Shown: positions 1 through 64,000 of the stretch, piece by piece
How the letters are laid out: the number at the start of each line of letters is the position of its first letter
How positions within the stretch are numbered: position 1 is the stretch's first letter
NCBI GenBank assembly: GCA_023053545.1
Contig: JAKZAN010000005.1
Coordinates: 8,990,001 to 9,054,000 of the forward strand
Source of the DNA: Lepidurus packardi
Taxonomy: Eukaryota > Arthropoda > Branchiopoda > Notostraca > Triopsidae
Direction of reading: 5' to 3'
DNA: 64,000 nucleotides
Translations under genes and position numbers: made by a program
Notes under the pieces: model-generated
Databases searched by the model: none
The model's input: only the letters and a program-made list of their open reading frames with translations
What the model was told of the DNA's origin: nothing

Positions 1-746
1 AAAGCGGAGCTCGCTAAATTTCCCGAAAAGGTCCAAAAAGACGTGGTGATCCTTTTCTCCGCTCATTCTCTACCCTTACGCGTAAATTTATTCATAAGTG
101 TACTGGAAGTTAACAGTAAAAATGCACTTTTGTTCTAGTCTGTGAACCGTGGAGACCCTTATCCCCCTGAAGTGGGAGCAACTGTGCAGCTAGTAATGAA
201 AGAGTTGAATTATAGCCACGGATTTCGCTTAGTTTGGCAATCTAAAGTAGGTCCGTTACCTTGGCTAGAACCTGCCACTGACGCTGCCATGACTGGTAAT
301 TCGTGATAAAATTGTCCTAGTTTTAAAGCGTGTAAGAAAATAAGCGAGCAAACTTTAAAGACAAAATTTTATTCTAGCCTTGGCCAAAAGAGGCCAAAAA
401 AATCTGCTTCTAGTTCCTATCGCTTTTACATCTGATCACATTGAAACCTTGCACGAATTGGACATTGAATACGGACAAGAATTAGCTCATGAGGTAAAAT
501 TTCTCAAGACTGGAATTTTTCGCCTTATTAAAGTTTAATTTTATTTCTTAGATTGGGATTGAAAACTATAGGCGCGTACCGTCATTAAACGACAATCCTA
601 TCTTTATTGATGCCTTGGCTGATGTGGTGACGAATCATCTCAAGAATGGACCTCGACTGAGTCCTCATTTACTGCTTCGCTGCCCAATGTGCGTAAATCC
701 TACTTGCGCCAAAGCTAAAAATTGGCTACAAAAGACGTGTCAGTGA
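1..746 (+). CDS. FECH: ferrochelatase, 3' part (partial)
   Basis: Final enzyme of haem synthesis; it inserts ferrous iron into protoporphyrin IX on the mitochondrial inner membrane (family knowledge). Four exons are visible: 1-81, 139-295, 378-493 and 552-746, all with GT-AG borders and consistent phase. The first encodes FSAHSLP, carrying the catalytic His. The second encodes VNRGDPYP, and the third [17 protein letters not shown] with the active-site Glu. The last ends with CPMCVNPTC, the C-x2-C-x4-C part of the [2Fe-2S] cluster site of animal ferrochelatases, and stops at TGA 744-746. The N-terminal half, including the fourth cluster Cys, lies before base 1. No frameshift or stop is seen. 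Confidence 0.93.
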
Positions 747-926
747 TTTAGGGGAGTTTCTACTTATTTTGTGTCTATGTGAAAACGGGTATTTTCAACG
801 AAAACTGCTGGGGGGATTGCTTTGGGGATAGAAAAATTGTGATCTTATGCCATTTCTTCGTATGGGAAAGCTTTAATAGAAATCTCATTTATTTAAAACT
901 ACTTAGCTCAATCTGAGGTTTGCTGA

Positions 927-1739
927 TCACCGTGAAGCAGTTTCGTAAACCCAAACCGTGTCTATGCCTTCACCAATGACTAACTTAGGTTTCCAGTTAG
1001 GTAACGGAAAGCGACAGGCGATTACGCGAGTATTGGGCTTTAATTGTTGCTGGAATTTAAGCTGCAGTGGTAACATCTGCCGACAGTAGGGACAAATGAA
1101 CCCAAAGTTAAAAAATGGATGAAATATTTAGCATACAAACTTACCATCTCTTCTACTCCGAAGATTACGACGTTTTCATAGGGCGCTAAGCTAAATTGCC
1201 ACAGATCTTTCTGCCAGAATGTGGTTTTACCTCTCACGTTCTCTCTCCATGCTTTGATTTTGGAATAAGCAACTAATACTGAGTTTAGTTCCACTCCATG
1301 AGCTGTAAATCCCTCCTTAGCAGCAGCCACAACCTTTTCCGGTAAGAAAAAAACGGTTAATTAAATATAAATCAAGGAAAAAGACCTACTAAACGTCCAT
1401 CTCCACTCCCCAAATCGACTAATTTTCCAGTTTTTCTTCTGCCAGCCAACGCTTTCATAACATGGTGTACTTGCTGAGTTGTGGCTGGAACGTAAGGTAA
1501 ACAAACTTTTCTCATTGCAGGCATTACAAACGGAAAAGCTATGACACTGACCAAAACCGCAGCTCCTCCTTCACAAGATTTTCAAACATTAATTCTCTTT
1601 TTCACTGAACATTCTAAGGCTTTGGCAGTTCTCTTAACTGTTTAATTATATTACCCGTAACTGCTGCTAGGATTAAACCTGCAGTAGATGAAGGCCTTTT
1701 CGGCCCACTAGCTGACTCGAAAATATTTTCAGATGCCAT
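927..1739 (-). CDS. ATPSCKMT: ATP synthase c-subunit lysine methyltransferase-like (FAM173 family)
   Basis: Four exons in reading order: 1739-1655, 1568-1390, 1333-1145 and 1076-927; 603 nt, 200 residues. Family members are mitochondrial seven-beta-strand methyltransferases; vertebrate ATPSCKMT trimethylates a lysine of ATP synthase subunit c. Visible features: an N-terminal hydrophobic segment (residues about 20-45), the family motif [13 protein letters not shown], the AdoMet-binding motif [12 protein letters not shown], a [11 protein letters not shown] helix, [16 protein letters not shown], and the C-terminal [14 protein letters not shown]...GIDTVWVYE. Length matches the roughly 200-230 residue family. 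The start at 1739 faces the NATD1 start at 1999, so the two probably share a promoter. FAM173A and FAM173B were not distinguished. Confidence 0.88.
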
Positions 1740-1998
1740 AACTTCCCTTCAAAAACGAAAAAAAAACTCTTGTTATTTGAAAACCCACGTGGATCAGCCG
1801 GGATCTCAATAAATAAGTCCCGCCTACTATATACAAACGCATATGTTTACAAATAACATTTACCATGGCAATGGTAAGTAAAGAAGAGAAACGAATCTTA
1901 AACGTTTTGACGGTCCTTGGAAACCAATTTCGAATCAATTAGAGACGCTATTCTAACGTTGCCTAGTCGAGCAGTACAAAAGCTGAAAGTCAGACTAA
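1740..1998. promoter_or_regulatory. bidirectional promoter between ATPSCKMT-like and NATD1-like genes
   Basis: Only 259 bp separate the two divergent start codons. The interval holds AT-rich TATA-like stretches (ACTATATACA near 1827-1836, AATAAATAAG near 1808) and a perfect inverted repeat at 1860-1877, TTACCAT-GGCA-ATGGTAA. Its left part resembles an RFX X-box (TTACCATGGCAA). In the decayed tandem copy downstream this central part is missing or diverged. Function is inferred from position only. Confidence 0.5.
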
Positions 1999-2556
1999 AT
2001 GTCACTGAGAAGTTTCTTTGGTAGTCTTCGAAATTTTACCACGGTAATCAGAACCATGAATTTACCTCCTCGTGCTAATCCAACGACCCCGCTGATGGAA
2101 CCAGCATCGAAACAAACCTTTGCTTCGATCAAAGATGCTAAAATCCATCATCAGCCCGAAAAAAACCGCTTCTGCTTGCCCTTGGACGAGAATTGTAAGT
2201 CCTAAAACTTCGTTAAAAGTTAAATTCGTTTAATAGAAACAAATATTCTTCTATAAATAGCTGAAGCTGTGCTTGATTATCGCAAAGAAGGGAATTTGCT
2301 TGATATGTACCATACCGAAGTCCCGCCACAGTATCGTGAACACGGCATCGCTGCAAAATTGGCTGAGGTAAAACATAATTTTCCATGAATAATGAAAGGC
2401 TTCAGATTCACAGATCAAATTTTCTTTAATTTTCAGCAAGCGTTTGATTATGCGGTGCAAAACAATCTGAAGATGCGCTTAACTTGCTCGTACCTGCGCG
2501 AGCACTTCTACCCGCAGCATCAGGATCCGCGTTACAAAGCATTGGTGGTCGAATAA
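1999..2556 (+). CDS. NATD1: NATD1-type GNAT N-acetyltransferase domain protein
   Basis: Three exons: 1999-2194, 2261-2367 and 2437-2556; 423 nt, 140 residues. The C-terminal half has the compact YjdJ/NATD1-type GNAT fold signature: an AVLDYR strand, LDMYHTEVPPQYREHGIAAKLAE (acetyl-CoA pyrophosphate loop with R-x-x-G-I-A), then FDYAVQNNLK and LTCSYLREHF. The N-terminus MSLRSFFGSLRNFTTVIRTM is Arg/Ser/Thr-rich and lacks acidic residues, like a mitochondrial presequence; vertebrate NATD1 lacks such an extension, so localisation is inference. An AATAAA lies at 2674-2679. A broken tandem copy follows at 3047-3604. Substrate is unknown for the family. Confidence 0.85.
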
Positions 2557-2802
2557 TTAGTGGAGGAAGAATAATTAGAATAATTTGTTAATGAAGAGAA
2601 GTCTGAAAGTTCTTTCCCATCCATTTTTGTTTTCTGGTTAATTACGTATACGTTTTCATATACAAAACATGGGAATAAATTAGGGTTGAATTACTTCCAT
2701 CCTTGCTAAATCACCACGAGTCAGCCTTAAGAAGGCGGGCTTTAATTAAGTTACGCATATTGGGGGTTCAACGTCATTAAAGCTCTCCGAGCTGCATGTT
2801 CC

Positions 2803-2883
2803 TTACCCAAACGCGCGGACACTTGCACTCGACGAAGGCCTTTTCGGTGCATTAGATGACTGGGAAAAGTTTTCAGACGCCAT
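2803..2883 (-). pseudogene. duplicated first-exon remnant of the ATPSCKMT-like gene
   Basis: Reading leftward from ATG 2883-2881 gives MASENFSQSSNAPKRPSSSA, clearly the counterpart of [20 protein letters not shown] in the intact gene. It then leaves the homology, reads SVRAFG and reaches TAA at 2803. No further methyltransferase exon follows, so the duplication carried only exon 1. Confidence 0.75.
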
Positions 2884-3046
2884 TACTTCCTTACAAAAAA
2901 GTCTCTCCTTGGCGTGTTATAAACTTGGCAAAGAGCATAGAGTACATAGTAGAATACGTCTCTGCTTGTCCTTGTAAACGAACTTGGAACGTTCGTGACA
3001 CCTTTCTGACGTTACTGTTACAGTACAAAACTGAAAGTCGCCCTGA

Positions 3047-3604
3047 ATGATCACTGAGAAGTTGGTTTGCTAGTCTTCGGAATTATAGTACGATTATCAG
3101 AACCATGAATTAACCTCCTCGTACTAACACAACGATCTCGATAATGGAACCAGCATCTAAAAAAAATTTTCTTCGATCAAAGATGTTAAAATCTATCACC
3201 AGCCCGAAAAAAACGGCTTCTTTTTTGGACGAAAATTGTGCTAAAAGAGAAAAGTCCTAAAACTTCGTTAAAATTCGTAATTCGTTTGATAGAAACACTT
3301 CGTCTATATATCTAGCTGAAGCTGTGCTTGATTATAGCAAGGAAGGGAATTTGTTCGACATGTACCATACCGAAATCCCGCCACAGTATCGTGAGCACGG
3401 CTTCGCTGTAAAAGTGGCTAAGGTAAAATATAATATCCGAGAAAGGTTCCAGATTCTCTAATTAGATTGTCTTGAACTTGCCAGGAAGCATTTGATTATG
3501 CGGTGCAGAACAATTTGCTGATGCGCTTGAATTGCCTGTACCTGCGCGAGCATTTCTCCCCATAACGTCAGGATCCGCGGTACAAAGCATTGGTGGTCCA
3601 ATAA
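3047..3604 (+). pseudogene. NATD1 tandem copy, degenerate
   Basis: Collinear with the three exons and two introns of the intact gene at 1999-2556. One extra A directly after the ATG shifts the frame. In the original frame a Leu codon TTA became TAA (ATGAATTAA near 3104-3112). There is a 1-nt loss near 3160, an in-frame deletion ahead of the first donor, and a Gln codon became TAA in the last exon (CCATAACGTCAG near 3560). The AATAAA equivalent became CATAAA. Introns are retained, so this is a DNA-level duplicate, not a retrocopy. Confidence 0.87.
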
Positions 3605-3905
3605 TTAGTGAAGGAAGAAGTTCGAAAAATCTCTATAATGTTCTTTTCCCTCCGTTTCTGTATTCTGTTTAATCTCGTATACGTTCTCATACATAAAACA
3701 TGGTCATAAATTAGGGTTAAATTACTTCCTTCCTTCTTGCTAAAACACCACGAGTCAGCCTTAAAGAAGGTGGGCTTTAATTAAGTTATGCGTCTTTGGG
3801 CTTCAGCGTCATTGAAGACTTCCGAGTAGCATTTTGCTTACCCAAAAGCGCCGAAACCTACAAGATTTTTGGGTAGTAAGGTTTATGGTATTCCAGATAT
3901 CAACG

Positions 3906-4325
3906 TCACATACCTGCCAGCGCAGTAAAGATCACAGCCAAGATTGGGCTTAGGCGTGTCAAAAACGACAGGATAGCAATTCCCATATCGCCAGCAGTCA
4001 TTCCAACGGTCCTTGTTTGAATGTGATGCTGAAAAATGGATAATTGAGTTAAATGCCATTTTCTAAAAGTTCAGATCACAAATTTAGCTGAAATCGGGCT
4101 GACAGCTGTCCTAGGTCCTAGGTGGAACCTAGGTTCCTTTAAACTAATGAAGTTCACTCCAACAAATATTGAATGAAAAGTTTGAAGGTGAATTCTTATA
4201 CAAACAATGACAGATCAGCTCGGCTTATTCATTCATTTGTATTTAGAATGTCTTACCGTAGATTCCTCTGCTTCCAAACCGTAGCTTAGCACTATTAACA
4301 ATAGAATTAAAAGGAGTTTGGTCAT
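3906..4325 (-). CDS. small secreted or membrane peptide, unrecognised
   Basis: Two exons in phase 0: 4325-4257 and 4028-3906, giving 63 residues. The first encodes a strong signal peptide or anchor, MTKLLLILLLIVLSYGLEAE; the second (after TTTTCAG) encodes HHIQTRTVGMTAGDMGI followed by a hydrophobic segment AILSFLTRLSPILAVIFTALAGM and a stop. A donor-like GGCAG|GTATGTGA just before the stop could lead to further exons, not found. I do not recognise the family. The call rests on a good signal peptide and matching splice phase only. Confidence 0.42.
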
Positions 4326-4577
4326 TTCGAACTAAATCTGTTCATAGCAGACATGGAACTGACGTTGAAACGCTGAATTTGTTTGTAGTGAAAGGTTCGA
4401 ACGCTTGTTTCGACCCTTCACATTATCCTAGAAGGGATACTAACTGTTGAATGCTCGCTTTCTCTTAATCATAGTTAGAAAAGTGGTCTTTATTTTCAAA
4501 GTTCCTTCAGACATTCTATTTACAGAAATTTATCACTTATAGTCATTAAATGTAATTTAAAATTGATTTGGGGGCTT

Positions 4578-6415
4578 TCACCGTCCCGGGTGAGTCAGAA
4601 AAGTATTTTGGGGCTTAAATCTGTTCGGGAGAAAGTTCGTTTGTATAGGCTGCCAGGTCATCAGGGGTCTTTGGGTTTGGATGGTCGTAAAAGGGAAAAG
4701 GGGGGGTGTTTGGAGTTGAGATGGGGGTTGAATCTGAGGAGGGGGTGTTTGGAGCTGAGGTTGAATGAAGAAAGGAGACACTGGCTCTGGTCTGGGATTA
4801 GTAACAACAGGGTTAGCGAATCCGGGTATTGGATTAGGTTTTACCACTGAAACTGGAGTGGTTGACGTGTTTCGTTTAGACTCGAGCAACTTCTTGACTG
4901 CAGTTTTCTGCGAGGGGCTAAGGTCTTCCACACGGACAGGCTTGGGCGATGTTGCAGCTATTGTTGTTGCTTCGGGAGGAATTACGGCGTGGATGATGAC
5001 GACGTTTTCTTCTGTTGTTGTAGGGATTGTTTTCGGGAACCAGGGACGAGATAACCTAGGCTTAACTGTTGTATGTAATATAGACTCGTCGACTCCCCAG
5101 ACTGTTACTGGAACAAGGGGACGGTTTGTTTCCGTGGTAAACGGTACTGTAGTTGGAACCCCTGTTGTCGTGGTAGTAGTAGAAGTTGTTGGAGACTGGT
5201 TAGCAACTTCAGTAGTGGTTGGAACAGGAACGTCAGTTGTGGATGTAAGGAAATCCTGGGTTGTTTCAATGATATGAGCTATTGTTGTAGCTGGACGTTC
5301 TGTAGTCGTACTTGCGGGAACTGTAGTCGTAGTTGTTGGGACTGTTGTGGTCGTTGTCGTAGTTGTGGGGATTGTAGTCGTTTCGATATCCCCTTCTCGA
5401 TTGACTTCATTCTCAGTTTCGGTATCGGATTTAGTTTGGATAGTTGGGGGTTCTGGAGTTGCAGTATTTGAGCTTCTAATTGCTTCAGTGTCAGCTTGAG
5501 AATGAGCAGTAGTAGCCACGGGCGCAGTTTCAGTTTCGATGGGCTTCACCAAATTGGGGACACTTACCGCGAGAGGAGGTATTACTATAGTTGGATGTTG
5601 CGAAGTGGTCGGTCGGGTTGAAGCTGTGGTTGTTGGAATCTCGGTAGCTACTTGTTGGCTTTGTATGGTCTGGGCTTCGGTTGCGTTAACGGCTAGAGGA
5701 CGTTCAGGTGTATCTGGAGAAGGAATTTCTTCCACGATTGGCAGAACCGCAGCTAACGTTGTAGATGTGACGTTTCTTTGTAAATCTGTGTAGTGAAACA
5801 AAGAAGAAATATAGAATATGTAACAATGTCTAGTCTTGAATTGTTGTTTACATGAATGGGTCGAATTTGGATTCAGAACACTAAGCGTGTTCGGAATCGT
5901 GGCTTGTGGAGTTTCGGATGTGTCCGTTATTGCAGTAGAGGTGTCAGTTGTTCGATGTTCTAGAAGCAAAAGAAATCAAAACAAATTTAGGGTAAATAAA
6001 ACCGATTTAAACTACAAGTTCTGGACAGAGTTGTAGCTTTTCATTACAAAATTTACACTTTCTAAGGTAAATTTCCTAATATAAATACCTGGAGTGGTAG
6101 AATCTGGGGTAGAAACGTTAAAAATTCCATCGTCGCGGACTTCTTCCAAGGTAATTCCAGCCAACGTATGATCTTCCGCCTCTATGTAGTAAAGAACCGT
6201 ACATTAAAATATTTTAAAATTTAAGTATAAAATGGGTCCAAAACTTTACCTGTGAAATTCTTGGGTTGCTCGTCAAGTAGGCTTTCGGGTATGGAAGCCC
6301 CGAAAACCGCTAAAACGACGAAAACACACAGCCCCGTTGAAATCCACAAACTCATTTCGCCTTTCCAATGCTTAGGTCCGAAAATACTCACCGAGGCGTC
6401 GATATTCTTTGACAT
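4578..6415 (-). CDS. Thr/Pro-rich mucin-like extracellular protein
   Basis: Four exons in reading order: 6415-6250, 6181-6089, 5959-5852 and 5785-4578; 1575 nt, 524 residues, all junctions phase 1. Residues about 22-40 (LWISTGLCVFVVLAVFGAS) form an internal signal peptide or type II anchor after a 20-residue polar N-terminus. The rest is low complexity: Thr/Ser/Pro repeats with runs of Thr (TTTTTTTT), expected to carry mucin-type O-glycans, and a Pro/Gln-rich C-terminus (PQLQTPPPQIQPPSQLQTPP). N-glycan sequons such as NFTG and NVTS are present. No folded domain or chitin-binding cysteines are seen. A matrix or mucin-like coat role is inference. Confidence 0.72.
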
Positions 6416-9098
6416 AATGACGATAGTATCACTTCCGTTTCAATTTATACCACTTTCCTCCCCGTAATGCCAGCAGGGACTGGAGAAAAGCGGCAAGCAA
6501 CGCTGAGGGAAAGGGAGGGAGGGACTGAACTGACCCAGGTTAGCGCGTTTCATTTTGCCCAAAGGTCAAATTACGAGAATAGGTCATAAATAATGGCCTA
6601 AGGCCGTTTCTCTTCCTACCAAAATTTTTTACGACTATTTTTTATTAGGTTTTCCAAGCGAGTTATTTGAGGGTAACTTTTTCGAAGATACTGCAGTGCT
6701 GAATTATGGAACGGGTAGCTTCAACGTAATGGGGAACGTGACGGTTTTGCTGTTTCATTGGAACGAAATAAAAATTCTGCATTTACTCTAGGGATTGTGC
6801 AGAACACCTGCATATTTCAAAAGCATACAAGCATAGTGACTCGGAAAAAGTTATTCAATATAATAAAAGTTTAGAAACGTTTCAAAATTCGACAGAAATG
6901 CTGAATTTCGTAAAATATGAAATACAAAATAAACTAAAATCCGCAGTAATTTTTTTAGAAAATATTTAGATACTAGTTCCGTATTTAAAGTGTTTGCAGG
7001 AAGTATTGTCGGAAATTGCTTAAGTATTCGAGATGACAAGTGAGCCATTTCTGAATAAATATTTCTTCGTCAAGCCTTTCTAGATTCTGCTTGTATAACT
7101 GAAATGATGGATAGTTGCCGATTACAGAAGGGACCTTAATGGGACATGGGTCGACATGGAAATGCTATCAAGAAAACGTATGTCTTGGCTAGAGCAATTT
7201 CCATATTTCTGTTCTGTTTTCTTATTATTTTTCAAAAAGAGAAAAAATAGAAATTGCTTTTAAGGGAATGGATTTTTGTTTGGAAGGGGGCAAAGAGAAA
7301 AGGTTGGCGTGCCCAAATGTCCTTACGTGTGCAACATCATAGGGGGACAGAAAAAGAGTCAAGTTTTGTCATTCTGGAGTAAAATCAATGATTAGACATG
7401 CCACCAAACGAGGCAAATATAGTGACGTTGATAAGGGGGGATTTCGACTTGCAAAGTTTTGAATGTGTGTATCCTGCAAAACGCCTTGACGTCAGGCAGC
7501 AAGCCCAGAGAAGGATTCCGTGAGAAACGGGACACATTAGATCTTTCTGTGCCGCCAGGAGAAATAATTCCCTGAACGACTCTTTTGCTGCTTGTATTCC
7601 GGCAGAACATTCTTCGCGATCGAGGGGAAAGGGAATGGAAAAAGAAATTACTGTATATACACCAACCCACATATTGCCGCTAACTTAAACCTACAAGTTG
7701 GCACATGCTTGCCCCCATAAGGCAACCCCCAAACTTAAGAACACTGTAAGCTCAAGCAAGTACGTGCTGAAGCACGCGGCCACCTTGGCTTATTTCTGTT
7801 TTCAATTTCCAACTAGTTTCTTTCCGGGGGAAAGAGGAGTGGTTTCAGTAATGGAAAGAAATAGAGCTCCGTTTTGGATTTAGAAGCTGTATAAAATTCT
7901 CTTTTCTTAAATGGGCATATTTCTGAAGAAATGTATTGGAAAGTCCATTACGGCAGTAAAAATATCGTGTCACCTTACGGAAAATTGAAGTATACTTCTG
8001 TGAAGGAATTCAGTCAATTTGTCTAGAAATTCACCAGTTCAAGGAGCTCTTGAAGAAATCCAGACGGTCTTCGGAGGAAGATATTTTCCAAGAAAGTCAC
8101 GCAGGCATCGAAATAGCTTCTGAAGATTTATGAAGAAGTACAAAAGTTTTTTTGGATTTACCGAATAATTCAGGAAATTTCCAACTTAGGAAGTTATTAC
8201 CCTAGTTCTCACCCGGGTACCATTTTTCATGTCTGTTTGTATTATTTATTTACGAGCTAATGTTCTTTTAGTTCTGTTTTAGTAAGGGAGGGTAAGTTGT
8301 AGGTTAGGTGTTGCCAATACCTGTCCCACGTCGGATTCCGAAGTTCCTAATATTATGGCATATCTATAAGGGGCTTGGTAACCCGGATTCCGCGGGTCCC
8401 ATCGATCCTCCGCTGGGGCTGTGCGTGCCGTTACCCGTTTTCGTCCCTCATTCCTGTGTATCTATCTATACACAACACTCTGTTGTTACCTTCCCTCACC
8501 GGTGGAAAGCCCTGCGCTCACTGTATCGTATTCACGTACTTTCGGGTCAACCGCGGAAGCTCACCTTTTCAGTCGTGGTTGGGGCGTCTCATAGGCTTCT
8601 GTGTTATATGTTGTTGCTCTCTAAAGTGGAACGAAACCCGTGAATTGTGTCCTAATTTCGGTAAATACTTTCAACTTCTGCGTTTTTTTTGGAGCTCACC
8701 CTCTATTCCGCAGTAACTTTTTCCTAACCCACGGAATTGTGTGGTAATATCTCCCCGCGTGACCGTTAATTACGCGTTTATTGATCTAAGAAAGTAATTA
8801 TCTTTCAATAAAAGAGCCTCAAACGGAGTTTCATTTTTTTGGAAAGAAGTTTCCAAAGCCCTAATTTCTGTTTACGCAAATGAAGTGAAAGGAGGAGTGC
8901 CGACAGCACTAATGCTATTTGTTCCTACGTTGGTGAATTAAACATGTGGTGGGTTTTTTTCTTTTACAGCTTTTAGGGAGGAGGATTCCAATTCCGCTGC
9001 GCGAAATTACTGTGAGGTGGGAGGGACCAAAATGGAGTAACGTTTTTTCGATCCGCCGGTGGAACATAAAAGGAAATAGTATATAGCAGCGAATTATC
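6416..9098. other. intergenic region, no supported gene
   Basis: 2.7 kb between the divergent mucin-like and EF-hand genes. Several ORFs of 60-113 codons occur (for example 7385-7672 and two overlapping frames at 8308-8716) but show no recognisable domain, no repeats and no good splice partners. 8330-8700 is more GC-rich than its surroundings. The last 150 bp (TATA-like AGTATATAGC near 9077) is probably the promoter and 5' UTR of the EF-hand gene. Confidence 0.5.
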
Positions 9099-12000
9099 AT
9101 GTCTGAGCCCCCGTCGCCGAACGTCAACGTGAATGCGAACGCGAATGTGTCGCGTAAGTTTTTATACACGTGGCGTCATGCTTGTGATCGTACCAAAGGT
9201 CGTACGCGGGATCTGATCAAGAAATTCCGGCTACCAACTGTCGACGGAAACCATTCGACTTCCATTACTGAAGATGGAGCGTCCGACTTTTCGACATGCA
9301 AAAGTAGCGAGGCAGTTGGGGGAGGAGCCAGTGCCGGCACTGGACAAGGATGGAGTGTACACGTATGGTGTAAGCTTTGTCTTTTTTTTTTCTTGTCTTA
9401 CTTTACTTTTCCTGCATTAATTTGAAGCTGGTGAAGCTTGCGGCTTTGTTCTTGTTCAAACACAATAACATTTTCTACAGCACATTATCCTGTGCTTTCC
9501 TAAGATTTATTCGTTTCACCACCGTTTCAGACATGGTTCAGTAAATCAGGTTTAATTATTAATCCCTTCACCACCTAAACACCGTGTGCTACCATAAGGA
9601 AGTCAACCTGAGTACGACCTTCACATAATTTACTTTAAAACTAAAGTTTAACGTAAAGTATATTTTACTTTTCCTTTGAAGGGGAAGGGGAAGTGAATTT
9701 GTGAAGCCCAAAGACGTTGGTTCAATTTTTTTCAAGCAATTTTTTTATCCTAGGTTTGATGTTAAGAGAAGAAGAGAGGGATTAAGGGGCGGGTTTGCAT
9801 CAAAGTTGAAGTGCGGGACTCTTCTTTTTTTTTTCTTTTTTAAGCCACTATAGAAACTGGAAGAAAGGGGTTCGGGAAATTTTGTCAAAGGAAAATTCTT
9901 TTCTTTCTCAAGGAGCAAGAAATGAGTAAAAATGTGTCTTTATACACTATAGTGATTAGTGCTTTGTGACTAGTTATACAATATTTCTTCATGCTTCTGT
10001 CTAAAAAAGGAACGTAGTTTGCCGCCTTGGCCTCAGGGAATATGAAGCGTGGTTTGTTACGGTCTAAGCTTGCTGGGGAAAAAGATGCTTAATTAACGTT
10101 TCTTTCCTGTTACTCTTTGGGATTATCTTTGCCAGTCTGTACGGAAATAGCTATTAAAAACATTTCTTCTTTGCATTTCTTTTCTGGGCTGCTCTGTACG
10201 TGTGGACATATGTAACCCGCACAGCTACTTGGGTACGACGAGGATCTCAAGATTCAGATGAAGAAGATTTTGTGCCAACTCGTGGGGTTGATTATCTGTC
10301 GGATTTTCAACGGACCAAACTCACATTCTTCTTCCAGCACGTTCTCGATATGAACCACGACAACGTCATCTCCTCGGAGGATTTTGTCGCCTTGAACGAG
10401 GTATGTGTTTATCTAAAAAAAAAAGATTCAGAAACTACGCCCGAAAAGAAGGCTGCACGAGTTTATTGTGATATAAAAATACTTCCAAGTCTCAGCCAAA
10501 AAAGGAAAAAGACACGTGGTTTCAAACACACCCCGGGGAACTTCATATAGATCATTTATCCGGTGGAGGGTTTCGTGATATGCTTTACTATTGATTCTAC
10601 ATATGTTTTACTTTCTCCTCTTTTAGCGGATACGACATTATACAGAATGGCCAGCGGAATCGTTAGAGATGCTGACAACCAAAGAAGTTTTCGACGAGTT
10701 CCTGAGATTTTTGCTGACTCACGTTACTGATCCTATGCGGAGAAAAACCGGTATAGTTATTGACGAATTTTTGTTATATTTCTAAGATATACGTGTGAGT
10801 TTGGAGATAAATTTCCGGTCAATTAAATGGTTCCGAAAGTTAAAGTTAAGTTTGGGGAGAGTGTAACAAACTTTGCGCTATTGGGTAGGTTAAAGTTGCT
10901 CAGGTCCTAAATGTTGGGGAAACTCACTTGACATGATTGGATAACTAGTAACGAGCTTCCTTGTTTTCCCGTCCAGAACAGGTTTCCACGTGTCTAGTTC
11001 TTCTTTGTTTATTTCTGGTCGAGTTTTGGTTTTGTACGTGTTTCTTCTCCTTTGCGTGTGCTGTATTGGTCACAAGACACTCGTGAGGAGGTTTCAGGGG
11101 AGTATTGAAGGACTATACTAAGAAGAAATGGATTCATTATTGTATTAGCTTGTTTCACTATACTTGTATTGACCTCGAAATAAGTGAAGCTAGTTTGGGC
11201 GCGCTTTTTAAATTCGACCGTTAGGATCAAGGTTGATCCACCGACAGTGTTTATTTTGCTTGTTTGTTTAAATTTCAACCCCTCATGCAGAAGCACATCC
11301 TTTTGTAGACAATTTCTCATAGTTTCACGACTTTGTACGCTCACAGTTGAGTAGAGTACGAAATTAAATCGAAATATTGGAAGGAAATTGCGATAAGAAC
11401 GTACGTCGTTTATTTTCGAAACTTGACCGTTAGGGCTACGGATCGCCAAATTACGGATCCCCCAACTACGGATCGCCCATTGTTTTCTTAAATGTAGAGG
11501 AAGCATAAAAGTGTAACAGTATGTTCTGGAATTGTTTAACTATTTATGTTTATAGTTAAATACTGCGTACACAAATTTAATTATAAAGTGGGAAGAATGT
11601 GCAGGAGATGGCGGAGAGTTGGCTCATTGATTAATGTAACTAAAGCCAAGTTAAACAGATGGTAGATAGTAACTTGTTCATTGTCGAGACGTTGGGTCCT
11701 CAATTTTGGGGCGTTGTGTAATAATTCCTTGGATGAGAGGAAGAGGAAAACGTTTGTCTAGCTAAGTTTGTTTGCGCGCGCGTGACAGTCAGCTAATTAG
11801 ATTACAACAGGTCGGAAATTAATGAACTCTTTTTCTCCCTTTTGCTTTAGTGTTTGGTCATGCAGAGGTCCCCAAAGTGTGTGTGGACCTTTCACAGTGG
11901 CTGGAAGCCTGGGGCAGTCTCATCCATGGCTGCAAAACTTTCACCGATTTTCCTTTATGGGTTCAAGAAATGCCCAAGATTTTTTTCAATCTCATTTGTC

Positions 12001-13431
12001 GAACTGGTACGAGTATAATTTATCTTCATTTTCTTGTCATATTACTTGAGAATAACATTAACAACAAATAAACGAAACTGCAGTTGCTTAATCTAACAGT
12101 AAGGCAGGACGGCGAAATAAGCTTAGTTCGCAATTCGTGGCAGCAATCCCAAAGCGCCGATATATTCCGAAGAATAGGCCTTTGCTTCTTATTTTAAGAT
12201 CGTTTTAAGGTGGGAGCCTTAATGTTGGCTGGAACCTACGACTTTTAATACGGTATAATGGAAGCTGCTTGATTGATGATAAAGCCTCGTTAGTACTGGC
12301 ATTACTGGGTTCATTCCAGTAAAGCGTCAGGTGCGTAAGACCATAAAGTACAACGCTGTCGTACCCTTGCCCTTACCCTTACCCGTACGGGGCATCTAAC
12401 ACAATTCCAGGAATTTTGTCTTCAATAATTAAGCATAATGGCTAAGCATACGAAAAATTCAGCCTAAGTTCACAAATTTGATACTTAATATTGCGTAAGC
12501 TTAGGGTAAAATAACTCTTCATCTATTGTTGCTAATAAGTATTGCTTGTTAGTTACGCCACTGATCGTTTTAAGCTAAAGAATCATTAACATAAGTTCCG
12601 AGCTGCTGGAAGCATTGAATGCCCATCTGAAAAGCGATTGCCGCAGCTTATACCGCATTAGAAATTCAGATTACTTCGCCGTAGACTTTACTTTTAAGAA
12701 CGTTAAACTTACATGGTTCGTAAAGATTGTTATTGATCCGTACCTGTTGTTACGTTTGCAATGAGATTTGTCGTGCAAAGATGCGTTTTAGTGGTGTTCT
12801 GAGTTCTTGACAGAATTCGAAGACGATGGCATATTGATCAAGGAGCCTCTCTAGAATGGGGAGCGGCGGTTTTAGCTGCACGAAAAGGTCAAAGTTGATC
12901 TGGTTAAAGTTTTATGGGCTTCCAGTCCGGCGTTTCCGTACTGACTTTCTTGTCCTTTGCAGAGAAAAACAAATGCATTGTCTAAACTAACTCTAATCGT
13001 TCTTTATCTTGTATTTCGATTTTCAGGCAAAGGTTTCATTTCGCCTAGGGAACTTAGAGACTTTTATGGACGGTTTCTAAGTCTGCCTAATCCTGAGGAT
13101 GTCGACTTAACAACTACCGAAGCTTTCAAAGCCATGACTGCGGTAAAACAAATAAGTTAGTCAAATCTCTCTACATTTAACATGGAATTTTGTATTGCAG
13201 AACGGTGATTTTCCTCTGACTTGGTCATTGTTCCGCCTAAGTTTTGCCAATTTCCTGCTGGGTCGTGGTCCTCATGGTCCTGGCCACTTCCTTTTTGGTC
13301 CAGTCAGTCGAGATGCTGCGTTGGCCCCTTGTCCTATAGATTACAGTGCACTCAGTGTGCCCAAACAGGAGCTCGAACGCTTTGATCCTCGACAACTCCG
13401 TGACAGTCAACGAAGATCTGTCTTGATATGA
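9099..13431 (+). CDS. EF-hand calcium-binding protein, calexcitin/SCP-like
   Basis: Six exons: 9099-9369, 10225-10400, 10627-10750, 11851-12006, 13027-13142 and 13201-13431; 1074 nt, 357 residues, phase-consistent. The N-terminal 100 residues are low complexity (NVNVNANANV) plus a basic stretch. Residues 117-130 (DFQRTKLTFFFQHV) and the loop 132-143 (DMNHDNVISSED) form a canonical EF-hand with Asp at position 12. A second loop at 240-251 (CRTGKGFISPRE) keeps the central Gly, Ile and final Glu but lacks Asp at positions 1, 3 and 5, so it probably does not bind calcium. The arrangement resembles calexcitin or sarcoplasmic calcium-binding proteins; the exact subfamily is uncertain. A calcium buffer or sensor role is inference. 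Confidence 0.8.
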
Positions 13432-14358
13432 GTGGAACAACATATCCTCCTTGTCAAATTAAGAGAAAAGAAAACTTCATACGTGTCTCAAGCCCCTCTG
13501 CTCGCTACAACCAAATACAAATAATAACAAATGACAGTGCCCCTCCGAATGAATCTTTATTGGACTTTCAATGGCTTACAGTAAATGATCTTATTATTTT
13601 ATTTCTCCTTTTTCATTTCTAATTCTAAAATCACGCAAAGCTTGGCTGACCCCCCAAAACCTGGCCCTACTCTTTTGAAAGGTGTGCGAATCTTACGTGT
13701 TTTTGCCTTATTGGTGGTCTGTTTCTGTCGCTAAATACAATCGCGTTTTTTTCGGAAATTCTGTCTACTAATTATGACATTTCTAAACTTCCCAATTATT
13801 TGTACTAATTTTGGAAGGAAGCCGAAAAAGTGGTGCACGAAATTCAATCCTTACACAAAAATATTATTATATTTTCTGACGAAAAAACAGTTCACGTTTC
13901 CTTTTATCTCCGTTAAAGATTTTTACAGGATTTTTTAGTTCAAAACAATTTATCACCGCCTTTGTCGAAGTTCCTTAGGAATTAATGTACTTTAAAGTGC
14001 CTGTCCATTAGTTTCTTAAATTTACCCGTCAACGCGTTCTTTAATGTACTTCGATTTTTAATCACTACCCACGTATTTAGCTTCTACTTTCAAAGAATCT
14101 CATTAAAAGGCGTCAACTTCCAAAACCCCGCAAAACGTCACCAATTTTTCCACGATTAGCGATACCCTGCGATTAGCCACCACAAGTTCAACTACTATAC
14201 CTATATACATTATAATCAAGACAGGGCATTACTCTAGTTTTATTTAGAGGAAGCAAAGTAGTTAGTATGTTAAAATATGAAATGTTGGTGTAAAATAGTT
14301 AGAGAATTCTCAACGAAAAGTCAGCCAAGTTTCGCTTTGCTCACACTGATATTTAATT
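13432..14358. other. intergenic, nothing recognised
   Basis: AT-rich sequence after the EF-hand stop codon. No ORF with recognisable content, no repeat and no RNA gene seen. Confidence 0.5.
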
Positions 14359-14376
14359 TGACATAAGTCCAAATTA
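14359..14376. repeat. 18-bp direct repeat flanking the tRNA half, left copy
   Basis: TGACATAAGTCCAAATTA, identical to 14415-14432 and directly abutting the tRNA-derived insert. It looks like a target-site duplication. Confidence 0.9.
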
Positions 14377-14414
14377 CTACAGTCCACCGCTCTACCAACT
14401 GAGCTACCAGAGGA
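14377..14414 (-). pseudogene. inserted 5' half of tRNA-Tyr (GUA)
   Basis: On the minus strand the 38 bases are one T followed by 37 nt that match a tRNA 5' half: a seven-base acceptor strand, TAGCTCAGTTGGTAGAGC (D arm, box A), then GGTGGACTGTAG ending one base after anticodon GTA. That is position 37, where eukaryotic tRNA-Tyr introns begin. No 3' half (no GGTTCGA box B) follows within 100 bp, so it cannot be a working tRNA gene. It sits exactly between two identical 18-bp repeats. Confidence 0.85.
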
Positions 14415-14432
14415 TGACATAAGTCCAAATTA
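14415..14432. repeat. 18-bp direct repeat flanking the tRNA half, right copy
   Basis: TGACATAAGTCCAAATTA. The bases just outside both copies differ, so the duplicated segment is exactly 18 bp. Confidence 0.9.
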
Positions 14433-15097
14433 GCCTGACAAATTCTCCATTTTACTTTCAAACGGTCTCAATAGAGGGTATCAAATTCGAAAAAGAATCC
14501 AGAAAATTCATTTATTTTTCTTTAAGCGGGTCACCCGTTAGATGGCGAAACTTGTCCAGTCTCTGTCCAAAAATCCGCCCCTGACAGCCGCTTACGTTAT
14601 GCGCGCCTCGAGCTTGTGCCGGGGCGAGCTAGGCGCAGTTGTCTGTAATGTCGTCCGTTGTGTGTGTGCTGTGAAACAGGTGACAAAAGGACGCATGGAA
14701 AACGTCGGTAATCATCCCCAATTGCGACATTTCTATACTTCAAACAAGCGGGAAAACCTTTAAGAAGTGCCCTATTTTGGATATTTAAATTTGGATTAAT
14801 CCGCCACGAACTTGTTCTCTCTCATGTTCACATCCCAGTTATCTATCGTTTTGGTGTTTTGTTGTTGCTGGGATTTTTTGACAGTTGTGACCTCCTTTTC
14901 CTTCCCAGACGTCTAACTGCTTCCCCAACAAGGCCAAATCTTTCCCAGAAGCCTTTACCAACAAACATCCCAAGTGGTTTTAGCTTTCCTTAATAGCAAA
15001 AAACAGGACAAATTAGCACACATTAATGTTTGTTTTTGATTCAGATTTGTTTTGAAAGTGTGAAATTTCGTGATGGTTGGAAGCAGAGCTGCAAAGT
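14433..15097. other. upstream region of the MBD5/6 gene
   Basis: Contains a 73-codon ORF (14542-14763) without recognisable domains and pyrimidine-rich stretches before 15098. AG acceptor-like sites (TTGATTCAG near 15043, TTGGAAG near 15083) allow an upstream exon to join the large first coding exon, so part may be 5' UTR or intron. Confidence 0.4.
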
Positions 15098-18000
15098 ATG
15101 GCCGGACAAGCTCTTTCCACTAGTCAGTGCCACAACAACAGCAACAATGCTCTGCAAAACGTGTTGTTGTACTTGCCCAACCAAGGAAACGCCCATCAAC
15201 GTCTAAACCACGCCCCTTTCCAGCAAAATGGCGAAATCTACAGCTCCGGTACGAATCCTAATGAGAGAATGTACCCTACCGCTCGAGCCTACGCCAAGAA
15301 AGTACTGGCCAGCCAAGGCGTTTTCAACTTGGACACGACCCCTGCTTGGAACCACCATCGTACCATCCAACCTCCCCAACAATCGTTCGAACCCAATACT
15401 GGCAATTACCTCACCGGTGACGTGAGTCATGTCCACTTAGCGCAACGACATGCTCAAGCACTGGGTAACTCGCAGAATTTCCCCAATTCCGCCTACCAAT
15501 TCGCCAATATGCAAGGATTACACCCCAGTAACGTGGTCACCACCGTTACTTTAGACCCTAATCTGTTTCCCCCTCAGTTTTGCGGTCCGGGCGCCAATTA
15601 CGAGTCGCTCCACTGCGTGAACGTGAGTCAGGGCCCCAGAACCAACTCGCGCTGCGATTCCGTGCGATCCGAAGCCGCGGAATCGAGTTGTAGCAGCTTG
15701 AGTGCCGATAGCCAAAGCGATTATTCCAGTAGCAGTTCATTCAACCATCAATTGAACCAGTCCTGGTACTCGAATTATCGAATCCCGTCCTGTTCGGCTA
15801 ATACAAACGTGTACGCGAGTTCTGCGGAGCCCAGTATGGTGTATTCTGCCAATACTTACACAAAAAATAGCAGTAGTAGTAGTGGTAGTAGTTTTCTGAA
15901 CCGTCCTTATACTAATAATGCGTATAATTGGCCCTATCCAGAGAACAATCAGAGTCCCGCTGGGCCAGTCCAGCGACGCTACGTGAATTACGCCTGGAAC
16001 CAGAGCAATTCTGCCAATGTGAACGTGTACGCGAGGAACCAGCCGAGTTATTGGACTCCGCAGCCTCACCGACGAGATGTTAATCAAAATGACACAAAAG
16101 AATGGACGAATAATGCTATGCAAAGTACCGGGAATGTGTGGACGAATTATACGCAGAATCAACAGCCACAACAAAGCGGCAATTATCATGCGGGGAATTG
16201 TGGGAGTGGCTATCATAGTAATGCGTCATCTTCGGCAGTCGTTTCACTGCCGGATTCTCAGCCTCCAACGCAGAATTTCGAAGATAATGGACCCGGAAGT
16301 GAGAGAAACGAAGTGGGCGGTGCCGTACGGACGGCAGATGACGTCACCAAGAGTTGCGTCACGCCTACAACCAGTAATTTGGCGCCCACTGTTCATTTAG
16401 GAAATACAGAGGAATTTGTGACTCCGCCCTGTCAAAAAGGGGTGGTTACGCCATGGAGCTGGGAGAGAACGATAGTGAACAACGCGGTTGTTTATATAAG
16501 GTAAGCAAGATTTTAGTTTTTTAAAAAAAGTTCATATTGAGGCTTATATATTTCTCCAAAGTATAGACAAATGTTTTAAGTGTAGTAGTTCTGGGTGAAT
16601 TATTTTATAATTTAGACGTTTATTTTTCAAAAATTTGTTTATATAATCAGTGATGGTGTGGAGAAATACCCTATATTAATTTATTGATTTTACAATGGTA
16701 TAGAAGAAACTGTTAGTGAGATATTAAGAAAGAATTAGTGATTAAGAAGGTAAGATGTCTTTAATTTTTGTTTCAGATATTATTTAGTTTAGGTTTTTAA
16801 GTGCAGTTTAGCCGAGCTACAGAGCGACAGCAACGGACTTTGGCGTCGAATTCTATGTAGAGTCGTTTTTAGGGACCCCAACTTTCTTCGCTTTTCAAAA
16901 GTTATATTTAACTCGAGGGCACATTTTGGTTCCAAGTTTATTTAGTTTCTAGAAATGCCAATAAATGGAAGTGATCGCGGCAGCCAAGTCTTTCGTTACG
17001 TTTTGGCGGGGAAGTACTTCGGTCCATAAATAAAAACATCTTGCACGGAAATTTGTGTAATTCAAAATTATTAACATCGCTCAAACTTATTTATAATTAA
17101 AAGAACTAACTTAAAGAAGGCAAGTTCAAATTAAGATAAAAATGAAGGATTTTTAACTTAATTTATGCAAAGTAGCCTCTATTGTCGTTAATAAAGTTAA
17201 TTGGAGAAGCTATTTTTTAAGCCTATACGTCGGTTAAATTCGAAAAAATATTCTGAGAAGGTATTTTGATCAAGTACTTGGCTTGGTTTAGAATTATAGG
17301 TAATTAATGCAAATTATCCATGTAGAGTCAAGTTCCTTATTATTTTTAATAACCAGTGTTTAAATTTACGCTATGAATAAGGCCGCACTTCGTTTCTTAA
17401 GTAGCAGTATCATTACAGTCAATGCATGCCTTGAATGAAAAGATTAATGTATGCATATATACCTCAGTCCATATAGCGAGTTATTGTACAGTTATATAGC
17501 GTGGTTCATAGGTAGGCCAAGTGAGATATTTCGTGACCAGACACAAAGAGAAGTTGGTGAGGGGTAGACAGGGGGGTAAATTATGAAAGTGTAATGACAT
17601 ATGGTGCTGAGGTGAGTTCGAAAAAGGGGAAAAAAGTAGACAGGCGTCCTATTTGACACGCCAGGTATGACTTGAGGAACGGAAGTGGGGTGCTGGAGGC
17701 TATTTATAAGCGTTATAAAAATAAGAATGGGTGCGAACGTAACACTCCACCAAAAAGGAAACTGTTTCTAATTAGATAATATATAAACAATTTTTTAACA
17801 TTTCGTAGTTTTAGTTTGCACAACTTCAGAAGTGATGAAAGAGGAAAAGAAATTAAGACACAAGGAAATATCACAAGTTTAATTTTTTTAAGAACAAAAT
17901 TAGCCTCTACTTGAGCTTTGTTAAGGGAGCGAGAAAGGTAGACACAATATGTTTTTTTATGTTTTCTTCTACACAAAGGGAACATTGGGGAAGTGACCGT

Positions 18001-21000
18001 GAGAGACAAGCAATTGTGTTTGTCGTGCCAGACTTGGCAGGGAAGCCATTGATGGAGTTGTTTCTATTTTTTGATGTTATGATATATTATAAGTATATTA
18101 CATTTAGAGTTGTTCGTCGAGGCCACGTGATGCGTATTTTCTTGTAAGTCGTGATCGAGCTTGGGACAATCTTGATTGGCCATATTTCTCTTTGCTTTCG
18201 TTTTGGCTCAACAAGGAGGAAAATAAAGTGATGATGTCATGCATGGTTGATAGTGCAGTTCTACCACTCTGGTGCGAAGAAGTTAGCTTTACATGGGGAT
18301 TGTTTTGCCCCGCCGTTTTCAATCATCGTTGCTTTTTGCCAGAGCTTGAAAATCCGTTACACGAATTTGTTTCCAGAAAATTCACATAAATTATGTACAA
18401 AATTATAGCTTTGCATATGAAAGGTTGCGGATGGCTTGAATTTAAATAGTCTGTTTTCTAAAAATGAGATTCAGCGTAAATTTGCAAGAATGTAATGACT
18501 TAATAGATTAATCGAATTTTTGTTTTTCAACTGAATTGTTAGAAGAGTTTTAATTCGATTAACGGTCATTTGTCGGCTGAGAACGGTTTCAACGGCGTGA
18601 GTGAGGTTTGTAACCCGTCTACGTGACGTAAAACCGGTTTAAAATCATTTCAAACTGCTTGTTAGCTTAAACTGTAAGATACGTAACTTTCTTGGCGCCT
18701 TTTTTGTCTACGAAAAGCGCGCGCGAAAACAAAGCTGACTAGATGACCAACAGGTTCTGAAAGTACTTCGCTTAACCGTATTTTTTTTTTATAAATTACT
18801 GCTTCACCTATAAAAATATCTGAAACGTTATATTTTTTATAGAAATTTAACGCATTTGAACAATTAACGTTTTTATTAAGAATGAACTTTGAATATCAGA
18901 ACAAAACATTTCTTCTTTCACGTATTTTTTCCTATCACGCAATTCGCGTTTCTAGAAGTAGTATCGAAAATTGCGACAACCAGCAGAAATGGCGGTAAAA
19001 GTTTCATGTCTCTGTAAGGCCTATGATTGATTCTAAACGACTGAGGTCATAACTGTCTGAATGGCTCTATCAAGGAAATATTCGATGAAGTAACATAATA
19101 ACATCAAGCGGTAAAAAAGGCTGCTGGGAGGTAGAAAAGGTATGAAGGCGGTAAAAAAAATCTCTTTACAAGCGCTAACCACGTGGTCATCTTGGTTATA
19201 GCGTGTTAGCGCTTTCCGGTTGGCAGCCATCTTGTTAAAAACGGATGGGAGCAGTTTTGGCCTTCGCACTGGGTGGCCCCACACGAGATTCTCTTAACCT
19301 TAGAGTCTATTAAACCGGTTTCTTTCCTAGTTACATTACGTGTAATTGTTTATTTTCTTTACTATTCTTTAGTATGTTTTTCCCCCTCGAGGAGTTTCTA
19401 ATCCTTATTAAAAGTCATGACTTCTAGAACTTTAACCTCTTCATTTTCCTTCTCTTTCTTACCCAGCACCATAGAATGCTTTCCGTTTTAAAATTCTTGC
19501 CTTTTTATAATTTTTTTTTCGTTCTTTTACCAATTCTCCTACAAAGAGGCCATCGGCTGACTTGGCTTGGAAAAGAACAAAAACAGAAAAGAACAGAAGT
19601 GAAAAGAAGGGAACAGTTAATATAGACGTCACGTTAGAGCCGTGATGAATGATGTTAAAGAGACCCCTGATATGATTCACACATGAACCACTTGACGTGA
19701 AGGTTGAGGCCATCTTTTTTGATAAACGACTTAGGAAAGTTAAAAGAAATATTTCAATTTAAGTATTTAGGGGAAAATAATATCCAGGTGGTCGAGTTTT
19801 CGGGTGAAGACGTCGTGTTTGGCTGATTGCCCATCTGTCCACCTTGATTTGTGTCATTAGCTGTCTTCTACCAAAAAAAAAATAATAAAAAAAATAAGTT
19901 AGAGCTTGGGTAAGACTACTGCACTTCATCAAGAACGACTTCGGGCAACGTTTCGAGATGCCAACTTTTTTTTTTTTTTTTTTTTTTTTTTATTGAAGGG
20001 CCTGCCCAATGCTTTTTATGGATGCGAAGTGAGGAGAGAAAGTATGCTTAATGCTCTTATGAGCGTGTTTGTCTGAATGTCTGGCAAGCCGTGTTTTTTA
20101 TTATTTGATGAATTGAAACCTAAAAAGAAAATGGCGGGTTTTTGGGAACCACTTTTCTGGTCCAGGTGTGCATTTGTAAGTTTTCCAAAGTCCGGGTTGT
20201 GTTCTCACTTTGCTTTTTCTGTAGAGATTTCACAGACTCAACCTTTGAGCGAAAACAAGCTCTCGTTTAAGCGTGTGACGTCACCGTAACAGATCCAAAC
20301 AGATGTGCGAGGTTATTTAACTTCCATGTTTTTTCTATTCCAATTCGGGATGAGATTTATAAAATGGGATAGTTATTTTCTTTAAGAAAAAAAGTTGGAA
20401 AAATAACAAGGGGCCTTATTAATTCTACATTCATTAAAGTGTAGAAACGTGTTCGAGTTATGGGATAAAAAACGGTCTTAAAAAACGAATGAAAACGTCG
20501 AAAGAAGACAAACATTTATGGAACTTTTATTTTATAATTTACTGTTTTTTACGTCTTGTTCGTGCTGACATTTCTGGGGCAAAAAGGGAGTGGACGAACC
20601 AAGTCTTTGTTAGTTTTCAGGGGGGGGAGGGCAGGATCGACTTACCGACTTACCTGAGTTTGACGCATATTTTAGCACCTGAAAGGAAAGTCTATAAAGC
20701 TAAAGAGCGGTTGCCATGGCAACCCCAAGCCAAACTAAAACGTCAAGAAAATCATTTTAGTTGATGAAGTTCTAATTTGAGGCATTTGGGGGCATGTAGC
20801 ATGATTTGATAACGAATTCGCAAGTTTCCATAGACTTTTTATTTACATTACTTGCTACAATAAACGCGTTGTCATTGTCACCGTGCCCCCCCCCCCCCCC
20901 CTGGGGTGGTCTAAAGAAAGAAAGAAGTTGATGATGAAAATAAAGTTGATGAAGTTCTAATTTGAGGCATTTGAGGGGATAATGATTTGGTAGCGAATTT

Positions 21001-24000
21001 GCAAGTTTTCATAGACGTTTTGTTTACGTTAGACGACAAACGGATTGTCATTGTCAACGTGGAAAAAGGGGAAAAAGAAAGAAAGCGGAAAACTACCAAT
21101 TTAGTGAAATGGAAATTACTAGTTAAATGTTGTAGGAGAAACAATTAGATAGTGATATGTAATTACCCGAGTATGTTCTACTTGTTAAGTTAGTATCGTT
21201 GAAGGGTATTCGTTTGGAACAAACATGCGGAAACAAACAATTGGAATACTATTTCATTTTTTTTTCTTTTTTAAGAGGATAAAAATATGAAAATTGGTAC
21301 CTTTGATGTTGGAAAAGTATCTAAAAGGGAAGTTGACTACTGTGCGTTGGGCCATTTTATGGGAAAAGGAAGCAGTTGCCAAGTATTTTCTCGTTTTGGT
21401 CTAATTGTTCGAGGGTGCTTGGTGCTAACGGAAAGTTTCATTTGTAGGGGGGTGGAAGGGGGTCAAAGCTGAAAAAGAGAGATGTAAGCATTTTTTTATG
21501 AGAGGGTCGTGGGGTTGCACGCTATTAAATGGAGTAGGTACCATGCGTTTTCCTGTTTATCAGCTTTGTAAATCTCCCCCACCCCCCTTTTTTTTCTTGG
21601 GTGGAGGGAAGGTAAAATAGTATAAAAAAGAAACTCTTTATTAGCGGCCCTTACCCCTCAACAGGGAAATGCGAAGGTAGCTTTCACACGCTATGTGTCC
21701 ATGTATGGATATGTTATCATATCGGTTATATGCATTACTTGTACCCTTATAAGGGGAGGTGGGGTGAACGTACCCCCTCCCTTCTTTTGTGAAGGTATAT
21801 GAGCAAATAGAACGAAGAGGGGAAATTTGGTTTTACTTCGAGTTACGACACGTCCAGGTGAGAGTTTGAACGAGGGAGATTGATAAAAGGTGAAAGGGTA
21901 AGTTTTTGTATGGAAATAGGGAGGGTTGGGTGGTACCGGGGGAGAATGTGACAATATAACGTCAGCCAGACGAGTTGGGGTTTATAGATGAAATAAGGAG
22001 GGGGAAGCTTTCATTGTTGAATTCTAAAATAGGAGATAGGTAGGATAGGACGGATGTGTTCGGTCTAAAGGTTCATTGTTGGGAACGGAGGAAGCATCTG
22101 GCACCTTGGTTTTTGTGTTGAAGGTCGTATAAGCGGAAATTAGGGCAAATTTAGCAGGAATTCGTCGCAGAGCTAAAATAAGTTCTGTGGAGGTACTTCG
22201 ACGCCGAGAAATTTCTGGAAACAAGAGCAGGGAACTACTTCCCGTTATTATTGAAGACGCTTAGAATGTTTTCAGACTTTACTTGATTTAAAACAGTCGA
22301 TTTTGCAATGATTTACTAGTTGTAAGCTGTTTCACCCGTTTGGGCTGGAAAATCCGCCTTGGGGAATTAGATAGCATTTAACGCTAAGTTCTGTTTTACA
22401 AACGATGGAATTGATAGCAGTATTTAAGGCAGCCAAAGAGTAAAAGAAAGTAAAGAGCATAAACAAAATAAGAGCAAAAGAAATAAGTGATAGAAAACAT
22501 AAACAAAAAAGTAATAAAAAACATAAACAACATATATTTAGATGTTTGTAGAAAAAAGTGTAATCTATATGGTTAAGTATATTATAATTTTTTAAGTATA
22601 CAATGTAATGGGTTGTGTATAATATAATTGGGTTTAATAGATTGCAATTTTGTTAAATTAATCTAATACAAATTTTATTTGGATTGTTGCAGTCCCAGTG
22701 GAACGCGGTTACATTGTAGCCAAGAAGTGAGGCAATACATTCAACAAAATGGCACGTGTAAATGTGGGTTACCTTGCCCCTTGCGTCTGGAACAAGTTTT
22801 CGAGTTCAACCCGATGGTAAAACGAAAAAGAAAAGGACAAAAAAAAAAAAGATTGTAAGTTTTGATTTATAATTAACAAATGTTTTATAGGTGTCTTGTA
22901 ACGCAGCGAGTTCGCCGCCATCTTGGGAGTTTTGTAGCCATAGTCGGGCACGTTCCGGTTCGACGGCGATGCCAATTACAACGACCACATCGGCAGCAGG
23001 TAAAAACGTCAAGTTAAGCTAATTAAGGATTGTATTGTTAGGGGCTAAAGTGCCTAGCTTCCCCTTTTTGAGGAATGTTTCCTTCAATCCTCTTTAGGTT
23101 GTTCGTCAAGTGTGGAGAAGAAAATCTTCCTTTTTAACCTAGATTTTATTGTATAAAAGAAATGAGACACAAAAGCGGCACAAAAATGGTTTTTCTTTTA
23201 GTGTGTGAAGTTTTCAAGGGCTTACACTACCTGTATTTGGGTTTTTCTATAGTTTGATGGGTTAAAACTCCTGAAAAAGAGGCTGTCATTCGGGGGCCTA
23301 AAAGCCGTCAGTTAATTAACTTTTAGAGCCGGAGGCAGGAAGACAAATGGTTCGAAATGTTGCTTGGTTTCCCTTGAAAAATGAAATCAACGACAGGTGC
23401 GAGGCTTATAACGGCTTGTTTTCACCTAGGGATAGTACATCTTGCTTCAAAAGGGAGAAAAACCGCATATTTGATGGATTTCTTCACTTTAAGCAAGCTC
23501 TTAAGGGAAACAAAAGGGTTTGTTTTATTCCTTTTTGGAAAAGGATATGTTACCTGAAAACATTACAGTTCTGGGAATAGTTTCGTCTTTCTTACAAAAA
23601 GAATACTTAAGAAGCTCATTAAGAAGACATTTGTGACGCACTTTATCGCGTGTTTCTTTGGTGATAATAGTGTCAAGGTATAACAAGTAATATTGTACAC
23701 ATAATTCCCCGAATGTGCATGACAGCATCGTCGAACTCAGTGAACCCCCAATCCATAACCTCGAGCTTCACAATGGCTTGTGTGACTCAACTTGAGTTAT
23801 TAAACCACATCCCTTTAATTAATCGGCGCTTTTAATAGTGTAATGATCCTTGGAACTTCTTTTGAAAGACTATCGCCGAAAAAATGCAAGCTGGGGGGTA
23901 AAAAAGTAAACTTTATTAAATTTTCGAGTCGGGGGATTTATATGGACACGCATCTTTTTTTCTTCCCCTTCACTAAAAGGCCCTCTTAGAGGTGCCATAA

Positions 24001-27000
24001 TTGACATCGAACATCGTGACTCGAATTTCCTTTTCCAGAAAAGAAAAACGAAAGAAATTACCCTGCAGCAATCACGTTCCCGCCCTTTCGCGACGTTTGA
24101 ATTTGGTTTTTGGAGGGGAAGCGTATTCATCCTTATCAAAATGCTTAGAAAACTTCGTGTTACCTGGAGGGAAGATAACCAGGTCGCATGGTCTTGTACT
24201 CTTGTGGGTGTGGCCTTGGCGTAGCGAAAATGCGCAACTTTTTCAAGCTTATTTTAATTTTTCGGAGGTTTCGTCAGCACAAAGCCAGGCAATCTCTGGT
24301 GTTGTGTTTATTTAAGCTTCCTTTAACTCCCTTTTCAGTTCTTATGAAGACATGCCAGTTTTTCTTTATTTTTGTTTTTATTCTAGAGGGTAACTAGTTG
24401 ATAGTTTTTGTCCTTATCCATAAATAGTCAAATAGAAGGGAGACCTGGGCGTTTTGGCATGGCCCTGGTGCAGTCATTTGCATAAACCGGTTCTTTTTTA
24501 TATTTATTTTCGTTTGATCGTTTGAGAAGCTCCTTTTTTATATCTCTATAAGCCGACAGGCGAACGCAGAAGGATTTGGAAGAGAAGGAGAAGGGAGAGA
24601 GAGACAGAAAGAGAAAGATTTTACCTGGCGCAACGTTATAGAAACGCGCGGCAGACCAGAGACCAGTTTATTGATTAGGGAACCGCGACCGAAAAAACGA
24701 AGAAGAAGACGCCTTTTGGAAGTCCAGCACGCTAGCCAAGCGTGACGAAGGGAATAACAGGCTCTGAAAAGGGAGATAAGAACAACAACGAAAAGAGGAG
24801 AGAAAGAGTTAAAGGTTGGTTGGACTTTGGCGTTGAAGTAGCCGAAGACATGAATTCAGATTGAGGATCTTTTTTTATTTTTATTTTGGGTTTTGGCTAA
24901 CGGGGATTTTGGGGGGTGGATTTGGGTTATGTTGGGTTTTTTTTCCGCAAGATTGATTGTTGAGATAGGGGAAATGGGATTGTTATCGAGAATCGAAGGG
25001 TTTAAACGGGGACCTGGGGAGATTTCAAAGCGATTGGAAAGTTCGATAGTGGGGAAGCTTTAAGAGTGATCGTTGTAATTCCGGTAACATTCTTAGGGTG
25101 TAGCGGTAATAGCAAATCGAACCTTAAATAAATAAGGTGTAAAATCGGATCCTTTCTAACAGTTGCGAATGTTCTTTTCCTAGATGGTAAATTCGTGAAG
25201 CTCATGATGACTGATTCAAAGGGTAGTTTGTTTGACGCAGTCATCCTCTACATTACTAACAAGAAGTTATTTTAGTTTTCGCAGAAGCCAATACTTACAC
25301 ATTTTGAGTTAAATTGAGGCGAAAAATGTTTTGTAATCTTGTTAGTGGAGCTGGCAAGTCGTAAAAAAGCGAACAGTAAAAAGACTTAATTTGAGGGACT
25401 TTGAATACAAAGTTTGATTCGATTTTTGATAGGGGGTGTTGAGGGAGTCGTGATTGTGTTCGGATATGTACCATTGGAGATTGGATTCCGCCGTTTTATT
25501 AGCCGCTTTAATGCTTTTGACGTGTTGCGAGTTAGAATCCAACTATTGAGAGCCAGCCAAGTGAAGTAAGGGAACGCTGGAAACCGAAACGGTTGAAAAG
25601 AGCTTAGCTTTTCGTTTTCTTGTATTGATCCAACTCTCCAACTCCCGCTCCGGCTCGCCAACAATGAAAACCTTGCGAGTCCCACCAAACTAATGGTCCC
25701 GTCAAGGCCAAGATATCCCTTATGGGGACGCCCTTGGCTCTTATTTACCCAACTCCTTCTTGTCTTTATTTGTCTTCTACAAAAACTTTCCCTTTTTTGT
25801 CCCTTTTTTTTTCCTGAAATGGTTCAAAACCTCTTGTTCAAACTTTATATAAAAAATCATAATATGCTGAAATAATCATCAGTCAAACGCAGTTTAAGAA
25901 GCGACTTAAACGAACTGCCATCTTGAACGAGTCACAATGTTATAATGAAGACAAATTGTTGCACGTCAAAGTGTTAATTTGATTGTAATTAAAATTGTAA
26001 TCAAATCTCTAATTTGAGCAACAGTTAATTCAAAGTATCTTGATATATTTATCTAGGAAATGAAAGCGAAAAGTCCCAATTAGGTTCCGAAGAAGTAGCT
26101 CCGCCTACTTCAACTACCGTCAATAGTAGTAACGTGATGCCATCGTCTACTTTGAGCGGCAAAAGTCAGAAAACCAACAAACGCAGTGCTATCGGTACTC
26201 CTTCGGCCCCCAAAGCTAAAAAGCTAAAATTGGTTTCGCCATCAAGCGGCAGCAATTGTAACCATTCTACAGTTACGCCATCCAGTGCGGCGGCCGGGAA
26301 ACGGCGCTCGCCGTGTCCCAACGTGGATGTTCGGCAGTTACCGGTAGAGTACAACCGTCCCCCCATGGGTGGGTACTTGGCGTCGCTTACTCAACCCCGA
26401 AGTACCAACAGTAGTAATTGTACCGGCAACAGCACCAGCACCGACAGTTCTAACGGAAGTCCTAAAACGAGTTTACCTTCATTTTTGGAAGATCCTTCGG
26501 GGTACTTAGCCCAGCAGACGGTATTACTGCACAGTACTATTGCTTGCCAGCCAAGTATTGACAACGAGAAACTCACCTTCTCGCCGAACAAGAACTTAGC
26601 AACCAGCACGCCGGTGAAAAGCGCCCCAGTGTTATTAGCGTCGCCTTCTCCGCCTGTTTCAGCTCCTTTGTCTGCTCCCAGTCCGTGTCCCGCTCCCGAA
26701 GTACCCGAAAGTGCCAAAAATACCATTATCAGCTCGGGCATGGAACCTGCACGACAGACGGAAGAACCTGAAGCCGAACCGTCGGAATTCATTGGCGATT
26801 TACTGGATTGCATCCCGGATTCTATGGAACTCAGTTCGGACGGTCTCTCTGCCAACGAATCCAAAGATTCTGGCTATAAAAGCTTCGCTGGACTCATCCC
26901 TAGCTCCTCCCCTCAAGCCCCGCCTCCCGTGACTCCGGTTCCGCCAGTTTCCACAGTACCGGCAGTACCGATCCAAGCTGCCGAACCTCCTTCAGTCGTG

Positions 27001-28704
27001 TCTCATGCGCCGGTACTTACCCCGCCCAGTGGGGTCTCTACCACCAATGTAAACATGCCCCGTAAACCCTCCCCACCTAAACCCTCCAACCCCCCCACCA
27101 AGAACAACTTGAAAGTGAAGGCGGAGAAAACCCCTCGTAAACCGGCCGTTGCTGTCGTTAGCTTGGCAAAAAAGGCCCGAAAAAGTACCGCGAGCCATAA
27201 CCTGGCTGCTAAACTTCCCAAACCCAAGAAGTTAACCCCTACCACCCCCCAAGCGGTTTACACGACCACAGGCCCCTTTATGGGCGGAGTCAACCAAACA
27301 AACTGCTGGGGAGGCCATGCCTTCGCCAACGACCGTCTTACCCCGCTTTCCGTCAACCCGCGCTCCGTTTTACCCACTATCAACACCCATCCTCCTATGG
27401 TTCAAGTCCTAAACGTCAACGGCACCCTTCTGCAATCCAATATGGATAATTCTAATGTGATCCTCCAAGCCCCGCCTTCTTTCATCCCTTCCACGCGGGA
27501 TAGCACTGGCGGACGCTGTATTATGCCTCGAATTGAAGCTCCACCTGGTCACCCTTCGGCCACACCCCTTACCCCGCATCATCCACCTAGTAAACCCGCG
27601 AGAGGTAAAAAACGGAAAAGCGCGCCACAAACGGTCGCTTCGATGCTCCATGGGGTTCAGAACAACAATAACATGAACCATTGGGGTACCCCTGCGCATG
27701 CGCAAGTCTCGCCTCCTAATGATCTGCAGCAACAGCTGCAAGCGGCCACTTGCCTCCCGATACCCTTCTCAGGGGGACAAATGGGCTCGATAAATTCGAA
27801 TGTACCCACGTTGGCGTTAATGCCGGACGGGAAAACGTACGTGGTTTTGAACCACTTGAATCCTCAACCCCAATCTTTCAACTCGGGTACTATTACGCTC
27901 AATGCGTTCAATACGGTTCATTCCTTATCCACGTTGCAAGGACAGTGGCTGGTGAACCCGTCTGTTAACATGAATCCGCTGATCACCACCGCGAATTTAA
28001 ACCTTTCTCTGGTTCAAAACCAGGGAATGCCAACCTTTGTATTGCCCCAAGGCGTTATTGTTAACCAGCTGCCCGATGGGACGCTAGTAGGTACGGACCC
28101 GAATGTTCAGCTACAGATACAGAATGTGGCAACAATGGTTAACCATAATAACGGGAACCATCACCACCACAGTAATGCACTGCTGAGTCCTCAGACACAG
28201 ATTTTGAGGACGAATGAACCTCCCAGGCCAGGTTTACCTGGTGGAGCCATGTCAAAAGTGAAGGTAGTAGGAGGGGGCAATACTGGAGTGGTTAGTACTA
28301 CGCCGATACCCAATTTGATAACGGAACGCTTGGTTAATGGAGCTATGGGGTTTATGAGGCAGGCGACGGCGACGCAAACGAGTCGGAGTTTGTCGCCTGA
28401 CAGTCAAACGCCGGTAACATCAACGCTGGATCGGGATGGCTCACTCTCGAGGGGAGAAGCCACGCCCCCGGGGTTGAGTCAAACGGCAGGGCGAGCGGAA
28501 GAAAGCCCCGTGGTGCAGAGTTGTTTGATAGATAGTTGTGTAACGGAAGAATCGCCGGGAAATGGAGGCGGGCGGAGCGAGGAAATGGAGAGCGATTTGG
28601 ATGATGGGATCAGCAGTTCCAAAGTACTTGAATGCACCCGTCAATTGGCGTTGCAGACGCTCACTCCGTTGGTTATGGCGGCACCAGTGGGTGCTATACA
28701 ATAG
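15098..28704 (+). CDS. methyl-CpG-binding domain protein, MBD5/MBD6 type
   Basis: Four exons: (15098)-16500, 22693-22816, 22891-22999 and 26057-28704; 4284 nt, 1427 residues from the first in-frame ATG (an in-frame TGA lies just upstream, but an upstream exon cannot be excluded). The MBD is split by the 6.2-kb intron: exon 1 ends TPWSWERTIVNNAVVYIR and exon 2 continues SPSGTRLHCSQEVRQY and CKCGLPCPLRLEQVFEFNPM, residues about 450-510. The C-K-C-G-x-x-C-P-L signature is specific to MBD5/6 and their fly relative. The rest is low complexity: Asn/Gln/Ser-rich before the domain, Pro/Ser/Thr-rich with basic patches after it. Vertebrate MBD5/6 recruit the PR-DUB H2A deubiquitinase and bind heterochromatin; that role here is inferred. 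The stop TAG abuts a GTAACG donor. Confidence 0.9.
20709..20724. promoter_or_regulatory. perfect palindromic X-box motif
   Basis: GGTTGCCATGGCAACC, an exact 16-bp palindrome containing the optimal RFX-factor X-box core GTTGCCATGGCAAC. It lies in the first intron of the MBD5/6 gene. Binding is inferred from motif identity only. Confidence 0.6.
20761..21061. repeat. about 120-bp repeat, two direct copies
   Basis: 20761-20885 and 20946-21061 both start TTGATGAAGTTCTAATTTGA and end TTGTCATTGTCA(A/C)CGTG, with scattered differences. A 60-bp spacer including a poly-C tract separates them. Confidence 0.85.
23000..26056. other. intron 3 of the MBD5/6 gene (3.1 kb)
   Basis: GTAAAA...TTATCTAG. No coding exon recognised. 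A TATA-like segment (TTTTTATATCTCTATAAG, about 24535-24552) is followed by a purine-rich GAGAAGG/GAGAGA tract (24565-24620). This could be an internal promoter plus 5' leader for a shorter transcript starting at an ATG in the last exon, such as 26134. That is speculation. Confidence 0.8.
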
Positions 28705-30603
28705 GTAACGTAATTTTGTTTTATATTTTTTTGTTTTCTTTTGTAATTCCTTTTAGCCTTACTTTTACGTCAAGCAGAAATTGAACGAATTATCGAATCG
28801 AATCTTAACGAATTCGAAATCGTTAGTGAATGGCTTTCTAATTTTTAGAGTTATTCGCTGTATTAGTTGGTGATTCGAGGTTCTTCTATTAGCTATTCGC
28901 GTTTTTAAGGATTCTTGAGCATTTTCTTTTCTTTTTTTTTTATTTACGTAACAATAGTAAAATTGATAAAAAGTAACCTAATGTTTTTTTTTCTTGCAGA
29001 TTGTGTAAGTTTAAGTGAAGTTGACTATACGACGGGAGTTTGCCGCCCAGTGATGACGCTAACCACGCCCTTCTCACGCTAAGAAGCAAGCATCTGAGAA
29101 GAAAATGCTTGAAGAAAAAATAAGTGGAATAGGAAAAAGTACTGTCTAGTCCCTGGGCGTCGGTTTGCTATTGATCCAAAGATGCGTGCCTTCGTGACAA
29201 AAACAAAACAATAACAATGACCAGTGACGTCACCGACAAATTGCTTGTGAGCGAAAGCAGACAAGAAAGCTGAAGTAAGCGTCGAAATCTTTCGAACTAG
29301 AGAAGTTAAATGGTTCTGTTTACAAGGAAACAACTTTTCGCCACGGTTTTATCGCAGACTAAACGAGCAGTAAACAATGTAAGGTTGTGTTAATTTAACC
29401 CCTCCCTCGGGCCCGGTGTTGTTTTTTGAAAGTGAGGCTATTTTCTTCTTTTTTCTCTGATTTTATTTAACTATTTTCTTGGTTTTAAGCTTTTTGTCAA
29501 GCTTGGATCGTTTCTTGTTAGTTTTGTTAACTTAGTTCAAGAAATTGGGTTTGCCAGTCCCTCCAAGAGCGACGCGAACTCAATCTTTCTTTTTTTAGTT
29601 TATTGTTTTTTGGACATTTTTTCCCCTAATTGAGTTGGATTTCTAAAACGGTGCTTCTTACGAGTCACCTTAATCAGTTGAATCCATTGTTGTAAATTGT
29701 TTGACTATTGCGATGAACAGGAAAGAACTAAGCCCATAATCGCATTCTTGACAAGAAAAAGGGGAATTAATTCCATTGTTGTTACATGTTCCAGTACAAA
29801 GCACTTTTTTCTTCTTCTTTCTTTCTTTGGAATTTTTGGATGGAAAACAAACAAAATAAAAAGTGACTTCCCCACTGTACTGTTGTTAAATTTTAAATTC
29901 CGTTGTTTCGCTTGGATTCCCTTTCTGAATGTGACATTTTCCCCTAAAGAAAGCTGACTTTTTTGTGTGGAATTAATCTTGTGGGCAACTTAATCCTGGA
30001 CTTTTTTAATGTATATACTCTTATACATAGCATTTGTAAAGCCAGTTGCGCATGCGCAAGCATACAAAAGAGGTGTAGGAATTATAACTCGTTACTTTCT
30101 TGTCTTTCTCTAATGTTTCATGCAAAAAATTCAAAGGGATTTTTTTTCTAAATAAAGAAAAACTACTCCGGTTAACCAATTGTGACTTGCAAAAATAATG
30201 GTGGCAAAAGAACCTGGTTTTTCAGCGTTTGTTGTGTGGAAAACCATGTTAAATAACTTCGTTGGCTAATGGTTTTTAAATTAGTCTTTGGGTAATCATA
30301 GAAAAGAAGAAATTGTGCACACAGGTTTTTAAAAAAGGCCATATAAAACAGTCGAAATAAAAAGCTTTACCATTAGCACGATTTTCTTTTCATTTCGAGC
30401 AGAGGACGTTTTTTTTTTTGTTTGTTTGTATGGAATTTGGAAGTGTAGGTCACCAGCAGTAGAGTGGGTTTAGTACCTGGCAGACGTTGGGATAAACAAC
30501 ACTGAAAAACGGACCAAACAATGCGAATGGTATAAAAATAATCTTGTGAAAACTTGGAAAGAAACAAATGTGGTCTAATTCGAGTCCTTTTCTTCTTCTT
30601 TAG
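28705..30603. other. 3' UTR of the MBD5/6 gene and intergenic region
   Basis: The stop codon is directly followed by GTAACG, and TTTTTTTCTTGCAG ends at about 28999, so a 3'-UTR intron of about 295 nt is likely. After that no recognisable gene appears. CTTTAG just before 30604 is the acceptor of the next gene, whose first exon probably lies in this interval. Confidence 0.5.
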
Positions 30604-30630
30604 GAGTTGTGCTGGCTAATTTCATTGTTG

Positions 30631-31915
30631 ATGGTGTGGTGGAGTTGCATTGTGCGACCCGTTTGTCATGCATATGCATTTCCTGCGTGTTATGGAAGCA
30701 GTTCAGTGAAAGGATTTTACGAGTTGCCCCCAGCAGACATGGCTGAGACAAAGAATACAACCACAACAATAACAGCAGGCTGCTGTGATCCACAAGGAAA
30801 CTGTTTCGGAGGGCTCCATTTGTCCGCTGTGCCTTCTGTGCACGAGGGCAATCCGATTTTCGTAACTGCGCTACAAAGCCGCTTGCGAAAACGTCGTTCG
30901 AAAAGGTGAAGTTAAGCTTCTCATTTGTATTTGGAAGAGGAAAAGAATGCTAAGTAAAGATAGGTTTGTTTTTAGGCAAGTGGAAGCTGTTTCATCGCCA
31001 ATTTGTAAGAAAGAAGGCTGCTTCCCACAGGAGTTTCATTGTTGTCAGTACAAATTGTCAGTTTTCTTCCCTATTTCCGCCATTTCTTTAAAAACAGGTA
31101 AGTTCGGTCTGAGAAGCGCTAATTGTTACGCTCACTTTACGGTATGAAGCGAAATTAAAAGTAAGTAGACCTATACAAGCAAACATAAATAATAGGTGTA
31201 TTAGTATAAAAAAGTTCAATTTGTATAATTACTTTTAGAGTTGCGAAGTATGTAGCATTTATATCCTCTATAGATAGTCGTAGAACCGGAGTAAAACTCA
31301 GTCACATTGTTGTGACCTTAATTCATAGCTTGCGAATACTCTTCCCAGTTTTAGTAGGCTAAAATAAGTTTCTCCTGCCTTCATTTGTGGCTTAATTTTA
31401 CAATTAAATTATTGAATTAGATAAGGCTATTATCGTAACTTACGAAACACAGTTCAAATAAAACAAAGCTAATTTATTTTTGTTTTGTGTAATTGAAGGA
31501 CGTCCTGTTACTGTAATTCAGTTGGTTCCTCACTTTGTGCAACCAGTCATATTCGGCGAGTGCTTACATGAAGCTTGCAAAGTTTTGAACGGTACTTGCC
31601 AACAAGTAAAAGCCAAAGTTTTTATTTAAAATTTCTGAAAAGAATGACATTTTACATAAACAGGTGCTAGTTCCTCAGCAACTATGGGTAGCAGATCAAA
31701 TTGGTGGAACAGTTCAATCGTCCCGCGATAACGTTTTGGTAGACCATGGCTGCGAGTGCCAGTTTGCTCAGTCAAAAATACCGGGTACCGGTTTCGCTCG
31801 CTCTTCCGGCCTAGATAGTCTCGCTTCGGAGTTCTTTAATTTCATGGGTCTCAACAATGTTTCACGTAGAGCCGGCCAGAGTATGGCTTCTTTCCCTTTC
31901 GTTTTCCAGCCATAA
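30631..31915 (+). CDS. Spätzle-like cystine-knot cytokine precursor
   Basis: Exons: (30604)-30905, 30976-31097, 31499-31605 and 31664-31915; 756 nt, 251 residues from the in-frame ATG at 30631, although a CTTTAG acceptor suggests the true start is in an earlier exon. The N-terminus is a signal peptide (hydrophobic MVWWSCIV..., small residues around HAYA). A polybasic furin-type site RLRKRRSKR (about 84-92) separates a pro-region from a nine-cysteine C-terminal domain. That domain reads FPISAISLKTGRPVTVIQLV, QPVIFGECLHEACKVLNGTC, QQLWV, then GCEC. The pattern (Y/F-P-x2-A, V-R/I-x-E-C, C-x-Q, final C-x-C) fits the Spätzle fold of Toll ligands; trunk/PTTH relatives are the alternative. Sequence similarity is weak. 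Confidence 0.62.
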
Positions 31916-31967
31916 ACGTTTACAAGGTAATAGGGTGTTGTATTGCCTAACTGCTTATTGTTACAAC

Positions 31968-31973
31968 AATAAA
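31968..31973 (+). terminator. polyadenylation signal of the Spätzle-like gene
   Basis: AATAAA 53 bp after the stop codon and only 9 bp before the end of the convergent sepiapterin reductase CDS. Cleavage would fall inside that coding region on the other strand. Confidence 0.55.
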
Positions 31974-31981
31974 GAAACGTT

Positions 31982-32902
31982 CTAGTTCTCATCAGGGAGG
32001 TCGTAATAATCCACATGATCCCCAGATGTGTAATCGTCTTTCGAAATATAGTTGAGCAGCTTACGGACCGTTGCGTGCGGCTGTAAAGCTTGTCCCGTTG
32101 CCAGCATATTCTTATTAATTTCTTGCAAATCACTGTCCCACGACTCGCTCGTGATTTGCTGCAGCATGTCCGTAGCCACAGGGCCTGGCGCGTAGTTCAA
32201 AACACGGAAGGAAGGTTCTTCTACTGCCAAAACCTGCACGGATGGAAAGTAAAGTATGTTATTATTTCACACTTTGTGGGCAATAGCCTTATATGACATA
32301 CTTTAAAGTACATGTCGCGGGCGGCTTTTCCAGTACAGTAAAGTGTGAATGATTTGAATGGTTTCACTCCGCATAGGGAAGATATGTTAATCAAAGTCTT
32401 CTCTGGAACGACATCCATTATGCGTAAAAAGGCGCTGGTCCACGTCATCACGGAATACAAATTAAGCCGGAAATAAGCGTCCATTTCCTCCACAGAATCC
32501 AAGTCTTTGGCTTTCTTGCCAATGTCGCCCAAAGATCCCGCGTTGTGGAAAATTACTGCATGCTGGAAGTTACTGCCTGTTAGATCATACGCAGCTAAAG
32601 CGGCACCGATCACTTCCCTAACAAGTGAAACAATAAGTGAACAAAAAGAAATTTTAAAATTCAGGAAAAGGGATTTACGTGGGATCCGCTTTTGCTAGGT
32701 CTTCTGCATGAATTCGCACGTGAATATCAGGTCGAGAATTTTCGATTTTATCTTGAAGGCTAATTAAGGCATTTTCAGACCGCGCCACGAGAAGGACAAG
32801 GGATCCAGGACCAGCTAACTCAGCTAACTGAGTAGCAATAGCTTCGCCAATACCTTTGCTGGCGCCCGTAATTACCGCGAAAGTGGGTCGATTCCAAAGC
32901 AT
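31982..32902 (-). CDS. SPR: sepiapterin reductase
   Basis: Three exons in reading order: 32902-32679, 32617-32302 and 32233-31982; 792 nt, 263 residues, the usual length. An NADPH-dependent short-chain dehydrogenase that completes tetrahydrobiopterin synthesis in the cytosol. Visible: the cofactor loop TGASKGIG (12-19), HNAGSLGD (99-106), catalytic Ser in INISSLCG (Ser155), and Tyr168/Lys172 in LYCTGKAARDMYF. LNYAPGPVATDM follows, then a C-terminal DYTSGDHVDYYDLPDE typical of this enzyme. The gene is convergent with the Spätzle-like gene (stop codons 66 bp apart). Its leader appears spliced and contains another ORF at 33139-33327. Confidence 0.93.
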
Positions 32903-33138
32903 CTTAATCGATAATTTGCAACCCGATTTTACCTACAAAAACATTGTAGAAAGCTTTACGTCTATTGTATTGTATTTAAGCAGTCTTAACTATACATTGC
33001 GCATTATCACTGACACACTAGTGTATTTTAAGAGAGCCCATAAATATTACTTTACTAAGTTAGACTATTGCTAAATAATAATAATAAGCTCAATAAGTGC
33101 GTTGGTTTTGGAGTTTAAAGGGAGAGAAAACTTGACGC

Positions 33139-33327
33139 TTACCAAAGGAAAACCACTTGTTTGATAACGTTGGACTGACGTTTTGCAATAGAGACTTGTA
33201 TTTTCGTGAAGACGCTGTATTGTTTGACTCTCTTCTTCTGATAAGAGTATTGATTAGAAAGTGACTGCAAGAGTGACTGAGCCTGTTGCGCCAGCTGCCG
33301 CGATCTTTTCTTTGTCATGTGGAACAA
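33139..33327 (-). CDS. small basic ORF in the sepiapterin reductase leader
   Basis: 62 codons, rich in Lys, Arg and Gln (MFHMTKKRSRQLAQQ...QVVFLW). It ends at a good donor, CTTTG|GTAAGC (33142), and the matching acceptor TTTTTGTAG|G lies at 32933, 30 bp before the SPR start. Both unspliced and spliced RNA read TGG TAA here, so the protein is the same either way. In the spliced RNA only 26 nt separate its stop from the SPR ATG. I do not recognise the peptide; it could be a translated upstream ORF, one cistron of a dicistronic mRNA, or chance. Confidence 0.35.
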   Translation of the reverse strand: MFHMTKKRSRQLAQQAQSLLQSLSNQYSYQKKRVKQYSVFTKIQVSIAKRQSNVIKQVVFLW

Positions 33328-33847
33328 GCCAGTCCCTTAATCTTAGCATAGCCTATGATATAGCCTACCTATGGCATAGGTAGGATATTTAAAAGCAAAG
33401 TATACGTCGTAATATAATTATTTGTAATATAGCAAACTAATTTGACTAATTTGTTCTTTATCTAGTTAAGAGTGGTTAATTTTACTACTGAGGGAATTGA
33501 ACAAAGTTCGCTTCAAAGAAATAGCGGGGAAGTGACATTCTATTTATATTTATAAATATATTTGAGGCAGCTAAATCGTATCTGTAATCCGAATGAGACT
33601 CGTATCTTTTTAACCCTAGCAGTATTTATTGCGCACATCTTAATGCAAGTCGCGGCAATAATAGTTTAGTTAAAAGACAATATGAAGGATAAAAACACTG
33701 GTTTCAAGCAATCACAACTCCTGGATATATTATGGAAATTTGCCCAAACAAGGCAAACAGGAAAGCAAGATTCCCGAACATTAACAAAGACTTTTCGGCA
33801 ATATCTGAAAGAAGTGAAATACACGTGCAAAACTGCAGAATCAGCAT
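33328..33847. other. intergenic with short hairpin
   Basis: AT-rich. Contains a perfect inverted repeat at 33364-33384 (CCTACCTATG-G-CATAGGTAGG) surrounded by further ATAGCCTA words. Nothing else recognised. Confidence 0.6.
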
Positions 33848-35085
33848 TTAAGTAAAATAGAACCAGAGATCAGAAGTTTTGTTATTTTTAGTTGCAGGAG
33901 GCCAGCTAATCCATGTTTCATTAAGAGTTACGTTAAACCTACCCAAAATGTCCACATCCCCTCCAGGACAACTTGAATTCCCTTTATTAAGTAGCCAAAA
34001 GATTGTACAGTTCCCCAGTCGTGGTTTCGGATTCTATATGGCGTCTTTTAGAGTTCCGTTAACTAATTCGAATCCATTATCAGAGGGATCGGTGCCCAAA
34101 TACGCCATGCTCAGAGTACCGTTTTCGGTGAGTGTAATGTTCCGTAAATCGCGTTATAGAGAGTTCCATCAGAAGCCGCGAAAGTAAGCCTTATTTGCGT
34201 GTAGCCGCTCATTTGGATCGCCCAATTGATTTCCGGGTAAGGAAAGTTGAATCGGTAGTTTATGTTCAATATGTAGGACTGATTTCTCGAGTCGTAATGA
34301 AATACTCTCCGCATTAAGTATAACCCTCCATGCTGACAAAGAACGAGTCGTTCAGATTGCTTGGTTCCATCAGGCCAAATATAACCACCAAATAAATGAC
34401 CTTAAAAGTTCGCAGAAATTAGCTACTAAACTTTAAAATTAGCTTTAACTAGTATACTTGGTCTGACTTGAAGCAATTCTTGAATTTCCTTACACGTTTT
34501 CGAGCAATAGTCAGTGCAATTCAGACCTAAACAACCGCCACGGGAAAGCTTTAACCAGCAGAAACGAAACGAGCCAATACAAGGCTCGCCTGACGGCGTC
34601 GCTACGTCGTAGACAGTTCCATTTCCTTGCGACGTAAGTCCAATACGCATAAGTGGACCATAACTTAGTTTGCAATAATTATCTTTGAGTAATTCGCAAG
34701 TATAGTCAGTCTGGTCCTGTACAGCATAGAAATTGAACGCTAAGCATCGCTGCAATTTCAAGTTGGCGCAGTTTTGAGCGCAGTGTGCTAGATGGCGTTG
34801 GGAAGAGCCTAAAATTTGAACTTATCATGCAACGTTTTTTTCAAGCGCTAGCGAACGTTTTGTAAACTATTTAACTTGCTGACTTACCATTAAAGTAGGT
34901 GTAATTTTGTACAATAAGTGTGTTGTCATGTCATTGTTGTCATGTCATTTCATTTCATATTTCATGTCTTGGTAGAGTGAGTGGGAAACGAATTGGGTGA
35001 AATTGTACAAGATCGCAAAACTTTGACATACGAGTAATAACAAGCAGGTTAGCATGGGACTTCGCCAAGTTTGGTGGCATGCCAT
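33848..35085 (-). pseudogene. PAN-like secreted protein, broken paralogue (copy C)
   Basis: Same three-exon layout as the intact copy at 37017-38253: exon 1 35085-34888 (signal peptide MLTCLLLLVCQSFA), exon 2 34808-34458 (351 nt, exactly the length of the intact exon 2, with all the PAN-like cysteines) and exon 3 34400-33848. Three lesions are visible. Exon 1 has a slipped ATGACATGACAACA-type repeat with an in-frame TGA. Exon 3 lost one base near 34146 within the codons for YGNITL. Another stop (ATATAG) lies near 34040. Exon 2 is open throughout, so decay is recent or the locus may produce a truncated product. Confidence 0.78.
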
Positions 35086-35595
35086 GGTTAAATTGTTGGG
35101 ACCAACTTTGCTGTGTTGAATGTGAAAGCTGGACTGAGCGTTCTTTAATAAACGTAGTTGCTAATTCCAGTAATGTATACACGAGCAAAGCACTATTAAA
35201 TACTACGATTCGCAGGTATAATAGTGCTAATGCTGCTGGCCGGCGTTGGACACGCAGCCTGCGTGTGATGTTAACGTGGCCTAAAGTGGTCTTTCCTTTA
35301 CGATATTTGAACAAAAGGTACGGAGCAAAGTCCTCTGCTAAGCTGTTTTGTTCCATTAGCATGATTAAAAGGGGTTGGATTGTCTTCACCGTCTACTCAG
35401 TATTCGATTCATGCCTTATTATTCCGTTTATGTTTTGTTTTGTGTAGTATACCAGTGGTATTGTTATGAGGCACATAAAGCGTGAAAGGGTAATGTTTTT
35501 AAAGTATCTTGACATTTCCAAACGTGACCTTAAGGAAGTAAGGGGTTTGGGGACAAGAGTTACATTCAGCAATAGGTTACTGATGGAGGAAAAAG

Positions 35596-36230
35596 TTACG
35601 TAGAAGTAAGCAACATAGCTCCTCTGATTAGAATTTTCTTAGCTTTAGTCGCAGGCGGCCAGTGAATTCCGGTATCATTAAGGGTAGCATTAATTGTTCC
35701 GAAAAAGCTCACATTCCGTCCAGGACCAGATAACACCCAGATAACCTTGACAAGCAAAACTTGTATTGGCAAAAACGATGCGAAGTAATACAAGCTTCGC
35801 CAGAGGACGGGGATAATTCGTAAACAATTCCTTTCGTTTGAGGCGCCAGGTTAATGAACGCAGATGGAGTGTAAACTATAGTGCAGTAATTATGACTCAC
35901 TAGTTCACAAATAAAGCTATTCTTCGTAGTTCCAGATTAGAAGTTAAATGTCTTGCATTGTCGATCTTTAAGTTTAGCGCAATTTTGGGCACAGACCGCT
36001 AGGTGATGTTCATAGACGCCTAAAAGTCGAAAGGACAACGGATTTGTAAACGTTCATACAATCAAACTTAGCGTATTTAATGTTTAAGTTTTAATTAATT
36101 AATTAAGTAAATTTAATGTTTTACTTACCGTTTAAGTGTGTGAGATTTTGTATAATTTTTACGCTGATGTATTTCATGACTTGGTAAAGGGTATCGAATT
36201 GAAAACATGTAGAGTTGAAACAGGAGTGAG
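35596..36230 (-). pseudogene. PAN-like secreted protein, internally deleted paralogue (copy B)
   Basis: Exon 1 remnant upstream of donor 36129 lacks an ATG and signal peptide. Exon 2 starts at 36019, has a TAA where the intact copy reads FNFYAG, then runs directly from the C-R-F/C-Q-Y region into the last third of exon 3 (GPGRNVSFFGTINATLNDTG...WPPATKAKK). The end of exon 2, the intron and most of exon 3 have been lost. Three independent lesions show it is dead. It ends LLTST like the other family members. Confidence 0.82.
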
Positions 36231-37016
36231 GCAGCCGGTAAACCTATATATTGTGGATACGTCTGCAATTCGAAGTTGTAATACCAAGTCAAACTTGTCT
36301 AAAAGATCAGCAAAGAAAAAGTATCCGTTTATAGCCTCTCTAAGTACTAAATACCCTTTTATGCAAGGACTATGTATGAAATAATAGTTATACCATAAAT
36401 TATAGGGAACACATTTAGTGGGGTGCGTAAATGGTTACTAATTCCTCCGTTACCTTCCCGAAAGAAAAGTTAGCTATTCGCCAACAGTACGTCCATTTAC
36501 ATTTGCTGTCGTATATCGTAATGTCACACAGAAAAGGTTCGTTTAGGTTGATATGGATTATTGAAGCCTAGAAAGATCCCTATTAAATAACGAAAGATAT
36601 ATTGTCAGATACTTGTTTTAAGTGCCCCTAAATTATAGTGTAGATTGGACAGGTATGGTGTTATAGCATCCGAAAGCGAGCATTTTTTGCATTAAACTAA
36701 AAAAATGCTTCAAATGGAGGTAATCGTTAACGACGTAAGATCCATGCGAAGTTCAAGTAGATTGTCTTTTCTCGACTATCAAATGATGTATTTCGTGCAT
36801 TGTTGATCAATTTATGTTTAATTTCTGTGATGGTAAATGTGTACCTAGTACCTAAGTATCTTGAAAATTTGCAAATGTAACCTGTAGGAAGGTCAAGTAG
36901 GCGAGTTTGGTGACAGTAGAGGTGGGTTGGTAACATTAGAGGCGGCTTTGGTGACAGTCGTGCAATTCGGTACTCATTTTGGTGTTTAAAGCAAATGTTT
37001 ATAGAGAAACAAAAAG
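36231..37016. other. spacer between PAN-like copies B and A
   Basis: AT-rich. No coding exon or RNA recognised; short ORFs only. Confidence 0.5.
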
Positions 37017-38253
37017 TTAGGTAGAAGTAAGCAGAATTTCTGCTTTGATTAGAAGTTTGTTAGCTTTAGTGGCAGGCGGCCAACGTATTCCACTTTCTTG
37101 ACGATTAACGTCAACTCTACCCACGATCCTAACATCCCCTCCTGGACAAGTTGTGTTTCCTTTATTAAGTAGCCAAAACTTTCCACAATCGCTCGAGCCT
37201 TTAATAAGCTTCGCGTGTGTCAGAGTGCCGTTAATTAAGTCCAATCCATCATCAGCTGGGTCGTCGCCCATATACGTCATGCTCAAAGTACCATTTTCAG
37301 TTAGTGTTATATTCCCGTAACTCGCTTGATAGACAGTTCCATCCGAGGCTTCGAAGTTGAACTTTATGCGAGTGTACCCTCCCATTTGGGTTAATAAGGT
37401 AATTCGGAAGTACGGAAAAGCGAATACATGTGTTATATTCCATGCAGGATTGTATGTAACATTTTCTTTAGGTAATACCCAAACCCTTCGGAATAAGTAA
37501 AGCGACCCATTTCTACAATGAACTCGCTTCTGGGACTTTATGGTTCCGTCTGGCCACATTAAAGCATCCATTGAATTACCTGTAGTTCGAAATGAATAAA
37601 ATACTTATATTAATTTTATAACATTTTAATACCAACAAAAAAGAAATCATAAGCTATGCGTACCGTTGGAAATCTTCAGTATGTCTGCTACTTCCTTGCA
37701 AGTTCTAGCACAATAATCGGTACAGTTAGGCCCCAAACATCCTCCGCGATTTCGTTTAAATCTGCAATAACGCTGCGAGCCAACACAAGCTTCGCCTGAG
37801 GGCGTGGATAATTCGTAAACCGTTCCGTTCATTTGAGATGCTAGTCCAATTTGGGTAGGATGAAAGTAATTTATGAAGCAATAATTGTCGTTCACTAGTT
37901 CACAAACGTAGCTGTTTATCGTAGTTCCGGCATAGAAGTTGAATGCCTTGCATTGTGAAGAATTAAATTTGGCGCACTTTTGTGCGCAATCCGCTAGTTG
38001 ATGTTGATAGATGCCTAGGTTTCAAATGGCAACGGTTTTTAACCTTCTTAAGAATCTGTCTAGGGTAATTCCACTTACCGTTAGAGTAGGTATAGTTTCC
38101 TATAATTGTGGTGTTAGTATACCTCTTGTTTTGATAGAAGTCATGTGAAACAAATTTAGTAAAATTTTTTAACTGGGCCAAACTCTGCTGTGTGAAACAC
38201 AGCAACAAACAAGCAGTAGTTGCTAGTTGAATGGAAATTTTGTTAGCAATCAT
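37017..38253 (-). CDS. secreted PAN/apple-like domain protein (copy A, intact)
   Basis: Three exons in reading order: 38253-38079, 38014-37664 and 37579-37017; 1089 nt, 362 residues, both junctions phase 1. Signal peptide 1-26 (ATTACLLLCFTQQSLA|Q). Exon 2 encodes a cysteine-rich module, residues about 59-175: YQHQLADCAQKCAKF, SSQCKAFNFY and YVCELVNDNYC, the C-x3-C...C-x-A/G-F...C-x-L pattern of PAN/apple domains. It then gives GEACVGSQRYC and GGCLGPNCTDYCARTCKEV. Exon 3 encodes a 187-residue domain with many N-glycan sequons and a C-terminal WPPATKANKLLIKAEILLTST; I do not recognise it. It is an extracellular protein of unknown function, one of four tandem copies. Confidence 0.8.
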
Positions 38254-38689
38254 ATCTGAAATTTACGAACACCTTTACTTTTGGAGAGTGAAAGTAAGAC
38301 TGCCGTAGACTAATTTGCTATAGTTGTAGTCCGAAGCGTCCAATGCAGCCAAAGCGGTAGGTTAACGCTTCTGATAATCACGTGTCTTTTGTAAAAGCTT
38401 TCTAGCAGCCATAAATATATGACGTAGGGGAGGGTTAAATGCATTCTTTGAAAAGCTAGGAACCCAAGAGTGCATCAAAATCTTTCCTTTGGTTCGTGTA
38501 TTATAATATCGTAAATATATTGAATCCTTTTGTTCATGAATAGTGCGACTTAAACGACCAGCAGCAAAACGTGTTTTATACAAAGAGACCTTACATATTG
38601 TTTGTTAATTGCCTTTAGCTATTTCTCGACTAAAATTTGGTAAGAAAGACAGTAGAATAGCAAAAGGTGTAATTTTGGAATTGTAAACG

Positions 38690-40036
38690 TTAAGTGCTTA
38701 AAATTAACACCATTGTTAAGGATGTTAGTCCCTTTCGAGCTTCTAAAAGTTTGAACCAATTCTCCTGGGAGCATTCCTCAGTATCTTTGTCCTTCTCCAT
38801 TTTTTCCTTGTCGCTTTCCTCAGTATCTTTGTCCTTCTTCATTTTTTCCTTGTCGCTTTCCTCAGTATCTTTGTCTTTCTTCATTTTTTCCTTGTCGCTT
38901 TTCTCAGTATCTTTGTCCTGCTCACTTTTTTTCTCGTGGAGTTCTACGCTTTTCTCCCTTTCTTTTGTTCGACAACAAACTAAATCGGGAGTTTTGTTAA
39001 TTTCTGCTTCTATGAAGTTCTTAACGAATGTTAAAGAGGTGATAGTCAAATTTAAACTTGGTAGAATTGCAGAGAAAGATTTGTTCATGAATCCAAAGTT
39101 TGGGAAAGTGACGTTCAGAAAGTATTGGGCCATATCAAAGGTAAAATTATTGAAAAAAGCTTGAAACTTAGTGCCATTGGCCACTATCATTGTTAATTGC
39201 AATGTATGACTATTAACTGAAGTGATCAAAGTGCTTAAAGCAGTTAATTCCATGACGTAGGCACAAGATTGATCCTTGACGCAATTGGAAGCTAAATTCA
39301 AACGCAGTAGGCAGATTTCTTTATTGTAGCACCACGCCTGGATTTCACGAGAAGATTCTCCACTGGGCCAGAGTGTAACTTCGACGAATTCATCTAAATT
39401 GTTTTAGTTCTTAACTCAAGGCAATTGGGATTTCTGCTTGGGAATTTTTACCGAAATCTCTGCAATTTTGAACGCAGTAATCATTACAATTAGAACCACT
39501 GCAACCCAGCCGTCCTTTATTTCTACAAGAACTTTCTGAACCTAAACAAGGATCACCGGAATCCGTACTGCGTTCCCAAATAATTCCTTCCTCTTGGTCT
39601 ATTATGGTCAAATCCTTGTCCGAATTCATTTCACAAAAATTATGTCCTAAAAGCTCGCAAGCATACGTTGGTGAAGACTTTTTGAAGAGATTAAAAGCCT
39701 TGCAGTTTCTATTTGCTTCTTTAAACCGAGAACATTCCCGAGCACAGGCTATTAAGCTCTGTTGGTAGTCTAAAAAGGAAATTATTTATTTATTTTTATC
39801 TAGCCGTGTGTCGTATTTGTAATGTTTAATATTATTCCTAGATATGCGTTAACGCTATGATAGAATTGTAAATCACCTTTTTCGAAGTTGGAAGTTTGGA
39901 GAATAGGAATTCCATGGTATTTCCTGTTTTCGTACGAAGGATCGGTCACAAATTGTGCGAAATCCTGGCGTGGAATATTTTGCCCATGGGAAATCAGCAA
40001 TGAAGCACACAGTATAAGAATATGTTGTAATATCAT
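38690..40036 (-). CDS. secreted PAN-like protein with Lys/Asp/Glu repeat (copy D)
   Basis: Three exons in reading order: 40036-39877, 39769-39452 and 39393-38690; 1182 nt, 393 residues, phases matching copy A. Signal peptide MILQHILILCASLLISHGQ. Exon 2 keeps the PAN-like cysteines (LIACARECSRF, NCKAFNLF, YACELLGHNFC, GDPCLGSESSC, GCSGSNCNDYCVQNC). Exon 3 has diverged almost beyond recognition (LWPSGE and the end MVLILST are shared positions) and contains a 14-residue repeat, KDKDTEESDKEKMK, in about four copies. It is open throughout, so probably functional and the most diverged member. The start lies 48 bp from a MITE. Confidence 0.75.
38775..38938. repeat. 42-bp minisatellite in copy D exon 3
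   Basis: Units begin at 38775, 38817, 38859 and 38901 (TCCTCAGTATCTTTGTCCTT...). 42 bp is a multiple of three, so copy-number change keeps the reading frame. Confidence 0.92.
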
Positions 40037-40083
40037 TCTTGGAACTTTGGGTTGTGGCGTGTAACAAAGTTAGGACGACAGTG

Positions 40084-40108
40084 CAGGGCCATACCCAGAA
40101 TTTTGGTT

Positions 40109-40141
<33 letters not shown>

Positions 40142-40218
40142 AGTGTGTGGATTTCGGAACGGAGATAAAACAATTCGGGGGCCTTTAAATCCCCTAACCC
40201 CCTCTGCGTACGGACCTG
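40084..40218. mobile_element. short hAT-type MITE with G31 tract
   Basis: 135 bp, no ORF. Terminal inverted repeats CAGGGCCATACCCAG and, on the other strand, CAGGTCCGTACGCAG (12 of 15 matching), begin with the CAGGG typical of hAT elements. They are flanked by perfect 8-bp target duplications CGACAGTG at 40076-40083 and 40219-40226; 8 bp is the hAT length. The interior has 31 consecutive G at 40110-40140 and C-rich sequence near the other end. It is non-autonomous; the source transposase is not in the window. Confidence 0.88.
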
Positions 40219-40730
40219 CGACAGTGAGTTTGCCGGTCATTGAGAACGAAATAATTTCGACGTGGAATCGAAGTTTCTTGCGCGAGAGATAGGGTTTAGC
40301 TTGGGTTAATCATTTTCCGATAAATAATGCTAACGAACTTTTTGGGTAGGTCAACCGAATTAACCAACCCCTTTGCTTCTCTGGAAGTCATTAGTAGTTT
40401 TTCCGATAGCTACGGGGTTTTACACAAACTGTAAAAACGATGGGGATCGGGTTTTTGTGTCTCAATTAATGACATTATTGACAAATTTTGCTCAAGATGT
40501 TCACAACATCAATAAATAAATGTTTAAATATAATCTTCTCTATACGATCAATTAATTTTAATATAATGTTTTAGTTTTTTTTGTTATCTTGTTCATAATG
40601 ATTTACAGTTATTGTTAAGTGATCTTGTATTATATTTTTGCTCAGGTCATGTATTTCACGAGGCTCTTCTAAGGCAGTTTCGCTGCACTGTAACAAATGT
40701 GAAAAATATTTTTCTTTTTGGCCTGTAACG

Positions 40731-43700
40731 TCAAGTAATATCCATCACATTGATTTCTTGTTTGCTCTTCTTGTGACTCTTACGGTCCGTGGGCATAGGC
40801 GGGGGTAAGGCTTCGAGTCGACTTGGTTTTCTCATAGCTGCACCAGAAGTGCCTCCTTCAAATAATCAAGTGTTTAAAGATACAACTATTTGAAAGAGCA
40901 AGTGTAACTATTACCGGTCCATCCGACATTGCTATTACCGCCCAATGAATTAGGCGCACTCCAGGATGTTAAGCTTGTAGAAGGGGCGGGGTATGCTAAG
41001 GAGGAGCTACTGCTAGTTCCACTAAAGGTGTTATTTAGCGAATTGGTTGATGCACTCAAGTTAAGAGTAGTTAGTGGGACAGACACCGGCCCCAAAGACG
41101 AGCTAAATGCGCCTGCTGGTCCAGGAAACCGACGATTATTCAATGTTTCTATACGTTCATTCATAATTAAATTTCAATAAAAATTGCACATTTCCTTAAG
41201 ATTTTACTAGGTATTCTTTTTGAATTGATAGGAAAATTAAGCTAAACAGAATATGATTTACGTGCAGCGGCGCGAAACACATCTTCTTGGGCTTTATTGA
41301 GTAATTCCGCAGCTCGGGTTGGCTTATTAAAATACCGACCAGCTACATTCTCCTGCTCACCTCGTTCGAGTTTCTGCTTGAAAAGAAAGAAAAAAAATAC
41401 CGAGAGGTCAGGCAAACTGCACTGAAAAGGTTTAAACGGTAAACTCGTTAGGAAGTTAAGAGAATTCAGAAATTCGTGTCGGAAAGTGCCCATGTCCTTG
41501 CCGGTGCGAAGACCATGTGAAGTGCGAATCACACACAAGATGTTTTTTATTTTGAGTTTGGTGAAAGAAAATTGGTTGACAAAATCGTGTGTTGTGATAT
41601 ATAGACACCTGTAAAAACTTATCGCCTTCTGTTTCCATGGGAACCACCTCCAAATAAGGGAAATGGGTATTACTGTTGTTGTTCGAGGCTGACGGACCAC
41701 GTGGTTGAGCCTGAGGAGGATGGACCGTCGCACCGGCTTACGATTTTTGGAATTTCGAATACGGCCGATATATAAACAAAGAATGGGAAGAAAAGAAGAT
41801 TAGGTTAAAGACCTGGCGTAAGAAGTTGTCTGGTGAATCGTGAGAATCAGAGTCGACTCGAGCGGGAGCCGTGTGAAAAGGATGGCGAAAGTCCAGGAAA
41901 GGTGAGTGGGCGGAGTTACACCAACCTGTAGTGGGTCCAATGGCCGCTGGAGGGAGTTTGGTTTTTAGAAAAACAAGCTCTGGCAAGCGCCATTTTTGGA
42001 ATTCGTCGCTCCAAACCGCGTCTTGTCTCACATTCTCCAAATTACTGTCCATAAATACCGAAAAGCTTTAGCCCAACATGTTATGAATCACGTAACTTTA
42101 GGGCTAATCAAAGTAGAACTTTAAAATTTTCTCAGTAACGAAGAAAACGCACGTTATCCATCGGTCGATTAGGTCATAGTAACCGTAATCGATACTTCAG
42201 TATCGATTACGAATTGTAACATTGATAAAAATTATTATTAAAAATGGTGCTGGTTCTAACTTGTTCCATCAGTCTTACAAGTCGTCATCGGTACTGAAGT
42301 ATCGCTCATTTTAATATTAATAAGATATTTTAAAGTTTTACGGAGATGAATGAAACAGTTATATCCTTTTTTACCTGTAATTGCAGTCTTTGCGCACTGT
42401 AGGCTGAATCTTTTCCAGGATTTGCGTTAACAAACGTATTTGTTGGTCTTGACGACGAATAGTTTCCAAGTAATCCATTCGGTCGCTTTCGAACTCACTT
42501 TGTAAGTCCAAGACTTCACGTTCCAATGAGCGAACCTGAAGATATGAATTCAAACCAGATTGGCATTCACTTTTTATACATTTGTAAATACTCTTATACT
42601 TTTTGTTTGTATTTCCGAAGCGTCTCGGTCTTGACCCGTAGCTCAACTTGGATATCGTCGTAAACTCGCAATAGGACACCATCTTCGTCGTTGGCTTTGG
42701 CTAAAGCTGCTGCTAACACAGAAGTCCGATGTTCAGCGGCTCGTTTTCGACGCTGTCTTTTTTCTTTAAACTCATGGTCATTGGCTCTCTCTCCTCCCAC
42801 CATATTTCCCTCAATTTCCTTTAATCTTTTCCGTACAAAAAGTAATTAGTTCATAAGGTAAAAAATGTTACAAAGTGATTAGTTAGTAAAAGGAAACAGA
42901 AAAATAATAATAAAAAATTTCTTGTATACTTTTTTAACGTTTCTGTTGGGGAAGAACTTTGCGAGTATTCTTGTTTCTAAAAGTAGATATTAGAATAAAC
43001 AATTATGGAGTTGACATTTCTTTTTTAAAGTGTTTACGTCTTGGAGTTTTTGATTGATTTTCTTCACTTCGTCCTCATAAGCACGTTTGACGTTATCGAG
43101 TTCAACTGTGGCTTTAGTGCTGTTTTGCTTTTCGGCCTCGAATTGAGTTTTCATGGAACGGATTTTCTCTTCGTATTCTTGGCGAATTTTGTCTCTTTCT
43201 GCGTCTAAGGCACCTTCGTCAGGATACATTTCTGAAACATATTTTAGTAAACACTTCGGATTTATTTTTTCAAAGTTACGGTGGTTGGAGGCGGGGCCAG
43301 TTTGGTGCTGTAAGAGTTGTTTTAGTTTCTGTATTTCTTCTTGGTATTCTCTCAACATGGCGTCCTTGGGATCCTCGTTGATTTTGGGCCGATTGCGGAT
43401 GTTTTTGGCTCGGTTGGCGTAACGTAGGGTACTGAGCGTTTCGTCGTAATTGTTATCCGCAGGCGATAAGCAGGCGACCATTAACGTCTTCGTATTCCCG
43501 CCCAAAGAGTCCTAGTGTTTTGTTTTTTAAGAAACAGACGGTACTTTCATTACATTTTTACATGACTGACTTCATTAACCTTGACTTCTAAACGCATGAT
43601 ATACCCTTAGTCCTTTGCGATGTTAGACATTATTTACTTGTTACAATAATTATCTATTATTACAACGCTATTGAAAAATTCATTGTTGACAACGGGATTC

Positions 43701-45046
43701 TCAAGGAAATATTCCATTGTAGCGAAAGCTGATGTGTCAAAACGAAATAGTTTCATTGTTGACGACAAAGGAACTTTCATTATTGCGACAATTAATTATT
43801 GTTACTATGCATCTTCCCTCTCAGAAAAATTCTGCCGTTGCTAACAACGAAATATTCCTGAAAAAGGTGTTTTTGTTTTCTTTTTACTTGTAATAGGCGT
43901 GTCAATTTGGAGTCCCGGTAAGGAATGTGCTTGGACTTGCCGTCGACCAAGGCAGATATCACATTTCCCAAGGCTGACAAGCTTAAATTGATCTTCGTAG
44001 CTTCTTTTAGTCGATCACCAGTAGCGCCTTGGAATTAATTTTGAAAGTAAACTTGATTACTGTACTATAAATTGAGGGGGAGTATGGCAGTTGCGTGTAC
44101 CAGTTTTGGCTTGGCGTTCACTTCCAGCTAAATCCACTAAGTTAAGCTTGCCTTTCCGGATATGTTGATCATCTGAATTGTCCGTTGCGATCATTTCCAA
44201 ATTGATGGTGAAAATTGAATGTGAGCGAGAGGAATCTGCATTCATTAACGTGGAGCCCACAGACCGATTTTTCCAACCGCGGTCCATTAACGCTTCACAG
44301 TCAGGTACATTATGCACAGCGTGCAACGAAAGATCTATGCACATGAATTAGATATATATTATTCATGGAATTTTTAAAACGTACCAGGAATGTGAACGCC
44401 CTTTTCTGGGTGTTCTTTCATATCCAGTTTTTTCTTAGCATCCTTCCCTAATAAATCCCGGATTTCTTCGTTGTAAATTTCCAAATAAGAGGCGTGGACC
44501 AAGAATTTGCGATGCTCGGAGACTGCAATTGCTTCAAAAATGTGTTCAAAGGCACGAGGGATTATCCCTCGCTGGTTAGCAGGATTCGGGATGCCTTGCA
44601 TACTAAAACTTTTGCCACAACCTGTTTGACCGTACGCAAAAACCGTCCCATTGTAGCCTTCCAAAACTCCCTTCAAAATGTCAGAGAATTTTTATTTCTG
44701 TTTTTAAGATGAAGTTTCTGCAACGAATTACTTCAACTAGCGGACTAGCAATATCATTGTATATTTGCTCAGTATTGGAATTCGTGTCGTAAACGCCGTC
44801 GAAGGTAAAAGTCTTGGGCGGAGCCGCTTCATCGTTGGGATTAAGAAGGGAACATTGCAACGTGGGCGAATCCATGAATACCACGCTCTTCATTCAAGTC
44901 GAATGCGAAAGGAAAAGCCAAGTACTTTTAATGCGTTTCGCTCTCGGAACAAAAATGTTTGTAATTACTTTACAGCGAAGATCTTTTTCGCGCGTATTCA
45001 TTGGTCGGCAGCGAACAATGACTTTAACCGCTTCTGCAGTCGCCAT
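40731..45046 (-). CDS. KIF17: kinesin-2 motor KIF17/OSM-3
   Basis: Homodimeric plus-end kinesin-2 that carries cargo in cilia and dendrites. Fourteen exons in reading order: 45046-44969, 44887-44732, 44670-44385, 44334-44101, 44027-43888, 43511-43038, 42976-42930, 42825-42600, 42535-42375, 42044-41926, 41736-41609, 41376-41262, 41148-40915 and 40855-40731. Total is 2475 nt, 824 residues if a 48-nt intron (43279-43232) in exon 6 is removed. Motor motifs: P-loop GQTGCGKS (92-99), switch I SSRSH (208-212), switch II DLAGSE (241-246), then [21 protein letters not shown]. Coiled-coil exons follow, then [20 protein letters not shown] and [15 protein letters not shown], characteristic of KIF17. The C-terminal [12 protein letters not shown]...SHKKSKQE resembles the KIF17 tail with its nuclear/ciliary basic signal. 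The exon 10/11 junction is the least certain. Confidence 0.92.
42185..42210. repeat. perfect hairpin in a KIF17 intron
   Basis: GTAATCGATAC-TTCA-GTATCGATTAC, 11-bp arms and 4-nt loop. A related half (GGTACTGAAGTATCGC) occurs inverted about 100 bp away at 42289-42305, suggesting a small decayed inverted-repeat element. Confidence 0.75.
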
Positions 45047-47138
45047 TTTTTAATGAATCTTTTCTCTATTTTTATCGTTTTAGGCAGTGTCGAAGTTTCG
45101 CCATATTCGCTACCTGGAATTTTGGAATAAAAAAATTACTAAATTAGACTTCTGTTTGTAAGAAGGTTCAAGGAAATTACTGCCACATTAAAGGTTTAAG
45201 GAATTGGAATTTTCCAAGGATGAAATATCAGAAAAGTAGTTTTTTTTTACGTGAAGCGTTATTGGATACAGGAAATTGATCTAGCTACAAAAAACCCATT
45301 GTCTTTTTAACTACGACATAAAGAGCATAAAGAAAAACACGATCTTGGTATCACGAATGCTTTTCTAAGGCCAAGTGCATAATGTTTGCGAATTCATGAA
45401 CCAAGCTAGAAAGGTCAATCGACCAGTAGTCGAACGGCCAAAGGGAAATGACCTGGCTTAGGTATTGATTCCTGGGTCACAACACAACCTCAATTAACTT
45501 CCTTGGAAGGATTACTACTTCCCACCAAACGACCTTGAGAAGCAGCTTTTACCCTCGTTTTGATGATTAAATCCGGAAATTTCAACTTTTCTTTCCCGCA
45601 GTTTTCGTTCCAGTCAAATGTTCCACTTTACTGCACAACCACGTGGTTCCGAGGAAAAGTTTTGTTCCAAAATCGCGGCTTTTACTATCACAGTTATTGC
45701 GTGGGTGCACTTTTACAATCTCGAACTTCCTGAGAATGACGAGTTTGGCAAGTTTTACGAACAGATTAGTTTCCAACTTCCGGATTTCGGTGACAGAAAA
45801 CACGTTTAGAGAAAATTGGGAAACTTTCGGCCGGAGAAAAAACAGAAATTGGAGAGCATTTAGGGGGGATTGCTGGCGCGGCCGGCGTTAGAGTGTTCGA
45901 AAGGTTTGGCAGAAATGCCGATATTACTAGGTCGAGGGGGGCACGGACCGGGAAAGACACCAACACAGCGTTGCTAAGGGCTTTTTCAGTAATAATGTAG
46001 GCAAGACATGGACATTCGGTTTTGGTATCATGTACTAGAAAGGGAGGAAATGTCACGTTGTTCACCCTCCCACGCCCACAAATGGACCCAAAGACATCGA
46101 TTTGTTGCCCAGTCAACTTCCTTTACAATACCATCCTATTAATGGGATTCGTTGTTGTCAAAAGTCGTTTTTTCATCTAATGGAGTTTGCAATCCAATTT
46201 GTCTTTTTCCGTCATAACAAAACGAACGCAAAATGTACCCTCGCAAGTGCTTTCGTTTGTATATAGGTACTTATTTATTGCCGTGATTTGTAGTGATTTT
46301 TCTTTTAGCTTACGAATATTTTTTACCTAACATTAATCCGAGTTTTAATGTTTGGAACTTAAGTTCCTTTTCAGAATAACAAACCGAAATATAGTAAGGC
46401 TATATATTTATAACTGTTCCTTTCAAAACAAATCTAGACTCAAACAGGTTTTAATAAAGGTTAATAAATATTAAATTACAATAGTTGTTAAAAAAGGCCG
46501 GAAATGGAAAATTAAGATGCTTATTGTCTTCTGTCTTTACTTTTAAAAGCTAAAAGTTTGCTGGACTGGTGGGGGATAGTCATGGCTGAGGTGTTCACCT
46601 TTTTGATCCCATCGCAACTTGAATTACTCTAGTGTTTGTAGTCATGCTGGCGAGTTTCAAGAAGAAAAGAAAAGAGTAGGTTTAGAGTATAAGCATATAA
46701 GGAGGCTGCTAGCCTCGTTTACGTACGTAGAAGAAAGAAAGGCGAAACATCACGTATAACTGACATATAATACAATAGTGCGACTTAACAAAAAAAAGTT
46801 TCAAGAGCGCAAAACGCGAAGAGTTCTACGAATTGTAACCATTCTAGTAATCAAACTAGAGCAGCTAAGAGCTCGAGAGTGGAAATGTCAAGTTTTTTCT
46901 TGTTAAAACTATTGAAACTTCTTGCGAGAGCTGACTTCTAGTTTCGTGAATTTTAGCATAATGTCGTATTGAGATCAAATACAGGTCGGGATATTATGCT
47001 AAATTTCATGAGATTGGGAATCGAGCCTATTTCAGCCCCGTAGCCGACCTTTAGTTTACTGTCTTTTTATTGCGGTCCAACGTAACACATTGTTGCTATA
47101 GTGATACGGTTGCTGGATCGAAACCGTAGTGGAAGAAA
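45047..47138. promoter_or_regulatory. shared upstream region of KIF17 and WDR63
   Basis: 2.1 kb between two divergent cilium genes. No recognised ORF. GTTGCTATAGTGATAC at about 47092-47107, 32 bp before the WDR63 ATG, is an imperfect X-box-like sequence (GTTGCTAT followed by a degenerate right half). Further WDR63 5' exons might lie here, since its N-terminus is short. Confidence 0.4.
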
Positions 47139-50100
47139 ATGGTTTCTAAAGTGGTCTTTGGGAAAGTTTTAGGCTTAAGTTCTAATAAATGGGTCTCAAG
47201 AGGTAGCGAAACCGAAATTTTGGTTGAGGTTGCTTCTGGTTTGCGAGTATACAAGTTTATCGTTGATATTTTTCATTCAGGTGAGTGACCTATACAGTTT
47301 TTTAATTATTTCCTATTTCTTGGTAGACTATTGTGGTCGTTAAACCGCATTTTAGAGCAAATCGACCCCCGAATCCAGTTTGGACCGACCGGAATGCACT
47401 GGAAACGCTAATCGAGTTTACGTCTTGTGATTGGCCAGATCCTTTACCTCGTTTTTCGCAGACCAGCAAAGCCATTCAGGTAAATTGAGGCTTTCAACGT
47501 TATTAGCTTGTAAGAGTGCTAACTTTTAGAAAAATTTTGTGTAGGCGGTGCCAGTTTTTCGTGCCAACTTTTCACAAACGACACTTTGCTACCCTCGCCA
47601 TGCTTTTACGCAATACGAAGCACGTACTTTTGATGAAAAAAAAGCGTTGGAACATCTTAATTCGCCAGCTTTAGCTGAAGTTTTGCCCAGAATGCTCTAC
47701 CGGTATACTTCACTTCAGTTTTTCTAAAACCTTTGAATTTTTACATTTTATCTCGTAGAATGGAATGCGCCTTGATGGAAAACGAAGTTCTGAACCCATT
47801 TACAGATCATTGGGCTGGTTTGGGGGCGTTACCTGAGCCTTTTAAGCAACTCATGGAAGACTCAGCCCTTACTGCGTGCCAAAGCGTTCATAACGCTGAT
47901 CTTTGTTGGGGGAAAATGGTCACTTGCCTTTCTTGGCATCCCCAGAAACCTGGTAAAAATCACGAAACTCATTTCGTTTGAATGTCAACAGTTACGATGG
48001 GTATAGGGAACGTTCTACTTTTGTATGGGACCTAAGATTTATATGAATTCACTTCCTGCCTTTAAAACTAGCATAAAAATTTTTTATAGGAGTTTTTAGT
48101 GCTGGGTATGCAGAAAAGCTGACTTTCGAGGAGCGACTGGACCGGTTACCTGATTTGCAGTTGAAAGAAAAGTTTGCGCTGATTTGGCACACGTCCACGC
48201 CCCTAGTACCTCTGGTAAAACTATTAAAGGGCCCAACTTCCCGGAAAGAAACTCACCGAAACTTTTTAGTTCATTCTAGAAGCTCCAGATGACGTCACTT
48301 GTCTGCAGTTTAGCCCTCACGACTCTCATTTGATCGCTGGCGGGTGTTTCAATGGCAAAATCGTGGTTTGGAATCTAAAAGCCGGCGATTTTTCGCCTAG
48401 TTCAACCAGCCAACTTGTAAAATCTGCTACCAGCACTCCGGATGATCAATGGGGTTGTGTAAGACAATTACAATGGGTTCCGCCGTTTCTAGAAGTAAAG
48501 GAAAAGGTTCGAAATTGAATCTGGATATTACGAATTAAATGGTTTATGTTTTTCGCCCTAGTTTAATTCAAAAGGAGTGGCACCGTCTAATCCTACCAGA
48601 CGAGGTGTCCAATTGTATTCTTGTGGAAGCGATGGCTGGATATCAGTGTGGGATGTGAAACCGACCACTAATACGGGACGAAACCCGAAATTAGAGCATC
48701 GCGACGCTCCCATGGCTCCACATATGAAACGCGTCCTTCGCGTGTTTCCAATGGTTAAGGAAAAAAGAAGGGATTTGGCCATCATCAACTTTGCTATGCT
48801 TGATCCAGCCTCCGCGCAAAGTAAAAAAAAAAAAGAATGTATCGTTACTCTTATGACGATCGTACGTTTTATGACAGGCGTACATTACGAAGCTTGTTAT
48901 AGTCAATTTTCGTTAATCTTAGAATACGGTTACCTTGTTGTTTGTGTGTCAAAGAAAGATTTGATGGTTTAAAGATTTATAGAATAGATTAGATTACTAT
49001 ATTACTATTATTATATATTACTAGATTATTATAGATTAGATGGTTTAAAGAAAGATTTGGTGGTTTAAATGTACTGAGGTTTTCTTACTGAATTTATTCT
49101 TGTGTATTTTTAGGCGATAAAACTACCGATGCTTTGGGGACCAGTTTTCCTTCTATTTGTTTGCTGGGAACTGAGGAAGGGGAAGTGGCAATCGCGGACT
49201 GGAAAACTTGCACGGAAAGCGAAAAGGGCATGGGTAAACTTGAATGGGAAGTTATTGGCAGGAAAATAAAACTTAATGCTTTTCTTACACTTGTCTTGTT
49301 TTAAAGCCTGTCGTGTACCATTATGCTTGCCGTATCATGATGGGCCAGTTACGTCAATACAGGTTTCGACGTTTTTCCCGCAGTTGGCAGTTTCTATTGG
49401 CGGCCAAAGCTGGGCGTTATGGAGAACAGATGAGCAGGTTATTGTTTTTTTATAGGAATTTTTAAAAAATAAGCATTACAGAATAAAATTTACATGATGG
49501 AAGAATGTCTGTTGTCTAGGAAGGTCCATTGCTGCAGCCACCAAGAAGTAACTCTGCGATTACTGCAGTTTGTTGGTCGCCGTGGGATTGCGCTACAATC
49601 GTTTTGGGACTGGCGAATGGGCAAATCGAGTTTTGGAATCTTTTGACTTCCCTCAATCGGCCTACGAGGGTTTTATTTGTCTCGCACGTACCCGTAACGG
49701 GTAAAAACTCCAATTTTAATGGCATGAAAACTGAACGTATTGATCGTTTTCGCAGTTTTGGCTTTTGGGAAAGATGCTAAGGGTAAACCTTTGTTGGCTG
49801 CTGCAGGAGCTGGAGATGAGGCAGCGTTGAAGCTTTTATGCTTAGATTCTTTGCAACTTATGCCTAATGAAACGTCAGAAGAGGTACTGTTAAATCGGTT
49901 GAACTATTAGGCGCTGTTTGCTGGGTTTCATTTTGGAATCTTAGACTCTAGAGAAGCTGAAGATATTACTCGAGTACGAAAAGAAACATCAGCGATCCTT
50001 GAGAGAAACCTTGGGGCTTAGCGAACCGAAAGACAAAGCTGCCGTTTCCATGTTGCATAATTTGAAAGTATTTTTATGACAATGTTTTAATAATGTGTTG

Positions 50101-50225
50101 TTTTCACTGCGTTTATATAGAGTTTTCTGGAAAACGGTTCGACTGTACGAGATGTTCCACCTATTAAGAAGTCTTTGTCGAGGTTTCTGGATATGGAAGC
50201 GAGTGTAGTACAAAACGAGCTTTAA
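47139..50225 (+). CDS. DNAI3: WDR63/DNAI3-type axonemal dynein intermediate chain
   Basis: WD-repeat intermediate chain of inner-arm dynein I1/f and relatives in motile axonemes. Thirteen exons: 47139-47280, 47358-47479, 47545-47702, 47759-47952, 48090-48214, 48270-48506, 48562-48820, 49114-49233, 49307-49437, 49520-49700, 49756-49883, 49945-50067 and 50121-50225; 2025 nt, 674 residues, phase-consistent. Recognisable blocks: KWVSRGSETEILVE, NPFTDHWAGLGAL, VTCLSWHP, APDDVTCLQFSP, IAGGCFNGKIVVWNL, YSCGSDGWISVWDV, LLGTEEGEVAIADWK, YHDGPVTSIQVSTFFP, VSIGGQSWALW and GLANGQIEFWNLL. The C-terminus is a charged helix. It is about 200 residues shorter than vertebrate orthologues, mainly at the N-terminus, so upstream exons may be missing here. 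Confidence 0.88.
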
Positions 50226-50455
50226 TTAAGTTTTCAAACTTTTTTCCAATGAATAAATTCCGTTGCTGTCCAAAGCCGGACTGCCCATGTGCCTGTACTA
50301 TCGTACAATTACTTCCCTTTTTACCCCCAAAATGTGCAAGGCCCTGACCCTGACAAACCATCACTCTTGACATTCTTTCCAATTATCCAACATTCTCCAA
50401 CAGACATCCGCATAACTCAAATTCCAAATTCAAATTCCAACATTTCTACTTGTGC

Positions 50456-50604
50456 AAATTAGTACTATTTTTCTATACATTTCAAATAATCCGCTTAAGT
50501 TATGTAGAAATACCATGTAAGTGCTAATTGCTTAAGGGCTTACATGGAAATTAGTATTATTTTTCTATACGTTTCAGTTAATCTGCTTAAATTAGGTATA
50601 AATA
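50456..50604. repeat. 57-bp direct repeat around a hairpin
   Basis: 50456-50512 and 50548-50604 share AAATTAGTA(C/T)TATTTTTCTATAC and following sequence. Between them CCATGTAAG (50513-50521) and CTTACATGG (50539-50547) form 9-bp hairpin arms. Confidence 0.8.
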
Positions 50605-50686
50605 AACTTGAAGGGTTTTAAAATTTCAGAAGAATTCACTTTATGTCTTATAAAATTGATTTAAGAATGTTCATTATGACTAACAG

Positions 50687-51021
50687 CTGCTGGCAGAAGA
50701 AATTCACATTTCAAGTTTTCAAAACTGGCGCATTCAATTGCGCTGCCGTAAGCATAAGTATCATTGGTTGGATCAGTTTAGTTCTGTGGCACCCGTGGTG
50801 GAAAACAGCGCTGTAGATGTGACAACATTGTTAAGACTTTCTTGTGGTATTTTTCCCTAGTTTCACAAAAAAACAATGGCTTACATAATCTTATCGTACC
50901 TTGAATTACTTTCCTAGTACACAAACGTGGTTTTCTACGTGAGTTGTTGACTGACTATTGCAAAACTAGTTTGACGCCGTTCTTATTATACGACTTTTTC
51001 TGTTTGTGTTTGACCTTATAA
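50687..51021 (+). CDS. two coding exons, likely alternative 3' end of WDR63
   Basis: Exons 50687-50846 and 50918-51021, joined in phase 1, encode LLAEEIHISSFQNWRIQLRC, then RKHKYHWLDQFSSVAPVVEN, a DVTTLLRLSCVHKRGFLREL segment and a stop at TAA 51019-51021, followed at once by AATAAA. The first acceptor (ACTAACAG) is phase 0. It fits either the end of WDR63 exon 12 (50067) or a GTAGTA donor inside exon 13, bypassing the 50225 stop. No start codon in this frame is evident, so a separate gene is less likely. I do not recognise the sequence as a domain. Confidence 0.45.
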
Positions 51022-51257
51022 TTATAAATAAACTAAATTTTTTCACTTTCGCTTTCCCTTTCGTGTTTGGCTTCTATGGAAAAGTTGTTTACCTAGATCA
51101 ACAATTCGATCTGCTCTCATTACCCATAAAATACAAGGTAAAATTTTTGAATACATTACGAGCCAATCTCTTCTTTTAGATGAAATCCATTCTTTATAGT
51201 GAACCGTGAAGTGAATAGTATCTTAATTTATTATATAATTCTTAGAAAGTAACGAAA

Positions 51258-64000
<12,743 letters not shown>

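Follow-up and report, generated by a model that had tools for sequence, protein, structure and literature searches.

A lone, leader-bearing 5' half of tRNA-Tyr inserted with a target-site duplication in Lepidurus packardi: a probable tailless tRNA retropseudogene

The 64,000-nucleotide stretch of DNA analysed here (the window, C4:8990001-9054000) carries half of a tRNA-Tyr between two identical repeats, and the question raised by this locus is how a tRNA sequence ending at an exon-intron border came to lie there. No tRNA was found in the window by ARAGORN or Rfam, which is no more than expected for half a tRNA. The assembly of Lepidurus packardi that was searched comprised 344 contigs (108.6 Mb). 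The original prediction, that a reverse-transcribed piece of tRNA had been inserted with duplication of its target, was found to be the best reading of the insert.

On the minus strand, positions 14432 to 14359 read TAATTTGGACTTATGTCA-T-CCTCTGGTAGCTCAGTTGGTAGAGCGGTGGACTGTAG-TAATTTGGACTTATGTCA, with the parts abutting without a gap (Table 1). Elsewhere in this genome are tRNA-Tyr genes with an intron after G37, and the half matches their 5' exon at 37/37 positions. The strand and extent first described for it (nucleotides 1 to 37) were upheld, as was the identity of the 18-bp flanking repeats, while the length of the duplication and the single leader base required correction. In the 18 tRNA-Tyr genes G37 is followed by T, the base with which the repeat also begins, and the last A of the repeat forms with the adjoining T the AT that is the usual leader end. 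As these T and A bases at the junctions are common to the repeat and the RNA, the duplication measures 16-18 bp and the leader 1-2 nt. In 300 shuffles of the downstream flank the length of the 18-bp repeat was never equalled (0/300).

The insert consists of 37 nt of exon from nucleotide 1 with the end of a leader, the whole 3' half being missing, and is thus 5'-complete and 3'-truncated. An A-rich tail is absent and the half directly adjoins the repeat, in agreement with the original description. The insert possesses an A box without a B box and for this reason is probably inert, or "dead on arrival". Its recent origin, as first proposed, is plausible given the identical repeats and the 37/37 match, 55 bases being too few for dating. 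No empty site or second allele was found in the assembly, a 501-bp flank query matching only itself at full length.

Table 1. Features of the tRNA-Tyr insert and of the adjoining repeat, in window coordinates
Feature	Position	Strand	Remarks
3' part of an older dispersed repeat	14213..14360	+	At least six other copies (L082-L087), 74-85% identical
3' copy of target-site duplication	14359..14376	-	First T possibly intron base 1; 1-nt overlap with parent intron
tRNA-Tyr 5' exon, nucleotides 1-37, to exon-intron border	14377..14413	-	Identical (37/37) to genes in L011-L014
Leader base T at -1	14414..14414	-	With the A before it AT, as in 15/18 tRNA-Tyr genes
5' copy of target-site duplication	14415..14432	-	Sense of insert TAATTTGGACTTATGTCA; 18/18 identical to 14359-14376; final A possibly leader

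The insertion fell at the border of the dispersed repeat listed in Table 1. A LINE-tRNA chimera involving this repeat was ruled out, as the repeat lies outside the duplication pair except for 2 bp. Its copies all stop at the same 3' end (about ...CTCACGCTGATATAATTT) but differ in where they start at the 5' side, and in four of them the similarity between copies ends within about 280 bp upstream; it looks like a 5'-truncated retroposon. Elsewhere in the window, a tandem repeat with a 252-bp unit (2.6 copies, 88% matches) occupies positions 56085-56754. TTAGG arrays, indicative of an arthropod, were also observed in the genome, one of them at the very end of contig C3.

Across the genome, the tRNA-Tyr 5' half was found at at least 29 places, of which 18 are genes with an intron and 11 hold the 5' half alone. 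All 18 genes have a 3' exon nearby, and 14 of them sit in two clusters (L012 and L013). The intron that had been anticipated after position 37 is present in these genes; it follows G37, begins with T and is 14-26 nt long in the 15 of 18 genes that were parsed, its 3' boundary being placed by the pairing of the 3' exon start ATCCATAGG with the anticodon stem. The lone halves are the window copy, L009, L010, L015, L016, L018, L019, L020, L022, L023 and a degenerate copy at C4:3524432 within the L012 cluster.

Flanking repeats were measured as the longest exact repeat between a flank ending at most 14 nt from nucleotide 1 and the 60 bases past the exon. A repeat of at least 9 bp was found at seven of the 11 lone halves versus none of the 18 genes (P = 2e-4), with lengths of 18 bp for the window copy, 12 bp for L015, 10 bp for L010 and L020, and 9 bp for L009, L018 and L022. 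The search for further halves ending at position 37 and bounded by repeats, suggested in the original prediction, yielded one more in L020. An 8-bp repeat was found at L019; since repeats of this length were also found at two of the 18 true genes, an 8-bp repeat alone is no evidence of insertion. At L016, L023 and C4:3524432 (3/11) there is no duplication, the longest repeat being 3-4 bp. When flanks were cross-paired among 13 lone halves (ten of the 11 Tyr halves, one Leu and two Ile), repeats of at least 9 bp were found for nine of the 13 with their own flanks versus one of 156 mismatched pairs. A chance origin of the repeats was ruled out by the shuffles, by these cross-paired flanks and by the 18 true genes serving as controls. 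The repeats differ from copy to copy, so the lone halves do not constitute a repeat unit. Judged from their flanks, the lone tRNA-Tyr halves are insertions. Directly upstream of L016 lies a tRNA-like 3' end (GGTTTGATTCCCGGTCGAGGCA), and the two are perhaps a decayed gene pair.

The ends of the copies bear on the nature of the template. AT precedes nucleotide 1 in all 11 lone halves and in 15 of the 18 genes; the leader end was therefore probably copied, RNase P seemingly not yet having acted on the RNA. Repeats of at least 8 bp flank eight Tyr copies, of which four (L009, L015, L022 and L010) keep at least nine intron bases. The remnants of L015 and L022 show one difference each from a gene intron, and L010, which carries one extra C, spans an entire 14-base intron and continues into the 3' exon. 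The further 5-8 bases past the exon in L018 and L019 are of ambiguous origin, while in the window copy and L020 nothing follows the exon-intron border except one T that the target also supplies. L016 likewise keeps intron sequence. When the introns of 15 genes were compared, that of L011 gave a better fit than the other 14 to the remnants in L009, L010, L015 and L016; the parent intron is ambiguous for L018, L019 and L022. L011 (C4:11140829-11140958), the gene that best fits these four lone halves, lies outside the clusters and has the intron TGAACAAGCTTGAT.

The intron sequence kept in L009, L010, L015, L022, L016 and the isoleucine half L077 described below indicates that the templates of these copies were unspliced precursors. 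From their sequences, several lone copies appear to have been templated by unspliced, leader-bearing precursors truncated in the region of the anticodon loop and intron; for the window copy and L020, either such a precursor or a released 5' exon could have served. With the L011 intron and 3' exon as query, all 16 matches belonged to genes in which the 5' half is present too; no lone tRNA-Tyr 3' half was found in this genome search, from which short pieces could escape. This polarity, with 5' parts occurring in the absence of lone 3' parts, would be expected if reverse transcription began within an RNA and proceeded to its 5' end. One fold predicted for the L011 precursor, with hand-counted positions, would place G37 in a weak 3-bp helix, the other Tyr ends in or beside loops, and the L010 end in the anticodon stem.

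Lone halves were also identified for other intron-bearing tRNAs. Seven places for tRNA-Leu-CAA comprise six intron-bearing genes and one lone half (L073), which ends in the anticodon loop and has a 15-bp repeat overlapping the RNA. Three places for the intron-bearing tRNA-Ile-TAT comprise one gene and the lone halves L077 and L078. L077 has a 12-bp repeat, and six of its bases past position 37 match the intron of the gene; the 7-bp repeat of L078 is not significant alone. For the intronless tRNAs examined, all four tRNA-Phe places and all nine tRNA-Thr-AGT places (with the RF00005 list) are genes, and tRNA-Lys-TTT is represented by seven genes and a fragment (L074) truncated on both sides, its 19-bp repeat being imperfect (84%). 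Six of the 14 rows of the Lys search were dropped, two being Lys-CTT and four being weaker rows on other contigs. No 5'-intact lone half was found for Lys-TTT, Phe or Thr-AGT. A generic D-arm pattern was found at 37 places, at which the Phe and Lys places were all genes, one place on contig C223 lying outside this check.

Halves with an intact 5' end and repeats of at least 8 bp were thus found at ten of 39 intron-bearing places (Tyr 29, Leu-CAA 7, Ile-TAT 3) versus none of 21 intronless places (Lys-TTT 8, Phe 4, Thr-AGT 9; P = 0.011), a value that becomes 0.078 when the Lys fragment L074 is counted. For lone halves with or without repeats the count was 13 of 39 with the cluster copy omitted (P = 0.0022, or 0.022 when the Lys fragment is counted). 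Clustered places are not independent in these tests, search methods differed across the tRNAs and the isotypes are few, such that a preference for intron-bearing tRNAs as sources is a hint only.

Target sites and candidate machinery were also compared. None of 11 target sites has TT before the nick or AAAA after it (the TT/AAAA motif), and no other strict motif was visible; A or T occupies position +1 after the nick in ten of the 11. At the 3' junction, target and RNA were judged by eye to overlap by 0-3 nt where this was readable. A first look with the RVT_1 profile gave 1235 candidates, of which 150 were scored, many with long open frames. Among ten reverse-transcriptase loci from the top of the list, seven have an open frame of 1045 aa, and the one such frame scanned contains endonuclease and reverse transcriptase domains. 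All ten LINE loci (L105-L114) have a poly(A) run at the 3' end. Eight of the ten lie at a like place in a satellite with a unit of about AATTCAGTCCGTAAGGAATT, and several of these copies have near-identical flanks; they may represent target-specific insertion or duplicated copies of one insertion. A poly(A)-type LINE with open frames thus appears to be available in this genome, a tie to the tRNA inserts not being evident from the sequences.

Taken with the anatomy of the insert, these results make it quite likely that the window copy is a tailless tRNA retropseudogene, derived from pre-tRNA-Tyr by target-primed reverse transcription of the LINE type. The template would be a pre-tRNA-Tyr transcript still bearing the end of its 5' leader, used by a LINE-type reverse transcriptase, and the template, or the priming point on it, would end in the anticodon-loop/intron region, here just past G37. 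The target would be nicked at AGGC/TAATTT, cDNA synthesis would proceed as far as the leader, and the flanking duplication would result from a second, staggered cut some 16-18 bp away. We infer target priming, the use of LINE machinery and a nuclear site for the insertion, and a nuclear step is indicated by the retained leader ends and introns.

Alternatively, the same target-primed route may have used a true 5' half as its template, either one left by the splicing endonuclease (leader plus 5' exon) or one cut under stress. In favour of such a template, the window copy and L020 both stop at G37, apart from one T that the target also has, and the weak junction overlap fits the end of a pre-cut RNA better than annealing inside an intact one. 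The leader-exon fragments of CLP1-mutant cells reportedly have a tyrosine pre-tRNA as their parent. Fragments of this 5' leader-exon type are known from such cells according to the cited part of PMC4052509, and tRNA halves in LINE-1 chimeras were perhaps cut before reverse transcription, in the view given by the authors in the portion of PMC13174262 considered here. Against this stand the four of eight Tyr copies with repeats of at least 8 bp that keep at least nine intron bases, with L010 entering the 3' exon, while two border ends among eight could arise by chance if ends scatter across the intron. If mature tRNA had been cut under stress, halves of intronless tRNAs would also be expected, but for the three isotypes searched no 5'-intact example was found. 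A true 5' half as template is accordingly rather unlikely. The splicing intermediate or tRNA half of the original prediction thus fails as a general explanation, on account of the copies that keep intron sequence, and is retained as a minority option for the window copy alone.

A tRNA cDNA or fragment might instead have been captured when a staggered double-strand break was repaired, with no LINE endonuclease involved. This would be consistent with the missing LINE target motif at the 11 sites, the little homology at the junctions and the extra C at L010; of the copies, only the Lys-TTT fragment L074, truncated on both sides, fits it. Such capture predicts mixed ends, whereas the leader is reached in all 11 lone Tyr halves, tRNA-Tyr 5' parts occur without lone 3' parts, and repeats of at least 8 bp flank eight of the 11; this explanation is improbable. 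In favour of a SINE unit, a decayed gene or a tandem duplication, some tRNA-derived SINEs begin with tRNA sequence, and the lone copy at C4:3524432 does lie in a tRNA-Tyr cluster. However, the flanks differ between copies and the 18-bp sequence occurs with the window copy only (one of 29 rows spanned the whole 74-base query), which rules out a tandem duplication, and perfect repeats abutting nucleotide 37 are not expected of a decayed gene. A SINE unit, the alternative that the original prediction had named against itself, was rejected: the 18-bp sequence accompanies none of the other copies, and the halves lack a common body or tail beyond the intron remnants, as well as the 3' half with the B box. 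That the window insert is a SINE unit, a decayed gene or a tandem duplication is therefore highly improbable.

Tailless retropseudogenes of therian mammals were reportedly described by Schmitz et al. in 2004. In the sections considered here of the later screen of Noll et al. 2015 (PMC5322556), the class has a nearly complete 5' end, 3' truncation, duplications of 8-35 nt and no tail; unprocessed tRNAs are among its sources, internal priming is preferred, the 3' overlap is 2-18 nt and the class is tied to relaxed LINE-1 in therians, further occurrences being given for the green anole lizard and, as eight U2 copies, for maize. For a tailless tRNA retropseudogene, the criteria were an (almost) complete 5' end, a 3' truncation of at least 10 nt, a length of at least 30 nt and a duplication of 8-35 nt. 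As far as those sections describe the mammalian class, the window insert resembles it in being 5'-complete and 3'-truncated, in lacking an A tail and in having a duplication within 8-35 nt, and the unprocessed tRNA source is also alike; the ends of the lone halves may lie near single-stranded regions, as they do in that class. In contrast to that description, the host is an arthropod, the sites lack the LINE-1-type TT/WAAAAWW consensus, and the 3' overlap of 0-3 nt is weaker. Further differences from the class as described there are that, of the six tRNAs searched, 5'-intact lone halves occur only for the three that bear introns, and that some lone halves carry intron remnants fitting one gene.

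A 2026 paper (PMC13174262) describes, in the portion considered, tRNA halves in mammalian chimeric LINE-1 insertions, which are alike in their half-length tRNA pieces, target-site duplications and tRNA-half-like breakpoints; those insertions join the half to LINE-1, whereas the repeats in the window enclose the half alone. The CLP1-mutant fragments (PMC4052509, citing Hanada et al. 2013) are by name leader plus 5' exon; they are cellular RNAs, genomic copies not being described in the cited part, while the window copy is genomic. In the part considered of an insect SINE paper (PMC3272025), tailless retropseudogenes appear only in the reference list. No report of arthropod tailless tRNA retropseudogenes was found in a literature search judged by titles and the starts of abstracts, with few subscription papers covered. 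Insertions of this kind are therefore known, and no description was found of the arthropod variant that keeps intron sequence. On its sequence, the window insert is real and appears to have arisen, probably recently, by retroposition of a tRNA-Tyr precursor that bore a leader and was truncated at its 3' end.

A wider, more tentative possibility is that intron-bearing pre-tRNAs failing or caught in splicing, including leader-5' exon halves released by the endonuclease, are preferred by the poly(A)-type LINE machinery, in which case the lone halves would be a fossil record of splicing intermediates in germ-line nuclei. Internal priming versus pre-cut RNA was decided only by default in the sections of Noll et al. 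(PMC5322556) considered; with ends in the anticodon-loop/intron region, a full catalogue of such copies could separate the two. That a tailless product occurs in an arthropod without the TT/AAAA signature suggests that untailed Pol III RNAs can be copied by other machineries as well.
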